Below are positions 1 to 64,000 of a DNA stretch of 64,000 nt, one piece after another (within the stretch, counting starts at the first letter, position 1; the number at the start of each line of letters is the position of its first letter). Source of the stretch: Desulfolutivibrio sulfoxidireducens (lineage in GTDB: Bacteria; Desulfobacterota; Desulfovibrionia; Desulfovibrionales; Desulfovibrionaceae); NCBI RefSeq assembly GCF_013376475.1, contig NZ_CP045508.1:927501-991500 (forward strand), read 5' to 3'. The notes under the pieces were generated by a model. It saw only the letters and a program-made list of their open reading frames with translations. It did not search any database and was not told where the DNA came from. A program made the position numbers and the translations under genes.

Positions 1-1294
<1,294 letters not shown>

Positions 1295-1575
1295 CTGGGG
1301 TATCCGGTAGACCCGCCTCGGCGGGGAATGACAATGTTTGCGCCATGGGTGCGGGAAAATAGACCAGATCGCCGCGAACAGCAAACGGCGCGGCGGCGGG
1401 GGCGCGGCGGCGGGCAAAGCGTGCATCGGCCTGGGCGGACCTTCGGCCCCCTCCCGCCAGTTCCGGACCGGCAATGGGCACGGCGCCCCCACGCCGATGC
1501 GCCGTGCAAAAAAATCATTCCGATTCTTGACAAGCCTGTGCCGTGGGGTTACATCGCCGTCTCGCGCTTGCGCGG

Positions 1576-1651
1576 GGGCCATTAGCTCAATTGGTAGAGC
1601 AGCGGACTCTTAATCCGTTGGTTCAAGGTTCGAGTCCTTGATGGCCCACCA
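1576..1651 (+). tRNA. tRNA-Lys (CTT)
   Basis: A 76-nt cloverleaf with acceptor stem GGGCCAT/ATGGCCC, D-loop TTGGTAG, anticodon stem GCGGA/TCCGT around loop CTCTTAA (anticodon CTT, Lys), T-loop GGTTCGAGTCC and an encoded CCA end. It serves as the integration site of the neighbouring element: the 3' part from 1604 onward is duplicated at 17526-17575, so the 3' half here is element-derived yet restores an intact tRNA. ricT is transcribed divergently. Confidence 0.98.
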
Positions 1652-1653
1652 GA
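1604..1653 (+). repeat. attL core, 50-bp direct repeat
   Basis: From GGACTC (anticodon arm) to two bases after CCA, the sequence is identical to 17526-17575. It covers the 3' part of tRNA-Lys, the usual target of tyrosine integrases, and marks the left junction of the integrated element. Confidence 0.95.
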
Positions 1654-1661
1654 AATTTCAA

Positions 1662-1697
1662 GGGGTTAGCTCAAAAGGCTAGCCCCTTATTTATTTC
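1662..1697 (+). terminator. Intrinsic terminator after tRNA-Lys (element copy)
   Basis: Stem GGGGTTAGC/GCTAGCCCC with a 7-nt loop followed by TTATTTATTT. It lies just outside the 50-bp att repeat. The right junction carries a different but analogous hairpin at the same distance, so the element supplies its own tRNA terminator. Confidence 0.75.
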
Positions 1698-1710
1698 TCC
1701 ATCCATTTCG

Positions 1711-1961
1711 TTGCCATTTCATTGCCACTTTTTCGGGAAAGGAGGGGACGGGTTTTTAGCCTTCGCCCCCTGTGCCCCTTGTCCTAGGCCGGTTTCCGGG
1801 TTTTCGTCGCTCCAGGGGCGGCACATGAGGCCACAGGGGGAAATCTGATGCTTGCCGGGGATGGTGGCAATGAAATGGCAACGTCTGGCACTGAGAGAGA
1901 ACTTTTTTCGGCAGGCGGTGGCAATGGGAACCGCCAAAAGTGGCAATGAAGTGGCAATGTC
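1711..1961. repeat. Cluster of TTGCCA-type repeats near attL (candidate integrase arm sites)
   Basis: Repeats built on TTGCCATT/ATTGCCACTT occur at 1711-1733, in inverted orientation at 1864-1883, and again at 1918-1933 and 1937-1961 (GTGGCAATGAAGTGGCAATG). The same words recur beside attR at 17343-17393 and once mid-element at 11811-11835. Location at both ends next to the att cores suggests arm-type binding sites. The rest of 1654-2040 holds no gene I can support. Confidence 0.6.
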
Positions 1962-2040
1962 TTACCCCGGTGCTATGAAAAAGGCGGCCCGCCCCCACGT
2001 GGAGAACAGGCCGCCATATCATCACATACCCCATGGGGGG

Positions 2041-2235
2041 TTACGCTTGGACTTCCTCCTGGTTGCCAAAGACTTGCCCCAGCCGTGCGGCGGTCAACCC
2101 GATCAGGTAGGCCGCCCCCTGGATATTCAGGGCGGGCACGGGCTTGGTTCCGTCCGCCAGGGCCGTAAGCTGGCCTTCCAGGAGTTCCAGGGCCAGGGCC
2201 GCCCGGGTGATCTCTTTGCGCTCCACTGTGGTCAT
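2041..2235 (-). CDS. Hypothetical element protein, 64 aa
   Basis: A small, probably helical, soluble protein of 64 residues with an acidic start and an Ala/Leu-rich body; I do not recognise it. Its ATG overlaps the stop of the upstream gene in an ATGA tetranucleotide, so it is the last gene of a three-gene translationally coupled set at the left end of the element. No membrane segment or metal-binding motif is seen. Coupling and codon usage support it as real. Confidence 0.65.
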   Translation of the reverse strand: MTTVERKEITRAALALELLEGQLTALADGTKPVPALNIQGAAYLIGLTAARLGQVFGNQEEVQA

Positions 2236-2768
2236 GTCGTGGACTCCTCGGGGTCCGGGGTTGCCTGTATGACCCGGGTTCGGAAAGTATCCGATGCATC
2301 GCGTAGCAGGGCCTCGAGCACGTCGCCCACGGCCTGAGGTTCACAGGTTACGTCTGCCGGGAGGATGTCGGACAAAACCCGGGTGAAGGATTGCAAGGGC
2401 AGTATCGCGGCGTGAAAGATGTCGTCGATTTCCACAAGGCTAGGCATGGTTCGCCCCCTTACTGTCCGGCGTATCCCCAGACGGACGCACGGGCCGGAGA
2501 TGCCCCCCTTCGCCTGCACCTTGACCATGGCGGCCAGTCCCAGGGCTTTCTTGGCAAGGTCTTCGGCGTCCATCCACTTGTCGTAGATAGGGCCGAACAT
2601 ATCATCCAAGAGTCCGGCCGCACCTTCGCTGTTCGGGTTTTCGGCCTTTAGGCCCTCGGAAATCACGTCTATCTTGTCGCCAAGCCCTTTCAAAAATTGG
2701 GCTATGGTTTCGATTCCCTCCACAACCTCTTTGCCGACCTCGCCCCCGGGGTTGTGCTCGTTATTCAT
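2232..2768 (-). CDS. Hypothetical element protein, 178 aa
   Basis: The start at 2768 (MNNEHNPGG) overlaps the stop of the upstream gene (ATGAATAA), although the frame stays open to 2900. The protein is acidic with amphipathic helices. An internal ATG at 2446 (MPSLVEIDD) has a good Shine-Dalgarno (AAGGGGGC) in the same frame, so the C-terminal 71 residues may also be made separately, or two genes may have fused. No recognisable domain. By position, at the end of the head gene cluster, it could be a structural accessory or regulator, but the sequence does not say which. Confidence 0.65.
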   Translation of the reverse strand: MNNEHNPGGEVGKEVVEGIETIAQFLKGLGDKIDVISEGLKAENPNSEGAAGLLDDMFGPIYDKWMDAEDLAKKALGLAAMVKVQAKGGISGPCVRLGIRRTVRGRTMPSLVEIDDIFHAAILPLQSFTRVLSDILPADVTCEPQAVGDVLEALLRDASDTFRTRVIQATPDPEESTT

Positions 2769-2958
2769 GGCGCACCCCCTGGCCCTGCACAACGCCCGCA
2801 GGCAGGCGCACAGGCCCCACAGGCAGGGACGCTGGGCCTTCGTCGAAAAAGCCGCGCTCGTGGCCGCAAATAGCCTTGAGGATTGCCCAGGCCCGAACAT
2901 CGGCCAGATGGAAGGGTTGAGACGTGGACGCGAAACGGGTAGTGGACTTGGTAGCCAT
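2761..2958 (-). CDS. Hypothetical element protein, 65 aa
   Basis: A 65-residue protein preceded by a strong Shine-Dalgarno (AGGAGG, 8 nt before ATG) and overlapping the next gene by 8 bp. It contains single Trp, Cys and His residues and a Pro/Gly-rich C-terminal half without a clear fold. First gene of the coupled trio 2958-2041. Function unknown; the ribosome-binding site and coupling are the support. Confidence 0.65.
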   Translation of the reverse strand: MATKSTTRFASTSQPFHLADVRAWAILKAICGHERGFFDEGPASLPVGPVRLPAGVVQGQGVRHE

Positions 2959-3043
2959 TGCCTTACCTCCTATCGGTAGGGTTGATGGTTAGGCTCGGTT
3001 CGGTGCTGGTAACACCGGGCCGGGCCGTTTTGATTTATGAGTT

Positions 3044-3271
3044 CTACTGTGATTTTTTATACTCAGCACCGCATCCGCGGCACTTAGTTACTCCTGTGGC
3101 CTTGTCAGTAAATACCTGATGCTTCCCACAGTTTGCGCAAACTTTTCCCCTCCCGCCGCTACCATTCCCAGCGGGAACGATCATTTCATAGCCGCACTTG
3201 GAGCAGCGGCGTCCTTCGTTTGATTTATAAAACGTCATCTGCTGGCAATCTGGGCAAAGTTTACCGGCCAT
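3044..3271 (-). CDS. Double zinc-ribbon protein, 75 aa
   Basis: Four CxxC pairs (CPDC, CSKC, CANC, CRGC) form two back-to-back zinc ribbons joined by a Gly-rich linker, in a 75-residue basic protein. Start taken at 3271 (MAGKLCPDC) because AAGGAG lies about 8 nt upstream; an in-frame ATG two codons earlier is possible. Small zinc-ribbon proteins are common in phage genomes and may bind nucleic acid or protein partners; the role here is unknown. A bidirectional terminator at 3485 separates the neighbouring upstream gene from it. Confidence 0.8.
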   Translation of the reverse strand: MAGKLCPDCQQMTFYKSNEGRRCSKCGYEMIVPAGNGSGGRGKVCANCGKHQVFTDKATGVTKCRGCGAEYKKSQ

Positions 3272-3484
3272 ATGCAAGGCTCCTTCACTGCTTGATATGT
3301 GTGTATGTTTATATCTATGTATGTGTGTCGGTCAAGCCCTTTTTGACTTTGACTTGTTTTTTCTTGTGATTTCCCGCTATCCATCAGGGATTTTTTATGA
3401 TCTGGTTGGATACGCCATGACCCATGACCCATGCTTTTGATGACCCGGCGGCAGCACACGGCGGCCCGTTCGCCAGAAGGCAAC

Positions 3485-3512
3485 AAAAAACCCCGCCGGG
3501 GCGGGGTTTTTT
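3485..3512. terminator. Bidirectional intrinsic terminator
   Basis: A6, then GC-rich stem CCCCGCC/GGCGGGG, then T6: symmetrical, so it can act on both strands. It ends the capsid-side transcript coming from the right. The 3290-3370 stretch to its left is unusually AT-rich for this window. Confidence 0.85.
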
Positions 3513-3545
3513 GGGAGTGGGGCGGAATACTGTGGGGGGGGGCGG

Positions 3546-4022
3546 CTATTGGCCGGTCATCATTTTGGTGCCTTCTTGGATGATGGTATTCACCCCGTAT
3601 CGCCATCCAATAATGATAATCACGATCATGCCCACAAAAAAAGTGAAAAGGACAGACCCAAGAAAGCTTTGAATAATGGATGCCTTCCATGAAGGCTTTG
3701 CCTTGAGAAGCTCTTCCTTTAACCGCCTATCCATCTCTTGAGAGACCGCCTGAACTTCTTCTTCGGCCAAAGAGTCGAGAAAGGCGGTCAAGTCAACTTC
3801 GGCTAGTTTATGATATTGTTCGAGACGAACGAGACTTGCATCATGAAAAAGAGATAGCTCTTCGTCTGTTGGGCCACGGCCATTCTTGCCGCAAAAATCC
3901 TGAATGTACTCAATTTTCTCCCTTTTATATATTCCATATGCGAGGAGCCCGATAAGGTCATCGGGCTCCCCTGCTAGTTTCTCAAATATTCTGTTGTAGT
4001 TACGCTCTCGTGATTCGCTCAC
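3546..4022 (-). CDS. Tail-anchored hypothetical element protein, 158 aa
   Basis: The N-terminal about 120 residues are soluble, charged and helical; residues about 127-147 form one strongly hydrophobic membrane segment (LGSVLFTFFVGMIVIIIIGW) followed by a short tail. Start taken as GTG at 4022 (VSESRERNYN), overlapping the upstream gene by 23 bp; the frame is open further upstream to 4100. It is the last gene before the bidirectional terminator, a typical site for cargo genes. Its job (exclusion, lysis timing or defence) is unknown. I do not recognise the family. Confidence 0.7.
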   Translation of the reverse strand: MSESRERNYNRIFEKLAGEPDDLIGLLAYGIYKREKIEYIQDFCGKNGRGPTDEELSLFHDASLVRLEQYHKLAEVDLTAFLDSLAEEEVQAVSQEMDRRLKEELLKAKPSWKASIIQSFLGSVLFTFFVGMIVIIIIGWRYGVNTIIQEGTKMMTGQ

Positions 4023-4197
4023 GGACAGCCTTCCACACCCGTTTCCATTTTGGTCCATCGTACTTGATGACGATTTTGATAGGACGCCCAAGAAAATCAA
4101 CCCGGCGGGGCAAAGTCCGGCCGGTCTTCTTGGCGATGATACGGTTTGCGTTCACCTGCCGAACCATTTCGGCCGTGACGCCAGTCTTCGTTGACAT
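4000..4197 (-). CDS. Hypothetical basic element protein, 65 aa
   Basis: Preceded by a good Shine-Dalgarno (AGGAGG, 8 nt before ATG). The protein is very basic with several Arg/Lys clusters and a GPKWKRVWKAVRERI segment, suggesting nucleic-acid binding. Overlaps both neighbours. No family recognised. Confidence 0.65.
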   Translation of the reverse strand: MSTKTGVTAEMVRQVNANRIIAKKTGRTLPRRVDFLGRPIKIVIKYDGPKWKRVWKAVRERITRA

Positions 4198-4397
4198 GCG
4201 CGGCCTCCTTTTGTCTTGGAGTTGATACCATCAAATTTCCCCAGGTCAAGTGAAATAAGGCGTTTTCCGTCTTTTTCAAGCCCCCTTTGCCACGGGCCGC
4301 ACCAGGACACCGCCTCAGAATAATCATGCAGGGAAAAGAGGACAGGCGCAAGCCCCTTCTCGTCCATGGGGTAGTTCCCTCCCGGCCTGTCCGTCAT
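4152..4397 (-). CDS. Hypothetical element protein, 81 aa
   Basis: The ATG overlaps the stop of the upstream gene (ATGA), arguing for translational coupling. The protein has no recognisable motif, and its C-terminal 15 residues overlap the start of the next gene by 46 bp in another frame. This makes the 3' part less certain; it may end in competition with the stronger downstream start at 4197. Confidence 0.5.
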   Translation of the reverse strand: MTDRPGGNYPMDEKGLAPVLFSLHDYSEAVSWCGPWQRGLEKDGKRLISLDLGKFDGINSKTKGGRACQRRLASRPKWFGR

Positions 4398-4606
4398 CCG
4401 GCCACCTGGAAAATCTCCCGCACAAGCCGTTCCGCCTGATTCACAAGCCGGAACTCCGCAAGCTGCTCGTGGGGCATGTCGAGGATGTGCGTCTCATAGG
4501 CCGCCCGGCTCATCCTGGTGGCCTTCCAGGGGCGGGCCTGGGCATACTCCTGGCGGGTTGACCCCAAAAGTTCCCAGACGGGGAGAAGGCGGGGGTTGTC
4601 GATCAT
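4394..4606 (-). CDS. Hypothetical element protein, 70 aa
   Basis: A 70-residue soluble protein, mostly helical by composition, ending in an ATGA overlap with the next gene. It lies directly downstream of the head-protein cluster. No recognisable domain; it could be a small head-completion factor, which is a guess from position only. Confidence 0.6.
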   Translation of the reverse strand: MIDNPRLLPVWELLGSTRQEYAQARPWKATRMSRAAYETHILDMPHEQLAEFRLVNQAERLVREIFQVAG

Positions 4607-4618
4607 CGCCGGGCGCTA

Positions 4619-4843
4619 CTAGAAGCCGCCCGTCTGGGGTTGCTTCGTGAAGGTACATTTCGCCCCGGGGAGATATTCCCTCTCGACCTCCAGGGCTTTG
4701 GCCTCGCCACACCAGCCGTCTTCCATAGTCGTGGGCCAGCCTTCCTCGCCGCTGGGCCTGGGGTAGCGCCGACACTGGGCAGACTTGTCCGTGGCCCGGG
4801 CCGGATTCCAGAAATAGCACTCGCGGCATGTGATCCTGTCCAT
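4619..4843 (-). CDS. Cys-containing hypothetical phage protein, 74 aa
   Basis: Begins MDRITCRECYFW; the CxxC at residues 6-9 plus later cysteines (24, 46, 63) suggests a small metal- or disulfide-stabilised fold of a type often annotated in phages as hypothetical. It follows the MuF head gene by 15 bp, so it is in the same transcript. Function unknown. Confidence 0.7.
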   Translation of the reverse strand: MDRITCRECYFWNPARATDKSAQCRRYPRPSGEEGWPTTMEDGWCGEAKALEVEREYLPGAKCTFTKQPQTGGF

Positions 4844-4858
4844 GATTCCCCCTGGTGG

Positions 4859-5947
4859 TTACAGTTCCGAAAGAGTCTTGATCTTCCCGTGGACGGCCAT
4901 TTTTTCCAAGGATAGCTTACCCGACTTGAAAAGCTCGAAGCGGGTCTTGCCCAACACCTGGCGCACGAAAGCCGGGTCTTCCTCAAGCTGCTGCTTCATC
5001 CAGGCGTGATAGGTGGCGTCGGGCGCTACTTTGCCCACCTCGGCCACCTTGAACTTCGTCGAGGTCGATCCGTCCTTGTGATGAACGGTCTTGCCGGTAT
5101 GCTTGACCGTGGTCCGATCCGCCCCTTCAAATTCGTCAATGTCAATGCCCAACTCCCGGAAGGTCACGGGCAGGGGCACATAGACGCACCGGCAACGCCA
5201 ATGCGCGGGCAGGGCGGGCTTCGGGTCTTTCAGGCCGTAGGTCTTGCCGTCCATGCTCCCGCAGGCGATGCAGGTCCGGCCGTCGAGTACGGCCATACGC
5301 TTCCAGCCCTTCACCGTATCGGAGAACTTCTCCGTGACGATCTTCTCCCGGGCGTAATTCGATGCCGACGCGGTGAAGGTGCGGGCCAATCCCTCCAGGC
5401 CGGGCACGGTCCCTTCCACGCCGTTTTTACGGATCAACCGGGCCGTAGCCTGAACCCCAAGCCCTTCGATCATGGATTGCCGCCCGGCCGCGACGATCCT
5501 TTCCACCGTGGCGGTCTCCACCTTCTTTAGCCACTCATTCACCAGGAGGCCGTCCACAGTCGAGGTCTCAAACCATGCCGAAACCACGGAAGGGGTCAGC
5601 TTGGGCGCCATGATGGCCGCCCCCACGGCCGCGTTCATGGTCGTGACAGTCGAGGTCATGCCCGCCTGGATCACGTCCCCACCAGCCGTCTGAAGGCTAT
5701 CCGCCCACTCCGAAGAAACCCCGGCCAGAATCTTTTCGATCTCCACGCGCAAGGCTTCCAGGAAGGCTTTCCGGCGGGCAAGGGACTCCTGGTCAAAGGG
5801 CTTGCCTGTGAGGTGCTTTTCCTGGAGCTTGGCCAGCTTGCCGATGACGCTTTCCCGGGATGCCTCAAGCACGGCGGCCATTTCTTCGGCCAGGGCGTTG
5901 CCGCGAAGGTCCACCCGGTGTTCAAATTTCAAGATGTCGTCAAGCAT
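4859..5947 (-). CDS. MuF-like phage head morphogenesis protein
   Basis: A 362-residue protein of the SPP1 gp7/Mu F minor head family, which sits at the portal vertex and helps DNA packaging or ejection. The diagnostic C-terminal motif is present: TCIACGSMDGK, then a downstream ALPAHWRCRCVYVPLP, i.e. paired cysteines followed by H-x-x-C-x-C. The N-terminal half is long and helical. It begins 6 bp after the connector gene. No toxin domain is attached at the C-terminus, unlike many MuF proteins; a separate PBECR-type fragment does occur at 18239, outside this element. Confidence 0.88.
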   Translation of the reverse strand: MLDDILKFEHRVDLRGNALAEEMAAVLEASRESVIGKLAKLQEKHLTGKPFDQESLARRKAFLEALRVEIEKILAGVSSEWADSLQTAGGDVIQAGMTSTVTTMNAAVGAAIMAPKLTPSVVSAWFETSTVDGLLVNEWLKKVETATVERIVAAGRQSMIEGLGVQATARLIRKNGVEGTVPGLEGLARTFTASASNYAREKIVTEKFSDTVKGWKRMAVLDGRTCIACGSMDGKTYGLKDPKPALPAHWRCRCVYVPLPVTFRELGIDIDEFEGADRTTVKHTGKTVHHKDGSTSTKFKVAEVGKVAPDATYHAWMKQQLEEDPAFVRQVLGKTRFELFKSGKLSLEKMAVHGKIKTLSEL

Positions 5948-5953
5948 GGCCGT

Positions 5954-6427
5954 CTATCGCCGCACGGTGATGGATCGCAGGCCGCCGGTTCTGGTCCCGT
6001 AGCCGCACACCAGGGAAAAGACCTGATCCGGAATAACCTTCACCCTGTCGGCCGGGTTCATGTCCAGCTTGACCGCCCCGGCCACCTCCAGGGACTTGAT
6101 GCCGGCCGTATCGGGCAGGGCCGTCACGTCCGTCTTGAGCAGGATCAAGGCAAGCTCCATCTGGGCGATGCCGACGCTTGCCGGGACCACATCCAGGGCC
6201 ACGCCGGTCACGCCGATCCGGGGCCATGCAAGGGCCTGGGCGTCGTCGGTCTTGTAGCCGGTCCACAATATATGCCCGTCCAGGAGCTTACAGGCCATGA
6301 GAAGGGCCTTTTGCCGGTTGCCCTCGGTTGCTTCGGTCCAGGCGTCGGCGTGGAGGCGGTCGGCAAAGTAGGCCGTGGCCTCGGCTTCGGTGACGTAGCT
6401 GTTCGTTCCCTTGGTCACGGTCGGCAT
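5954..6427 (-). CDS. DnaT-like phage head protein, probable head connector
   Basis: A 157-residue protein starting MPTVTKGTNSYVTEAEA with a following DRLHADAW and repeated Ala-rich helices. This pattern is usual for phage proteins labelled DnaT-like ssDNA-binding or head-tail connector, found between capsid and portal-vertex genes. Good Shine-Dalgarno (GAGG) before ATG. Position between cement and MuF genes favours a connector/adaptor role. Whether it binds ssDNA is doubtful; the name comes from a weak family label. Confidence 0.75.
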   Translation of the reverse strand: MPTVTKGTNSYVTEAEATAYFADRLHADAWTEATEGNRQKALLMACKLLDGHILWTGYKTDDAQALAWPRIGVTGVALDVVPASVGIAQMELALILLKTDVTALPDTAGIKSLEVAGAVKLDMNPADRVKVIPDQVFSLVCGYGTRTGGLRSITVRR

Positions 6428-6558
6428 GATTACACCTCGTTTGAAATTTTGCCGGAACCCTGGCGGGTATTTACGGACTCCGGCGGGTCCGGGTCGGCCT
6501 TTTCGCTCCCGGAGGGAAGCACACCTTGGTTCAAGGCCATACCATCAGGTGTATAATA

Positions 6559-6589
6559 GCTTTCCGGCGGGCCATGAAAACCGGAAAGC
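6559..6589 (-). terminator. Hairpin after the cement gene, possible attenuator
   Basis: A 9-bp stem GCTTTCCGG/CCGGAAAGC with a 13-nt loop, 7 nt after the cement gene stop on the minus strand, followed by TATTATAC rather than a T-run. It may reduce or stabilise the transcript between the abundant capsid proteins and the connector. Confidence 0.45.
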
Positions 6590-6596
6590 GTGTCAA

Positions 6597-7010
6597 CTAC
6601 GGTTCAAGCCGGGCGGTGAAGTTGATCCCGGTGGCGACGGTCCCGGCCACGGTCGTGTAGACCCGCAGATAGGGATAAGCCGTGCCCAGCTTGACGTTCG
6701 AGAACGGCACTTCGTATCGGCCGATGGCGCTATCCTGGTTGCCGCCGATGACCTCATTTGCCCCCAGGTTGATGACGGCAAGCTCCTCGATCTTTTCATC
6801 CCCGGTCGAGAAGTCGGCCACATCCGAACCCTGAAGGGCGATGCTATAAAGCTCGTCGGCGTCCACTTCGATGGCGGTCACATCGATGACCAGACGGCTG
6901 CCCACGCGGCCCGCGCCGACGTTGGCAATCTTTTCGGAACCGCCCACGGTCGCGGCGGCGGAAGCGGCCACAAGCCCGGCGTCTTTCATGGAAAAGGAAT
7001 AGTCGTACAT
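6597..7010 (-). CDS. Bbp16-like capsid cement protein
   Basis: A 137-residue beta-rich protein beginning MYDYSFSMKDAG and ending with VATGINFTARLEP, in the position and style of the Bbp16 family, which decorates and stabilises capsids of BPP-1-like podoviruses. It lies 42 bp downstream of the major capsid gene with its own Shine-Dalgarno (GAGG). It would be made in amounts close to the capsid protein. Family call is by pattern and position; moderate certainty. Confidence 0.75.
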   Translation of the reverse strand: MYDYSFSMKDAGLVAASAAATVGGSEKIANVGAGRVGSRLVIDVTAIEVDADELYSIALQGSDVADFSTGDEKIEELAVINLGANEVIGGNQDSAIGRYEVPFSNVKLGTAYPYLRVYTTVAGTVATGINFTARLEP

Positions 7011-7052
7011 GATATGTCCCTCGTAAGGGCCGGTTTCCCGGCCCCCATCTGG

Positions 7053-7973
7053 TTAAGCGTTCTTGATGCCCCGCAGGCGGGCGGCGGCCTTGGGATGGAA
7101 CACGGCCATTCCGGTGATCCACTCGATCAGGGTCCGCAGGGCGGTCCCGCCGGAGTAAAGGCCCATGTCGATCACATCCACGCCCCCGCACTCCAGGCCG
7201 GAGACGTATTCACCCGCGCCGAAGCGGCAGGCGTACATGGACGTGGAAGCGGCCGTGCCGCCCCCGGGGTTGTCCTCGGTGAAGCCCAGGATGTCGGTTT
7301 CGGTTTCGTCAGCTTCGATGGCCACCAGGGGAATCCCGGCATAAGCGGTCAACTGGCGGCCAAAGGCGTCGGAAACCACTTCCGTGGACTGCCCGGCGGC
7401 GCGAACCAGGTCCGAAACCTTCCGGCGCATCCGCTTGTTCAAAAAGATCGCATCCGGGCCACCCGCCACGGCGTCGATCAATTCGTCAAGCTTCGCCAGG
7501 GTCAGAACGTCGCCGCCGCTGGTGCTCCCCTGGTTGATGACCTGGTTGCCGGTCAGGCGCTTTTTCAGGCCGTCGAAAGCCTTCGGGTTGGCCTCGGAAT
7601 CGCCGTTGAAGAAGGTGGCGGTGAACTTCAGGGCCTCGCTCTTGGCCTTCATGGCGTCATGCACGGCCCGCAGGTTGTTCACGTTGCCCTGAGTCTTCAC
7701 CAGGGCGCGGTCGTAATCGGAAACGCCCCCCAGGATGGACAGGCGTTCCGTCACGGGATTGATGACGCCCGTGGATTCCGTGTAGTTCTCGCCCACGGCG
7801 CGAAAGGCCACGCCCGGCAAGGTCTGCTCCCGGTTGTAGGTGTAGGCGTTGCTGGAAACCGGCAGGAACGGCAGACGCTCAAGCACGCCGCTGTTCTTGG
7901 CGATGGTTTCGATCACTCCCGCCTGCAAGGGGGTCTGGGCCAGTTTGGCCGCTTCGATAAGGGTCAAAGCCAT
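7053..7973 (-). CDS. Major capsid protein
   Basis: A 306-residue protein opening MALTLIEAAKLAQTPLQAGV followed by a VLERLPF segment, typical of a podoviral major capsid family with the HK97 fold. It lies directly downstream of the scaffold gene and upstream of the cement gene. There is no separate protease gene nearby, so maturation probably does not need cleavage or the scaffold leaves intact. Strong Shine-Dalgarno GAGG before ATG. High confidence in a capsid role from both sequence and context. Confidence 0.88.
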   Translation of the reverse strand: MALTLIEAAKLAQTPLQAGVIETIAKNSGVLERLPFLPVSSNAYTYNREQTLPGVAFRAVGENYTESTGVINPVTERLSILGGVSDYDRALVKTQGNVNNLRAVHDAMKAKSEALKFTATFFNGDSEANPKAFDGLKKRLTGNQVINQGSTSGGDVLTLAKLDELIDAVAGGPDAIFLNKRMRRKVSDLVRAAGQSTEVVSDAFGRQLTAYAGIPLVAIEADETETDILGFTEDNPGGGTAASTSMYACRFGAGEYVSGLECGGVDVIDMGLYSGGTALRTLIEWITGMAVFHPKAAARLRGIKNA

Positions 7974-7987
7974 GGTCTGTTACCTCG

Positions 7988-8365
7988 TTACTTGGTTTGG
8001 CCGTAGCCGTGCGCCATTTTCTCTTGGGCGCTCATGCCGTTGAAGTCCGTGGCGGGTTTTCCGCCGGGCCGCTTGCTGTCCGGGCCGGTCGGTTCCTGCT
8101 TGGCGGTAAAAAGGCCCTTTTTCTGGGCCGCACGAAGCCATTTGATCTTCTGGGCCGGGGGAAGGTCCGGCACCACGTCGCGCATGTCCTCCGGGATGTC
8201 CTCCAGGAGTTCCGCAACAAGGCCGGTCAAGGTCTCTTCGGCCTGCTTTTTGGCATCGTTCACCGCCTGGAATCGCGCATAGGGCACCGTCTTTTCGTTT
8301 TTTTCGGGTCCGTTCCCGCTGGTGCTCTGGTCCGGGTTGGTGTTCTGGTTCTGGTCCTGGTCCAT
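7988..8365 (-). CDS. Phage scaffolding-like protein
   Basis: A 125-residue, Gln/Asn- and Lys/Glu-rich protein with a disordered N-terminus, a central helix (about residues 28-60) and a low-complexity C-terminal region. It sits immediately before the capsid gene, the standard place of scaffold genes. Shine-Dalgarno AGGAGAG. The composition and position, not a motif, support the call. Confidence 0.75.
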   Translation of the reverse strand: MDQDQNQNTNPDQSTSGNGPEKNEKTVPYARFQAVNDAKKQAEETLTGLVAELLEDIPEDMRDVVPDLPPAQKIKWLRAAQKKGLFTAKQEPTGPDSKRPGGKPATDFNGMSAQEKMAHGYGQTK

Positions 8366-8405
8366 GGTGATCTCTCCTTCGATGATTTACGCCCTCGCAG
8401 GCGGG

Positions 8406-9719
8406 TTAAACTCGGTTTTCCGTCAGGGCCGCCGTCTCATCCCGCACCCGCAGGAGGTGGGCCAGGGCGTCGTCCCTGGTGGCAAGGTCCGGATTGCGCT
8501 CCATGGCGGCATCCACAGGACTGATAAGCCCCATGCCCAGGAGAAGTTCCCACGTCGCGGCCTGGTCCTTCTCGGATGTCTCGGGCTTGGGGTCCGCAAA
8601 ATCCACGCGCAATGCGGCGGCCTCGGAAATCTTCTGCCCCTGGTTGTGATGATTCCAGACGGCGCGGATCAGGCCGAAAAGCCGCTTCTCATACCCCCGG
8701 AAAAGGCCCACGTCGTCGCGGCGCATTTCCTCAAGTTCCCGGTTGCCCACGATCTTGGAGACGCCGCTTTCGCTGGTGGGGTCCGTGCTCAGGCTGGCCG
8801 CACTCAGGCCGTTGGAGATGGCCGCCCACTTCAAAAGCTTGTCGATAGCCGCCACCACCTCTTCAATCGGGGCCTCGGGCGCTGCAAAACCAAGTTCGCC
8901 GCCCTCGGGAAGTTCAACCATCTGGCCGGGTCCGGCATCGATAGTGCCGCCTCCCTCGCCGCCCTTGATCCAGCCCAGGCCGAAACCTTGCGCCTCGATC
9001 ACATGTAAAAGATCCGTCAGCTTCAGATTGATGGCCTCCTGGATGGAAACGAGGTCATCCCCGCCGGGAAGCCAAAATGAATCCGTGGGGGTCCGGTCCC
9101 AAAGCGGCAGGAACGGAAGCACGCCATACGGATTCGGGCCGCCCTCGATCTCCTGCCCCCGCCAGTCCAGACGCTTCCAGGTCTCCGGGGTCCACAGGCT
9201 GTAGGTAACTTCGTCCGTCCGCCCGGATTCGGCGTAGTGCGTGACCATGACCTTCAGCACGTCGCGCGGGGAGTCGCCCACTTCCACGTCCAGGAGGTCC
9301 GGCGTCAAAAGGTCCAGGTCCAGACGCCCGTTTCGCCACACCGGCCGGATCATGCAGGTCTTGAGAAGCTTGACGTACCGGCTGGCGGTCTTCATCACGG
9401 CGTCAAGGTCCGCCTGCTCCACGATCAGGGCGAAGAGTTCTTTGTCGGCCTCCGAACCCTCCACCTCGCGCTTGGGCGTATCCAGGTAGACCAGGGCCAA
9501 CTGACAGACGATCTTTTTGACCACGTTCACGAAAACCGGCGTCAACTTCTCCGGCTGTGCGAATTTGCGTTCAAGCTGCTCCAGAAGGTGCGGAAGCTGG
9601 CCGTCGTGGAAGAAGTCCAGGCGTTTGGCCGCGTCCGCCTTCCTGGCCGTCGTGGCGCTTGCTCGGGCGCCGTCCAGAACCGACTGCAAAAGGGCAGGGA
9701 CTTGCGAGGTAAAAAGCAT
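8406..9719 (-). CDS. Phage portal protein
   Basis: A 437-residue protein of the SPP1-like portal type, forming the ring through which DNA enters the head. Start at 9719 (MLFTSQVPAL) with AGGAGG upstream; the frame is open to 9821 inside the terminase gene but that part overlaps coding sequence. Typical features are the LLTPDLLDVEVGDS segment in the wing, the GVLPFLPLWDRTP segment, a long stem/clip region and the SNGLSAASL segment near residue 310. It follows TerL by 11 bp. Confidence 0.88.
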   Translation of the reverse strand: MLFTSQVPALLQSVLDGARASATTARKADAAKRLDFFHDGQLPHLLEQLERKFAQPEKLTPVFVNVVKKIVCQLALVYLDTPKREVEGSEADKELFALIVEQADLDAVMKTASRYVKLLKTCMIRPVWRNGRLDLDLLTPDLLDVEVGDSPRDVLKVMVTHYAESGRTDEVTYSLWTPETWKRLDWRGQEIEGGPNPYGVLPFLPLWDRTPTDSFWLPGGDDLVSIQEAINLKLTDLLHVIEAQGFGLGWIKGGEGGGTIDAGPGQMVELPEGGELGFAAPEAPIEEVVAAIDKLLKWAAISNGLSAASLSTDPTSESGVSKIVGNRELEEMRRDDVGLFRGYEKRLFGLIRAVWNHHNQGQKISEAAALRVDFADPKPETSEKDQAATWELLLGMGLISPVDAAMERNPDLATRDDALAHLLRVRDETAALTENRV

Positions 9720-9730
9720 CTGGTAGCCTC

Positions 9731-11410
9731 CTATGCGGCCTGATAGACCCGTGGGCCGGTCACTTTGACGTAGGTGGTGAAAAACTCCGGCAGGGAAAGC
9801 GGATCGTCCCGCAGGCGGCAATACGCCCTGTGCATCTCCGAAACCTCATGCCATGCCCGGCACTCATGCTTGCACGGCAATTCCATCTGGCCGCCCATGA
9901 GGAAGCACAAGGGCCGATGCTTCGATTTCGACGCACACACCAGCCGGGCCAGGGCATAGACCTGAAGGACGCGGGCGCGGGTCGCGAAAACGCTCCAGTT
10001 CAGGCTGTAAACGGTGTCGTCGTGGAACTTCTGGCTGGAATGGCCGAAGCTGTACTTGCCGTCCCTCGCCTCCTCGTAAACGAAGGTCTGCATCTCCGTT
10101 GCAAGCTGCTCCAGGCTGGTGGAGAACCGCAGGCGGCCTTCCTTGGCGACGTTGTGAAGCTCAACAAAGCTCAAATTCTGGTTCTTGGCGTGGGCGGATA
10201 CGACTTCCACCGGAATCTTCTGGTCCACAAGCCACGGCTCAAGGTCCGCAACTTCGTAAGCCTCCAGGGTCACGGCATCCAGCTTGTAGGCTTTGTGGTC
10301 GGCCGCAATGGCCTTCTTGATCGCGGCGGCCGTGTTCAACTCGAAAACGTGCTGGCGCAACACGACGTATTCCGGTTCCCCGCCCTCGCTGGTCGTCTTT
10401 AGGGTTGTGGTCCAAACCGAAGCATCTCCGCCGAAAAGCTTCTTGGCCCGGTCCAGGCCCGCGCCGACGCAATAGCGCCGATTCGCCACCAGTTCCGGGA
10501 TACGATCCGCCGGGAAGGGGTGTGGCATCTCACATCTGCACAAGGTGATGACCTCGGGCGGGAACAGGGAGTTTTTCGCGGCGCTGCGCTTGCCCAGGAT
10601 GTCGCGCTGAAAGGCCATGTCCAACTGCGTGCGTTGCAACTGCTTGGCCTTGGCGCGGTCGATCCAGGCCGGGGCGCGGCGGCAATAGTCCTTGAAGTCC
10701 CGGTACTCCACGGCGCGGCAGAAAATCTTCGGGTCCGTCTCGGCAAGGGCCTCCAGGGCGTGAACAGGGCCGCCCTCGGGGTCCGCGTTGGCGTCGATCA
10801 GGGTCAACGTGCCTTCGGAATCCAGGAGGCTACCGGACAGGGCGTCAAAGACGTTTTGATCCACCTGATGGAAGTCTGAGGCCCACAGGACGTTCACCCT
10901 GTCGCCAAAGGCCGTGGACATGCCAGATGCGCCGCCCTGGATCGTGCTTTCGGTGTGCGGCACCGTGATGGAGAACTTCAGCATGGCCTCAGACGGGATC
11001 AGCGCGGCCAGGGCCTTGGTGTGCTGGATAATGCGCCGAATCGGTTTGAATTGCGTCCTGGTCGAGTGCTCCTCGCTGTTCCCCAAAAGCGTGATCGTCC
11101 AGTTCTCCCGGCTGGTGGCAAGCCATAGAACCACAAGCGCCCACAGGGTTGACTTGCTATGCCGCCTGGGCATCCGTGTAAGGGCCAGGGAGTGCTTGAA
11201 CAGGCCCATGGTATCAACGGCCAGGGCATCGGCCAGGATCGATCTCTGCCAGTCCTCAAGGCTCACAGGCCGGTATCGGTTGTCGGCGTGCAACACCTGG
11301 GGCTTCACGTCGTCGATCCAGTTGAAAAACCCCTCGGCACCGGGGGCGTTCCATCTGGCGATGATCGCGGCGTTGCGGTCTTCACGGACCTTCTTCACGG
11401 GCTTAGGCAT
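9731..11410 (-). CDS. terL: Terminase large subunit
   Basis: A 559-residue packaging ATPase-nuclease. The ATPase part has a Walker-A-like RRHSKST at residues 82-88 with Arg and His where a canonical loop has Gly residues, followed by the helix TLWALVVLWLATS. The C-terminal nuclease part shows GAGLDRAKKLFGGDAS and a final HDDTVYSLNW carrying the paired aspartates of the RNase H-like active site. Start at 11410 (MPKPVKKV) overlaps the upstream gene by 8 bp; the frame is open to 11494, but that part reads inside the upstream gene. Second gene of the packaging transcript. Confidence 0.92.
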   Translation of the reverse strand: MPKPVKKVREDRNAAIIARWNAPGAEGFFNWIDDVKPQVLHADNRYRPVSLEDWQRSILADALAVDTMGLFKHSLALTRMPRRHSKSTLWALVVLWLATSRENWTITLLGNSEEHSTRTQFKPIRRIIQHTKALAALIPSEAMLKFSITVPHTESTIQGGASGMSTAFGDRVNVLWASDFHQVDQNVFDALSGSLLDSEGTLTLIDANADPEGGPVHALEALAETDPKIFCRAVEYRDFKDYCRRAPAWIDRAKAKQLQRTQLDMAFQRDILGKRSAAKNSLFPPEVITLCRCEMPHPFPADRIPELVANRRYCVGAGLDRAKKLFGGDASVWTTTLKTTSEGGEPEYVVLRQHVFELNTAAAIKKAIAADHKAYKLDAVTLEAYEVADLEPWLVDQKIPVEVVSAHAKNQNLSFVELHNVAKEGRLRFSTSLEQLATEMQTFVYEEARDGKYSFGHSSQKFHDDTVYSLNWSVFATRARVLQVYALARLVCASKSKHRPLCFLMGGQMELPCKHECRAWHEVSEMHRAYCRLRDDPLSLPEFFTTYVKVTGPRVYQAA

Positions 11411-11741
11411 CGATGGCCCCCGCAAGGTCGAAACCGCCACGAGGGGCACCATTGTAACCCCGGCGCTTATTGCTCCCCACCTGAAGGCGTTCAAAGGACT
11501 GACGGAAGGAAGCTTGAAGTTGCATGTACTTTGTCATGTCAAAATCGGGTTGTCCGTACTGTTGCGCCATGGTATCAAGCTCAAGGGCCATAGGGATCAT
11601 CGTATCCAGCAAGAGGCGTTGTGCTTGGTTCAACCTTCCAGTGATCTGTTCACGAAGCTTTGCACGGGCAATCTTCGCCCTCTTCACGGGGTCAATGTGC
11701 CTCTTCAAGTCTTTGTCGGCCAGTTTAACATATCCGCTCAT
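11403..11741 (-). CDS. Hypothetical protein before terL, possible small terminase
   Basis: A 112-residue basic, helical protein (start MSGYVKLADKD at 11741 with GGAG upstream) that overlaps terL by 8 bp. Position and size fit a terminase small subunit, which recognises the packaging site, but no helix-turn-helix is obvious, so the function is tentative. A GTG two codons upstream at 11747 is an alternative start. The repeat pair at 11811-11835 lies just upstream and could be its recognition site or an operator. Confidence 0.65.
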   Translation of the reverse strand: MSGYVKLADKDLKRHIDPVKRAKIARAKLREQITGRLNQAQRLLLDTMIPMALELDTMAQQYGQPDFDMTKYMQLQASFRQSFERLQVGSNKRRGYNGAPRGGFDLAGAIDA

Positions 11742-11810
11742 GTCCACAACTCCGGTTCAACCATGATCTGCCCATGAATTTCAGCACATTTGCCGGGTTG
11801 CTCATTTGAA

Positions 11811-11835
11811 AGTGGCAACACAGTGGCAATGAAAT
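11811..11835. repeat. Internal copy of the TGGCAA repeat pair
   Basis: AGTGGCAACACAGTGGCAAT repeats the word seen in clusters at both ends of the element. It lies upstream of the packaging genes, so it may be an operator or packaging-related site. The surrounding 11742-11973 stretch holds no gene I can support. Confidence 0.45.
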
Positions 11836-11973
11836 CCGATTGGCCGTGAAGGATGAAATTATCTCTTTGAAATCATTGGCTTTTCATTGTGAAACCTGCG
11901 GATTACGAATCCCATTTGAAAATCAGGCCCGGATTTCCACCTAGAAGTGACCCCGGGGCGATGCTGGGCAGTG

Positions 11974-12468
11974 TTACGACGCCCCCGGATCGTGGCACGG
12001 GGCCGCACCTTTTTTCCTTCCCCGCTCCAAGGCTTTCCATCGCTCCTCAATCTCCCGCTGAAATTTTTCCAGAAGGCTGAAGGTCAGGTACTCAGCGGCT
12101 TGTCTGGTCCCGGCCATGATGAAGTTGACCCCGTAGCGGACCTGGAAGGCGACGATGGATTGCAGGACCGCCTGGGGCTTCATTTCGCTTCTGTACCGCC
12201 CCTCTGCGATGTCCTGATACGAACCTTCGCAAACCACGGCGAAAAGCTCGTAGGCTTTGCCCCGGGTAAGTTCACGCTCGAAACGGTCCCGGTTCTTCCC
12301 CATGAGGCAGGACACGAGGTCATCCAGGGATTTGCGTTCGATGGCGGCCTTGTCCTCGAATCCGGGCAGGGAATAATCACCGGTGGGCAACCCGGCTCTC
12401 TCCGCCTGGACGTTGAACCGGATGAAAGGGAAGGGGGCCTGTTCGCGGCTATCGACCAGCACGATCAC
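11974..12468 (-). CDS. ERCC4-domain nuclease
   Basis: A 164-residue protein with the ERCC4/XPF nuclease signature: VDSRE at residues 5-9, GDY at 30-32 and ERK at 44-46, followed by conserved DDLVSCL and RFEREL helices. These form the metal-dependent catalytic site that cuts branched DNA. Single-domain ERCC4 proteins are frequent in phages, acting in replication or recombination. The GTG start at 12468 overlaps the preceding small gene by 20 bp. The C-terminal 25 residues are basic and extend past the domain. Confidence 0.85.
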   Translation of the reverse strand: MIVLVDSREQAPFPFIRFNVQAERAGLPTGDYSLPGFEDKAAIERKSLDDLVSCLMGKNRDRFERELTRGKAYELFAVVCEGSYQDIAEGRYRSEMKPQAVLQSIVAFQVRYGVNFIMAGTRQAAEYLTFSLLEKFQREIEERWKALERGRKKGAAPCHDPGAS

Positions 12469-12598
12469 GGCGACACCTCGGCTTCCAGTTACTGTTTTTG
12501 GCCTTCAGTTTGCGCTCTTTCTCTTCCAGCCATGCCAGGGCCTCGCGCTCGATCTCGGCCTCGGACTTCTGGGATTGAATCTCTCGGTTTTCGTTCAT
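12449..12598 (-). CDS. Small charged coiled-coil protein, 49 aa
   Basis: Starts MNENREIQSQKSEAE and continues as an acidic/basic helix (EREALAWLEEKERKLKAK), probably a short coiled coil. It lies between the iteron cluster and the ERCC4 nuclease and overlaps the latter by 20 bp in another frame, ending with TAG at 12449. It may be a small replication accessory. No family recognised. Confidence 0.55.
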   Translation of the reverse strand: MNENREIQSQKSEAEIEREALAWLEEKERKLKAKNSNWKPRCRRDRAGR

Positions 12599-12642
12599 GT
12601 CATTTTTCCCGAACCCAAACCCCGGCGGGGGGATGGTTTTGG

Positions 12643-12820
12643 TTTTGTGCCAAAATCCATTCCCCCTTTAGGGGGCACAAATGGCACATGGCACAAAGCT
12701 GAAATCATTGAACTTTTTTATGTGCCAAAACCCCTTGGCACAAATGGTCGTGGCACAAATCATATTCATCTGAAATCGTTCACTATCTTTTGTGCCATTT
12801 TAAAATTGGCACCTTGGCAC
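12643..12820. repeat. Iteron-like cluster, candidate replication origin of the element
   Basis: About nine copies of GGCACA/TGTGCC occur in 178 bp in both orientations, many as TTGGCACAAAT or its complement. A larger module is also repeated: CTGAAATC(A/G)TT followed about 20 bp later by TGTGCCA (at about 12699 and 12770). It directly follows the primase-helicase stop. Dense iterons beside the replicase gene are typical of phage and satellite origins. Confidence 0.65.
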
Positions 12821-14694
12821 TAAAACCCGACTGGTACTTGACGAAGGATGTAGCCCTCGGCTGCGCCCCGGGTCTTTTCGTCGGCCGGGCACTCAGTGAT
12901 GGCCCCCTGCCGAAGCGCGGTATCCACCATCCGGCGAACCGTTGACCTCGACTGTCCAGTTGTGCTCATAAGCTTGTCCCACAGGGCACCCTTGCGGTTC
13001 ACGCGGCCACCCATGTCTTCCATTGCAGACGTGACTACCTCGACGGCTTCGGCGTTTTTGGCCCGCTTTTGGGGGTTCTCCGTCCTCACCATGGACAAGT
13101 CCCGTCGCCGCTCAAGGTAGAAGGGCGAGACCGTCTCGAAGTTCCGGGCCTTTTGGTGCTGCATTTCGATGATGTTGGTTCGCTCGCCGTCGATCTCAGT
13201 CGGCTTCATAAGCAGGATATTTGCCGCCCAATCCCCGATGGCCGATGCCCCGCGCCCTGCAAAAACGCCGTTGTCCGACGTGTTTTTGCCAACATGATGC
13301 ACCAGGAGGGTTCCGACATTCGCCGCGTCACATATCGCGGACAGGTAATCCAGGGACCGCCGCATGGAGGCATTGTCGTTTTCGTCCTGGCCGTGGAAGG
13401 AAATCAGTGGGTCCAACACCAGAAGATCAGCACCATGTCTGCGGCAGGCGTCAACCAGGCGTTCCTGAAATGTGCTATCGGTCAACTCGCCGGTAACACG
13501 GTGGGGGTCGGGGAAAATGATCTGCTCCAGGGCGGGGCGTAGCTCGGGCATTGCCGAAATGATTTTTCTCAAACGGGCCTGTGTTCCGGCCGCGCTATTC
13601 TCCGACTGAACAAAGAGACTCCTCAAGGGCCTGGAAACCGGGAACAGGCCCCACAACCCGGCATCGGCCCCCAGCCCGGCGGCAAGAGCGAAGTTCAGGG
13701 TCAGGACGCTTTTTCCCAAACCTGACGGCCCGCACACCAGGAGGCTTTCACGCTCATTCAGGAGACCTTCCACCAGGGGTGTCAAGGTGATCTCCACTTC
13801 CATGAAATCGGCCGCTGAAATGCAGTCCATGGCCCATGCGGGCTTCCATGCGGGCACCTGATCTACAAGGGCCAGGAGGGCATCCCGGGTTCCGCCTCGT
13901 TCCAGCCAGTCGGATACGTCGCCCTTTTCCGGAAGGCCCGGCAGGTCAACCAGCTTGGCCGATGCGACGTGGGGATAAAGGGCCTCGCACACCATCGCGG
14001 CGTGATCTTGCCCCGGCTGGTCGTTGTCTGGAAGGATTACGACGTGCTTGCCTTGAAAATGAATGTTGTATTCGTCCTTCCACTTTCCAGCGCCCATTGC
14101 GTTGCACGATCCGCAAAGACCTATTGCACGCAGTGATTCAACATCCTTTTCGCCTTCTACAAGAAATATCTCGTTTGCGGTCAACATTTCTGGAAGGTTG
14201 TAGGGAACCAGACGCACACCGTCTATATTCTGGATGTAGTCCTGTGCTGTCTCATCCCATCGCCACTGACGGAACGTCTTTTTCCGCCCGGCTTCCTCAA
14301 ATCGCACCGTGGAGAATAGATATTGCTCGTCCTCGTCCGTGTAGTGGTACAACTGGCGGATGTTGTCCGGAATGGCCCGTGCATGGTCGTCCTTTGATTT
14401 TTTCCGTTGCCCGTTGCCGTTGCTCAAGCCCACCTTTTCGGCCAGTCGTGCAAGTGCGGTCTGAAAATCCAGGCCGTGTCGTTCCTGCATGAACGTAAAT
14501 ACGTCTCCGCTCACATTGCACCGCTGGCACTTATAATACCCTGTTTCCGCGTTGGCGTAGAAGTGCCGCCCCGAATCCTCGTGAAACGGACATGGCGCAT
14601 TGAGTTCAACCCCCGCACCATTGATGTCTGGGAGTTCTGCGTTATAGAACGCTCGAAAATCCAGGCGGGCCAGCACTTCTGATTTGTTAATCAT
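12820..14694 (-). CDS. Phage-type primase-helicase
   Basis: A 624-residue replication protein. Residues 35-59 form a CHC2-type zinc finger (C35, H38, C56, C59). A TOPRIM domain follows at about 170-265, with FLVEGEKDVESL and VILPDNDQPGQD supplying the acidic residues. The C-terminal half is a RecA/DnaB-like ATPase with Walker A CGPSGLGKS and an LLVLDPLISF Walker B. Start taken at 14694 (MINKSEVL) because it overlaps the stop of the preceding small gene (ATGATTAA); the frame is open to 14736. Together with the iteron cluster just downstream it gives the element its own replication module. Confidence 0.92.
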   Translation of the reverse strand: MINKSEVLARLDFRAFYNAELPDINGAGVELNAPCPFHEDSGRHFYANAETGYYKCQRCNVSGDVFTFMQERHGLDFQTALARLAEKVGLSNGNGQRKKSKDDHARAIPDNIRQLYHYTDEDEQYLFSTVRFEEAGRKKTFRQWRWDETAQDYIQNIDGVRLVPYNLPEMLTANEIFLVEGEKDVESLRAIGLCGSCNAMGAGKWKDEYNIHFQGKHVVILPDNDQPGQDHAAMVCEALYPHVASAKLVDLPGLPEKGDVSDWLERGGTRDALLALVDQVPAWKPAWAMDCISAADFMEVEITLTPLVEGLLNERESLLVCGPSGLGKSVLTLNFALAAGLGADAGLWGLFPVSRPLRSLFVQSENSAAGTQARLRKIISAMPELRPALEQIIFPDPHRVTGELTDSTFQERLVDACRRHGADLLVLDPLISFHGQDENDNASMRRSLDYLSAICDAANVGTLLVHHVGKNTSDNGVFAGRGASAIGDWAANILLMKPTEIDGERTNIIEMQHQKARNFETVSPFYLERRRDLSMVRTENPQKRAKNAEAVEVVTSAMEDMGGRVNRKGALWDKLMSTTGQSRSTVRRMVDTALRQGAITECPADEKTRGAAEGYILRQVPVGF

Positions 14695-14857
14695 GCCGTG
14701 CATCGATCCTGTTAAACTCTTCGCGTAACAACTCAAGAACCATCTGTGAAAGCTCTATCGACTGCAACTTATAAAACTGTGCAAGCGAAATGATGTGCTG
14801 CAATTCCGACTTGCGTACAATCACAAGCGTATCACCATGCACTTCGATGGATGCCAC
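14687..14857 (-). CDS. Small element protein, 56 aa
   Basis: Starts with GTG 2 bp after the stop of the AlpA-like gene and overlaps the primase-helicase start by 8 bp, so it is tightly coupled on both sides. The predicted protein is a single helical unit (ELQHIISLAQFYKLQSIEL) with an acidic/basic tail. No family recognised. The arrangement, not homology, is the evidence. Confidence 0.6.
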   Translation of the reverse strand: MASIEVHGDTLVIVRKSELQHIISLAQFYKLQSIELSQMVLELLREEFNRIDARHD

Positions 14858-14859
14858 GG

Positions 14860-15114
14860 CTATTTCGACCTACTGCGAAGCCATGCCACGAAATTCTTGA
14901 CGGGGTATGCCGTCGCGCTGTTGGCGATAAACCTTCCTTCCGGCCCCTGGCCCAGGGAGTCCAGGTTCGCCATTGTCTTGGGCGCAATCAGGCCGCCTGT
15001 GAATTCACGGACCATGTGTCGTGCCACGATAGCAGACGGCCAGACTGCGGCCATTTCATCAAAAACATCAGTAGAGGCGGGGGAGATAGTGGAGATGGTG
15101 GAGGGATCAGGCAT
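14860..15114 (-). CDS. AlpA/excisionase-like DNA-binding protein
   Basis: An 84-residue protein whose C-terminal half has the winged-helix pattern of phage AlpA/excisionase-type regulators: FTGGLIAPKTMANLDSLG followed by GRF and YPVKNFVAWL. Start taken at 15114, with GGAG about 8 nt upstream; the frame continues to a GTG at 15192 without a good ribosome-binding site. In PICI-type satellites AlpA-like proteins switch on the island genes. Here it heads the replication transcript, and two hairpins with identical loops lie just upstream (15227-15301). Confidence 0.75.
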   Translation of the reverse strand: MPDPSTISTISPASTDVFDEMAAVWPSAIVARHMVREFTGGLIAPKTMANLDSLGQGPEGRFIANSATAYPVKNFVAWLRSRSK

Positions 15115-15226
15115 GACGCGCTCCGGGGAACCGCCCATGGCGGGCGGGCTGTCCCTGGATGCCGGACGAGGAAGGCGTTGCGATTGATTCACCGGTGTGC
15201 GAAGGGAGTTCTGCCGAGGCCCCTGT

Positions 15227-15301
15227 CAGTGCTGCGAACACTGGCGCACAGGTCCAACGCCCCCCCGTCCGGTCCTAGTCCGGCGCTGCGAACGTCGGAC
15301 T
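15227..15301. repeat. Two hairpins with the same 7-nt loop
   Basis: CAGTG-CTGCGAA-CACTG at 15227-15243, and AGTCCGGCG-CTGCGAA-CGTCGGACT at 15277-15301 (9-bp arms, one wobble). Arms differ but the loop is identical. They lie in the leader of the AlpA-like regulator gene, so they may be operators or RNA protein-binding sites. Confidence 0.55.
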
Positions 15302-15323
15302 GGGCCAGGGGGTTGTTTTGACG

Positions 15324-15980
15324 CTATTTCTTGCTCTTGAAATGATCCTTCCGGCACTGATCTTTGCAAAACTCTGCACGCTTCGTTTTTGCGAAAAAAT
15401 AATTCCCGCAGTGCTTGCACTTCATTGTCAAGGAAAACATATCGCCCTCGCCTCGATAAAGCGGGAAAATGATCCCATAAGCGTCAATGTACTCCTCAAT
15501 AGAGCGGATGCTTTGCGGGAAAAGCCACAGGCTGGGATTCCAGGTTGTTGCGCCCGGCTCGAATTTGACTTTGTAGTTCTGATTTTCGTTGTTCAACATC
15601 GCGATGCGCGAGTTGACGAAGTTAAGGTCAAGATTTCCCCTGGTGCACTCGTCGAGGAACGCACGATATTCGGCCTGTGATTTTGCAAGGGCCTCGAAGA
15701 TACGAGGAAAGTCCTCGTCGCCGGGGAACAACCAAAACTTACGGCATTTCTTCGCGGCTTCTTCGGTCAGATTGGCCACCTGTTCGTCAAGGATCGCCTT
15801 CCCCCGCTCAAGATTGGCGAAATTGAAGCAAATGCCGGGCAGGTGGCGGCTGGCGGAAAAGGATTCCACGCTGTCCGCGTCACCTTGGGCGGTGTGCTTG
15901 ATCCCGTAGCGCCTATAAATCCCGCCAATGGTGTCCGGGCTCCATTCGGCTTGGTTGCAGAAGTCAATCAAAATGTTCAT
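15324..15980 (-). CDS. Element protein with C-terminal CGNR-like zinc finger
   Basis: A 218-residue protein. The C-terminus carries CKHCGNYFFAKTKRAEFC followed by a second Cys pair residue and a basic tail, the pattern of CGNR-type zinc fingers (C-x2-C-G ... F-C-x3-C-R) that bind nucleic acid. The N-terminal part is helical without known domain. Start at 15980 (MNILIDFCN) has GGAGG 8 nt upstream; the open frame extends to 16034. It lies between the integrase terminator and the AlpA-like gene and is probably a regulator of the element. Confidence 0.75.
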   Translation of the reverse strand: MNILIDFCNQAEWSPDTIGGIYRRYGIKHTAQGDADSVESFSASRHLPGICFNFANLERGKAILDEQVANLTEEAAKKCRKFWLFPGDEDFPRIFEALAKSQAEYRAFLDECTRGNLDLNFVNSRIAMLNNENQNYKVKFEPGATTWNPSLWLFPQSIRSIEEYIDAYGIIFPLYRGEGDMFSLTMKCKHCGNYFFAKTKRAEFCKDQCRKDHFKSKK

Positions 15981-16061
15981 GGCACGGCCTCCGTATGTTT
16001 CGAAGAGTCTGGGACTAAAAAGACGATAAGTCAATAACTTTCCGTCCCAAGGGTAAATAAA

Positions 16062-16089
16062 AAAGCCCAGGATTTTTTTTCTGGGCTTT
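16062..16089 (-). terminator. Intrinsic terminator of the integrase gene
   Basis: On the minus strand, stem AAAGCCCAG/CTGGGCTTT with a 10-nt A-rich loop, followed by TTTTATTT. It lies 25 bp after the integrase stop and insulates the next gene. Confidence 0.8.
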
Positions 16090-16113
16090 CAATAGGTTAT
16101 GTTGCCTTTCGGG

Positions 16114-17349
16114 TTATTTTGGGAAATTGATGACGATTTTTTTTGGCGGTGCGGGCCGGGTTTTGACCGGGGCGGTCTCCAGGGTCGCCACTGCGGCCCT
16201 CAGGTCTCCTGGGGCGAGGTGTGAATATCTTTCCGTCATGGCCGTGGTGGAGTGCCCCATTAGCTTCGCCACGATAATCAAAGGCGTGCCACGCCGAACC
16301 AGCCAACTGGCGAATGTGTGTCGCAGGGTGTGGAAAACAACCCGATCCCGGGGATCGTCCACGCCCTGATTGAAAAGGCGCTCGGCTACCTTGACGAATG
16401 TCTGCGAAACCTGCCCGATCCGCGTTCCCTTTTCGGAGGGGAACACAAGCCCCGTGGGCGCGGCATCTGCTGGGCGTCGGGCGTCGAGCATTTCCCGGGC
16501 GGTCTGGTTTAGCGGCACCACGCGATTTTTGCCGGATTTGGTGTCCGTGACCTTCAAGCCGTCGTGGGCCACGTCTGCCCAGGTAAGGGCGAAGATTTCC
16601 CCAGCTCGCAATCCAGTATGCAGGGACAGTAACGCAATGTCCCGGACCTGGAAGCTCTTTTCCGCCAGCGCATCCAGTAAGCGGGCGGCTTCGCCCTCTT
16701 CAAGGAACCGATGACGCCGATTGTCCTTGGTGGGTTTTTTCACCAGCCGGGTAGGGGAGTCCCCGGCGTAGATGCCGCGTTGCCGGGCAAGGTTCACAAT
16801 CTGGCGGATCACAGCAAAGGCATATTCAACGGTGCGTGGAGACCTTCCGGCGTCGAGCATGGCCCGCTTGACCTTCTGGATGTGGATTTCCCCCAGGTCT
16901 TTGATGCTGGCTTTGCCGATGGCCGGGCCGATCCATAGGCGGAAAAGCTCCTCCTCGCGCTGAACGCCACGGATGCTCTTGTGGTCGTCCTTTTGAAGGG
17001 GGAAGTATTCATTCTTGAAAAATTCCTCCACGGTCACGTTCTCGCGTTCCAGGCGGGCGGCCTCTTCGGCTTCGGCCAGCTTTTGCGCGTCGGCCTGGGC
17101 CTTCTTTTCGGCTCTGGACGCGGGGCCTGTTCCGCTTTTCGCGGCCTCTCGCAAACGCTCCATCTCGATCATGGCTTTCTTGGGGGTCCAGCCCGCCGAT
17201 GCCCAGCCGATGATTTCAAAACGGCGCTTTTTCCCCACCTGCATCCGGTATCCAAAAAGCCGATCCGGAAGTGGTCCGTGTCGTCTGGTGGGATGCTCTC
17301 GAAACATCAATCCCGTATAGTCCTCGACTCTTGCCCAGGTGGTTGCCAT
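16114..17349 (-). CDS. int: Tyrosine-type integrase
   Basis: A 411-residue site-specific recombinase. An arm-binding/core-binding region (about residues 1-200) is followed by the catalytic domain with R248 (HTGLRAGE), H340-R343 (HTLRHTF), H366 (MGHSTT) and the nucleophile Y375 (TERYSH); a Lys in the beta hairpin near 271-274 completes the set. Start at 17349 (MATTWARV) has GGAGG upstream; an in-frame ATG at 17376 is possible. The start overlaps the TTGCCA repeats beside attR, so binding of Int there would repress its own gene. It drives insertion at tRNA-Lys. Confidence 0.95.
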   Translation of the reverse strand: MATTWARVEDYTGLMFREHPTRRHGPLPDRLFGYRMQVGKKRRFEIIGWASAGWTPKKAMIEMERLREAAKSGTGPASRAEKKAQADAQKLAEAEEAARLERENVTVEEFFKNEYFPLQKDDHKSIRGVQREEELFRLWIGPAIGKASIKDLGEIHIQKVKRAMLDAGRSPRTVEYAFAVIRQIVNLARQRGIYAGDSPTRLVKKPTKDNRRHRFLEEGEAARLLDALAEKSFQVRDIALLSLHTGLRAGEIFALTWADVAHDGLKVTDTKSGKNRVVPLNQTAREMLDARRPADAAPTGLVFPSEKGTRIGQVSQTFVKVAERLFNQGVDDPRDRVVFHTLRHTFASWLVRRGTPLIIVAKLMGHSTTAMTERYSHLAPGDLRAAVATLETAPVKTRPAPPKKIVINFPK

Positions 17350-17393
17350 TGCCGCCCCTCCGGTTTTCATTGCCACTTATTGCCACTTTTTTT
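17343..17393. repeat. TTGCCA repeats near attR (candidate integrase arm sites)
   Basis: TTGCCATTGCC at 17343 and ATTGCCACTTATTGCCACTT from 17369 repeat the words found beside attL. They overlap the integrase start region, which suggests autoregulation as well as recombination. Confidence 0.6.
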
Positions 17394-17525
17394 CGAGCAT
17401 TCGCCCATTCCTGGCCTTTCCTGAACCCGCCCGCCAGTCCAGAAATAGGAAGAAAATCCTGGAATGTCAAACGGTAACGTGATGGCCTGGGGCATGTTGG
17501 GAAGGTCAAGGAAACCACATGTTTG

Positions 17526-17575
17526 GGACTCTTAATCCGTTGGTTCAAGGTTCGAGTCCTTGATGGCCCACCAGA
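17526..17575 (+). repeat. attR core with tRNA-Lys 3' fragment
   Basis: An exact copy of 1604-1653. It holds the displaced 3' part of tRNA-Lys without the 5' half, so it is not a functional tRNA gene. It marks the right end of the element. Confidence 0.95.
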
Positions 17576-17579
17576 TTTT

Positions 17580-17619
17580 AAGGGGTTAGGTCGAAATGAT
17601 CTGGCCCCTTTTGCTTTTT
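17580..17619 (+). terminator. Original terminator of tRNA-Lys
   Basis: AAGGGG ... CCCCTT stem with weak pairs inside, then a T-rich tract (TTGCTTTTT). It follows attR at the same distance as the hairpin after attL and is presumably the ancestral chromosomal terminator. Confidence 0.65.
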
Positions 17620-17737
17620 GGGCGTTTTTTCTCCCCATCCTCTCCCCATTTTTCAGGCTGCGAGGGTTAATCAGACCACGTGCTGATCGAAGATGCGCTT
17701 CAGGGTTTGATTATTTGTCACGTAACCACCGTAAAAC

Positions 17738-17826
17738 CGGATCATCCTTGCAAGCGCGGGGAACACGCGATGGATACGGTCCATGCGGGGTGCGGACCGG
17801 ATCATCCCCGCGAGCGCGGGGAACAC
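17738..17826. CRISPR. Degenerate type I-E CRISPR fragment, two repeats
   Basis: 29-bp repeats at 17738-17766 (three mismatches) and 17798-17826, separated by a 31-bp spacer. The core ATCCCCGCGAGCGCGGGG with AACAC end matches the type I-E repeat family. No cas genes are in the window. The sequence after the second repeat (17827 on) is not CRISPR. Confidence 0.8.
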
Positions 17827-17921
17827 GTCCTTGCGCTTGTCCGCGAGCTGTCATAAATACGGCATTGAAGCTGTGTGTGAGGGCCGCGCCCACCTCCAAC
17901 CCCAGTGTGACGGCCTTGCCC

Positions 17922-18092
17922 ATGATCTACACTGTTTTCTTGCTGGTGTTCCTCGGCGAGGTCGCCGTCCGGGTTCTGCTCGGGATTCCGGACTTTGTGT
18001 CCGCCTTCGGAGATGGCGTTCTGGCCGGACTCGTCGTCCTCGGCATCGATTTCATCTTGTACTCCATTCATTCTTTGTTCCCTCGCTCGTAG
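17922..18092 (+). CDS. Possible small hydrophobic protein, 56 aa
   Basis: A short frame between the two CRISPR fragments, with two likely membrane helices (MIYTVFLLVFLGEVAVRVLL and VLAGLVVLGIDFILYSI). No clear ribosome-binding site, so it may be a remnant of a larger membrane protein gene. The rest of 17827-18148 shows nothing I can name. Confidence 0.3.
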   Translation: MIYTVFLLVFLGEVAVRVLLGIPDFVSAFGDGVLAGLVVLGIDFILYSIHSLFPRS

Positions 18093-18148
18093 CTTCGGTT
18101 TTTCATTCCGGGCTGCTTTCACCCCGGCGACCGGTTTCGCCAGCTCGT

Positions 18149-18238
18149 CGGATCATCCCCGCGAGCGCGGGGAACACCAGTACAGCCTGACCGCCGCGTC
18201 GTTCGTGTCCGGATCATTCCCGCGAGCGAGGGGAACAC
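18149..18238. CRISPR. Second type I-E CRISPR fragment, two repeats
   Basis: Repeats at 18149-18177 (identical to the consensus copy at 17798) and 18210-18238 (two mismatches), with a 32-bp spacer; the 61-bp period is standard for type I-E. The last repeat runs straight into a truncated phage gene at 18239. Confidence 0.8.
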
Positions 18239-18499
18239 TTGGTCGAGAAGCCCGAGAACGCCCGTGAACGCTACGCCAATTTCATCCTGCCCACGTTGCA
18301 ACGCCCGTTCGAAATCCACCGGACCGAATACGAGGACGGCTTCCGGGACCGCTACGTCGGCTTGTTCACGGGGAAGTACAACCTGCTGACCATGATCAGA
18401 ATCAACAAGGACGGCAGCTTGCTCTGGAACATCATGCATGCCGATGACCGGCGAATGAACAAACAACGGATGGGGGAGTTGCTCTACCAAAAAAGATAG
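18239..18499 (+). pseudogene. Truncated PBECR-type phage nuclease domain
   Basis: Reads VEKPENARERYANFILPTLQ, then a TEYEDGF segment, RYVGLFTGKYNLL and DGSLLWNIMHAD. This is the pattern of the PBECR (phage Barnase-EndoU-ColicinE5/D-RelE-like) nuclease domain usually fused to MuF or other phage head proteins. Here only the C-terminal 86 residues remain and the gene begins exactly where the CRISPR repeat ends, so the N-terminal part has been lost by recombination. It has no start signal of its own and is probably not expressed. Identification is by pattern; moderate confidence. Confidence 0.65.
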
Positions 18500-18646
18500 A
18501 CCGGCGAGGCGTCCCGTCTCTCAATGGATCAGTGGGCTCCACAGAGACCCTTCATCCCGTCGTCACACCCACGCGCTCGGGGAATCTCGACCCCGCCGGT
18601 CTTCTTGCGCCACGTATAATGATCCCGGCCCCCGGAGGCAAGCGCC

Positions 18647-18751
18647 ATGTCCGACATGATCAAGATCACCATCGACTCCGCGTGGTTGACCGCCGCCCTC
18701 AAGCTTGCGGGTCTCATCTTTGGGTTAGGGGGCGACCTAACCGCCGAATGA
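18647..18751 (+). CDS. Possible small protein, 34 aa
   Basis: ATG preceded by GGAGG at 8 nt; the product has one short hydrophobic helix (WLTAALKLAGLIFGLGG). It lies alone in the debris zone between the nuclease remnant and the antitoxin gene; the rest of 18500-18875 holds nothing I can support. It may be a phage remnant. Confidence 0.35.
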   Translation: MSDMIKITIDSAWLTAALKLAGLIFGLGGDLTAE

Positions 18752-18875
18752 TCTCACGGAAGAGCGGGAGGGGTATCGGTGCGTGGAAAATATCGTCCGG
18801 GTCAGGTGGAGAGCGGCCTGGGATAAAGACCCACTGCGCTCGGCTGTAGTCAAGATTGAATCCGATTCGTTCGTC

Positions 18876-19199
18876 CTACAAAAACACCTTGTATCCGACG
18901 CCAAGCGCCGTCCCCAGCCGCTTGGCCATGGCCCTGCCGATGGGACGCTTGCCGTTTTCCATTTCGGAGATGTGGCGGGCGGGGACGCCGGTTATTTCGG
19001 AAAGCTGCTTCTGCGTCAGGCCCTCCCTGGCCCTGGCCCCGCGTAGGCATACGCCCGGCAACGCGGCGTCGGTGATTTCCGGAAAGGCCGTCCGCCAGGG
19101 AATGGCATCCGAGGGCTTCGCCTCAAACCCCAGACCCCGCAAGCAGTCCATAGCCTCCTGGCGCTTGGCCGCCGGGCCGGTAAAGCACAGCTCAACCAT
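18876..19199 (-). CDS. HigA-like XRE antitoxin
   Basis: A 107-residue protein with a C-terminal Cro/C1 helix-turn-helix: LRGARAREGLTQKQLSEITG followed by ARHISEMENGKRPIG. Its ATG lies 1 nt after the TGA of the upstream toxin gene (toxin-first order, as in higBA). The N-terminal 50 residues probably neutralise the toxin. Because the toxin gene is interrupted by an insertion sequence, the antitoxin is now an orphan and likely only represses its promoter, which is itself separated by the insertion. The gene is intact. Confidence 0.82.
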   Translation of the reverse strand: MVELCFTGPAAKRQEAMDCLRGLGFEAKPSDAIPWRTAFPEITDAALPGVCLRGARAREGLTQKQLSEITGVPARHISEMENGKRPIGRAMAKRLGTALGVGYKVFL

Positions 19200-19355
19200 G
19201 TCAGTAGGAGGCGTTCTCGTGGGTTCCAACATATGTCACCTCGATCAGGCGGATTTCGTCCTTGCGGATTTCCCAAACCGCCACATACGTCGGGCGGCCT
19301 TTGCGCAAGTGGCAATGGTGTCTCTGGAGTTGCCCCCGCTAAACCGGACACCAGT

Positions 19356-20285
19356 TTAAGAACGTTGGCCACGCCCCGCCGCCGTCCGGCCGCCTCCGAC
19401 GAGCTCGTTGGCGGCCCATTCTCGGCGGCGGGCCGTCGGCTTACTCCGCAGTGACTCGCCAGCAACACACATCCGTATGAACTCACGAGGCGACATCATC
19501 TTCAGCCCTTTGTGCGGATGGATTTCGTTGTAATCCTCGAACCATGCCGCAAGCTGGCTCAGGACGGTCCGGGCATCTGGACGATCGTTGACGTACACGT
19601 AATCGCGTTTGAAGGTCTTCACGAACGCCTCGGCCATGCCGTTGCTCTCCGGGCTTCTGACCGGGGTGAACCTGCTAACCAGGCCCAGCCAGGACGCAAA
19701 TTCCACAGTCTCCTTGGCCGTGAAGCAGGAGCCGTTGTCGGTCAGCCACTCCAAACGGTGCGGCGCATGGCTCGTCCCGAATCGTTTCTCCACGCATTCC
19801 AGCATCATATCCCGCACCATGGCGCCGGAGATGCCCCCTGTCGCGGCCACAAAGCCGATGATTTCCCTATCGCAGCAATCCAGGGCGAACGCCACCCTGA
19901 CCTTCTCGCTGTTCAAGCATCCAATCTCGAAAGCATCAGCACACCAGCGCAGATTGCTCCGCAGCATGATGACCTTGCCATCATGAGACCGCTCTGGACG
20001 CTTGCCGGTGTGCCTGGCCAAAAGCAGGCCGTAAAGGCGCATGATCCGATACACGCGCTTGTGGTTCACCCGTGCCTGCCCCAGTTCCACGAGACGCCGG
20101 TTCAGCAGGGCGCACACTCGCCGGTAGCCGTAGGTCAGCCGACCATCGACGATCTCACGGATCAAAGGCAGCAGGACTTCGTCCTGGGCCTTGGAATAAC
20201 GGAGAGGGCGATTCCTTGGGCCGGTCGCCAGTCGTTCGGACAACTGCGAACGGGCCACGTCGAACGCCTCCGCCACCCGTTTCAC
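19356..20285 (-). CDS. IS3 transposase OrfB (DDE integrase core)
   Basis: A 309-residue rve-fold protein. HTH_21-type N-terminal region (RLTYGYRRVCALL) followed by the DDE core: first Asp in RWCADAFEIG, second Asp in WLTDNGSCF, Glu in SPESNGMAEAF. It starts with GTG at 20285, overlapping orfA by 4 bp, but its frame is open upstream to an A8 run at 20327-20334 where a -1 ribosomal slip would fuse it to OrfA, the usual way IS3 elements make transposase. Confidence 0.93.
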   Translation of the reverse strand: MKRVAEAFDVARSQLSERLATGPRNRPLRYSKAQDEVLLPLIREIVDGRLTYGYRRVCALLNRRLVELGQARVNHKRVYRIMRLYGLLLARHTGKRPERSHDGKVIMLRSNLRWCADAFEIGCLNSEKVRVAFALDCCDREIIGFVAATGGISGAMVRDMMLECVEKRFGTSHAPHRLEWLTDNGSCFTAKETVEFASWLGLVSRFTPVRSPESNGMAEAFVKTFKRDYVYVNDRPDARTVLSQLAAWFEDYNEIHPHKGLKMMSPREFIRMCVAGESLRSKPTARRREWAANELVGGGRTAAGRGQRS

Positions 20286-20680
20286 AGGAAATCCTCCTCG
20301 AAAGGCAACGGCGTGCGCGATATCAGTTTTTTTTCGCGCGCGATCTTGATGCCTTCCTTGAGAATTTCCACCTCCATGGTCTTCTTGCCCAGGAGTCGTT
20401 CCAGCTCGCGAACCCGCTTCTTGAGAGCACGAGCCTCCGAAGCGCTGACCACTTGGTCGTCCGCCTGTACAGCCACCTTGCCGCCCTCGCTCATGAGCTT
20501 CCTCCAGTGGAAGAGCTGGTTTGGTGCGATGCCGTGCTTGCGGGCGACGTACGAGACGCTCATCCCTGGCAGGGACGACTCCTCCACGATCCGAAGCTTC
20601 TCCGACAATGGCCAGCGCCGACGCTGGACCTCGTTGACCAACTCGACCGTGGCGAACTCGTTAGCACTATGTCTGGACAT
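20282..20680 (-). CDS. IS3 transposase OrfA (HTH)
   Basis: A 132-residue DNA-binding subunit. The helix-turn-helix is in LSEKLRIVEESSLPGMSVSY and ARKHGIAPNQLFHWRK; a leucine-zipper-like coil follows (ALKKRVRELERLLGKKTMEVE). It ends shortly after the A8 slippery run (codons for REKKLIS). Alone it would act as regulator; fused to OrfB by -1 frameshift it forms the transposase. Confidence 0.92.
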   Translation of the reverse strand: MSRHSANEFATVELVNEVQRRRWPLSEKLRIVEESSLPGMSVSYVARKHGIAPNQLFHWRKLMSEGGKVAVQADDQVVSASEARALKKRVRELERLLGKKTMEVEILKEGIKIAREKKLISRTPLPFEEDFL

Positions 20681-20914
20681 ACCTCTAGACCTATCTCCTA
20701 GGTTGAAGAGGGTGTCCGGTCGAATTGGGGGCTACTCCAGTCTCTGAGCGCCGAGCTTGGAATAGTTCGGCCAGTCTCCCCGGGTCGGACCGTGCAGCTC
20801 AAGATCGCGTTGGAGCAGGACAAAGATGTCGCGGACATTGGCCGGGAGTTTGCCCAACGCTTTTTTGACCTTCGCGGTCAATGTCACCGTCCATGCCATG
20901 ATGGAGATTACCAT

Positions 20915-21244
20915 TTTTTAGTATGTCGTCAAGTGAGGCAGGATGCCCGCACGAGCTGTTCCCCAAAGCGCCTATGCCCTGGCCGGGCAGCGCTAACTTT
21001 CGGAGATTTCAGCTACGCTCCCCTTGTCCGTCGCCGCGCGCATGCCGTTTCCCAGCGTCCTGACCGCCCGGCGCGGGGTGTCCGGGGAGAGGTGGGCGTC
21101 CCGAGATTTTCGAAATATCGTCTCGTTTTCACAGGCCGGGGCTTTGGGGCGGGCTTCCTTGACTCCGGGGAGGGATCGGCCCGGATCGTGGCCGGCAACG
21201 TCCCGGGTTCTGGACCCAGATGCATGAAGTGCGTAGAAGGGTTC
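20915..21244. other. Intergenic region without recognised gene
   Basis: 330 bp between the interrupted toxin and the ATP-binding/GNAT gene. It should contain the promoter of the toxin-antitoxin pair (reading left) and that of the 21245 gene, but I see no convincing -35/-10 pair or hairpin. The downstream frame is open through it, without family-like sequence. Confidence 0.5.
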
Positions 21245-22735
21245 ATGGCTGCATCCCTCAAGACCCAGTTGCGCATTCCGGCGGACAGCCGTTTCCTGGC
21301 CATGATCCAGGGCCATGTCCGGGGCGTGGCGACCATCGCGGGGTTGGCTCCCAAGGATATTCTGGCCCTGGAGCTGGCCACCGAGGAGGCCTTTCTCAAT
21401 ATTCGTGACCACGCCTATCCAGGTGGCATCCCTGGAGATGTGATCGTCAGCGGCGAAATCGGGGACGGTGAACTCCGCCTGGACTTTCATGACCAGGGAT
21501 TGCCCTTCGATCCCTCCCTGCTTTCGCGGGCGGATGATCCTTCCGGAACTCGCGGCTCGGGCGGCCTGGGCCTGAAGCTCATCCACCATGCCGCTGACGA
21601 GGTCCACTGGGTCAACCACGGCCGGCAGGGCAAGGGACTGTGTCTGGTCAAACGGCTGCCCCTCGCGGCCGAACCGATTCCGACGGGAGCCCCGACGGAG
21701 GTCCCGCCCGCCCCAGCCCACACCTATGCCATCCGTCCCATGCGTCCGGACGAGGCCCTGCGGGTGACCCGGATCTTCTGGCTGGCATACGGCTATTCCT
21801 ACAAGAATGATGCCTTTTATCGTCCCGAGGGCCTCGTCCGTCTGGTCGGCACCGGACAGCTCGTCAGCTATGTGGCCGTGACCGAAACCGGCGAGGTGGC
21901 GGCGCATGCCGGGTTGCTGCGTTCGGAGCCCGTGCCCATGGCCGAGATTGCGGTGCTCGTGGTCTCGCCGGCCCATCGGGGGCGCGGGCTCATGGGCGCC
22001 CTGACCACGGCCCTTATTGAAAAAGCCAGGGAAATTGGGCTGTTCGGACTTTCGTTCAATCCGGTCACCAGCCATGCCTACAGTCAGCGGCAAGCGATGG
22101 AGTTCGGAGCCAGGCCCTGCGGTCTGGAACTGGCGGCCTGCCCGCCCCAGCAGTTCAAGGCCATGGGCCTGGATGACGTCGCGCCACAGCGGGAATCCTA
22201 CCTGCACTGTTTTCTGTATCTGAATACCCCGCCAGCGGCCGTTGTCCATGTTCCGGTTCGCCATCGGGACATCGCTGGGCGTATCTACGCCCAGTTCGAC
22301 CGCTCCCTGACTCTGGCCCCCCCAGGCGAAGGCCCGGCCCCAGGGAATTACAAGGTGTCCTTTGATCGGGGGCCCCTCAAGGGCTCCATCCGGGTCGTGC
22401 GCGCCGATGCGCGGCAATGGCCGGAACTCCTGCGGGCGGCCGTCGATCTGACGGACATCGCCGGGGCCGAGGTGATTTCGCTCGATCTTCCGCTGGCCCA
22501 GCCGGCCACACCCCTGCTCTGCGAGCGGGCCGAGGCGGCGGGGTTTTTCTTTGCCGGCATCTGGCCCCATGGCGCGCCGGACGGGGACATGCTCCGACTG
22601 ATGCGGCTCGCCTCCCCATTGGACCTGGAGCGGGTGCGCATTCATTCCGAGTTCGGGCGTGAGCTCCTCCGCTATGTGGGAGCCGAGATGGAACGGGCCG
22701 CGACGGTCGTCATTTCCCCGTGTCACGTCCCATGA
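21245..22735 (+). CDS. RsbW-like ATP-binding domain fused to GNAT acetyltransferase
   Basis: A 496-residue cytoplasmic protein. Residues about 1-140 are an anti-sigma-factor-type GHKL kinase: LALELATEEAFLNIRDHAYP (N-box), DFHDQGLPFDPS and GSGGLGLKLIHHAAD. Residues about 160-330 are a GNAT fold with VLVVSPAHRGRGLMGALTTA as the acetyl-CoA loop; the last 160 residues have no named domain. Start at 21245 (MAASLKTQ) has AGAAGG upstream; the frame is open much further back. The fusion suggests phospho-switch control linked to acetylation of an unknown target. It is a single-gene unit followed by a weak terminator at 22736. Confidence 0.85.
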   Translation: MAASLKTQLRIPADSRFLAMIQGHVRGVATIAGLAPKDILALELATEEAFLNIRDHAYPGGIPGDVIVSGEIGDGELRLDFHDQGLPFDPSLLSRADDPSGTRGSGGLGLKLIHHAADEVHWVNHGRQGKGLCLVKRLPLAAEPIPTGAPTEVPPAPAHTYAIRPMRPDEALRVTRIFWLAYGYSYKNDAFYRPEGLVRLVGTGQLVSYVAVTETGEVAAHAGLLRSEPVPMAEIAVLVVSPAHRGRGLMGALTTALIEKAREIGLFGLSFNPVTSHAYSQRQAMEFGARPCGLELAACPPQQFKAMGLDDVAPQRESYLHCFLYLNTPPAAVVHVPVRHRDIAGRIYAQFDRSLTLAPPGEGPAPGNYKVSFDRGPLKGSIRVVRADARQWPELLRAAVDLTDIAGAEVISLDLPLAQPATPLLCERAEAAGFFFAGIWPHGAPDGDMLRLMRLASPLDLERVRIHSEFGRELLRYVGAEMERAATVVISPCHVP

Positions 22736-23109
22736 GAATAGGGCGGTATTCTTTTTAGAAAGAGAACCCCGTCGGACTGTTCCCCTCACAATGCATAGGC
22801 ATGCATGTCGAGGATACCACACTCGTCCGGGCCCAGACGCATCCGGCTGGCGGCCGTTCCCACACGTCGTGCGTCGAGGCGGCGGGGCAGCCGCGCCACC
22901 AGGGGGCCGTGAGCACCGCCGCGAAGAGGCGCGGGGCGCCTCCCTGAAGGTTCGGGGGCGCCCCGGCCCCGCCTGTGTCCATCGAGCCCGCTGATTCCTT
23001 TCCGCCTTCCTTGCCACCGAACTCCCCTCCACGACGTTGTCGGCACAAGAAACGAAGATCGTTGTTTTCGTTGACTGCGGAATGATTCCGCGCGGCATGC
23101 GCTTCGCGG
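22736..23109. other. Intergenic region before the formamidase promoter
   Basis: Starts with a weak terminator (GAATA/TATTC stem then T5 at 22736-22756) for the preceding gene. A perfect inverted repeat GCGGAAT-G-ATTCCGC lies near 23079-23093. No gene supported; the long open frame on the opposite strand is an antisense shadow. Confidence 0.5.
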
Positions 23110-23128
23110 CCACAATATCCATTGTTGG
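23110..23128. promoter_or_regulatory. Candidate activator site upstream of amiF
   Basis: CCACAATATCCATTGTTGG, an imperfect dyad centred about 85 bp upstream of the sigma-54 -24 element. A matching dyad lies at the same relative place upstream of fmdB (25932-25949). Likely binding site for the NtrC-type regulator encoded at 31619. Confidence 0.6.
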
Positions 23129-23204
23129 AGATGATGTCCCATGTGAATCTTTTGGTGCCTCGTATTTTCAGCAATAGTGATGATTTATGACAAAGAGAAT
23201 CCAT

Positions 23205-23221
23205 TGGCATGATTATGGCTT
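23205..23221 (+). promoter_or_regulatory. Sigma-54-type promoter of amiF
   Basis: TTGGCATGATTATGGCTT has GG (-25/-24) and GC (-13/-12) exactly 12 bp apart, as RpoN promoters require. It shares GGCAYGATTNTGGCTT with the fmdB promoter at 26024. Predicted transcription start about 23231, giving a leader of about 70 nt before amiF. Confidence 0.7.
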
Positions 23222-23247
23222 TAGAGTGAACGCAAGAGGATGGCAAG

Positions 23248-23263
23248 CCACAAAACATTGTGG
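23248..23263. promoter_or_regulatory. Perfect CCACAA/TTGTGG dyad in the amiF leader
   Basis: CCACAAAACATTGTGG, 6-bp arms and 4-bp centre, lies between the predicted start site and the amiF Shine-Dalgarno. It is a third copy of the dyad seen in both promoters; it could be an operator or form a leader hairpin. Confidence 0.5.
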
Positions 23264-23303
23264 AGCCGCTGTTGTTACAACCAACCGTACAAAGGAGAGT
23301 CGT

Positions 23304-24308
23304 ATGGGAAGCATCGGAAGCGTCAGCAGACCGACTGAAGGCATGTTGATGGGACTTATCCAGTACCCCGTCCCAGTCGTAAACTCCAAGCGAGACATCG
23401 AGGCCAGCGTTGACCGGATTTGCGAAGCCACGGCCAACACCAAGGCCGGCTATCCCGGAATGGATCTCATCGTATGGCCGGAATACAGCTCGCAAGGACT
23501 CAACACCAAGAAGTGGGTGACCGAGGAATTCCTGTTGGATGTCGGCGGCCCCGTCACGGACAAGTACGCCCGGACCTGCAAGGAAAACGACATCTGGGGC
23601 GTCTTCTCCATCATGGAGCGCAATCCCGACCGCAACAAGATGCCGTACAACACGGCCATCATCATCAACAACAAGGGCGAAATCGTCCTCAAGTACCGCA
23701 AGCTCAATCCGTGGGTGCCGGTCGAGCCCTGGCTGCCCGGCGACCTCGGCCAGCCCGTGTGCGACGGCCCCGGCGGCAGCAAGCTGTCGCTGTGCATCTG
23801 CCATGACGGCATGTTCCCCGAACAGGCCCGCGAAGCCGCCTACAAGGGCTGCAACGTCTACATCCGCATCTCCGGCTACAGCACCCAGGTCAACGAGCAG
23901 TGGATCCTGACCAACCGCTCCAACGCCTGGCACAACCTGATGTACACCGCCGCCGTCAACCTGGCCGGCTACGACGGCGTCTTCTACTACTTCGGCGAGG
24001 GCCAGATCACCAACTTCGACGGCACCACCCTTGTCCAGGGGCATCGCAATCCCTGGGAGATCGTGACCGGCGAGGTCTATCCGAAGATGGCCGACCAGGC
24101 GCGCACCGATTGGGCCCTGGAAAACAACATCTTCAACGTCGGCACCCGGGGCTACGTGGCCGTTCCGGGCGGGGTCAAGGAATGCCCCTACACCTGGATC
24201 AAGGACTTCGCCAAGGGCGCGTACCATCTGCCCTGGGAGGACAAGATCCGGGTCAAGGACGGCTCCTTCTACGGCTATCCGACCAAGGGCGGCCGTTTCG
24301 GACTCTAG
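23304..24308 (+). CDS. amiF: Formamidase
   Basis: A 334-residue nitrilase-superfamily amidase that hydrolyses formamide to formate and ammonia; cytoplasmic. Length and numbering match the Helicobacter enzyme: catalytic E60 (VWPEYS), K133 (YRKLNPW) and C166 (CICHDGM) are all in place. The start at 23304 ([10 protein letters not shown]) has AAGGAG upstream; the open frame begins earlier but the family starts here. It is first in the amide locus, behind a sigma-54-type promoter, and is followed by a strong hairpin and the OFA carrier. The urea-type channel and formate carrier nearby fit substrate entry and product exit. Confidence 0.97.
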
Positions 24309-24331
24309 AACGCGCAGTGATCCGACAGGTT

Positions 24332-24373
24332 GGGAATGGGAAGGCGGCGTTCGTGTGCCGCCTTTCCATTCCC
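24332..24373 (+). terminator. Long hairpin between amiF and the OFA carrier gene
   Basis: Near-perfect 17-bp stem (GGGAATGGGAAGGCGGC with its complement, one mismatch) and 8-nt loop, no T-run. It probably attenuates or protects the amiF mRNA so that the enzyme is made in excess over the carrier. Confidence 0.6.
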
Positions 24374-24518
24374 GGCACAATCCCTCGCCGGGCGACGCGA
24401 CTCGCGGCCTCGTCCGGGCATCAGGTTCCGTGCACGGCGCCGCGACGGCGGATCGGGGCGCGAAGCGCACGCGCCGCGTCACGTGACCGAGGGCGAAGGT
24501 CCTCAAAAAGAGGTTCGT

Positions 24519-25808
24519 ATGGAAAAAATCAAAAACCGCTGGCTGATCGCACTGTCGGCGGTGGGCATACATATCTCGATTGGCTCGGTCTACGCCTACA
24601 GCGTCATGACCATTCCCCTGAACACCTTGCATGGATGGCTCAAAAGCGACATCACCTTCGCCTTCAGCATCGCCATTCTCTTCCTCGGCTTTTCCGCCGC
24701 CTTCCTCGGCCCCTGGGTGGAGGCCATGGGACCCCGCAATTCCGGCCGGCTGGCCGCGCTTTTCTATTCCCTGGGCATCATGGGCTCCGGGCTCGCGGTC
24801 AGGTTCGGCTCCCTGACGATGTTCATTCTGTGCTATGGCGTGATCGGCGGCATCGGCCTCGGCGTGGGCTACATCACACCCGTGTCCACCCTGGTGAAAT
24901 GGTTCCCGGACAGGCGCGGCCTGGCCACGGGCATGGCCATCATGGGGTTCGGGTTCGCGGCCATGCTCTTTGGCCCCATCATGGCCAAGCTCTTCCAGGT
25001 CATGGACATCTGGAAGGTCTACATCCTTTTGGGCGCGATCTACTTCTGTCTCATCACCCTCTCCTCCCTGTATATCGCGCCGCCGCCCAAGGGCTGGCTG
25101 CCCAAGGGCATGCGCCAGGCCCCGGCCGCGGCCAGCGGCGAGGCCGCCCCGAAGCGGGTCGTGAAAAGGGACTTGGCGCAACTTACGGTCAAGGAGGCGA
25201 TCCGCACGAAGCGCTTTTATTTCATGTGGATCATGCTCTTCATCAACATCACCTGCGGCATCGCCCTGATCTCCGTGGCCTCCCCCATGGCCCAGGAGGT
25301 CGCGGGCATGAGCGCCATGCAGGCCGCAACCATGGTCGGGCTGATGGGGCTGTTCAACGGGGGAGGCCGGATCGTCTGGGCCAGCTTTTCCGATGTCATC
25401 GGACGGCCGGTCACCTTCATGGCCTTTTTCGTCATCCAGGTCGTCGCGTTCCTGGCCCTGTCCGCCGTCACCGGCGCCGTCGCCTTCCAGTGCCTGATCA
25501 TGCTGATTCTGACCTGCTACGGCGGCGGGTTCTCCACCCTGCCCGCCTTCCTCGGGGACATGTTCGGCACCAAGCAGCTCGGCACCATTCACGGGTTCGA
25601 ACTGACGGCCTGGGGCATCGCCGGGATCGTCGGACCGACCATCGTGACCAGGGTGCTGGAGGCCACCGGGAGCTACACCACGACCCTGCATATCTTTGCC
25701 GGGTTCCTGGCCTTCGCCTTTTTGGTTTCCTGCCTGATGGCCCGGGAGATCAAGGCCAAACGGGAATGGTACGCCCAGCGGCAGGCCGGAGAGAACGCCT
25801 CGGCGTAA
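24519..25808 (+). CDS. OFA-family MFS transporter (oxalate/formate antiporter type)
   Basis: A 429-residue inner-membrane carrier with 12 predicted helices in two six-helix halves, separated by a basic/Ala-Pro loop near residues 190-225. OFA-family signs are the N-terminal GSVYAYSV helix and KWFPDRRGLATGMAIMGFG after helix 4 (the MFS loop motif). Start at 24519 (MEKIKNRW) has AGAGG upstream. Placed directly after formamidase, it may export the formate produced or exchange it for another carboxylate; the substrate is inferred. Several OFA members carry other carboxylates. Confidence 0.88.
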   Translation: MEKIKNRWLIALSAVGIHISIGSVYAYSVMTIPLNTLHGWLKSDITFAFSIAILFLGFSAAFLGPWVEAMGPRNSGRLAALFYSLGIMGSGLAVRFGSLTMFILCYGVIGGIGLGVGYITPVSTLVKWFPDRRGLATGMAIMGFGFAAMLFGPIMAKLFQVMDIWKVYILLGAIYFCLITLSSLYIAPPPKGWLPKGMRQAPAAASGEAAPKRVVKRDLAQLTVKEAIRTKRFYFMWIMLFINITCGIALISVASPMAQEVAGMSAMQAATMVGLMGLFNGGGRIVWASFSDVIGRPVTFMAFFVIQVVAFLALSAVTGAVAFQCLIMLILTCYGGGFSTLPAFLGDMFGTKQLGTIHGFELTAWGIAGIVGPTIVTRVLEATGSYTTTLHIFAGFLAFAFLVSCLMAREIKAKREWYAQRQAGENASA

Positions 25809-25931
25809 ACGCGAGGCCAAGAGGGGGGATGCCCCGGACGCGAAGTTCCACCAGTTTTGTTGTGAAACGGCCGACATCTTGTAGGCTCGCGGTCCGCAAA
25901 AGGCCGCGAAGGACCGGAATCGGACGGCTGC

Positions 25932-25949
25932 CCACAATAAAACTTGTGG
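25932..25949. promoter_or_regulatory. Candidate activator site upstream of fmdB
   Basis: CCACAATAAAACTTGTGG, 75 bp upstream of the sigma-54 -24 element. It matches the amiF site in sequence and placement (78 bp there). Proposed target of the regulator at 31619. Confidence 0.6.
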
Positions 25950-26022
25950 AACCCCGGGGGAGGCGCCGCCTCATTCCCAGAAAAGAGTAGCGAAAACAGG
26001 TTGTTGGCCTCTTTGCTTCAAA

Positions 26023-26039
26023 AGGCACGATTCTGGCTT
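26023..26039 (+). promoter_or_regulatory. Sigma-54-type promoter of fmdB and the urea-channel gene
   Basis: AAGGCACGATTCTGGCTT has GG and GC 12 bp apart and is nearly identical to the amiF promoter. Predicted start about 26049, some 27 nt before fmdB. Confidence 0.7.
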
Positions 26040-26075
26040 ACGGAACATGCCACGAGACCAAAAAGGAGTTCGACA

Positions 26076-26303
26076 ATGCCCCTTTACGAATACGTCTGCC
26101 AGGATTGCCAGGTTACGTTCGAGGTTCTGGCCCCCATGGGCGAAACGGTCGCGGAGTGCCCGAACTGCCGGTCCGCCGACACAAGGCGATGCCCCTCCAT
26201 GACCCACTTCCGCCACGCGGATCATTGGCAAAAGGACATGATGGGCGCTCTGGGCCGGTCCCAGGAGCGCGACCAGCAAAAACGGGAATCCAAAAGAGCC
26301 TGA
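26076..26303 (+). CDS. FmdB-family zinc ribbon protein
   Basis: A 75-residue protein starting [12 protein letters not shown] with a second pair CPNC at about residues 28-31, the FmdB zinc ribbon. Members are named after a putative regulator of the Methylophilus formamidase gene set, so its place between formamidase and the channel gene is notable. AAGGAG precedes ATG. The C-terminal tail is charged. Whether it regulates anything here is unknown; it may modulate transcription or bind a protein partner. Confidence 0.9.
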
Positions 26304-26343
26304 GGACCGGCCCGACGCCGTCCTCGGAAAGCGGGATATCGCC

Positions 26344-27369
26344 ATGACCACCGATTCGACGATCCTCCGACATCCGTTCGTGTCATTTCTCGATGCCGTC
26401 TGCCGCGGTTGCGGGCAGGTCATGTTCCAAAACAATCCGATCACCGGTTTTTTGTTCTTCGCCGGAATCTTCTACAACTCCGTGACCCTGGGCGTCTGCG
26501 CCGTGCTTGGCACCATGGCCTCGACCCTGACCGCCAGCCTGCTTGGCGCGGACAAGGACTGCATCAAGGCCGGGCTTTACGGGTTCAACGGCACCCTGGC
26601 CGGCATCGCCTTGCCGTTCTACTTCGCCTTCGATCCCGTTCTTCTCGTGTATGTGATCGTCAACGGGGCCTTTTCCACCATCATCATGGCCTCGCTGATG
26701 CGTTTTCTCTCCAAATGGGGCGTGCCCGCCCTGACGGCGCCCTTCGTGCTCGGCACATGGCTTTTGATGTTCGGCGTCTACCGGTTCGCGGTGCTGACCC
26801 CGGGGGCCCTTATCGCCCCGGCCGTGCCGGACCTGGGCACGGCCGTGGCCCTCGGCGGCCTGGCCGCCTCGGCCCTGTTCGAGGGCGTGGCCAAGGGGGT
26901 CGGCGAGGTGATGTTCCAGGACAACGTGGTCACCGGCATCGTCTTTGTCGTGGCCATCCTGATCAATTCGCGCATCTCCGCCGTGTTCGCGGTCCTTGGC
27001 TCCCTGGTCGGCCTTCTGACCGGGCTGGCCCTGGGAGTGGGGGAAACGCCCCTGCGCCTTGGGCTCTATGGCTACAATTCCGTGCTGTGCGCCATCGCCC
27101 TGGGCGGGGTCTTCTACTTCCTGACCTGGAAGTCGGTTCTCTATGCCCTGGGCTGCATGATCCTCGGGTCCATCGCCACGGCCTCGATCAGCGTCTTTCT
27201 CTCGCCCATCGGCATGCCGGCCCTCACCTGGCCGTTCATCATCGTGACCTGGTTTTTCCTGTTCGCGGGCAGCCTCTTTAAAAATCTGAAGGAGGTTCCA
27301 GCCGAAAAGTGCGGCACGCCCGAACACAACCTCCGCCTGGAGGAGGCCGGGGCCGTCCTGCCGTCGTAG
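26344..27369 (+). CDS. Urea-transporter-family channel
   Basis: A 341-residue inner-membrane protein of the UT family, close in pattern to the structurally known Desulfovibrio vulgaris protein. The two homologous halves are visible: [14 protein letters not shown] at residues 22-35 and [14 protein letters not shown] near 185-198, each starting a set of five helices. It would pass urea and possibly small amides such as formamide. No urease is in the window. 40 bp after fmdB and behind the same promoter, so its use in amide uptake is a reasonable inference. Confidence 0.93.
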
Positions 27370-27457
27370 CCTCGCCGTGACGGCCGGTCCGGGGCGCGCC
27401 CTCCACCACGCGCGCCCCGGACCCGAAGACGCTCGAACACCCTTTTGGAGCTGCCCC

Positions 27458-27985
27458 ATGCCTGGAGAAGACCGGACATATCTGTATTGTTCCAACCCCC
27501 TGTGCGGGTATCGCCGGATAGCCCGCCTGGAACTGGGGGTGGACGCGGTCTACGCCGCACCCGCCGACACGAAAGAGACCGGCGGGTCCTGCCCGTACTG
27601 CGAGGGGCCGCTCGTCCTGGCCTGCCCCGGATGCGGGCGGACCGCGACGTCGCGCCCCCTGCTTTTCTGTCCGGCCTGCGGCGCGAACCTTGTCGGAAAG
27701 GAAAGGGAAACCCGTTGCGCCTGGTGCGGCGGGTCCATGCGCACCACGTCCGCATTCCAGGGCGATGTGCCCTGTTGCTCGGAACGCTGCCTGCGCAACT
27801 ATCTCCTGCGTCACGTGAAGACGTGCGACCAGTGCGGCATGCGTTTCACCGCCGCCGGAATCAACGGCGCATCCTTTATCGACGTGGCCCTGCAAGGCCA
27901 GGAAAACAGGAAATGCGATTTCTGCTCAATCGGCTGTCTGGAAAAATACGCGGCCGAGCATGGGGCTTGTTTCGTTGCGCCCTGA
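27458..27985 (+). CDS. Cys-rich multi-zinc-ribbon protein of the amide locus
   Basis: A 175-residue soluble protein with at least six Cys pairs: CSNPLC, CPYC, CPGC, CPAC, CAWC and CDQC/CDFC. These are arranged as consecutive zinc ribbons, with CCSERC between. Start at 27458 (MPGEDRTYLYC) has GGAG upstream. No catalytic domain is recognised; the multiple ribbons suggest binding to protein or RNA. Its conserved neighbour relationship with the channel and the kinase is unknown, but it is co-directional and 88 bp after the channel gene. Confidence 0.75.
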   Translation: MPGEDRTYLYCSNPLCGYRRIARLELGVDAVYAAPADTKETGGSCPYCEGPLVLACPGCGRTATSRPLLFCPACGANLVGKERETRCAWCGGSMRTTSAFQGDVPCCSERCLRNYLLRHVKTCDQCGMRFTAAGINGASFIDVALQGQENRKCDFCSIGCLEKYAAEHGACFVAP

Positions 27986-28296
27986 AACGCCAGCGAGACC
28001 AGAGGAAAACGGATGGAGGCGCGGCGGCATCCAACGCCGAACCCGACGCCTTGCCAGGCTGCATTTGGCTTGGTAAACGGGTAACCGTTTGATTTTTTTG
28101 ATGCCAGACCCGAACCTCCCGTCGGCCGCCGGTCCCGGCGACGGCGCATCCGATGACCGTCGGGCTTTGCCAGGGGGAGCGGGCGGGGAGGGCAGGCGGA
28201 AGATGGCGCACCCCGGACCGCCCGGCCGGCTTTCGCCCGACCGGGACCGATCCGGGCCGACTGTGGATGGACGTCAGCGACGAGGCAACGGGGATC
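27986..28296. other. Upstream region of the transporter-kinase gene
   Basis: 311 bp. The transporter-kinase frame is open from 28153, but the residues before about 28297 are Gly/Pro/Arg-rich and unlike the permease family. A short perfect inverted repeat GGTAAACGGGTAACC lies near 28072, and a T-rich tract follows it. No sigma-54-like element found. Confidence 0.45.
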
Positions 28297-31200
28297 ATGG
28301 CCAACGGCGCGGCGAAGCTAGGCCCTGATGCGGGCGAGACCTCGGGCGCGCCCGCCGGACGCCCGGAAATCCGTTGGCCGACGGCGCCATGGACGGACAT
28401 GAAACATTCCCTGAAAGTCCTCAGACGGCAGCGAACCTACAACGCCTTTGTCGCCACCGAGGCCATCGAGGACTATTCGTTACGCTACGCCGCCAGATCC
28501 TTCCGGCGCTGGCCGGAATGGCTGCTGGCCAACACGGCCCTGGGCGGGACCTCCTTTCTGGCCCTGGAGGCCATCGGCGCCCTGCTGGTCATCGATTACG
28601 GCTTCACGAACTCGACCCTGGCCATCCTCACGGTCGCCGCGGTCATCGTCATCACCGGTCTGCCCATCGCCTACTATACCTCCCGCTACAATGTGGACAT
28701 AGACCTGCTCACCCGGGGCGCGGGCTTCGGCTATCTCGGCTCGACCATCACATCCCTGATCTATGCCTCCTACACCATCATTTTTTTCGCCATCGAGGCG
28801 GCCATCATGGCCAAAGCCCTGCAAATGGGGCTCGGCATGCCGGTATCGATCGGCTATCTTCTGAGTTCGATCATCATCATCCCCCTGGTCTTTTACGGCA
28901 TCACCCTCATAAACAGACTGCAACTCTATACCCAGCCGATCTGGATTGTTCTCTCGATACTTCCGTTCCTCTACATCCTGAACAACAATCCCGATGCCAT
29001 CGGCATCTGGACGCATTTCGCCGGTACTGGGCACCGGACGAACGTCTTCGACCCCCTTTTATACGGGAGCGCCATGTCCGTGGGGTTTTCCCTGATCGCC
29101 CAGATCGGCGAGCAGGTGGACTACCTGCGTTTTCTGCCGGACAAAAAACCGAAAAACGCAACCCGCTGGTGGCTGGCCCTGGTCAGCGCCGGACCGGGCT
29201 GGATCATCCCCGGCGGGATCAAGCTTCTGTGCGGCTCCTTCCTGGCCGTGTATTTCGTCAGCCGGATCGGCTATTCCAGGCCCGAGGCCACGGATCCCGT
29301 GCACCTGTACCTTCTCGGCTTCAGCCAGGTCTTCGCCAATCCCAGGATCGCCCTGGCCGTGGCCGTGCTTTTCGTCATCGTCTGCCAGGTGAAGATCAAC
29401 GTCACCAACGCCTATGCCGGCTCCCTGGCCTGGTCCAACTTCTTTTCCCGCATTTCCCACAGCCATCCCGGACGGGCGGTCTGGATCCTGCTGAACATCG
29501 CCCTGGCCATCCTCATCATGCAGTTCGGCCTGCTGTACATCCTCAATTCCATCCTGCTCGTCTACGCCATGTTCGCCATGGCCTGGATCGGGGCGATCTT
29601 CGCCGACCTGGCCATCTTGAAGCCCCTTGGCGTCAGCCCGGCCCATATTGAATTCAAACGGGCCAATCTGCGCAACATCAACCCCGTCGGCTTCGGGGCC
29701 ATGACCCTGGGCTTCGCGGCCGCCCTCATGTGCCACTTCGACCTGTTCGGGGTGTACTTCAAGGCCTTTGCCGCCGTGGCGGCCATGCTCGTGTCCATTG
29801 CCGCCGCATTGATCATCGCCGCCGTGACCAGGGGAAAATACTACCTGGCCCGCGCCGCCGTTCCCCTGGACGCCGGGGAGATCATCACCTGCACCTCCTG
29901 CAACAAGGACTACGAGGCGGCGGATATCGTCTTTTGTCCCGCATACGGCGAATATGTCTGTTCGCTGTGCTGCTCCCTGGACAGCGTGTGCAAGGGCATC
30001 TGCAAACGGCCCAATGCTAAGCGGGGCGTCACGACCCAGGCCAATGAGCCCCGCACGGTTTCCTCGCATCTCTGGCGCCGGCTGAAATTTTTCGGAGCCT
30101 ATTTCTGCAGCATTTCAGGCGTGCTGGCCGTCGTCTTCATCTTGATCTACGCGTACTTTTCCATGACCGCGGACCATGAGCTGCCTGCCGGCGTATTTTT
30201 TGCCCTGTACGTCTTTGTCCTGATGATCATCGGCATGTGGACATGGTGGTTTTCCTTGATCCAGGAATACCGGTTGCATGCCGAGGATGAGCTTGAGAAG
30301 TACATTTTAGAGCTTGAAAACGAGGTGAAAAGGCGCCAGACCCTTAGCGCCGCCCTGGAAGAAACGGAAAAATTGCAACGGCTTATCCTGGAAAATGCGA
30401 CCATCGGCATAGCCTACGTCAAAAACGATTGCATTGTCTGGAAAAACAAGCGGTTCTCCATATACAGCGGCATTGAGGAGGATGCGCGCCAGCGCTGCCT
30501 TCATGCCAGTTCGATCCTCAACGACGAGTTCCTCTACGACCAACTTCTCCAGGAGGCGCAGGCCCACCCCGGCCAGGGGAAGCAGTTTACCCTTGAGATG
30601 CCCATGAAAAACGGGGTGCGCACGTGTCGCTGGACCACCCTGTCCATAAACGCCGTAAACCCGGACTGCATCAGGGACGGGTCCATTTGGTTGTTAAACG
30701 ACATCACCGAACATAAAATCGCCGAAGAGAATCTGCGCATGAGCGAGGACCGCCTCCGGGAGCTCAACGAGAGCCTGGAAACCCAGGTCCGCAACCGCAC
30801 CGAGGAGCTGAAAAAAAGCTACGAATCCATCCGGCAGGCGGACAAGATGGCCTCGCTGGGCATCCTGGTCTCGGGAATGGCCCACGAGATCAACAACCCC
30901 GTCAGTTTCATCCTGCTCAACTCCGGAATCATCCAGGATGCCTGGCGTGACGTCATCAGGATCATGGACGAGCGCTACGGCGCGACCCCGGATCTGTGGA
31001 TCGGCGGAATGCCGTACATCTCGGCGCGCACGGGCATCGAGAAGCTCCTCAGGGGCATCCGCGAGGGGGCCATGCGCGTTTCCGGGATCGTCCGGAACCT
31101 CAAGGAATACGCCAAACAGACCCCCCTGGACATGACCGGGGACGTGGACCTCAACAAGGCCCTCTCCACGTCCCTGGAACTTCTTTCCACCGAACTGCGC

Positions 31201-31662
31201 AAGGCGACCAACGCCCTGCGCGTGTACACCGGGCCGGACCTGCCGCATTTCAAGGGAGACGTGCTGCGGATCGAACAGGTGCTCATCAATCTCATCCAGA
31301 ACGCCTATCAATCCCTGCGCGACCGCTGCGAAGAGATCCGCATCCTGACATACGACACGGGCGAGTCGGTCGTTTTTGAAATCCTCGACCAGGGCCGCGG
31401 CATCCCTCCGGAAGATCTCGATCATGTGCTCGACCCGTTTTTCACCACCAAAAGGGATTGCGGCGGCACGGGACTGGGGCTTTCGGTCTCGGCCGGCATC
31501 GTCGAGGAACACGGGGGAACCCTTGCCATCACATCCTCCCCGGGCAAGGGCACCCATGTGATGCTGACCTTTCCGGTCGCCGCGCCCCACGGGGGACAAC
31601 TCCGAAGGAGTCCGAAGCATGTCCGCGCAGCCCAATCCCGCCTCTCCCATCCTCGTCGTTGA
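28297..31662 (+). CDS. NCS1-type permease fused to sensor histidine kinase
   Basis: About 1121 residues. Residues about 45-510 are a full NCS1 (nucleobase/cation symporter) permease: TYNAFVATEAIEDYSLRYAA, FRRWPEWLLANTALGG, then about 12 helices. Residues about 528-572 hold a Cys-rich motif (CTSCNKDYE ... FCPAYG ... CSLCCSLDSVCKGICK). Two more membrane helices, a coiled coil and a PAS domain follow; then HisKA with phospho-acceptor MAHEINNP near residue 862 and an ATPase domain ending GGTGLGLSVSAG. The start is uncertain: ATG 28297 is chosen, 28267 and 28399 are alternatives. It overlaps the response regulator by 44 bp, so the two form one signalling pair. Ligand unknown; hydantoin, pyrimidine or amide-like compounds are plausible. 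Confidence 0.9.
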   Translation: MANGAAKLGPDAGETSGAPAGRPEIRWPTAPWTDMKHSLKVLRRQRTYNAFVATEAIEDYSLRYAARSFRRWPEWLLANTALGGTSFLALEAIGALLVIDYGFTNSTLAILTVAAVIVITGLPIAYYTSRYNVDIDLLTRGAGFGYLGSTITSLIYASYTIIFFAIEAAIMAKALQMGLGMPVSIGYLLSSIIIIPLVFYGITLINRLQLYTQPIWIVLSILPFLYILNNNPDAIGIWTHFAGTGHRTNVFDPLLYGSAMSVGFSLIAQIGEQVDYLRFLPDKKPKNATRWWLALVSAGPGWIIPGGIKLLCGSFLAVYFVSRIGYSRPEATDPVHLYLLGFSQVFANPRIALAVAVLFVIVCQVKINVTNAYAGSLAWSNFFSRISHSHPGRAVWILLNIALAILIMQFGLLYILNSILLVYAMFAMAWIGAIFADLAILKPLGVSPAHIEFKRANLRNINPVGFGAMTLGFAAALMCHFDLFGVYFKAFAAVAAMLVSIAAALIIAAVTRGKYYLARAAVPLDAGEIITCTSCNKDYEAADIVFCPAYGEYVCSLCCSLDSVCKGICKRPNAKRGVTTQANEPRTVSSHLWRRLKFFGAYFCSISGVLAVVFILIYAYFSMTADHELPAGVFFALYVFVLMIIGMWTWWFSLIQEYRLHAEDELEKYILELENEVKRRQTLSAALEETEKLQRLILENATIGIAYVKNDCIVWKNKRFSIYSGIEEDARQRCLHASSILNDEFLYDQLLQEAQAHPGQGKQFTLEMPMKNGVRTCRWTTLSINAVNPDCIRDGSIWLLNDITEHKIAEENLRMSEDRLRELNESLETQVRNRTEELKKSYESIRQADKMASLGILVSGMAHEINNPVSFILLNSGIIQDAWRDVIRIMDERYGATPDLWIGGMPYISARTGIEKLLRGIREGAMRVSGIVRNLKEYAKQTPLDMTGDVDLNKALSTSLELLSTELRKATNALRVYTGPDLPHFKGDVLRIEQVLINLIQNAYQSLRDRCEEIRILTYDTGESVVFEILDQGRGIPPEDLDHVLDPFFTTKRDCGGTGLGLSVSAGIVEEHGGTLAITSSPGKGTHVMLTFPVAAPHGGQLRRSPKHVRAAQSRLSHPRR

Positions 31663-33076
31663 CGACGAACGTTCCGCCCTGGACGGATTCGAGATCGCCC
31701 TGGCCACCGCCGGGTACACCAATATCGTGGCCATGGAGGACAGCCGCAACGTCTTGCCCTTTCTCGACGAGAACAAGGCGGAATTGATCCTGCTCGACCT
31801 GATCATGCCGCACATAAGCGGCGGGGAACTGCTCGTGGCCATCAGGCGCCGGGCCCCGGAGACGCCGGTCATCATCGTCTCCGCGGTCAACGAGATCGAT
31901 TCCGTGGTCGAGTGCATGCGCAACGGGGCCACGGACTACATCCTCAAACCGGTGGAGGTGGAACAGTTCAAAAGCCGGGTGCGCAAGTGTCTCGAATTCA
32001 CGGAGCTTGAACGGGAAAATGCGCGCTTGCGGGCCTCCCTGCTCCAGGAATCCCTGCGGCACCCGGACGCGTTCGACGAGATCGTGACCCGAAGCCCGAG
32101 GATGTGCGCCATCTTCCGCTATTGCGAGGCCGTGGCCAAGAGCCGCAAGCCGATTCTCATCACGGGCGAGACAGGGACCGGCAAGGAGTTGATCGCCCGG
32201 GCCATCCACCACCTGAGCAACCGCAAGGGAAATTTCGTGGCCGTCAACATCGCCGCGTTCGACGACGCCATGTTCGCGGACACCCTGTTCGGGCATGTCC
32301 GGGGGGCCTTCACCGGGGCGGACGCCGCCCGGCCCGGTCTTGTCGAAAAAGCCGCCGGGGGGACGCTTTTTCTGGACGAAATCGGCGACCTGCCGCTCAT
32401 CTCCCAGGTCAAGCTCCTGCGCCTTTTGCAGGAACAGGAATACTTCCCTGTCGGCTCCGACTCCATGAAGAAGTCGGACGTGCGCATCCTGGCCTCCACC
32501 TTGAAGGACCTGAACATCCTGAAAGCCGAACACCTCTTCCGGGAGGACCTGTATTACCGCCTGATCACCCATACCCTGTGCCTGCCGCCCCTGCGTGAGC
32601 GCCCGGAGGACATCAAGCCCCTGCTCGACCACTTCCTCTCCGTCGAGTCCCGGGAGCTGTCCATGAAAGTCCCGACCTACCATCCGGAACTCGTCACCCT
32701 GCTGCGGACCTATGCCTTTCCCGGCAATATCCGTGAACTGCGGGCCATGACGGCCAACGCCCTGACCGGGCATACCTCGCGGATGCTGTCCTCGGAGTCC
32801 TTCAAGGCCTACATCGCCGCCGCGACCGACGCCCCGGTCCCGACGCCCGAGACCGTCGAGGGGGCTGATCCGTTCGCCAGCCTGCGGTTTGATCCGGACA
32901 ACATGCCGAGGCTCAAGGAGGCCACAAACCGTGTCGCCGCCATGCTCATCGAGCAGGCCATGGAGATGTCCGGCGGCAACCAGACCGTGGCCTCGCGCAT
33001 CCTGGGTATTTCCCAGCAGGCGCTTAGTCTGAAACTCAAAAAAAGGAGTGGCCCGGGGGGCGTACACCCGGGCTGA
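31619..33076 (+). CDS. NtrC-family sigma-54-dependent response regulator
   Basis: A 485-residue activator. Receiver domain residues 10-125 with phospho-acceptor D60 (LILLDLIMP); AAA+ domain about 155-385 with Walker A GETGTGKE, the sigma-54-contact loop GAFTGA and Walker B GGTLFLDEIGD; C-terminal Fis-type helix-turn-helix near 455-475 (NQTVASRILGISQQALSLKL). Shine-Dalgarno AAGGAG inside the 3' end of the kinase gene, overlapping by 44 bp. The two sigma-54-type promoters of this locus (23205, 26023) and their paired dyads are its probable targets. Confidence 0.94.
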   Translation: MSAQPNPASPILVVDDERSALDGFEIALATAGYTNIVAMEDSRNVLPFLDENKAELILLDLIMPHISGGELLVAIRRRAPETPVIIVSAVNEIDSVVECMRNGATDYILKPVEVEQFKSRVRKCLEFTELERENARLRASLLQESLRHPDAFDEIVTRSPRMCAIFRYCEAVAKSRKPILITGETGTGKELIARAIHHLSNRKGNFVAVNIAAFDDAMFADTLFGHVRGAFTGADAARPGLVEKAAGGTLFLDEIGDLPLISQVKLLRLLQEQEYFPVGSDSMKKSDVRILASTLKDLNILKAEHLFREDLYYRLITHTLCLPPLRERPEDIKPLLDHFLSVESRELSMKVPTYHPELVTLLRTYAFPGNIRELRAMTANALTGHTSRMLSSESFKAYIAAATDAPVPTPETVEGADPFASLRFDPDNMPRLKEATNRVAAMLIEQAMEMSGGNQTVASRILGISQQALSLKLKKRSGPGGVHPG

Positions 33077-33312
33077 TGCCTCCCCTGATCTCGAACCCGC
33101 TTTACCCGTTTGATTCCGGCGGCCGGAAGGCCATGCGGGGGGCCGTCCGGCGGCAGGCCTGTCGCATGCCCGGGATCGGCAAGGGCGTTTCTTGCGTCGT
33201 ACTCGGGCCGTGGGTGAACAAAGCCCGCGATGCCCCGCCCTCCTGATGCAAGAACGAGCCTCGAACGGCCCTCCGGTCGCGAAACACATTGACACGTGGG
33301 GGAGGGCGGCTT

Positions 33313-33336
33313 ATCGCTATTTGGCGATTTGGCCAA
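33313..33336. promoter_or_regulatory. Candidate ArsR operator before arsR
   Basis: Contains TTGGCGATTTGGCCAA (33321-33336), repeated exactly at 33683-33698 on the other side of arsR, and an overlapping dyad ATCGC/GCGAT (33313-33328). It ends a few bases before the arsR Shine-Dalgarno, so binding would block expression. Confidence 0.6.
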
Positions 33337-33345
33337 GGAGCTGCC

Positions 33346-33663
33346 GTGCGGGAACTCAGAATTGAAAAAAAGCCGACGCGGGAGATGTTTACGGAGCGGG
33401 CCCGGGTCATGAAAGCCCTGGGGCATCCCTCGCGGCTCTTGATCGTGGACGAACTGTCCCGGGGGGAGCGATGCGTGTGCGAGCTTACGGAACTGGTCGG
33501 CCATGACATTTCCACGGTCTCCAAGCACCTGTCGCTGCTGAAAAAAAGCGGCATTGTGGAGGACGAAAAACGGGGCCTGCAAGTCTATTATCGGCTCAAG
33601 ACGCCGTGCGTGCTGCATTTTTTCACGTGCATCGAGTCCGTGCTCCGGGCCGGGAAGGAATAA
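33346..33663 (+). CDS. ArsR-family metal- or thiol-responsive repressor
   Basis: A 105-residue winged-helix repressor. GTG start at 33346 with AAGGAG upstream. Conserved parts: MKALGHPSRLLIVDELSRGE, then CVCELTELVGHDISTVSKHL (recognition helix with the ELCVC-like metal-binding cysteines) and LKKSGIVEDEKRGLQVYYRL; a further CVLHFFTCIE near the end adds cysteines. It heads the thiol/permease operon and probably represses it and itself through the duplicated TTGGCGATTTGGCCAA sites. Arsenite, antimonite or another thiophilic ligand is possible; the sequence does not decide. Confidence 0.9.
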   Translation: MRELRIEKKPTREMFTERARVMKALGHPSRLLIVDELSRGERCVCELTELVGHDISTVSKHLSLLKKSGIVEDEKRGLQVYYRLKTPCVLHFFTCIESVLRAGKE

Positions 33664-33682
33664 TTTTTTTTTGGGGGTCTAC

Positions 33683-33698
33683 TTGGCGATTTGGCCAA
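33683..33698. promoter_or_regulatory. Second copy of the ArsR operator
   Basis: TTGGCGATTTGGCCAA, 20 bp after the arsR stop, identical to the copy before arsR. It marks the start of the downstream transcript or a second control point for it. Confidence 0.6.
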
Positions 33699-33719
33699 CA
33701 ATGAGCCCGGTGATGACCC

Positions 33720-33911
33720 ATGGTCGAGTGGCCAAGCGGATGGAAGAGGCTTGCGCGGCCGGTGGCGGCGTTTCTGACCGGACCGGCCCTGAGCCTGCGC
33801 ATGCTGGTGATCCGGGGCGTCATGGGCACGCGCCAGGTCGTGGTCCATGTTGGCCTGGTGATCGTCTTGGCCGCCATCAGCGGATGTCTTTTCGGGGCGT
33901 TGCACTCTTGG
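33720..33911 (+). pseudogene. Remnant of an ArsP-type permease C-terminus
   Basis: Reads VAAFLTGPALSLRMLVIRGV then MGTRQVVVHVGLVIVLAAIS, the last two helices of the ArsP/DUF318 permease family, with a probable small deletion in the conserved TGPALSLPNML segment. No earlier helices exist upstream, so it is a fragment. An intact member of the family follows at 34833, so this looks like the scar of a replaced or duplicated permease gene between arsR and its operon. Confidence 0.6.
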
Positions 33912-33945
33912 CATACAAACAGTGAGCGAGATGGAGGACATGACA

Positions 33946-34323
33946 ATGGCTGGAGAAAAAAGCTGCGCCTGTTCCACGGCACCCAAACTGATTTTTTCCT
34001 GTTCCGGCGGGGCCGACGTGGGGGCCGTGGCCGACCGCGCCGCCCGGAAGCTGACCCGGGACGGCGTGGGCAAGATGTTCTGTCTGGCCGGCATCGGCGG
34101 CCGGGTGAGTGGCATCGTCAAGTCCACCGAGGCGGCATGTAAGATCCTGGCCATCGACGGCTGCACCCTGGACTGCGCCGCGAAAACGCTCAAGGAGGCC
34201 GGTTTCGCCGATTTCGTCCACGTCCGCCTGACGGACCTGGGCTGCGAAAAGGGCAATACGCCCGTGGACGACGACCGGGTCGCGGCCGTGGCCCAACAGA
34301 TCACCCCGCTTTTTTCGGAGTAA
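33946..34323 (+). CDS. DGC-domain putative zinc-binding protein
   Basis: A 125-residue soluble protein of the DGC (putative zinc-binding, PF08859-type) family: FSCSGGADVGAVADRAARKL, GKMFCLAGIGGRVSGI, and DGCTLDCAAKTLKEAG carry the conserved cysteines. Start at 33946 (MAGEKSCAC) has GGAGG 8 nt upstream; the frame is open to a GTG at 33922. The N-terminal CAC adds ligands. Family members often accompany thioredoxin-like and permease genes, as here. The biochemical role is unknown; metal or persulfide handling is inferred from cysteines and neighbours. Confidence 0.85.
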   Translation: MAGEKSCACSTAPKLIFSCSGGADVGAVADRAARKLTRDGVGKMFCLAGIGGRVSGIVKSTEAACKILAIDGCTLDCAAKTLKEAGFADFVHVRLTDLGCEKGNTPVDDDRVAAVAQQITPLFSE

Positions 34324-34327
34324 AGCC

Positions 34328-34789
34328 ATGCACACGGCGGCCGCCCGATTTTCAAAATGGCTTCTTCTGGCCCTGATGCTGACGGGGACCCTCTTTCTGG
34401 CCTCCTGCGACAGCGCCGAGAGGCCGAAAGGTTCCGTTTTCGAGACGGAACTGGCCTCCTCGCGTCAGGCGGCGGAGGCGGCGCAGAAAAACGACATCCA
34501 GGTTCCCGTGCCGGGCATGGTGACCATGGTGGACCTGGGGGCCAAGTCCTGCATTCCGTGCAAGATGATGACCCCGATCCTGGAAGAGCTGGAAAAGGAA
34601 TACACGAACCGGGCGGCCATCGTGTTCATCGATGTCTGGAAACGGCCGGACCAGACGCCGCTTTTCGGCATAAAGGCCATCCCGACCCAGATCTTTTACG
34701 ACAAAAGCGGCAAAGAGGTCAGACGGCACGAGGGGTTCATGGACAAACAGTCCATATCGGACATCCTGGAAAAGCTCATCAAGGAATGA
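34328..34789 (+). CDS. Thioredoxin-fold lipoprotein
   Basis: A 153-residue protein with a signal peptide ending in lipobox LASC (residues 24-27), so it is a membrane-anchored periplasmic lipoprotein. The thioredoxin fold follows, with active site SCIPCKMMTPIL (CxxC) at about residues 76-79 and the cis-Pro in IKAIPTQIFYD. It would reduce or receive electrons for extracytoplasmic thiols, probably from the CcdA protein encoded downstream. 4 bp after the DGC gene. Confidence 0.92.
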   Translation: MHTAAARFSKWLLLALMLTGTLFLASCDSAERPKGSVFETELASSRQAAEAAQKNDIQVPVPGMVTMVDLGAKSCIPCKMMTPILEELEKEYTNRAAIVFIDVWKRPDQTPLFGIKAIPTQIFYDKSGKEVRRHEGFMDKQSISDILEKLIKE

Positions 34790-34832
34790 ACATTCACATG
34801 CTGGTGGAGTCGGTTGGGAAAATGGTGCGACA

Positions 34833-35930
34833 ATGAAGAAATGCGATGCGAAAACATGTGCCTGCGCCGAGCGGGCGATGCCCATGGAAGAAATCCGCCC
34901 GCGGGAGAACCCCCGTCTCCTGAAGTACCTGGCGGCGCTCGTGCCGTGCCTGGCCGCGTGGTGGCTGGTGTACGGCCAGTTGGCCGCCGTGGCCAGGTAC
35001 CTGACCCTGGACGTGTTCGGCCTGGCCCCCGGCGGGCATGCCGCCGAAGCCGTGGAGTTTTTTCTGTACGACACGCCCAAGGTGCTCATGCTCCTGACCC
35101 TGGTGGTTTTCGGCGTGGGCATCCTGCGTTCCTTTTTCACGCCGGAGCGCACGCGGCGGGTGTTGGCCGGGAAGCGGGAGTCGGCCGGAAACGTGATGGC
35201 CGCGCTCCTGGGGACCGTCACGCCGTTTTGCTCCTGCTCGGCCGTGCCGCTTTTCATCGGCTTCGTCACCGCCGGGGTGCCGCTCGGGGTCACGTTTTCC
35301 TTTCTCATCGCCGCGCCCATGGTCAACGAGATCGCTTTGGTGCTGCTTTACGGCCTTCTGGGATGGAAGGTCGCGGCGCTGTACCTGGTCACCGGGCTGT
35401 CCATCGCCATGGTCGCCGGGTGGGTGATCGGAAAGCTTGGCCTCGAACATCAGATCGAGGACTGGGTGCGGGCCATGCGCTCGGACCCATCAAACGTCCC
35501 CGATGCGAGAATGTCGTTTTCCGAACGGATCGCGGCCGGGCTTGCGGCGGTCAGGGACATCGTGGGTCGGGTCTGGGTGTATGTGGTCCTGGGCATCGCC
35601 GTGGGTGCGGGCATCCATGGCTACGTGCCGGAAGGGTTCATGGCCCAGATCATGGGCAAGGGGGCCTGGTGGTCCGTTCCCGTGGCCGTCCTTATCGGCA
35701 TTCCCATGTATTCCAATGCGGCGGGCATCGTGCCCGTGGTGGAGGCGCTTCTCGGCAAGGGCGCGGCCCTGGGCACGGTTTTGGCCTTCATGATGGCGGT
35801 CATCGCCCTGTCGCTTCCCGAGATGGTGATCCTGCGCAAGGTCCTAAAGCCCCGGCTCATCGCCGTCTTTGCCGGGGTTGTCGGCGCGGGCATCCTGGTC
35901 GTGGGCTATCTGTTCAACCTTTTGGTGTGA
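34833..35930 (+). CDS. ArsP/DUF318-type permease
   Basis: A 365-residue inner-membrane permease. Cytoplasmic Cys-rich N-terminus (KKCDAKTCACAERAM), then two bundles of four helices. The family signature TPFCSCSAVPLFIGF is at about residues 129-143, with FLIAAPMVNEIALVLL after it; the second half has GIPMYSNAAGIVPVV. Related proteins export trivalent organoarsenicals or copper/zinc. The CSC motif and ArsR control make efflux of a thiol-reactive metal or metalloid likely, but the substrate is not fixed. Confidence 0.88.
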   Translation: MKKCDAKTCACAERAMPMEEIRPRENPRLLKYLAALVPCLAAWWLVYGQLAAVARYLTLDVFGLAPGGHAAEAVEFFLYDTPKVLMLLTLVVFGVGILRSFFTPERTRRVLAGKRESAGNVMAALLGTVTPFCSCSAVPLFIGFVTAGVPLGVTFSFLIAAPMVNEIALVLLYGLLGWKVAALYLVTGLSIAMVAGWVIGKLGLEHQIEDWVRAMRSDPSNVPDARMSFSERIAAGLAAVRDIVGRVWVYVVLGIAVGAGIHGYVPEGFMAQIMGKGAWWSVPVAVLIGIPMYSNAAGIVPVVEALLGKGAALGTVLAFMMAVIALSLPEMVILRKVLKPRLIAVFAGVVGAGILVVGYLFNLLV

Positions 35931-35944
35931 AAAGGAGGTCGGTT

Positions 35945-36181
35945 ATGGACATCAAGGTTCTGGGGCCGGGATGCCCCAAATGCAAGGACGTGGAGAAGCT
36001 GGCCCTGGTGGTGGTCAAGGAGTCCGGCGTGGCGGCCACTGTGGAGAAGGTCTCTGATTTGAAGGAGATCATGAACTACGGGGTGTTTTCCACCCCGGCC
36101 GTGGTCATCGACGGCGAGGTCAAATCCGTGGGCAAGGTTCCGTCGAAGAAGGAATTTCTGGCCTGGATCACGCCGGCGTAA
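35945..36181 (+). CDS. Small thioredoxin-like redox protein
   Basis: A 78-residue cytoplasmic protein of the TM0996/MTH895 group: MDIKVLGPGCPKCKDVEKLA gives the CPKC active site, GVFSTPAVVIDGEV the cis-Pro loop. AGGAGG precedes ATG at 35945, 14 bp after the permease stop. Such genes routinely follow ArsP-type permeases, and the protein may deliver reducing power or a metal to it. Confidence 0.92.
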   Translation: MDIKVLGPGCPKCKDVEKLALVVVKESGVAATVEKVSDLKEIMNYGVFSTPAVVIDGEVKSVGKVPSKKEFLAWITPA

Positions 36182-36200
36182 CGCCCGAAGCCGCACGGGC

Positions 36201-36358
36201 CGTGCCGGCCGGGGTGGGCCTCCGGCCGGGATGGGCCGTGCCGGCCGGGGTGGCCTCCGGCCGTGGGTGGGCCTCCGGCCGTGGGTGGGCCTCCGGCCGT
36301 GGATGGGCCTCCGGCCGTGGATGGGCCTCCGGCCGTGGATGGGCCTCCGCCGTGGGTG
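36201..36358. repeat. Tandem repeat array, 18-bp unit
   Basis: Six near-identical copies of GGCCTCCGGCCGTGGRTG occupy 36252-36358, preceded by two longer divergent copies (36201-36251). It lies between the small thioredoxin and ccdA-like genes. The unit contains the palindrome GGCCTCCGGCC in part, so the RNA could fold into repeated hairpins. Probably non-coding though open in several frames. Confidence 0.85.
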
Positions 36359-36416
36359 GGCACCTCCCCGGGCCGTTTCAACAGGCTGGTGGATGCCGGC
36401 CCCGTAAGGGACGACC

Positions 36417-37121
36417 ATGGATCAGTTCTTTTTGACCGTAAACCAATGGATGGCCGGCGGCGTGGCCATCGCCGCCCTGGGCTGCTTTTTGTGGGGCGTG
36501 GTCAGCGTGCTCTTCAGCCCCTGCCATCTGGCCTCCATCCCGCTCATCGTCGGCTATGTCGGCGGCCAGGACGAGTCGGTGAAAAGCCGGAGCGCCGCGC
36601 TGTATGCGGTGCTCTTCACCCTGGGGCTTTTCATCACCATCGCCCTGGTCGGCGTGGCGTGCGCGCTTCTGGGCCGGATGCTCGGCGATGTCGGCTCCTG
36701 GTGGACGATCCTCATCGGGCTGGTCCTGGTCTGGGTCTCCCTGGACATGCTCGGGGTGGCCCGCTGCGCCATGTCCGGCAGCCTCATGGGCAAAATCCGG
36801 CTCAAGGGACTTTCCGGGGCCTTCGCCCTGGGACTGGGATATGGAATATTGTCCGGCTCGTGCACCTTCGGGTTCATCGCCCCCATCCTGGCGGTCATCA
36901 CCATCCAGGACAAGCTGGCCACGGGCTTGCTTTTCATCCTGCTTTTCGGCATCGGGCACTGCCTGCCCATCGTGGTGGCCGGGAGTTCCACGGCCTGGGT
37001 CAGGCGCCTGCTGGCCAAAAGTTCGTTCCATGAGGCCAGCGGACGCTTCCGGAAATTTGCCGGGGCAATGATCGCGCTTCTCGGCGTGTACTTCATCATC
37101 CGGCCCTTTCTCGAATCGTGA
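36417..37121 (+). CDS. CcdA-family thiol-disulfide membrane transporter
   Basis: A 234-residue inner-membrane protein with six predicted helices. The two redox motifs are visible: FSPCHLASIPLIVGY at residues 33-47 and GSCTFGFIAPIL near 144-155. It would pass electrons from cytoplasmic thioredoxin to periplasmic partners such as the lipoprotein thioredoxin at 34328 and the rhodanese domain that follows. It overlaps the upstream in-frame ATG (37118) of the rhodanese gene by 4 bp. Confidence 0.88.
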   Translation: MDQFFLTVNQWMAGGVAIAALGCFLWGVVSVLFSPCHLASIPLIVGYVGGQDESVKSRSAALYAVLFTLGLFITIALVGVACALLGRMLGDVGSWWTILIGLVLVWVSLDMLGVARCAMSGSLMGKIRLKGLSGAFALGLGYGILSGSCTFGFIAPILAVITIQDKLATGLLFILLFGIGHCLPIVVAGSSTAWVRRLLAKSSFHEASGRFRKFAGAMIALLGVYFIIRPFLES

Positions 37122-37129
37122 GGTATGCC

Positions 37130-37660
37130 ATGAACCGCGTCCGGCGCACGGTCGTCCAATCGGGTTACATCATCGTGATGGCGGTCCTTTGCGGCCTGAT
37201 GGCGAACCTGCTGCGCCCGGGCGGCCTGCCGGTGGTCCAGGCAACGGAGAGCGCCGTCACCCTGCCTGCGGACTCCGCGAACATCGCGCTCAAGGATGCC
37301 GTCGTGCTCTCCCTGTCCAAGCGGGCGGTGTTTCTGGATGCGCGAAGCGGCTTTGAATTCGCCGACGGCCATATCCAGGGCGCTGTGAGTGTCCCGGTGG
37401 ACGATTTCGAGCGGATATTCCCCGGCATCGAAAAAGACCTCGCCGGAAAGGACGCGATCATCACCTATTGTGACGGGGAACACTGCCCATTAAGCGGCGA
37501 ACTGGCTGAAAAGCTCACGTCGCGCGGGGTGAAAAACGTGTTCGTTCTGAAAAACGGCTGGACCCTGTGGAACAACGAGGGGCTTCCGGTGGAGAAGGGC
37601 CAGCGTCTGGAGAGCCTTTTGGGCGTTCGTGACAATCTCCGTGTGGCGTGCGCCAAGTGA
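37130..37660 (+). CDS. Membrane-anchored rhodanese-like protein
   Basis: A 176-residue protein with an N-terminal signal anchor (GYIIVMAVLCGLMANLL) and a periplasmic rhodanese domain: FLDARSGFEFADGHIQGAVS, the active-site loop YCDGEHCPLS with two cysteines, and VFVLKNGWTLWNNEG. Start at 37130 (MNRVRRTV) has GAGG 6 nt upstream; an upstream ATG at 37118 is possible. It may transfer sulfane sulfur or handle persulfides. It overlaps the next gene in GTGA. Confidence 0.88.
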   Translation: MNRVRRTVVQSGYIIVMAVLCGLMANLLRPGGLPVVQATESAVTLPADSANIALKDAVVLSLSKRAVFLDARSGFEFADGHIQGAVSVPVDDFERIFPGIEKDLAGKDAIITYCDGEHCPLSGELAEKLTSRGVKNVFVLKNGWTLWNNEGLPVEKGQRLESLLGVRDNLRVACAK

Positions 37661-38109
37661 AAACGGTGGCGGCGGCGCTTCGCGTGCTTGTGGCCGGCGT
37701 TTTTTTGTACGCCAGCCACGACAAGATCCTGCATCCGGCGGATTTCGCCTCGATCATCAAGGACTACAGACTGTTGCCTGATGTGCTGGTCAATCCGGCG
37801 GCCATCATCCTGCCCTGGCTGGAGCTGATCCTGGGGGGGCTGCTTTTGGCCGGGAAATGGCTGGAAGGCGCCCTGTTCCTGGTCAATGCGCTCTTGATCC
37901 TCTTCTGGGCCGCCCTGGTCGCGAATGTCTTTCGAGGCATCGACATCGGGTGCGGATGTTTCTCGACGGCCAAGGACAGCGGCGGCAACATGATGTGGTA
38001 TATTTTTCGGGACGGTTTTTTCGTGCTGCTCGGCCTTGCGACGTGGTACTTTTGCGTGTTCAAAAAGCGAGCGCTTTCCCCCCAGGCGTCCGATCATGGA
38101 AGAATGTGA
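37657..38109 (+). CDS. DoxX/MauE-like membrane protein
   Basis: A 150-residue protein with four predicted helices of the DoxX/MauE type: VLVAGVFLYASHDKILHP (first helix with the conserved KxxxP), ILPWLELILGGLLLAG, and CGCFSTAKDSGG with a CxC motif on a loop. GTG start overlapping the rhodanese stop (GTGA). MauE-like proteins help disulfide formation of periplasmic proteins. Last gene of the ArsR-led thiol operon. Confidence 0.87.
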   Translation: MKTVAAALRVLVAGVFLYASHDKILHPADFASIIKDYRLLPDVLVNPAAIILPWLELILGGLLLAGKWLEGALFLVNALLILFWAALVANVFRGIDIGCGCFSTAKDSGGNMMWYIFRDGFFVLLGLATWYFCVFKKRALSPQASDHGRM

Positions 38110-38511
38110 ATATTCGAAAGGGGAGTCGAACTGTTCATAGTTTCATGGTGTGAAGTTCGCCAGGCAAGCATGCTTTCTTCAAAATACCGCCGGTCTTGTG
38201 GCTCTGGCCGTGCGAGCGCGGGGTGTGGCCGCGAAACGCGGCGTCCGGAGCGGTTTTGAGGCCTACCGGGCGGGCTTCTGGCGCGCCTGCCGGCCTCGCC
38301 CATGGCCCGGACAAAAAAGACGTCCCTTCCCCCCCGGTTTCAGGGCTGCCAGCCTTCACGGCGCATCGCTCTTCCTTGCGAGCCCGACCTCCCTGGAAAT
38401 CGATACGCAAGCCCCGACCATGCCTTGACATCGTTGTCGCCATCGCCCATGTGATGGTCCAATCTGTTACAAGGGATGCTTGCCCCGCAAGTCATCATGT
38501 CTGGAGGCGTC
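38110..38511. other. Intergenic region before the solute-binding protein gene
   Basis: 402 bp with no gene I can support. Frames are interrupted or have Arg/Pro/Gly-rich shadow composition. No clear terminator follows the DoxX/MauE gene. The region should hold the promoter of the binding-protein gene. Confidence 0.5.
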
Positions 38512-39687
38512 ATGAAACGTATTTTCCTGGCCCTGGTATTCTGCCTGACGATCCCGGCCATGGCCGACACCGTGACCGCGCCCATCCCCATCGGCATCGC
38601 CGTGGCCCAGACCGGCAGCGTCGCGTTTTTCGGGCGGGAGCAGGTCAACGGGGCCAGGATCGCCGAGGCGATGATCAACGCCTCGGGCGGCGTCAACGGG
38701 ACGAACATCGCCCTCGTCTTCCAGGACACGGCCGGCGATGAGGCCACAGCGGTCAACGTCTTTCAGAATCTGATCACCCGCGACAAGGTCGTGGCCATCG
38801 TCGGTCCCACCCTTTCCCAGCAGGCCTTCGCCGCCGATCCCATCGCCGACAGGGCCGGGACCCCGGTCGTGGCCCCGTCCAACACCGCCACGGGCATTCC
38901 CGGGATCGGCCCCTTTGTCTGCCGCGTCTCCGCGCCCATGGCCCAGGTGGCTCCCCACTCGGTCAAACAGGCCATGAAAATCAATCCGAACATCACAAAG
39001 GTCGCCGTTTTGTACGCCCAAAACGACGCCTATTCCTCCTCCGAGACCCAAACCTTCCAGGACGCGGTCAAAGGCCTTGGCCTGGACATCGCGACCATAC
39101 AGACCTTTCAGACCACGGACACGGACTTCACCCCGCAGGTCACCGCCGTGCGCGACACGGCCGTGGACCTGGTGGTCATCTCCGGGTTGGCCGTGGACTC
39201 CGGAAATCTGGTCCGGCAACTGCGCCAGTTCGGGTACAAAGGCCTCATCGTCGGCGGCAACGGGCTCAACTCCCCGAACATGTTCCCGGTCTGCGGGGGG
39301 ATGTGCGCCGACGTCCTGGTGGCCCAGGCCTACAGCCCGGCCACCGTCGGGAAAGACCCGGTCAACAGGGCCTTTGTCGCCGCTTTCGAGCAGGCCCACC
39401 ACAAGGTTCCGGACCAGTTCGCGGCCCAGGCCTACACGGCGGTCCAGGTCGTGGCCGAGGCTTTGGCCAGGGTTGAAAAAAAGTCCGGCAAAAAAATCAC
39501 CGGGTTTGAACTGGCCGAACTGCGCCAGGCCCTTAACTCGGCGCTGCGCGCCGGTTCGTACCGGACGCCGATCGGGGAGATCTCCATCACGCCCGGCGGC
39601 GAGGTCGAGCAAAAGGATGTCTACGTCGCGCGAATCGCCATGAACCCCGACGGCACAACCGGGACCTTCGTCCTTCTCCCCGAATAA
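38512..39687 (+). CDS. Periplasmic branched-chain-amino-acid/amide-type binding protein
   Basis: A 391-residue secreted receptor (type I periplasmic fold, Peripla_BP_6). Signal peptide MKRIFLALVFCLTIPAMA; domain 1 with GIAVAQTGSVAFFGREQVNG and VAIVGPTLSQQAFAA, then APSNTATGIPGIG; hinge crossing near 150-160. Start at 38512 has GGAGG upstream; the frame is open to 38476. No permease or ATPase genes are adjacent; the next gene is a dCache-PAS kinase, so it may feed a sensor rather than an ABC transporter. Ligand unknown: amino acid, urea or short amide are family options. Confidence 0.9.
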   Translation: MKRIFLALVFCLTIPAMADTVTAPIPIGIAVAQTGSVAFFGREQVNGARIAEAMINASGGVNGTNIALVFQDTAGDEATAVNVFQNLITRDKVVAIVGPTLSQQAFAADPIADRAGTPVVAPSNTATGIPGIGPFVCRVSAPMAQVAPHSVKQAMKINPNITKVAVLYAQNDAYSSSETQTFQDAVKGLGLDIATIQTFQTTDTDFTPQVTAVRDTAVDLVVISGLAVDSGNLVRQLRQFGYKGLIVGGNGLNSPNMFPVCGGMCADVLVAQAYSPATVGKDPVNRAFVAAFEQAHHKVPDQFAAQAYTAVQVVAEALARVEKKSGKKITGFELAELRQALNSALRAGSYRTPIGEISITPGGEVEQKDVYVARIAMNPDGTTGTFVLLPE

Positions 39688-39958
39688 CCCCGCAAAACGG
39701 CGCGGACCCGGATCGGGTCCGGTCCCGGTCGTGCGGGGACATGGCCTGGACATCGGCTTGGTCCCCCGCTTTTTTCCCCCCGGCTCCACCCGCGTGTTTT
39801 TCGGACGGCAAGGACAGCATGCCGGCCGGCGCGGATTCCTTGCCAACGCGGGACAAACATGTTTAAAAATGCATTGGGCGCCTTGTCTTGCTTTGTGGGC
39901 GTAGCTGGCGCAACGCGCCTGCCTCCGGCAACATGGCCAACAAGCGGGACGAAAGACC

Positions 39959-42900
39959 GTGTTTACGAACCTGCGCACCCACCTCGTGCTTATCGCCCTG
40001 AGTACCCTGATCCCCGCGGCGTTTCTGGCCCTGATCGAAAACATCTCGCACCGTGAAGACCGCATGGAGGGCCTGCGGCGGGAGACCCTATGGGCCGCCC
40101 GGGCCGTGGCCGAGCGCCAGGAAAAGGTCGTCGAGGTCAGCCGGCGGTTGCTGAAAACCCTGGCCCAACTGCCCGAGGTGCGCGAGGCCGAGCTGCCGGA
40201 CTGCGTCGCCATCCTGAAGGATGTCGTCGCGGTCCAGCGCATCTATCATACCATCGCCCTGGTCGACACAAAGGGCGACTTCGTGTGCAGCCCCCTGCCC
40301 GTTCCCCAGGGCCAGGCCAACGTGGCGGATCGGCCCTATTTCAAGCGTCTCCTGAAAAGCCGGTCCTTCGAGGTCGGCGAGCACGCCATGAGCCGGACCA
40401 CGGGGAAGCGGTCCATCCACTTCGCCTGGCCCATCCTCGATACGCACGACGAGGTGCGCTCGGCGCTTATCGCCTCCTACGACCTGTCGAGCATCGGCGG
40501 GCTGCCCTCCGGAACCCTGCTGCCGCCGGACACGATTCTGCGGGTCACGGACCGCGACGGGGTGGTCCTGTATCGCGATCCGCCATGGGAAGAGGAACTG
40601 GGGCGGCGCGTGGACGACGAGAAATGGGCCCTGATCCAGGGCCAGGGCCAGGAGGCCGCGCGGCTGATCGATGACGGCCGGGGGGAAAGGCTTCTCGCCG
40701 CGCGACGCGTCAATGCGAGTGGGCAGGGCGGGGACATGGCCGTGATCATCGAGGCTGACCTTGAGGGCTTTTGCGCCCGGATGAACCGCGAACTCGCTTT
40801 GCATCTGGCCGCCCTGGGAGGGGTCTGCCTTGGCGCCCTGTGTCTGGCCCTCTATGCCGGCAAGCGCCTTGTGGTCGACCGGGTGGAGCATCTGGCCCGG
40901 GTCTCGGACCGGCTGGCCGCCGGCGAACTCTCGGCCAGGGCGGCCATTCCCGGTGGCGCCGGGGAATTCGGCCGGTTGGCCGCCTCGATCAACGCCATGG
41001 CCGAGGCCATCGACGCCAGGGACAAACGGCTGGGCCAGACCCTCCGGGAACTGGAGCGGACCGAGCGCAACTCCCGTTCGATCTATGAGAACGCCGCCGA
41101 GGGGATCTTCCAGAGCACCCCGGGCGGACGGCTCCTTTCGGCCAATCCGGCCCTGGCGCGCCTGCTCGGCTTCGATTCCCCCGAGGCCCTGATCCGCGAG
41201 ACGCATGATCTGGCCGGACAGGTCTATGCCGATCCCGAGGATCGGAAACGGTTTCTGGGCATTCTCGCCAGCCAGGGGAAGGTTTCCGGATTCGTGGTCC
41301 GTTTCCGGCGACGCGACGGGGAACTCCTCTGGTGCCTGGTCAACGCCAGGCTGGCCCGCTTCGAGCCGGACGGGGAGGAGCACCTCGAGGGCTTTATCAC
41401 CAGCATCAACGAGAGCAAGCTGGCCCAGGAGCGGCTTGCCCGGAGCGAGCGGCTTTTCAAGGCCATCGTGGACAACGCCCTCGAGGGCATCATCGTGGCC
41501 AAGAACGGCTTTTTCGTCTTCGTCAATCCCATGGTCGAGCGCATGACCGGGGTCCCCAGCGAGGGGCTTCTCGACCGGCCGTTCACCGATTTCGTCCATC
41601 CGGATGACCGGGAACTGGTCCATCGCCACCACCTGGCCCGCGCGGTCGGTCACAGCGCGCCACCGGTCTACGACTTCAGAATCCTTGCGGCCGGGGGCGG
41701 TTTTTTATGGGTGATGGCCTCCGCCGTATATTTTGAATGGGACGGCCAGCCGGCCTCGCTGGCCATGCTCAGCGACATCACCGAGCGCAAAAACGCCGAG
41801 AGGGCCTTGCGCCAGGCCGAGGCCCGCTACCGGGACATCTTCGAGAACGCCCCCGTGGCCATTTTCCGGGCGACTCCCAAGGGGCGGTTCATCGTGGTCA
41901 ACCCGACCTATGCGGCCATGGCGGGCTTTGGCTCCGCCCGGGAGATGGTCGAGGGCATCACGGATATCGCCGCCCAGATGTATGTCGATCCGGCCGAACG
42001 CGAGGTCTACAAGCGTCAATTGGCCGAGCGCGGCGCGGTCCGGGATTTCGAGGCCAGGCTCAAGCGCCGGGACGGCGGCATGTTCTGGGCCTCCATGACC
42101 TCCCGCGTGGTCCGGGACGAGACCGGGGAGATCGCGTCCTACGACGGCTTTCTGACCGACGTGACCACGCGCAAACAGGCCGAGGAGGCCTTGCGCCAGG
42201 CCCGCGACACCCTCGAGGCCCAGGTGGCCGCCCGCACTGTGGCCCTGAAACGGGCCAACGAGCGCCTCATGGAACTGGATCGGCAACGGGCCACCTTTCT
42301 CTCGTCGGCCTCTCACGAACTGCGGACCCCGCTGACCTCGGTCCTGGGGTTCGCCAAGCTTGCCCGGCGCACCTTCAGCCGCCACTTTGAGCCCCTGGCC
42401 AGGGACGAGGCCAGACTCGAGGCCAAGTCCAGGATCATCATCGACAATCTGGCCATCATCGAACAGGAGGGGGAGCGCTTGACCAGGCTGGTCAACGATC
42501 TTTTGGACATCAACAAGATCGAGGCCGGCCGCATGGAGTGGCGGGACACGACCCTCGACGTGGCCGAGGAGATGGCCGGGGCGGCCAAGGCCATGCACGG
42601 GGCTGTGGCCGCCAAGCCGGGCCTGCGCTTCAGCCTGCGCGTGGCCGCGGACGCGGGACGCATCGTGGCCGACCGCGACAGGCTGCGGCAGATGGTGCTC
42701 AATTTGTTGTCCAACGCGATCAAGTATACCGACAAGGGACATGTCCGGCTCGGGGCCCAGTCCCTCCCGGACGGCGGTCTGCGCATCCGCGTGGAGGACA
42801 GCGGGGTCGGCGTGGCCGAGTCGGACCGGGAACGCATCTTTCAGAAATTCTATCAGGGGCCGTCCGTGAACCCGGATGAGGACAAGCCCGCCGGCACGGG

Positions 42901-43072
42901 CCTTGGCCTGGCCATCTGCAAGAACATCGTGGAACACTACGGCGGCGGCATCCGGGTGGAGTCGGAAGTGGGACGCGGCAGCGCCTTTGTCGTGGATTTT
43001 CCCGAAACCATCAGGCCCCGGGGGGGGCGCTCACCGGGAAGCGGGGCGGCAAACGGCGTGTCGGCCATGTGA
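39959..43072 (+). CDS. Multi-PAS sensor histidine kinase with extracytoplasmic Cache domain
   Basis: A 1037-residue inner-membrane kinase beginning with GTG. TM1 at about 8-26, a dCache-like periplasmic sensor to about 278 (NVADRPYFKRLL, SYDLSSIGGLPSG), TM2 about 280-300, HAMP, three PAS domains (about 365-485, 490-610, 620-745), a coiled coil, then HisKA with SSASHELRTPLTSVLGF and an ATPase domain with NLLSNAIKYTDKG and GTGLGLAICKNIVEHYGG. No receiver domain, and no response regulator adjacent, so it signals to a regulator elsewhere. The binding protein 271 bp upstream may present its ligand. Followed by a good terminator. Confidence 0.93.
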   Translation: MFTNLRTHLVLIALSTLIPAAFLALIENISHREDRMEGLRRETLWAARAVAERQEKVVEVSRRLLKTLAQLPEVREAELPDCVAILKDVVAVQRIYHTIALVDTKGDFVCSPLPVPQGQANVADRPYFKRLLKSRSFEVGEHAMSRTTGKRSIHFAWPILDTHDEVRSALIASYDLSSIGGLPSGTLLPPDTILRVTDRDGVVLYRDPPWEEELGRRVDDEKWALIQGQGQEAARLIDDGRGERLLAARRVNASGQGGDMAVIIEADLEGFCARMNRELALHLAALGGVCLGALCLALYAGKRLVVDRVEHLARVSDRLAAGELSARAAIPGGAGEFGRLAASINAMAEAIDARDKRLGQTLRELERTERNSRSIYENAAEGIFQSTPGGRLLSANPALARLLGFDSPEALIRETHDLAGQVYADPEDRKRFLGILASQGKVSGFVVRFRRRDGELLWCLVNARLARFEPDGEEHLEGFITSINESKLAQERLARSERLFKAIVDNALEGIIVAKNGFFVFVNPMVERMTGVPSEGLLDRPFTDFVHPDDRELVHRHHLARAVGHSAPPVYDFRILAAGGGFLWVMASAVYFEWDGQPASLAMLSDITERKNAERALRQAEARYRDIFENAPVAIFRATPKGRFIVVNPTYAAMAGFGSAREMVEGITDIAAQMYVDPAEREVYKRQLAERGAVRDFEARLKRRDGGMFWASMTSRVVRDETGEIASYDGFLTDVTTRKQAEEALRQARDTLEAQVAARTVALKRANERLMELDRQRATFLSSASHELRTPLTSVLGFAKLARRTFSRHFEPLARDEARLEAKSRIIIDNLAIIEQEGERLTRLVNDLLDINKIEAGRMEWRDTTLDVAEEMAGAAKAMHGAVAAKPGLRFSLRVAADAGRIVADRDRLRQMVLNLLSNAIKYTDKGHVRLGAQSLPDGGLRIRVEDSGVGVAESDRERIFQKFYQGPSVNPDEDKPAGTGLGLAICKNIVEHYGGGIRVESEVGRGSAFVVDFPETIRPRGGRSPGSGAANGVSAM

Positions 43073-43116
43073 ACGCCCGCCGGCGACGTCGCAAACCCGC
43101 CAGCCGCAGTGTCGTG

Positions 43117-43146
43117 ACGGTCCGGCCGTTTGGTCGGGCCGTTTTT
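43117..43146 (+). terminator. Intrinsic terminator after the PAS kinase gene
   Basis: Stem ACGGTCCG/CGGGCCGT with a 10-nt loop then TTTTT. It ends the kinase transcript; the remaining 43147-43372 is the upstream region of the glycosyltransferase gene. Confidence 0.75.
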
Positions 43147-43372
43147 CCCCTTGCCTTTTTTTCGGACTTGTCGCTGGATGGCCCGGATCCGCCGGGGAAA
43201 CCCGGGACGGGCGGCTTGGGCCGCGTTTTATGAAAAGACGGCCATATCTTTTCAGAAACAACGTGGAACCGTAACGTGTCGCCCTCAAGATGCCTCTGCC
43301 CGAATTTCGATGACCCGACGCGAGGCCCGGCGGATCGCCTCGACGTGGCATCCGAGAAAGGACATCCCCCGC

Positions 43373-44623
43373 GTGAAGTATCTTTTCATCCATCAGAACT
43401 TTCCCGGTCAATTCAGGCATCTGGCCCCGGCCCTGGCGGCCTCGCCGGACAACGCCGTGGTGGCCATGCCCCTGCGCAAGATGCCCGCCCGCGACTGGCG
43501 GGGGGTCAAGCTCGTCCCCTACCACCCCGAAAGGGGCTCCACGCCGCGGGTGCATCCCTGGGTGAGCGACTTCGAAACCAAGGTGATCCGTGGCGAGGCC
43601 TGCTTCCGGGCCGCCCTGGGCCTGCGCGACAGGGGCTTTTCGCCGGATGTGATCCTGGCCCACCCGGGATGGGGCGAGAGCCTGTTTCTCAAGGACGTCT
43701 GGCCCAGGGCGAGAATGGGCATATACTGCGAATTCTATTACCAGACAAAGGGGGCGGACGTCGGATTCGACCCTGAGTTTTTATCTGTGGATCCGGGCGA
43801 CGTCTGCCGCGTGCGCATCAAGAACCTGGGCAACCTGATGCACTTCGAGGCGGCGGACGCGGCCATCTCGCCCACCGCCTGGCAGGCGGACACCTTTCCC
43901 GAGCCGTTTCGCCGCCGCATCACCGTGGTCCATGACGGCATCGACACCGCGGCCCTGACGCCCAACCCGGATGTCCGGGTCCTTCTTGGCGGCAACATCG
44001 TCCTGTCCAGGTCCGACGAGGTCGTGACCTTCGTCAACCGCAACCTGGAACCCTATCGCGGCTGCCACATCTTTTTGCGCGCGCTCCCGGAAATCCTGCG
44101 CCGCCGTCCCCGGGCCAGGGTGCTCATCGTCGGCGCCGACGGCGCGAGCTACGGAAGGCCGCCCGGGGAGGGACGGACGTGGAAGGAGATTTTCGTCAAC
44201 GAGGTCCGGGGGGCGGTGCCCGACGCCGACTGGGCCCGGGTGCATTTTCTGGGCAGGATTCCCTACGAGATGTTCGTGAAGGTCCTGCAACTCTCCACCG
44301 TGCACGTCTATCTGACCTACCCCTTCGTGCTGTCCTGGAGCCTGCTCGAGGCCATGAGCGTGGGCTGCGCCATCGTGGCCAGCGACACCCCGCCGGTTCG
44401 GGAGGCGATCCGGCACGACGAGACCGGGCGGCTGGTGGATTTCTTCGACGTGGCCGGACTTGCCCGGGCCGTGGACGCGCTTTTGGACGATCCGGGCGGG
44501 CGCGACAGGCTCGGGAGAAACGCCCGGGCCTTTGTCCGGGCCGGGTACGACCTGGGGGGCGTCTGCCTGCCGCGACAGATGGAGTGGGTGCGGCTGCTGG
44601 CGGCGGGCGAGAGCCGCGCGTGA
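43373..44623 (+). CDS. Glycosyltransferase family 4 protein
   Basis: A 416-residue GT-B enzyme. N-terminal domain begins VKYLFIHQNFPGQFRHLAPA with the Gly-containing loop; residues 90-110 have VILAHPGWGESLFLKDVWP. The C-terminal domain shows EPYRGCHIFLRALP and the donor-binding SWSLLEAMSVGCAIVASDT and EAIRHDETGRLV segments (E-x7-E-type pattern). GTG start at 43373; in-frame ATG at 43310 is an alternative. The whole type is found in Desulfovibrio near cell-surface or flagellar glycosylation genes; acceptor unknown. It stands alone between signalling genes. Confidence 0.88.
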   Translation: MKYLFIHQNFPGQFRHLAPALAASPDNAVVAMPLRKMPARDWRGVKLVPYHPERGSTPRVHPWVSDFETKVIRGEACFRAALGLRDRGFSPDVILAHPGWGESLFLKDVWPRARMGIYCEFYYQTKGADVGFDPEFLSVDPGDVCRVRIKNLGNLMHFEAADAAISPTAWQADTFPEPFRRRITVVHDGIDTAALTPNPDVRVLLGGNIVLSRSDEVVTFVNRNLEPYRGCHIFLRALPEILRRRPRARVLIVGADGASYGRPPGEGRTWKEIFVNEVRGAVPDADWARVHFLGRIPYEMFVKVLQLSTVHVYLTYPFVLSWSLLEAMSVGCAIVASDTPPVREAIRHDETGRLVDFFDVAGLARAVDALLDDPGGRDRLGRNARAFVRAGYDLGGVCLPRQMEWVRLLAAGESRA

Positions 44624-44896
44624 GGGTTCCCCCCGAGGCCTTGTTTCGCATCCTTTGGAAAACGACGGTATTTGGGGCCTGTCCTGTGAACGGCGGGCCG
44701 CGGCGGATGCGACGAGCCGGTTTCTGTCACAGTGCTCAAGAGAATCCTGATGAGATACGAACGTATATCGGCAAGGATTGAGGGGATGATCGTTTTTTGG
44801 AAGCAAAAATTTGCGGAATAGCCTTTCCTGGTGTTGTCTTGTTCAACATCGTGTACCCGAGTGGCAACCATCATGAACAGTTTCAAGGAGTATTGC

Positions 44897-46498
44897 ATGG
44901 TCAATTTCCCGGCGAGCCTTATGTTGGTTATCGCATTTGCCTTTGCGTCAGGAGTGCCATTGGTTGTCGCCTCGATTTCCGACATGCTCTGGGTGAGGAT
45001 CCTTGTTTCGATTCTCGTGGCGGGGACAGGGATGGTCCTGTCCATTCGACTGACCCAGAGGATCAAATCCTGCACCGCGGTTGCGCTTGGGGCCGCTGGC
45101 GAGAGCGGGGGGACGTCGGGTCAAGCATGCGGCGACGAGGTCGATCGTCTGGCCCAAGCCGTTGACCTGCTTTCCCAAGAAATGTCGAAAACCAAGGACT
45201 CTCTGCGGGGATTGCTGGACGGCATCGCCGTGCCCTTCTCCGTCTTCTCCAGCCAGGACACGACCGTCTTCACCAACCAGCAAATGCTTGACCTCTTGAA
45301 AATTCCAGGAAAACCCGGGGACTATTATGGTCGGACCTCGGGAGAGTATCTTCTGGGGGAAAAGGGCCGGGATACGTTGTCCAGCCTCGCCCTGCGCGAC
45401 GGCAAGGCCCATGTGACCGACCGCGAGGTCAAGACGCGGCATGGGGAAACGCGCCATGTCCACATCTCCACGTCACCCTATTTCGACAAGAACAAGGCCA
45501 TCCTGGGCACTGTCTCGATCTGGCTGGACCAGACCGATGTGGTCCAGGCAAAAGAGGAGGCTGTCCGGGCCAAGGCCGAAGGCATGCTTCAGGCCTCGCA
45601 TCAGCTCGAGGGCGTTGTCGAGGTGGTTACCGCCGCATCCGAGGAACTCTCCGCCCAGATCGAACAGTCGAGCCGGGGGGCCGAGCAACAGGCGCAGCGG
45701 GTGAGCGAGACGGCCACCGCCATGGAAGAGATGAACGCCACTGTCCTTGAAGTCGCCAAAAACGCCTCACAAGCCGCCGATACCGCCGACAAGGCCAGAC
45801 ACAAGGCCGAGGAAGGCTCGCGGGTCGTCGCCCAGGTGGTCCAGGGCATCGGAGAGGTCCAGACGTCCGCCCTCGAACTCAAGGGCGACATGACCTCCCT
45901 TGGCAAACAAGCGCAGGGCATAGGACAAATTCTCAACGTCATTTCAGATATAGCGGACCAGACGAACCTGTTGGCCCTTAACGCCGCGATTGAGGCGGCA
46001 CGCGCCGGCGACGCGGGACGTGGTTTCGCGGTGGTGGCCGACGAAGTCCGGAAACTGGCGGAAAAAACCATGACCGCCACCAAGGAGGTCGGCGATGCGA
46101 TCCGAGGAATCCAGGAAGGGGCACGCAAAAACATCGGCAACGTGGATCACGCGGTTTCAAGGATCGATATGGCGACTGGCCTGGCGGGGAAGTCCGGTGA
46201 AGCGCTCAACGAGATCGTGTCGCTCGTGGACCTGACCACGGACCAGGTCCGTTCGATAGCCACCGCCTCCGAACAGCAATCGGCGGCCAGTGAAGAAATC
46301 AACAGGAGCATTGACGACGTCAACAGGATTTCTTCGGAAACCTCGGACGCCATGCGGCAATCCGCTCGAGAGGTTGGCGAGCTCGCCCATCAGGTCCAGG
46401 TGCTTGGGGAGATGATCGACCGGATGAAGGAGGAGGGAGGAGCTTCGGCCGATTCACCCCAGGCGGTGGGAACCCGGAAGCGGGTGGCGTTGTCGTGA
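44897..46498 (+). CDS. Methyl-accepting chemotaxis protein with PAS domain
   Basis: A 533-residue chemoreceptor: two adjacent membrane helices (about 5-25 and 30-50) with almost no periplasmic loop, a PAS domain at about 95-215 ([20 protein letters not shown]), then the signalling hairpin with the conserved tip [20 protein letters not shown] and [20 protein letters not shown]. Start at 44897 has AAGGAG 6 nt upstream; ATG 44873 is open too. It senses a cytoplasmic or membrane signal (redox or energy) rather than an external ligand. Signalling domain is nearly the same as that of the receptor at 52074. An isochorismatase pseudogene follows. Confidence 0.95.
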
Positions 46499-46590
46499 GG
46501 CAATGCCGCTTGAAACCGCCACGCGGTTTCCGCAACGGGAAAAGGGGAGCCTTGAGTGGGATGAAAAAGGCCCTTCGCGCAAATGCGCGG

Positions 46591-47057
46591 CATGAACAGG
46601 TTTTGAATGAAAGAATCGTCCCCCTGGTCGCGTTGGCTGGATCAAAGGGATTTCCGATCATCATGCTGGCCAACGACCCGAAAGTGATTTCCTATTCCAC
46701 GAGGACGAGCCAGGAACTGGCCGATCTCCTGGACACGTGCCGTGCGGAAACCATCTCTCACGGCCAGATGACCCGGGAGGGGTTTCCCGAGCATCTCAGG
46801 GCGTTACACATAGAAAACCTCGTGTATATGGGATTCGCGGCCAATGTCTGCGTCATTGGCCGCGAACCGGGCATGATTCCCATGCTCAACCGGGGCTTGA
46901 ACCTGTTTTTCATTCCCGAGGCCTCGGCCGCGTGCGAGTTCGGGGAGCCCCGGGAGACCCGGGGCATTCTCAATACGCCACCAGGATCATCTCCCAGGGC
47001 ATCGCCCGGCTTCTTCCCTACGCGGCCTTTGTCGCCGCGCTCAAAGGCGAGGACTGA
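46591..47057 (+). pseudogene. Truncated, frameshifted isochorismatase-fold gene
   Basis: Closely similar to residues 103-254 of the intact secreted protein at 49127 (for example RFVSYSTKTSPELE there against KVISYSTRTSQELA here, and the shared PEASAACEFG). The secretion signal and the catalytic Asp segment are missing at the front. Near 46960 the frame shifts: the ending QYATRIISQGIARLLPYAAF continues in another frame to TGA at 47057. It is therefore a broken paralogue lying behind the first chemoreceptor. The last 40 bp overlap the convergent methyltransferase gene. Confidence 0.85.
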
Positions 47058-48082
47058 GGCCGGCGCGTTCCCGTAAAAAGCCAATAGGCCTCGCCGGGAA
47101 ACAGGTTGTGCGTCCTGACCCCGGCAAAGCCCGCCTGGGCGAGCATCAAGGCGAACCCGGCCGGATCGGGCAGGATCCCCGCTCCGGCCGTGACCGTGGA
47201 CCACAGCAGCATGATCCGGGAGAACGGCCCGCCGCCGCCCCGGCATACGGTGGTCACGGCCAGCCTGCCGCCGGGCCTGAGCCAGGAGCCAAGCCTGGAG
47301 AGCAACTCCGGCCGCTCACCCTCCGGGAAATAGTAGATGTTGTTGTGCAGCGTGATCAGGTCGAATTCCGGGCCGAAGGAGAGCGCCCGGACATCGTCGT
47401 TCACCATCGCGCACCTGGCGGCCAGTCCCGCCCGGTCGATGGCCGCCATGGCCTCCCCGGCCACGCCGGGTTCGCGCTCCACAGCCGTGACCACGGCCTT
47501 CGGGTTGCGGCGCAAGGCCTCGATCACGTACACCCCGGACCCGCAGCCCACCTCCAGGATCCGGATCGCGCCGGCCGGGGGCGTGAGTTTCCGGGTGACG
47601 GCCTGCAGCACGGGCTCCAGGGTCCGCGACGACCTGGCGATGATCGAGGAATACGCCTCGGTCATGTCCGACAGCCGCCGGGCCTCGGCCTCGCCGCCGG
47701 GAGCCGCCGCCAGGCAGGCGGCGTGCAGCCCGGACACCTCCGAGGCCATGGCCCTCCAGGGATCGTTGTCGGCCTCGGCCAGGCTCTTGGCCAGAAAACC
47801 TTTGAGCCGGTACCGGCCGTTTTTCGCATCGAGTTCGCCAAGGGCGACGCCGAGGTCACAAAGCGCCTCCAGGGCCGGCAGTCGCTTTGGCCCGATGCCC
47901 AGGGCGTCCGCCGTTTCCCCAAGGCTCGCGCCGCCCCGGGCGAGTCGCTCGAAAAGGCCGATCTCCCCGGCCCTGGCCAGAAAACACACCCGGTACAGTT
48001 CGGTGCTCGATCGACTCAGGTGTCTGAGCACGCGCATCTGGCCGCTGATGAAAAAATGCCACATCATGCGTAAGGCCCGCAT
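47018..48082 (-). CDS. SAM-dependent methyltransferase
   Basis: A 354-residue two-domain enzyme: an N-terminal winged-helix dimerisation domain (LYRVCFLARAGEIGLFERLA, ETADALGIGPKRLPALEALC) and a Rossmann domain with the SAM-binding ILEVGCGSGVYVIEAL near residue 180, then VNDDVRALSFGPEFDLITLH. This layout is that of small-molecule O-methyltransferases. ATG at 48082 lies inside the 3' end of the tetR gene (19-bp overlap), so the two are co-transcribed. The repressor probably controls the methyltransferase; substrate unknown. Confidence 0.87.
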   Translation of the reverse strand: MRALRMMWHFFISGQMRVLRHLSRSSTELYRVCFLARAGEIGLFERLARGGASLGETADALGIGPKRLPALEALCDLGVALGELDAKNGRYRLKGFLAKSLAEADNDPWRAMASEVSGLHAACLAAAPGGEAEARRLSDMTEAYSSIIARSSRTLEPVLQAVTRKLTPPAGAIRILEVGCGSGVYVIEALRRNPKAVVTAVEREPGVAGEAMAAIDRAGLAARCAMVNDDVRALSFGPEFDLITLHNNIYYFPEGERPELLSRLGSWLRPGGRLAVTTVCRGGGGPFSRIMLLWSTVTAGAGILPDPAGFALMLAQAGFAGVRTHNLFPGEAYWLFTGTRRPQSSPLSAATKAA

Positions 48083-48714
48083 GGTCTTTCCCCCTCGCGC
48101 GTTGACGGTTTCAGAAGGCCCCGCTCCCACAGCCGCAGGTGGCCCTCCAGGGCGTTTCGGACCAGAAGCGGATCGAATCCGGGTCCGGACAGCCCGGCCA
48201 GAAGCTCCAGATAATAGGCGGCGAAAAAGGTCTTTCCGGCCACGGCGGCATCCACGTCCGGGGCGTATTCTCCCCGGGCCTTGGCCTCCTCGACCAGGGA
48301 ACCGACCAGCCCGATGAAGCGCATGACCGCATCCCGGACATGGCCGCCCCATTCGCCACCCAAGAAAAGCGATTCCTTGACCAGGGCGCGCGAGAGTCCG
48401 GGATTTTGGGCGTAATACGCATACAGGGCCCCGGCCAGATGCAGGAGCCGCTCCCGGCAGGGGGCATCCCCCGGCGGCAGCGTGGCCCGGGCCTCGCCGA
48501 TGGCCAGTTCAAGGTCCTCATGCAGCGCCGCCGCGAGCAGGCTGGCCTTGTCCGGGAAGTGGGCGAACACCGTCCCCTCGGCCACCCCGGCCCGCCGGGC
48601 CAATTCGCGGGTCGGGGCCAGCCGGTAGCCCTTTTCCAGGTACAGGCTCTTGGCCGCCTCGAGAATGAGGCGGCGGGTCTCGGCCGTGGCTAGGCCGCGT
48701 CGCGTGGGCGGCAT
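48064..48714 (-). CDS. TetR-family repressor
   Basis: A 216-residue regulator. N-terminal helix-turn-helix: ETRRLILEAAKSLYLEKGYR, then TRELARRAGVAEGTVFAHFP and DKASLLAAALHEDL. The C-terminal ligand domain is helical with an aromatic-rich stretch. Upstream at 48741-48771 lie two ATGAGT-based dyads, presumably its operator. It overlaps the methyltransferase gene by 19 bp, so it is likely autoregulated together with it. Confidence 0.92.
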   Translation of the reverse strand: MPPTRRGLATAETRRLILEAAKSLYLEKGYRLAPTRELARRAGVAEGTVFAHFPDKASLLAAALHEDLELAIGEARATLPPGDAPCRERLLHLAGALYAYYAQNPGLSRALVKESLFLGGEWGGHVRDAVMRFIGLVGSLVEEAKARGEYAPDVDAAVAGKTFFAAYYLELLAGLSGPGFDPLLVRNALEGHLRLWERGLLKPSTREGERPCGPYA

Positions 48715-48740
48715 GCTCGTCTCCTGGGCTTGATCATTAA

Positions 48741-48771
48741 ATGAGTCTACTCAATCAATGAGTATGCTCAT
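48741..48771. promoter_or_regulatory. Double operator of the TetR gene
   Basis: Two adjacent inverted repeats, ATGAGTCTACTCA at 48741 and ATGAGTATGCTCAT at 48758. Centres are about 17 bp apart, suiting cooperative binding of two TetR dimers, as in QacR-type regulation. Confidence 0.7.
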
Positions 48772-49126
48772 TGCAGAAAAAGGAGGAGAAGTCAATATCC
48801 CAGACATGGAAATTGCCCGCGGCAGCCTGGATGGCGGAACTCCATTCCGAGGCGGCTGCGGGCTCGAATCGTGGCGGGACGCGGTTTTGCCCGTGAAGGG
48901 CCGCATCCGGTCTTGTGGATCACACGAAAAACGGGCAAAAAGGGTATGTCCGACGGATACCGGGCCGTATGGACGCCGCTTGGCCATGGATCGGGGCCGA
49001 GCCGGGACTCCCCTCATGTGCGGGGGGAGACGACGTGCGCTTTATGGTGCGTGGAGGTGGGTGTGCCGTTGCGGGTCTTGCGAGGCTGGTGCGATCGCGG
49101 TCCCATGATGGCGTTGTGGAGCATCC
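48772..49126. other. Intergenic region before the secreted isochorismatase gene
   Basis: 355 bp, no supported gene. It is less GC-skewed than its surroundings and contains GTG/GGT-rich words just before 49127. The AGGAGAAG near 48782 precedes no good frame. Confidence 0.45.
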
Positions 49127-49897
49127 ATGCTGTTGTTGCGCGTTTTTCGTCGGCGTTGGTGTCGTTTGTCGGTTGTGGTGATAACGGGTTTCCTGGTTGC
49201 GGGACATTTCGTGGCAGCGTCTTCCGAAAGCACGTGTTTCGATGTTGCGACGCGGACGCGATCCTACTTCGCTCTGGACGGGAAAGGGGACACGGTCCTG
49301 GATGGAAAGGGATTTCCGATCCCCGGGGAAAAGGAGTACACGTTCGTTGATCGGTTGTGCGCCAGGGAGACCGCGGTGATCATCATGGACCCCTGGCAGG
49401 ACATGCCCAGCGACTTTTTGAACACGCATTACAAGAGGATACTGAACGACAAGATCGTGCCTCTGGCGGAACTTGCCGCCGCGAAGGGAGTGAAGATGGT
49501 CATGCTCACGAACGACCCCAGGTTTGTAAGCTACTCGACCAAAACGAGCCCGGAATTGGAGGCGGTCTTGGGGCGATACCATGCCGAGAGGGTCTACCAT
49601 GGCCATGTGCAACGGGAGAACTTTGCACAACATCTGAAGTCGTGCGGAATAAAAAACCTCATCTATGTTGGTTTTGCATCCAACATTTGTATTCTGGATC
49701 GGGAATTGGGCATGGTTCCCATGCTCCATCAGGGGTTCAGGTTGTTTTTCGTCCCCGAGGCCTCCGCGGCCTGCGAATTCGGGGACACGTGGCAAACCCA
49801 GGAGATTCATAAGTATGCCACGGTCATCATCTCCCAATCCATTGCCAGGTTGATAGCCTATGACGCATTGCTGGCTGCCCTGAAAAACGCGCCATGA
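49127..49897 (+). CDS. Secreted isochorismatase-family hydrolase
   Basis: A 256-residue protein with a signal peptide (RLSVVVITGFLVAGHFVAAS). The cysteine-hydrolase fold follows: D88 in VIIMDPWQDM and C188 in VGFASNICIL are the likely Asp and Cys of the catalytic triad. Members hydrolyse amide or ester bonds of small molecules (nicotinamide, isochorismate, carbamoyl compounds). The true substrate is unknown. Its 3' end overlaps the SBP-GGDEF gene in ATGA, so enzyme and sensor are co-expressed; a damaged paralogue lies at 46591. Confidence 0.85.
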   Translation: MLLLRVFRRRWCRLSVVVITGFLVAGHFVAASSESTCFDVATRTRSYFALDGKGDTVLDGKGFPIPGEKEYTFVDRLCARETAVIIMDPWQDMPSDFLNTHYKRILNDKIVPLAELAAAKGVKMVMLTNDPRFVSYSTKTSPELEAVLGRYHAERVYHGHVQRENFAQHLKSCGIKNLIYVGFASNICILDRELGMVPMLHQGFRLFFVPEASAACEFGDTWQTQEIHKYATVIISQSIARLIAYDALLAALKNAP

Positions 49898-51378
49898 CGC
49901 CAGGGACGATCGCCACGGGGCGCCATGCGCGGCACGGAAGGAATCCGCCGTCCGTCTGGCGGCGGATCGGGCGGGCGTGCGCGTGCGTGGCGTTTTTTCA
50001 TCTGTTTCCCGCGGCGGTCTGCCTGGGCGTGGAACTGACCGCCGCCGAGGTGGAGTATGTTCGGGGACATGGCCCCGTGACCATGTGTGTCGATCCCGAC
50101 TGGATACCCTTCGAGTGGATCAACGAGGCGGGGGAGCACGAGGGGATAGCCGCCGACCTGAACAGGCTCGTCGCCGAGCGGACGGGACTGCGGTTCGAGC
50201 TTGTCCGGACCCGTTCATGGGACGAAAGCCTGGCCCTCTCCAAGGAGGGCGGATGCCAGGTCCTCAGCTTCCTCAACCAGACGCCAGAGCGCGAAAAATG
50301 GCTCCTGTTCACCGAGCCGCTTTTCAGCGACCCAAACGTGTTCATCACCCGCGAGGAGCATCCCTTCATCGCCGATCCAGGGGATCTCATCGACGAGACC
50401 ATCGTGTTCCCCTCCGGGACCTCCATGGAGGAAATCGTCAGACATCGGTATCCGAACCTCGCCGTGCGCACGGTCGGGACGGAAAACGAGGCCATCGGCA
50501 TGGTTTCCGGAAAACAGGCGGACATGACCCTGCGCTCGCTCATCGTGGCCGCCTATACCATCAAGAAAGAGGGCCTGTTCAATCTCAAGATCGCGGGGCA
50601 GCTTCCAAACTACACAAACAACCTGCGCATGGGCGTCGTCAGGGACGAGCCGCTCCTGCGGGCGATCCTCGACAAGGGGATACGCACCATCTCACGGCAG
50701 GAAAGGGCCAGGATCGTCAACGAGCATGTGTCCATCAATGTCCAGACCGTGGTCGACTATGCCCTGGCCGTGAAGATCCTCCTCGGGTTCGGGGTGTTGG
50801 CCATCGTGGGGTTTTATTGGAACTACAGGTTGAAAGCGCACAACGCCGAACTCGAGCGGATCTCGCGGACCGACGCGCTGACCGGACTGCCCAACAGACT
50901 GAGCCTCAACGCCGTTTTTCAGGCGGAGTCCACGCGCGCCAAGCGTTACGGCCATCCCTTGTCCATCATCATGCTGGACATCGATCACTTCAAGATGGTC
51001 AACGACGAACTGGGGCATCTCGCGGGGGATGCCCTGCTTGTGGCCATCGCCCAGGCCATACGAAAAACCATCCGGGATTGTGATGTCGTCGGACGCTGGG
51101 GCGGGGAGGAATTTCTCGTGCTGTGCCCGGAAACCGACGCGACAGGCGCGATGCTCGTGGCCCAGCGCATACGCCAGGCCGTAAGGGACGCGGCCACCCC
51201 GGCCCGCCGGGCGCATACGATAAGCGGCGGCGTGGCCGAACTCGCGCCGGACGAAACCGTCGACGCCCTCCTGTCTCGCGCCGACAAGGCCCTGTATCGG
51301 GCCAAGGATACGGGCCGGGACCGGGTGTGCGGGGTGGAGAAGGAAGGGGAGACCGGGACGGAGGCGGAACGGACATGA
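49894..51378 (+). CDS. Solute-binding domain-GGDEF diguanylate cyclase
   Basis: A 494-residue membrane signalling protein: N-terminal signal helix (about 26-46), a periplasmic SBP_bac_3 domain (GPVTMCVDPDWIPFEWINEA to about residue 270), one membrane helix (about 288-306) and a cytoplasmic GGDEF domain (SRTDALTGLPNRLSLNAVFQ, LDIDHFKMVNDELGHLAGD) with the active signature GGEEF. It would make c-di-GMP in response to an amino-acid-like ligand. Overlap with the upstream hydrolase (ATGA) suggests that the hydrolase product or substrate is the ligand. Confidence 0.92.
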   Translation: MTPGTIATGRHARHGRNPPSVWRRIGRACACVAFFHLFPAAVCLGVELTAAEVEYVRGHGPVTMCVDPDWIPFEWINEAGEHEGIAADLNRLVAERTGLRFELVRTRSWDESLALSKEGGCQVLSFLNQTPEREKWLLFTEPLFSDPNVFITREEHPFIADPGDLIDETIVFPSGTSMEEIVRHRYPNLAVRTVGTENEAIGMVSGKQADMTLRSLIVAAYTIKKEGLFNLKIAGQLPNYTNNLRMGVVRDEPLLRAILDKGIRTISRQERARIVNEHVSINVQTVVDYALAVKILLGFGVLAIVGFYWNYRLKAHNAELERISRTDALTGLPNRLSLNAVFQAESTRAKRYGHPLSIIMLDIDHFKMVNDELGHLAGDALLVAIAQAIRKTIRDCDVVGRWGGEEFLVLCPETDATGAMLVAQRIRQAVRDAATPARRAHTISGGVAELAPDETVDALLSRADKALYRAKDTGRDRVCGVEKEGETGTEAERT

Positions 51379-51485
51379 AACGGCGGTGAGGTTTTTTCGG
51401 GGTGGCCGGGGACGTGTCCGGCAGGGGACTTTCCTCCTGATTGCCCAGTGTGTATCCTGATGGAAAAATACCAATGGGATAGAAA

Positions 51486-51806
51486 ATGCAAATACTCCTC
51501 ATTGTGTCCAGCCCAGACCCGGAGATCAAGTGGAACGCCGTGCGCTTCGGCAATTTTTTGTTGAACGAGGGCGAGGACGTGACCATCTTTCTCAATGGCC
51601 CGGCTGTTGATTTGTACCGGGGCGACAGTGAGCGCTTTTCCATCGCCGAGCAGGCCAAGTTGTTCGCCTTGAGCGACGGAGCCCTCGTGGCCTGAGGCAA
51701 GTGTCTGGGCCTCCACGGCGTGGAGGCCAGCGAGCATATCGCCCTATCGAACATGAAATTCCTTTCTGAACAGGTCAAGAAGGCGGACCGCATCATCAGT
51801 TTTTGA
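51486..51806 (+). CDS. DsrE-family selenoprotein candidate (Sec at codon 70, TGA)
   Basis: A 106-residue DsrE-fold protein if TGA at 51693-51695 is read as selenocysteine. The first 69 residues (MQILLIVSSPDPEIKWNAVR to FALSDGALVA) and the 36 after TGA (GKCLGLHGVEASEHIALSNM to ADRIISF) form one continuous DsrE-like sequence. The TGA replaces the first Cys of the conserved C-G-K-C, giving U-G-K-C. A perfect 9-bp hairpin with G-rich loop begins 12 nt after the TGA (51708-51728), meeting the bacterial SECIS pattern. DsrE-like selenoproteins are known in sulfate reducers. Role: sulfur or selenium transfer or peroxide/thiol chemistry, inferred. Confidence 0.85.
51708..51728 (+). promoter_or_regulatory. 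Bacterial SECIS element
   Basis: Stem GGCCTCCAC/GTGGAGGCC with loop GGC. The loop starts 21 nt after the TGA, inside the 16-37 nt window of bacterial SECIS hairpins, and has the required G at its first position. It would recruit SelB to decode UGA. Confidence 0.8.
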
Positions 51807-52073
51807 TCCCGGACCCGCGCTCCAGCATCCGTGCTCCGAACCGCGATTTCCGATGAACGCGGCCTCCGTGCGACCCGCTCCCGCCTCAGGTCCGAAATCC
51901 GGCCATGACGGCTTTTTTCCATATCCTCCTCTCGCGTCCGCCGGGGCATATTTTGTATTGCCGGCAGTGTCACCGTCCTGTAACAGTTTGGTATGCTGGC
52001 GCTCGTTGGCTTGCCGCCGCGTGGCGGGGCGGGGACGCATCCCGTTAACGGTTTCGATGGAGGGAGAATCGTC

Positions 52074-54173
52074 GTGCGCATCAACATATCCTTCAAACTC
52101 GTTTTCCTGGTTGTCGCCTCGGTCCTGGTCAGCGGGACCTCGGCCCTGGTGGCCTCGTATTATTCCGTGGGCCAGGGGTTCGAGGAATCGTTCACGGAGT
52201 CCGTGCGCGTCGACCAGAAGGTGGTGCAGGACCGCATCGAACGCATGCTCTCGGACTCCCGGGGCCTGGCCCAGGCCCAGGCCGTGCGCCCCAATGTCAT
52301 CGCTGGGGTGGCCTCCGGCGACCGTGAGCTGCTCCGGAAACTGGGCCAGGACCTGATGCGGACCGGACAGACGGATTTTATCGTCTTCACCGACGCCAAG
52401 GGCAACGTCCTGGTCCGGGGGCACGACGACACGCACGGCGACAGTATCGCCGACCAGCAGTGCGTGAAGATAGCCCTGGCCGGCTCGGACTGTAGCACCT
52501 TCGAGCCCGGCAAGGTGGTCAAGGTCTCGCTGCGGGCCTCGGCCCCGGTGCGCAAGGACGGCAAGGTGGTCGGCGCGGTCATCGTGGGCATGAATGTCTC
52601 GAAGGACGACGCCTTCGTGGACTCAGTGAAGAACGTCATGGGCGTGGAGACAACCATCTTCTACGGCAACGTGCGCGAATCCACCACCATCGTCACCGGG
52701 GGCAAGCGGGCCGTGGGCACCACCATGGACAACAAGGCGGTCCTGGACAGCGTGCTTGGCCGGGGAGAGGTGTACCTGCTCAAGATTACCCTGTTCGGAC
52801 GGCCCTACATGTCCGCATACTGGCCGCTTTTTGACGCCGACAAAAAGCCCGTGGGCATGTTTTTCATCGGCAAGGACATGTCGGTGATGGCGAGCGCCCA
52901 GTTCAACGTCTTTTTGCACATCCTCTACGTCTGCGTCGCGGCCATGATCCTGCTCGGGCTGGTCGGCTTTCTGGCCTCGAAGAAATTCACCGGGCCGGTC
53001 CTGCGCCTGGCGGCCTTTGCCAAGAAGGTCGAGGCCGGGGACTATTCCCAGACCCTGAGCCTCAAGATCAACGACGAGATCGGCGATCTGGCCACGTCCA
53101 TGGGCAACATGGTCGGGGCCCTCAAGGAAAAGATCGGCCAGGTGGAAGTGGCCCTGGAAAAGGCCGCCGGGGAGACCCAAAAGGCCCAGGAGGCCATGGC
53201 CCAGGCCCAGGCCGCCCGGGAAGAGGCGGAGCGGGCCAAGGCCGAGGGCATGCTGCACGCCGCCGGCCGCCTGGAGGGCGTGGTGCGGGTGGTCAACGCC
53301 GCGTCCGAGGACCTCACCTCCCGCATCGAGCAGTCCAGCCGGGGGTCTGAAAACCAGGCCCAGCGGGTGGGCGAGACGGCCACGGCCATGGAGGAGATGA
53401 ACGCCACGGTTTTGGAGGTCGCCAAAAACGCCTCCCAGGCCGCCGAGACCGCCGATTCGGCCAAGAGAAAGGCCGAGGCGGGTTCGGGCATTGTGGAACA
53501 GGCGGTGCGCGAGATCGGCAATGTCCGGGAACAGGCCATGGCGCTCAAAAGCGACATGGACATCCTGGGCACGCAGGCCGAGGGCATCGGCCGGATCATG
53601 AACGTCATCTCCGACATCGCCGACCAGACCAATCTTTTGGCCTTAAACGCGGCCATCGAGGCCGCCCGGGCCGGGGATGCCGGACGCGGCTTCGCTGTGG
53701 TGGCCGACGAGGTCAGGAAGCTGGCCGAAAAGACCATGACCGCCACCAAGGAGGTCGGCGACGCCATCCACGGCATCCAGCAGGGTACCAGGCGCAACAT
53801 CGAAAACGTGGAGCGCGCCGCCAAATCCACGGAACAGGCCACGGAACTGGCCTCCCGTTCCGGGGCATCCCTCAAGGAGATCGTGCGGTTGGTAGAAATG
53901 GCCTCGGATCAGGTGCGCTCCATCGCCACAGCCTCGGAACAGCAGTCCTCGGCCAGCGAGGAGATCACCCGGTCCATCGACGAGATCAACGCCATTTCCG
54001 CGGAGACCTCCCAGGCCATGCGCGAGGCCTCGGGCGCCGTGGCCGAACTGGCCGGCCAGGCCAGGGAACTGTCGACCCTGATCGACGAGATGCAGGCCGA
54101 GAGCGGCGGCGCGCCCCTGGGCGGGCAGGGAACCGTCCTGGCGTCCGGGGCACGGCGAAAGGCCTTGCGCTAG
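52074..54173 (+). CDS. Methyl-accepting chemotaxis protein with Cache sensor
   Basis: A 699-residue chemoreceptor. GTG start at 52074 with GGAGGG upstream. TM1 about 6-28; a periplasmic sCache-type sensor to about residue 275 ([37 protein letters not shown]); TM2 about 282-302; HAMP; coiled coil; then the signalling domain with [20 protein letters not shown] and [20 protein letters not shown]. Senses a small external ligand, unknown. The frame is open to 51993, but that part is unlike a receptor start. No receptor-modification pentapeptide at the C-terminus. Confidence 0.95.
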
Positions 54174-54450
54174 GGTGGCCCGCGCCGCGTGGCAGTGCTG
54201 TGGGTTTGTGTGTAACGCCTTGATATAAAAGGGATATTGTTTTTCGTGACGCGCCGGGGCGTCCCTCCCCGGCGCGTCTTCCCCGCAAGGGCGTCACCCG
54301 CGCCCCGCCACCTGTCCGGGAAGCTTTTTCTCCAAAATACGTTCCTTCTTTATATGGCCCGTGGTATGCGGGAGGCGTCGAGCCGTTTACGAAAACGCGC
54401 CGGCCTTTCACAACGTGCGCAGGGCCTCTTTCGTCCGAGGATTCCGGAAT

Positions 54451-55296
54451 ATGAATCGCATCCTGCCCGCTTCCGTGGCCGCCGTGGCCGTCATCGGACT
54501 TCTCGTCGCCCTGGCGGCCATCTTCCTGGACCGTGAACGGCCCGAGATCGTCTGGTCCGGAAAGACCCTGCGCGTAGGCTATGCCGAGGAATACCCCTAC
54601 GCCTTTCGTGACGCCACGGGCCGGGTCACCGGCGAGTCCCCGGAGACGGCCAGGGTCGTCCTGAAAAGGCTTGGCATCGGGGATGTGCGCTTTGTGCTGT
54701 CCGATTTCGCGAATCTGATTCGCGAACTGGAACGGGGCGAGATCGACATGATCGCGGCCGGCATGTTCATCACCCCGGAACGCTCCCGGCGCATCGTTTT
54801 TTCCCTGCCCACAGCCCGGGTCGGGCAGGGCCTTCTGGTGCGCCAGGGCAATCCCAAGGACCTGCATTCCTATACGGAGATGGCGGCCAGGCCGGACGTG
54901 ACCCCGGCCGTGCTGGCCGGCTCGGTGGAAGAGGAATACCTCAAGGCCCTGGGCGTCCCGGATGTGCGTCTGTTCCGGGTCCCGGACGCGGCCACGGGCG
55001 CGGCCGCGGTGAAGGCCGGACGGGCGGATGGCCTGGCCCTGTCCGCGCCGTCGGTGAACCTGTTGGCGGAGGACTCAAACGGGGCGCTCGCGGCCGCCGC
55101 GCCCTTTGCCGGATCGGTCGAGGACGGCGGGGAGCTTGCGAGCAGCCCGGCCTTCGGATTCCGCAAGGCCGACGAGGACTTGCGCCAGGCTGTGGACGTC
55201 GTGCTGCGCGGGTTTGTGGGGTCGCCGGAGCACCTTGCCCTGGTGGCCCCGTTCGGATTTACGGCCGGGGACATGCCGAAAAAAACCACACCCTGA
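54451..55296 (+). CDS. Solute-binding protein, EhuB-like (SBP_bac_3)
   Basis: A 281-residue periplasmic or membrane-tethered protein. Signal anchor AAVAVIGLLVALAAIFLD; mature part RVGYAEEYPYAFRDATGRVT, GESPETARVVLKRLGIGDVR, DMIAAGMFITPERSRRI. This is the pattern of ectoine/amino-acid receptors such as EhuB. Start at 54451 (MNRILPAS). No ABC permease follows; instead a hybrid kinase gene starts about 100 bp downstream, so it may serve as receptor for that kinase. Ligand not fixed by the sequence. Confidence 0.88.
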   Translation: MNRILPASVAAVAVIGLLVALAAIFLDRERPEIVWSGKTLRVGYAEEYPYAFRDATGRVTGESPETARVVLKRLGIGDVRFVLSDFANLIRELERGEIDMIAAGMFITPERSRRIVFSLPTARVGQGLLVRQGNPKDLHSYTEMAARPDVTPAVLAGSVEEEYLKALGVPDVRLFRVPDAATGAAAVKAGRADGLALSAPSVNLLAEDSNGALAAAAPFAGSVEDGGELASSPAFGFRKADEDLRQAVDVVLRGFVGSPEHLALVAPFGFTAGDMPKKTTP

Positions 55297-55395
55297 CCCC
55301 GGGGAGGAACCGCCGTGCCCCGTGACGTGAGACGTCCGGGCCGCCGGCGGGATCGGCCGCCAGACGCGGGGACAGACTGGGAAAGGGGACGCCTC

Positions 55396-58395
<3,000 letters not shown>

Positions 58396-58397
58396 CC

Positions 58398-59078
58398 ATG
58401 CGGGAACATGCCATGCGAGAGGGGAAAGAGGCGCGGGGCGCGTACGTGACGGCGACATGTCTTTTCGCGGCCCTGGTCCTTGTCTTGGGACTGTCCGGCG
58501 GGTCCGCCTGGGCTGGGGAGACGGCCGTCGCGGCCTGGAGCCGGATACCCCCGCCGCCGCCGCCCGCACTCGAGGACGCGGCCCCGCCCCAGGGCCGCAC
58601 GGCCCTGTTGATCCTGGACATGCAGCCCCAGACCTGCAACGCCGAGCGTCGTCCGCGCTGTCTGGACACCGTGGCGGCCGTGGCCGGGTTGGCCGAAAAG
58701 GCCAGGCAGAAGGGCGTGCCCGTGATCTACAGCCTGATCCGCGGCGGCAAGCCCGAGGATATTTTCGAGAGCCTGCGGCGCCGTGCCGAGGACCCTGTGG
58801 TGGCCACCAGCGTGGACAAGTTTCTGGGCACGGATATGGAGAAAATCCTTCGCGACAAGGGCGTGACCACGGTCGTGGTCACCGGCACGGCGGCCCACGG
58901 GGCCGTGCTGCATACGGCCACGGGCGCGGCCCAGCGCGGTTTCTCGGTCATCGTGCCCGTGGACGGCATTTCGGCCGAGGACCTCTATACCGAGGCCGCG
59001 GCCCTGTGGTGCCTGGCCACGGGACCGGCCAGCCGGGGCAAGACCGTGTTGACCGCTTGCGAGAGGATCTCCTTCTAG
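58398..59078 (+). CDS. Secreted isochorismatase-fold protein lacking the catalytic Cys
   Basis: A 226-residue protein with a signal peptide (residues about 15-39, ending SAWA-G) and a Pro-rich linker. The cysteine-hydrolase fold keeps D74 (LLILDMQPQTC) and a Lys near 141 (VDKFLGTD), but the nucleophile site VTGTAAHGAVLHTAT has Ala169 where Cys is expected (TNVCVLHTA in relatives). It is probably not a hydrolase of the usual kind and may act as a periplasmic binding or sensory partner of the adjacent hybrid kinase, from which it is 2 bp away. Start at 58398 (another ATG at 58413). Confidence 0.85.
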   Translation: MREHAMREGKEARGAYVTATCLFAALVLVLGLSGGSAWAGETAVAAWSRIPPPPPPALEDAAPPQGRTALLILDMQPQTCNAERRPRCLDTVAAVAGLAEKARQKGVPVIYSLIRGGKPEDIFESLRRRAEDPVVATSVDKFLGTDMEKILRDKGVTTVVVTGTAAHGAVLHTATGAAQRGFSVIVPVDGISAEDLYTEAAALWCLATGPASRGKTVLTACERISF

Positions 59079-59331
59079 CCGGGCATGGGCGTTTCGGTCC
59101 TGGTGGCGGGAGGGTGGACCTGGATACGGCCCCTTTTTCGCGCGGCAATGAAGACCGACCGCGCGGACGGCCGCCGTGCCGTCGCAATGCATTGTCTTTC
59201 CCGCCCGCCGATGGTATTTTAAAAAAAATTGGGTTGTAAACGAACGAGCATGGATGGTGCGTCCGGGGTCTCCCCTGTTTTTACCTGGTCTGGCCGACCA
59301 GGCGGGGGCCGGAACACCGGCAGGAGGAAAC

Positions 59332-59724
59332 ATGAAACGTGGATGGCTTGTGGTGGCGGCGCTTGTCGTCGCGGCGGCGGTGACCTTGGGGACCGGAACC
59401 CTTTGGGCCGTGCAGGAGAATGTTCCCGAGATCACGGGCGAGGTGTGGATCAAATCGTCCCAGCCGGAGAAATTGGCCTTCCTGGTGGGCGCGGGCAGCG
59501 TGGTGGCCATCGAGCACCACATCGACCTCAAGGAGGCCGACGATCCCTCCCGGTTCACCCAGGGCTGGGTGGAGGCCTTCAAGGACAAGAAGTGGGCCGA
59601 GATCGCCAAACAGATCGACGACTACTTCGCGGCGAATCCGGACAAGACGGACCGCCTGGTGGTCGAGGTCATCTGGCGGGAACTGATCGCGCCGAACATG
59701 AAAATTCAGGAGGCAAAGCAATGA
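59332..59724 (+). CDS. Secreted hypothetical protein, 130 aa
   Basis: Signal peptide (WLVVAALVVAAAVTLGTGTLWA) followed by a roughly 100-residue acidic periplasmic domain with VPEITGEVWIKSSQPEKLAF and GWVEAFKDKKWAEIAKQIDD; alternate helices, no cysteines. AGGAGG precedes ATG at 59332. It overlaps the next gene in ATGA, so the two proteins are made together. The family is unknown to me; similar small exported proteins accompany glycine-zipper lipoproteins. Confidence 0.8.
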   Translation: MKRGWLVVAALVVAAAVTLGTGTLWAVQENVPEITGEVWIKSSQPEKLAFLVGAGSVVAIEHHIDLKEADDPSRFTQGWVEAFKDKKWAEIAKQIDDYFAANPDKTDRLVVEVIWRELIAPNMKIQEAKQ

Positions 59725-59954
59725 AAACGGGCATTGTTGCCGTCCTTTTGGCGTTGACCCTGGGCTTTGCGGCCTGCACCCGGATGACGCCCACCCAGCA
59801 GGGGGCCCTAAGCGGCGCGGCCATCGGCGCGGCCGCCGGGGCCGGCATAAGCGCCATCGCCGGCGGCAATGCCGGTGTCGGGGCGCTCCTTGGCGGCGGA
59901 CTCGGGGCCGTGGCCGGTACCATCATCGGCAATCAACAGGAATACCGCCGGTAG
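59721..59954 (+). CDS. Glycine-zipper lipoprotein
   Basis: A 77-residue lipoprotein: signal peptide with lipobox FAAC (Cys19), then repeated GxxxG-type glycine zippers (GAAIGAAAGAGISAIAGGNA, GALLGGGLGAVAGTIIGN) that form membrane-inserting hairpins, as in outer-membrane OsmB/SlyB-type proteins. Overlaps the upstream gene in ATGA. Probably an envelope-stress or outer-membrane structural protein. Confidence 0.88.
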   Translation: MKTGIVAVLLALTLGFAACTRMTPTQQGALSGAAIGAAAGAGISAIAGGNAGVGALLGGGLGAVAGTIIGNQQEYRR

Positions 59955-60148
59955 GTATTGCGATCACGCGCGGCAACGCCCGGGGTTCCAGGCGTTGCCG
60001 CGTCTCCCGACGGTTTCCCGGATGCGGGCGGCGTCATCCCTTCCGGCATCGGGCCGCGTCCGAAGAAAAGATGCGGTCACCCGGTTTTCCCGGATTTCGG
60101 ATGCGCGTGACTCGGGGCGACGTCTGGCGCGACACCAGGGGAGGTCCC

Positions 60149-60586
60149 ATGAAGATCATCCAGGAGTTCAAGGAATTCGCGGCGCGCGGCAACGTGGTGG
60201 ACTTGGCCGTGGGGCTGATCATGGGCGCGGCCTTCGGCAAGGTCGTGTCCTCGCTGGTCGCCGACATGCTCATGCCGCCCATCGGCAGGCTCATGGGCAA
60301 CATCGATTTCAGCAACCTGTTCATCAATCTCTCGGACAAGCCCGCCGCCTCCCTGGCCGAGGCCAAAAATCTCGGACTGGCCACCATCAATTACGGCGTG
60401 TTCATCAACTCCATCATCGATTTCCTGATCATCTCCCTGGCCGTGTTCTTCCTGGTCAAGGTGGTCAACCGCCTGCGGGCCAAGCCCCAGGCCGCGCCCG
60501 CCACCAAGGAATGTCCCTACTGCCTCTCGGCCATCCCCCTGGGCGCGCGCAAGTGCGGGCACTGCACCTCTGATCTGCCGGGCTGA
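60149..60586 (+). CDS. mscL: Large-conductance mechanosensitive channel with zinc-ribbon tail
   Basis: A 145-residue inner-membrane channel that opens under hypo-osmotic stress. N-terminal amphipathic MKIIQEFKEFAARGNVVDLA, TM1 with GLIMGAAFGKVVSSLV, periplasmic loop, TM2 FINSIIDFLIISLAVFFLV. After the usual cytoplasmic helix it has an extra C-terminal zinc ribbon (ECPYCLSAIPLGARKCGHC) found in a subset of MscL proteins. GGAGG precedes ATG. Function is certain; the ribbon's role is unknown. Confidence 0.97.
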   Translation: MKIIQEFKEFAARGNVVDLAVGLIMGAAFGKVVSSLVADMLMPPIGRLMGNIDFSNLFINLSDKPAASLAEAKNLGLATINYGVFINSIIDFLIISLAVFFLVKVVNRLRAKPQAAPATKECPYCLSAIPLGARKCGHCTSDLPG

Positions 60587-60602
60587 GCAACGGGCCATCG
60601 CC

Positions 60603-60761
60603 ATGTGCGACAACCACGGCCCGAGCCTGGGAAGTTTCGTCGGGAATCTCAAGAAGCCGATGCCCATTGGGCAAAAGATCCGCTTTGTGATCGGCAACAC
60701 CCTGCGCAAGATTTTCCGGCTGCGGTCCTGTTGCGGGCGTCCCGGACAGCCCGGGTGCTGA
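60603..60761 (+). CDS. Small Cys-rich hypothetical protein, 52 aa
   Basis: Encodes MCDNHGPSLGSFVGNLKKPM and ends RSCCGRPGQPGC: a short basic protein with Cys at both ends. It follows mscL by 16 bp. No family recognised and no strong Shine-Dalgarno, but coding-like third-position GC and the clean Cys ends support a real gene. Confidence 0.55.
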   Translation: MCDNHGPSLGSFVGNLKKPMPIGQKIRFVIGNTLRKIFRLRSCCGRPGQPGC

Positions 60762-60830
60762 AAGTGAACCCCGGCCGCCAGGGCGGCGGCCAACCCGGCA
60801 TCCTCGATCCGGCCCGACCGTGAGGAGACG

Positions 60831-61730
60831 TTACCTTCCCTGGCCGGGAATGCGCCGCAAGGTCATGACCGCGTCGGCGGTGTAGATGGCCACCCCGGCC
60901 CAGATGCAGCCGAAGGTCGCGGCCCGGCCGGGATCAAAGGGCTCGCCGTAGACGAAAACCCCCAGCAGGAACATGCACGACGGCGCGACGTATTGCAGGA
61001 TGCCCACCGTGGTCAGCCGCAACCGCCTCGCGGCAAAGGCAAAGGCCAGAAGCGGGGCCGCCGTGACCACCCCGGCACCCACCAGCAGCGCGTCCGTCAG
61101 CCCTCCCAGATGGCCGAAGGCCCCGGTCCCGTCCGCATAAAGTCCGCCAAGATACAACCCCGCCGGGACGCCCAGCACCAGGGTCTCGAAAAAAAGTCCG
61201 GGCAGCGACTCCACCCGCATCAGCTTGCGCAACAGCCCGTAGACCCCGAACGTCGAGGCCAGGGCCAGGGCGATCCACGGCAACCGGCCATGGGCCGCGA
61301 CGCTTATGCCCACCCCGATCACGGCCAGGACCACGGCCGCCGCCTGGAGCCGGTTCAGGCGTTCCCGGAAAAAGAGCGCCCCCAGGACCATGCTCACCAG
61401 GGGATTGATGAAATACCCCAGGCTGGCCTCCACCACATGGCCGGTGTTGACCGCGTCGATGTACAGATACCAGTTGACCCCCAGAAGCAGCCCGCACGAG
61501 GCCATAAGCAGCACGTCGCGCCTTCTTCCCAAGACCCTCCAGGCCTCCCCGAGCCGACCCAGCAACGCCAACGCCATTCCCGCCGCCACAAGCGACCACA
61601 CCAGCCGGTGGGACAATATCTCCAGCGGCGACACCCGGGCCAACGCCTTCCAGTAGACAGGCAACAGCCCCCAGGACAGAAAGGCGAACAGGGCGGCCAG
61701 GACGCCGGAAACGGTATTGGGAGCGGGCAT
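60831..61730 (-). CDS. rarD: RarD-type EamA-family transporter
   Basis: A 299-residue membrane protein with ten helices in two EamA halves. RarD signs: FLSWGLLPVYWKAL near residue 15, LSHRLVWSLV near 42, GVNWYLYIDAVNTGHVVEAS and LGYFINPLVSMVLG around 95-130. Start at 61730 (MPAPNTVSG) has AAGGA upstream. Named for chloramphenicol resistance in other species; substrate generally unknown, a metabolite exporter role is likely. It is monocistronic. Confidence 0.92.
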   Translation of the reverse strand: MPAPNTVSGVLAALFAFLSWGLLPVYWKALARVSPLEILSHRLVWSLVAAGMALALLGRLGEAWRVLGRRRDVLLMASCGLLLGVNWYLYIDAVNTGHVVEASLGYFINPLVSMVLGALFFRERLNRLQAAAVVLAVIGVGISVAAHGRLPWIALALASTFGVYGLLRKLMRVESLPGLFFETLVLGVPAGLYLGGLYADGTGAFGHLGGLTDALLVGAGVVTAAPLLAFAFAARRLRLTTVGILQYVAPSCMFLLGVFVYGEPFDPGRAATFGCIWAGVAIYTADAVMTLRRIPGQGR

Positions 61731-61821
61731 GGGGATTCCTTGACGGCGTGTCGCCGGGGCGCGGATCATGCCCCAGGCCGGCGCGCTTGTGAAGCGGGGG
61801 AGGAAAGACTGCCTCCGGCGG

Positions 61822-62046
61822 CCAGGGGGGAAACCTTTTGAAAAAGGTTTCCCCCCTGGACCCCTCTTCGAAAACTTTGTCGCGCTTCGCGGAACTGTTG
61901 CCCTCGGGTGTGGTCATTCGTGCCGAACACCCCGGTTTTCCGGGCGTTTTTCCCCGGAAGCGAAGCTTCCGGGGAAAAACGCCCGGAATCAGGGGGTCCG
62001 GGGGAAATGATTTCCCCCGGGCGGGGTCCGGGGCGGCAGCCCCGGG
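61822..62046. repeat. Left arm of inverted repeat flanking bfr
   Basis: Three modules: palindrome 61822-61859 (CCAGGGGGGAAACC core), a segment CTTCGAAAACTTTGTCGCGC, palindrome 61942-61983 (GGGCGTTTTTCCCC core) and a GGGGTCCGGGGC-rich end. The right arm 62651-62880 has the same modules inverted. Each palindrome can act as a transcription stop. Confidence 0.85.
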
Positions 62047-62052
62047 TGGGGA

Positions 62053-62601
62053 TCAGGCGCCCGTACCCGTGCCCAGGACGAAGCCCTTGGCGGCGCCGCC
62101 GGTGGAGGCCGGGGTGCCGGCGATTTTCGACAGGTAGACGTCGCCCAGGTTGGCGATGTGGCTGCCCACGTTGTCGAAGTGGTTGAAGTGGACCTGCTCC
62201 TCGTCGATGATGGCCTCGAACAGCTTCACCGACACGTTGTCGCCCATGTCCCGACAGACCTGCAGAAACTGGTTGTAGGCGTCGATGGTGTCGTCTTCGA
62301 GCTTGGAATCGAACGGAAAGATCGTGCGCACGTCCTGGGCCTTGATGACCTTGTCCGCAAAGTCCGTGGTGGGCTCGCCGCCAAGTTCCTTGATGCGTTC
62401 GGCGAACTGCTCGGCGTGGCGCATCTCATCGATGGCGATGAGCTTCATGTTCTTGGCCAGCTCGCCGTAGTCCATGGAATCCAGGCCGTAGTGCTGGTTC
62501 ATGTACTGGGAAATAGCATACAACTCCATGGCCCGGGCCTTGTTCAACACCTCGATGACCTTCTCACGACGTGTGTCCTTGTCCAACGCGGCATTCGCCA
62601 T
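62053..62601 (-). CDS. bfr: Bacterioferritin
   Basis: A 182-residue iron-storage and detoxification protein with the four-helix ferritin fold. Ferroxidase ligands are visible: E in ARAMELYAISQYM, E and H in IDEMRHAEQFAERI, E in QVHFNHFDNVG-preceding IIDEEQ. The pattern KVIEVLNKARAMELYAISQY is very close to the Desulfovibrio desulfuricans Bfr known to bind iron-coproporphyrin. Start at 62601 has AAGGAGG upstream; longer open frame is repeat sequence. Works with the neighbouring catalase in oxygen defence. Confidence 0.95.
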   Translation of the reverse strand: MANAALDKDTRREKVIEVLNKARAMELYAISQYMNQHYGLDSMDYGELAKNMKLIAIDEMRHAEQFAERIKELGGEPTTDFADKVIKAQDVRTIFPFDSKLEDDTIDAYNQFLQVCRDMGDNVSVKLFEAIIDEEQVHFNHFDNVGSHIANLGDVYLSKIAGTPASTGGAAKGFVLGTGTGA

Positions 62602-62650
62602 GATGATCCTCCTTTTTCGCCTGTGATATGCACTTTGCCCATCTTGTTCA

Positions 62651-62880
62651 ACACCGCCCCGGGGCTGCCGCCCCGGACCCCGCCCGGGGGAAATCATTCC
62701 CCCCGGACCCCCCGGCCCCGGGCGTTTTCCTCCGGACGCGACGCGTCCGGAGGAAAACGCCCGGAAATCCAGGGGGTACGGAGGAAAGGATACGCCCACG
62801 GCAAGGGATTCGCGAAGCGTATCGAAGTTTTCGAAGGAGGGTCCAGGGAGGAAACCTTTTTCAAAAGGTTTCCTCCCTGG
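62651..62880. repeat. Right arm of inverted repeat flanking bfr
   Basis: Inverse of the left arm: GGGGCTGCCGCCCCGGACCC, palindrome 62718-62764 (GGGCGTTTTCC core) and terminal palindrome 62843-62880 (AGGAAACC core with CCAGGGAGG). It separates the bfr promoter from the catalase gene end. Confidence 0.85.
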
Positions 62881-62917
62881 CCGCCGGAGGCATTCCTCCC
62901 CCGTCTTCTCATCCCAC

Positions 62918-64000
62918 CTATTCCGCAGTGGCCTTGGCGCGCTCTTCCTGGCTCATGGCCGCGAGCCTTTTGACCTCGTCCAGGGGCAGTTTCAGGCCTT
63001 TGGCCACGCCCGCGCCGTAGTCCGGGTGGGCCTTGTAGAAGATGGCGCACTGGCGCAGTTGGATGCGTTTCTGCGCACCGCCGAGGTGTTCCACGATATT
63101 GCCGATGAGGTTTTTTCGGTCCTGGTCGGTCATGACCTTGGAGAAGAGCGCCCCTGGCTGGACGAAGTCGTCGTTTTCGTGGCCGTAGGGGGTGTGTTGG
63201 GCCAGACCCTCCACGGGGAAGGGCGGTTCCAGGGCCGTGGCGTCCGGGGCCGGGCCGCCGAAGCTGTTGGGCCAGTAGTTGGGGCCGGGGCCGCCGCCGT
63301 CATCCACGCGCATGAAGCCGTCGCGCTGGTAGCTGGTCTCGGGGCGGTGTTTGGGGGCGTTGACCGGGATCAGGTGGTAGTTGGGGCCCAGGCGGTGCAG
63401 GTGGGTGTCGTGGTAGGAGAAAAGCCGGGCCTGGAGCATCTTGTCCGGCGAGGCGGCGATGCCCGGCACCAGGTTTCCCGGGCAAAAGGCCGCCTGCTCC
63501 ACCTCGGCGAAGTAGTTCACGGGGTTGCGGTTGAGGGTGAGTTTGCCGACCACGATGGGCGGCACATCGGCGTGGGGCCAGACCTTGGTGATGTCCATGA
63601 TGTCGAAGCGGTATTTGAGACCTTCCTCATAGGGCATGATCTGCATCTCCAGGGTCCAGGAGGGGTGGTCGCCCCGGGCGATGGCGTCGTGAAGATCCCG
63701 GGTGGCGTGGTCCGGGTCGGCGGAGCGCATGGCCGCGGCCTCCTGGCGGGTGAGGTTTTTTATGCCCTGGTCGGTCTTGAAGTGGTACTGGACCCAGAAG
63801 CGTTCGCCTGTGGCGTTGTACCAGACGAAGGTGTGGCTGGAGTAGCCGTTCATGTTCCGGAAGGTGGCCGGGGTGCCGCGATCCGAGAAGAGCACGGTGA
63901 CCTGGTGGATGGATTCCGGGGTCAGCGACAGGAAATCCCAGAACATGTCCGGGTCCTTGCAGTTGGTGGCCGGGTGGCGTTTCTGGGTGTGGATGAAGTC
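62918..64000 (-). CDS. katA: Catalase (C-terminal three quarters; start outside window)
   Basis: At least 361 residues of a clade-3 small-subunit haem catalase. Visible motifs: PDMFWDFLSLTPESIHQVTV, NMNGYSSHTFVW, and the proximal haem-Tyr segment ARLFSYHDTHLHRLGPNYHL followed by PVN. The distal His and start lie to the right of the window. The C-terminus ends AMSQEERAKATAE. It removes hydrogen peroxide in the cytoplasm. The bfr gene downstream is on the same strand but separated by the repeat palindromes. Confidence 0.97.
   Translation of the reverse strand, partial: DFIHTQKRHPATNCKDPDMFWDFLSLTPESIHQVTVLFSDRGTPATFRNMNGYSSHTFVWYNATGERFWVQYHFKTDQGIKNLTRQEAAAMRSADPDHATRDLHDAIARGDHPSWTLEMQIMPYEEGLKYRFDIMDITKVWPHADVPPIVVGKLTLNRNPVNYFAEVEQAAFCPGNLVPGIAASPDKMLQARLFSYHDTHLHRLGPNYHLIPVNAPKHRPETSYQRDGFMRVDDGGGPGPNYWPNSFGGPAPDATALEPPFPVEGLAQHTPYGHENDDFVQPGALFSKVMTDQDRKNLIGNIVEHLGGAQKRIQLRQCAIFYKAHPDYGAGVAKGLKLPLDEVKRLAAMSQEERAKATAE

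Follow-up and report, generated by a model that had tools for sequence, protein, structure and literature searches.

A predicted DsrE-like selenoprotein gene in Desulfolutivibrio sulfoxidireducens and its covarying SECIS-type hairpin

The locus and its read-through frame

We analysed a stretch of 64,000 nucleotides of the Desulfolutivibrio sulfoxidireducens genome (the window), in which a DsrE/DsrF-like (PF02635) gene lies at 51486..51806 on the + strand. The frame begins with ATG at 51486 and ends with an ordinary TGA at 51804-51806, and its sole internal interruption is a TGA at codon 70 (51693..51695, +), which codon conservation and alignment indicate to be read as selenocysteine (Sec), giving a read-through product of 106 residues. 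From the translation of the frame, the TGT codon of Cys73 (51702..51704, +) closes a UGKC motif at residues 70-73. The SECIS-type hairpin that follows (51708..51728, +), assigned by folding and covariation, has 9 bp, with 51708-51716 perfectly paired with 51720-51728, and an apical loop GGC at 51717-51719; the gap from the TGA is 12 nt to the stem and 21 nt to the loop. Inside the stem, CTC (Leu76; 51711..51713, +) and GAG (Glu80; 51723..51725, +) are the 5' and 3' halves of a codon pair that covaries in relatives, as identified from pair counts and codon usage. A preliminary description of the window had already reported the frame, the TGA at codon 70 and the GGC-loop hairpin, and our coordinates agree with it.

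The Pfam DsrE profile matched the read-through product across all 116 profile positions (36.1 bits against a cut-off of 22.7; E 8.1e-9), in agreement with the earlier proposal that both sides of the TGA read as one DsrE-like protein, and no NCBIfam model matched the protein at E up to 1. Met1 is almost invariant among 79 aligned sequences. A promoter scan of 51300-52070 found none, and one terminator-like site was present in the same interval, against 0.9 expected. Under genetic code table 11 codon 70 is a stop and the ORF list gives the first 69 residues, which is the truncated protein that standard annotation had been predicted to report; listing ORFs with TGA as a stop misses the catalytic half of the DsrE-like selenoprotein.

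DsrE-like selenoproteins were already known, as the preliminary description stated: the Sargasso Sea survey of 2005 reported 2 sequences (PMC1088965), a 2006 list includes one in Desulfovibrio vulgaris (PMC1794560), and an ocean survey names DsrE 1 and DsrE 2 selenoproteins (PMC2398784). Reviews of 2022 (PMC9312934) and 2026 (PMC13188914) equate the group with PF02635 and UxxC, and the latter calls its functions largely uncharacterized. With a UGKC motif inside its PF02635 domain, the window gene is a further member of the DsrE-like UxxC selenoproteins published since 2005 (listed example WP_014524487.1), the shared points being the Pfam family, UxxC, a bacterial SECIS and a Desulfovibrio host; the likeness is seen at the level of family, motif and SECIS. 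Within the openly available portions of the literature searched, we found none of three features reported below described: the missing second Cys, the covarying codons and the neighbourhood of DsrE and TsoA genes.

Codon 70 and the downstream part in relatives

Upon searching 288 genomes of the family, we found a match in 64 and the TGA form in 56, and 395 genomes drawn from the phylum gave a match in 77. Most of these matches, together with 19 named loci, were fetched and yielded 147 non-redundant rows. The codon count covers the 140 rows with at least 80 profile columns, E. coli YchN being included as a yardstick and as one of the 19 Cys rows; the rows below 80 columns are both parts of the split copies L080 and L141, L040, one row of L150 and L185, and weak TGA-less matches (e.g. 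G136, G138, G156, G263) were not counted as orthologues.

Codon 70 is TGA in 121 of the 140 relatives, TGC in 14 and TGT in 5, with no other codon, i.e. Sec or Cys is aligned with residue 70 in 140/140. The fragment L185 (genome G477), whose first half is missing, reads CGA (Arg) at the codon 70 position. The TGA had been described as standing at the first Cys of CGKC; this holds as far as Cys is concerned (19/140), but CGKC itself occurs in 2 rows only (L073 and L123), the most frequent Cys motif being CGTC (12/19). The 121 Sec forms comprise UGKC (66), UGVC (34), UGKL (9), UGKS (4) and UGSC (2), with UGTC (2), UKKA (2), ULTC (1) and UGAC (1) among the rarer motifs, so that residue 73 is Cys in 106/121 and Leu, Ser or Ala in 15/121. 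A tree of 138 rows, poorly resolved, requires 7 changes for Sec/Cys at residue 70 and 5 for Cys/other at residue 73. One of the two CGKC forms groups with the window gene in a supported set of 61 rows. Judged by path length from the window gene (1.32 for L073, 2.19 for L123), this form is L073, whose longest SECIS-like stem has 4 bp, as would be expected had it changed from Sec to Cys.

We next consider the sequence beyond the TGA. None of the 121 TGA forms ends there: the next in-frame stop lies 36 codons on in 101 of them, 35 in 16, 37 in 3 and 34 in 1. The median dN/dS is 0.49 after the TGA and 0.26 before it (818 pairs among 62 ungapped Sec sequences, each 318 bases long; rough estimates, with large dS), and for codons 83-106, beyond the hairpin, it is 0.52 (550 pairs, 76% of them below 1). 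These values indicate that the part after the TGA is working protein under purifying selection, less constrained than the first part.

It follows table 11 to take codon 70 as a true stop, leaving a 69-residue protein with a dead tail through a nonsense mutation or a sequencing error. Against this stand the same TGA in 121/140 relatives, the kept length of the tail and the purifying selection on it, and a 69-residue protein would be without the catalytic position; we regard a true stop as extremely unlikely.

Additional copies were observed at several loci. A partial second copy of residues 71-105, with GGGM for GKCM, lies ~200 bases downstream in L079 (genome G034). Tandem DsrE genes, possibly encoding two-subunit proteins, occur in L143, L150 (CGTC beside a UKKA Sec form), L133 (CGTC beside UGVC) and L183 (two Sec forms).

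The SECIS-type hairpin

Bacterial SECIS elements have a loop of 3-9 nt, a stem of 4-16 bp, a G among the first two loop bases, a spacing of 16-37 nt between UGA and loop and an energy at or below -7.5 kcal/mol (PMC13188914). Compared with these rules by hand, the window hairpin has a 3-nt loop starting GG, a 9-bp stem and a distance of 21 nt, and the 48 nt from the TGA fold at -20.8 kcal/mol. The folding z was -2.66 for these 48 nt, -1.43 for 56 nt and -1.83 for 77 nt.

We also estimated how often such a stem arises by chance. Upon re-drawing 15 codons synonymously with the protein fixed (5000 draws), a stem of equal length appeared in 5.8% of draws, and the energy version of this test gave 6.6%. 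Among the read-through frames of the window, counted with 60+ aa before and 30+ codons after the TGA, 8/78 have a stem of at least 8 bp, this gene included, and 5/78 one of at least 9 bp; for all 1646 TGA triplets of the window on both strands, 32 have a stem of at least 9 bp within range. The hairpin was consequently rejected as stand-alone proof: as an observation on a single sequence it is close to chance in the window and suggestive only. The earlier identification of a SECIS hairpin stands in that the rules hold and the stem covaries in relatives, but the hairpin alone is weaker evidence than it had looked. Two other long-stem frames, at + 62008 and - 43033, with the longest open stretches after the TGA among such frames, had no Pfam match at E 0.01 and were dropped.

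The relatives carry more information. Pair counts were made on 72 of 76 distinct Sec segments, without the UGVC forms L133, L077 and L078, which have longer loops, and without L040, which is broken further on; the window sequence represents L043. In these 72 aligned segments paired cells amount to 84.0%, compared to 74.6 in shuffles, and cells changed on both sides number 54, compared to 19.6. The covariation score is 0.213 (0.084 shuffled; 0.027-0.063 in slid controls), and further pair types, 14 vs 12.7 in shuffles, show no excess. The two outermost pairs of the window stem are not conserved, being paired in 18/72 and 31/72 segments, and the core consists of seven pairs. In a tree-corrected test of the covarying stem pair, only 2 independent pairs were available, with the expected direction in nearly every drawing and p 0.5.

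The clearest case is pair 19-33, which links base 1 of the codon preceding His77 to base 3 of the codon following Val79, with AU in 31 segments, CG in 27, GC in 5, UA in 2 and other combinations in 7 (n=72). The codon partners in the stem are Leu CTC with Glu GAG, Ile ATC with Asp GAT, and Val GTC with Asp GAC. In the 68 sequences with xHG[VA][DE], Asp is encoded by GAT in 34/34 cases after an A-initial codon and by GAC in 4/4 after a G-initial one, the overall Asp preference in the DsrE-like Sec genes being GAC (368) over GAT (168), covarying site included. Exceptions to the pairing in these 68 sequences are A with GAA (4), G with GAG (2) and C with GAA (1). Within the stem, the RNA element thus seems to determine which amino acids the codon pair encodes (Leu-Glu, Ile-Asp, Val-Asp).

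Synonymous re-draws were extended to 84 of the 85 Sec sequences and to all 7 with Cys. Stems average 7.1 bp in the Sec forms vs 4.2 in their re-draws, and 3.0 vs 3.1 in the Cys forms; individually, only 8/84 Sec sequences pass the test. A comparable hairpin, its longer loop starting GG, is present in many UGVC forms. Judged from these comparisons, the hairpin appears to be selected as RNA, synonymous sites included.

Selenocysteine machinery

The source genome (4.16 Mb, one contig, 99.96% complete) contains all of the sel genes that the preliminary description proposed to look for: selA (610.3 bits), ~111 kb from the DsrE-like gene, selB (379.5 bits), selC, the tRNA-Sec (84.1 bits; gathering score 47), and selD (336.6 bits). 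The selD gene (L020, G000:C1:1330681-1331607) has its own in-frame TGA, within the motif SAGUAAK and followed by a strong hairpin, and is probably itself a selenoprotein gene.

Across the family, selA at E 0.001 is present in 50/56 Sec-form genomes and in 180/232 others (one-sided Fisher p 0.03). This co-occurrence is weak because most family genomes carry selA anyway (230/288). Of the 6/56 Sec-form genomes without selA at that threshold, three have selB over the cut-off and G269 has a partial selB match. G164 (81% complete) has neither selA nor selB, likely due to an incomplete assembly; this explanation is less likely for G117 (95% complete, 3 contigs), where neither selA nor a selB over the cut-off was found beside the Sec-form DsrE.

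With complete Sec machinery in the source genome, and with Cys as the only alternative among the 140 relatives, reading of codon 70 as some other amino acid (e.g. Trp, or through leaky near-cognate read-through) is the least probable outcome, one we practically discount. The comparative evidence is strong, and UGA codon 70 is almost certainly decoded as Sec. Given the TGA codon in 121/140 relatives, the conserved tail, the covarying hairpin and the sel genes, we therefore hold it highly probable that the frame 51486-51806 is a selenoprotein gene with read-through at Sec70, encoding a single-domain DsrE-fold protein for which sulfur handling is the most likely role.

Fold, active site and proposed function

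A structure model built from an alignment of 79 of the 85 listed proteins reached pLDDT 97.8. Its closest fold matches are E. coli YchN (1jx7; Z 16.5), chain A of TusBCD (2d1p; 14.4), taken as TusD by its length, and chain A of Allochromatium vinosum DsrEFH (2hy5; 14.2). The top ten structures, at Z 13.0-16.5 with the next at 7.4, also include a designed cage, four archaeal or Syntrophomonas entries titled as DsrE-like or of unknown function, and two further proteins without assigned function. A PDB sequence search with the single protein returned only two weak unrelated matches, and a profile search recovered YchN (E 3.3e-5), agreeing on the alignment of Sec70. In two alignments Sec70 corresponds to TusD Cys78, to YchN Cys78 and to the first Cys of CGTC in the YedF-like protein of the source genome. 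The window protein shares its fold with YchN, TusD and DsrE at 18-21% identity, and these carry Cys, not Sec. Sec70 occupies the place of the superfamily's catalytic cysteine, where a strand ends and a short helix follows, and the comparison offers a clean, testable case of Sec at the sulfur-carrying position of DsrE proteins.

TusD Cys78 is the counterpart of Cys78 in DsrE. This position has been postulated as the superfamily active site, and Cys78 of DsrE binds sulfur and hands it to DsrC (PMC3397948). Like the UGKL and UGKS forms, TusD lacks a Cys three positions further along. By analogy, the DsrE-like selenoprotein may act in cytoplasmic sulfane sulfur handling via Sec70, a role to which we give about an even chance. 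The ribosome would meet the UGA at codon 70, where selenocysteyl-tRNA would be delivered by SelB sitting on the hairpin 21 nt farther along, and the outcome would be the 106-residue single-domain protein of DsrE fold. Sec70 would then take up sulfur as a selenenylsulfide and either pass it on or have it released by a thiol, with Cys73, where present, helping as a resolving or regenerating thiol. Were selenium short, translation would be expected to stop at residue 69, leaving a product without an active site.

A U-x-x-C redox centre had been proposed for this protein, in which Sec70 attacks and Cys73 resolves, as in a thiol-disulfide or peroxide oxidoreductase. Such a centre is plausible: Cys73 is present in 106/121 Sec forms, and published lists call DsrE-like proteins homologues of thiol-based oxidoreductases and record UxxC as their motif (PMC1794560, PMC13188914, PMC2398784). 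However, the second Cys is missing in the 15/121 Sec forms with UGKL, UGKS or UKKA, whereas residue 70 is Sec or Cys in 140/140, and the nearest studied relatives carry sulfur on the single counterpart of residue 70. We consider the redox enzyme a real possibility, with roughly one chance in three. The function is most likely sulfur relay or redox, and between the two we favour the sulfur carrier, at approximately even odds, because of the sulfur transfer by Cys78 and the absence of a second Cys in TusD; the loss of the second Cys in 15/121 Sec forms suits a one-residue sulfur carrier.

Handling of selenium in place of sulfur, as delivery or detoxification, has been proposed for YedF (TIGR03527), which is linked with selenium metabolism (PMC5322559). 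The C-terminal DsrE domain of the YedF-like protein in the source genome has CGTC at the Sec70 column, and in G033 and G034, two genomes of the same genus, selA and the DsrE-like gene share a strand and are 3.8 and 2.8 kb apart. The distance between the two genes in the source genome (~111 kb) and the occurrence of selA alone in 180 family genomes, vs both in 50, argue against such a role, which we judge quite improbable. YedF also differs in having Cys and an extra SirA-like domain, while the window protein has only 106 residues and gave no NCBIfam match at E up to 1, the YedF model asking for a score over 110.

Genomic context and the TsoA neighbourhood

The window gene is flanked by an SBP/GGDEF gene on one side and a chemotaxis receptor gene on the other, both of unrelated signalling type. 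We clustered the neighbours at 91 loci, using flanks of various lengths and ORFs of at least 90 aa with TGA as a stop, and no neighbour was common to more than 6 of them. With neighbours that are unrelated and not widely shared, no function can be drawn from context in the window. TusD and DsrE function as parts of multi-subunit complexes, and in E. coli tusB, tusC and tusD are adjacent genes, whereas no gene for such a partner was found among the large genes flanking the window gene.

A PF02635 profile search of the source genome returned two other places, both far from the window gene. One is a DsrE-type gene with CKPC (L001, 1498-1872, -), beside a gene that by eye resembles one for a heterodisulfide-reductase subunit, and the other is the YedF-like gene with CGTC (L002, 1036-1689, +). 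The search missed the window gene, which a protein search recovered; a PF02635 genome search can miss members, since the window gene itself was unlisted.

At three loci in other families of the phylum (L121, L123 and L132), the DsrE gene is directly preceded by a small gene that has an in-frame TGA, and this in turn by an ArsR-type gene. The ArsR-type genes form one neighbour cluster (Pfam HTH_5 in L132, E 8.1e-14), and the small genes (L121 1051-1494, +; L123 1887-2312, -; L132 951-1367, +) are TsoA-like with the motif U-x-A-K-C, the one in L121 matching NCBIfam TsoA (NF045695) at E 1e-38 and 132.9 bits, below the cut-off of 170. Neighbour clustering is blind to TsoA because tsoA has an in-frame TGA. 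TsoA is, like the window protein, a selenoprotein, but a different one without a Pfam match. In L123, the TGA is kept in TsoA and the DsrE is in its Cys form.

TsoA was matched in 45/395 phylum genomes, 32 of them over the cut-off. Upon comparison of the genome lists by eye, 20/45 TsoA genomes also have a DsrE gene, be it the Sec or the Cys form (expected number 8.8; p 4e-5, uncorrected for kinship), and in 13 of these 20 the two genes lie within 2.5 kb. A UGVC DsrE is within reach in 6 of 30 fetched TsoA loci. The source genome gave 0 TsoA matches at E up to 1, and none was recorded among the listed genomes of its family. The tsoA neighbourhood is a lead to the function of the DsrE-like selenoprotein.

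Sulfate reducers are said to lack DsrEFH yet have DsrC (PMC3397948). In a more speculative extension, which we put forward tentatively and hold to be rather unlikely as a whole, the Sec form of DsrE would be a one-residue selenium-based sulfur carrier, giving sulfane sulfur bound to Sec70 as a selenenylsulfide to an acceptor; in sulfate reducers it could be the missing DsrE-type partner of DsrC, and elsewhere part of an ArsR-regulated unit with TsoA, a two-selenoprotein relay for sulfur or selenium.

Finally, an ilvC-like gene follows the selenoprotein gene in L028, L040, where the selenoprotein copy is broken further on, and L114, and L028 also has ilvB- and ilvN-like genes on the upstream side, all of these names being given by eye.
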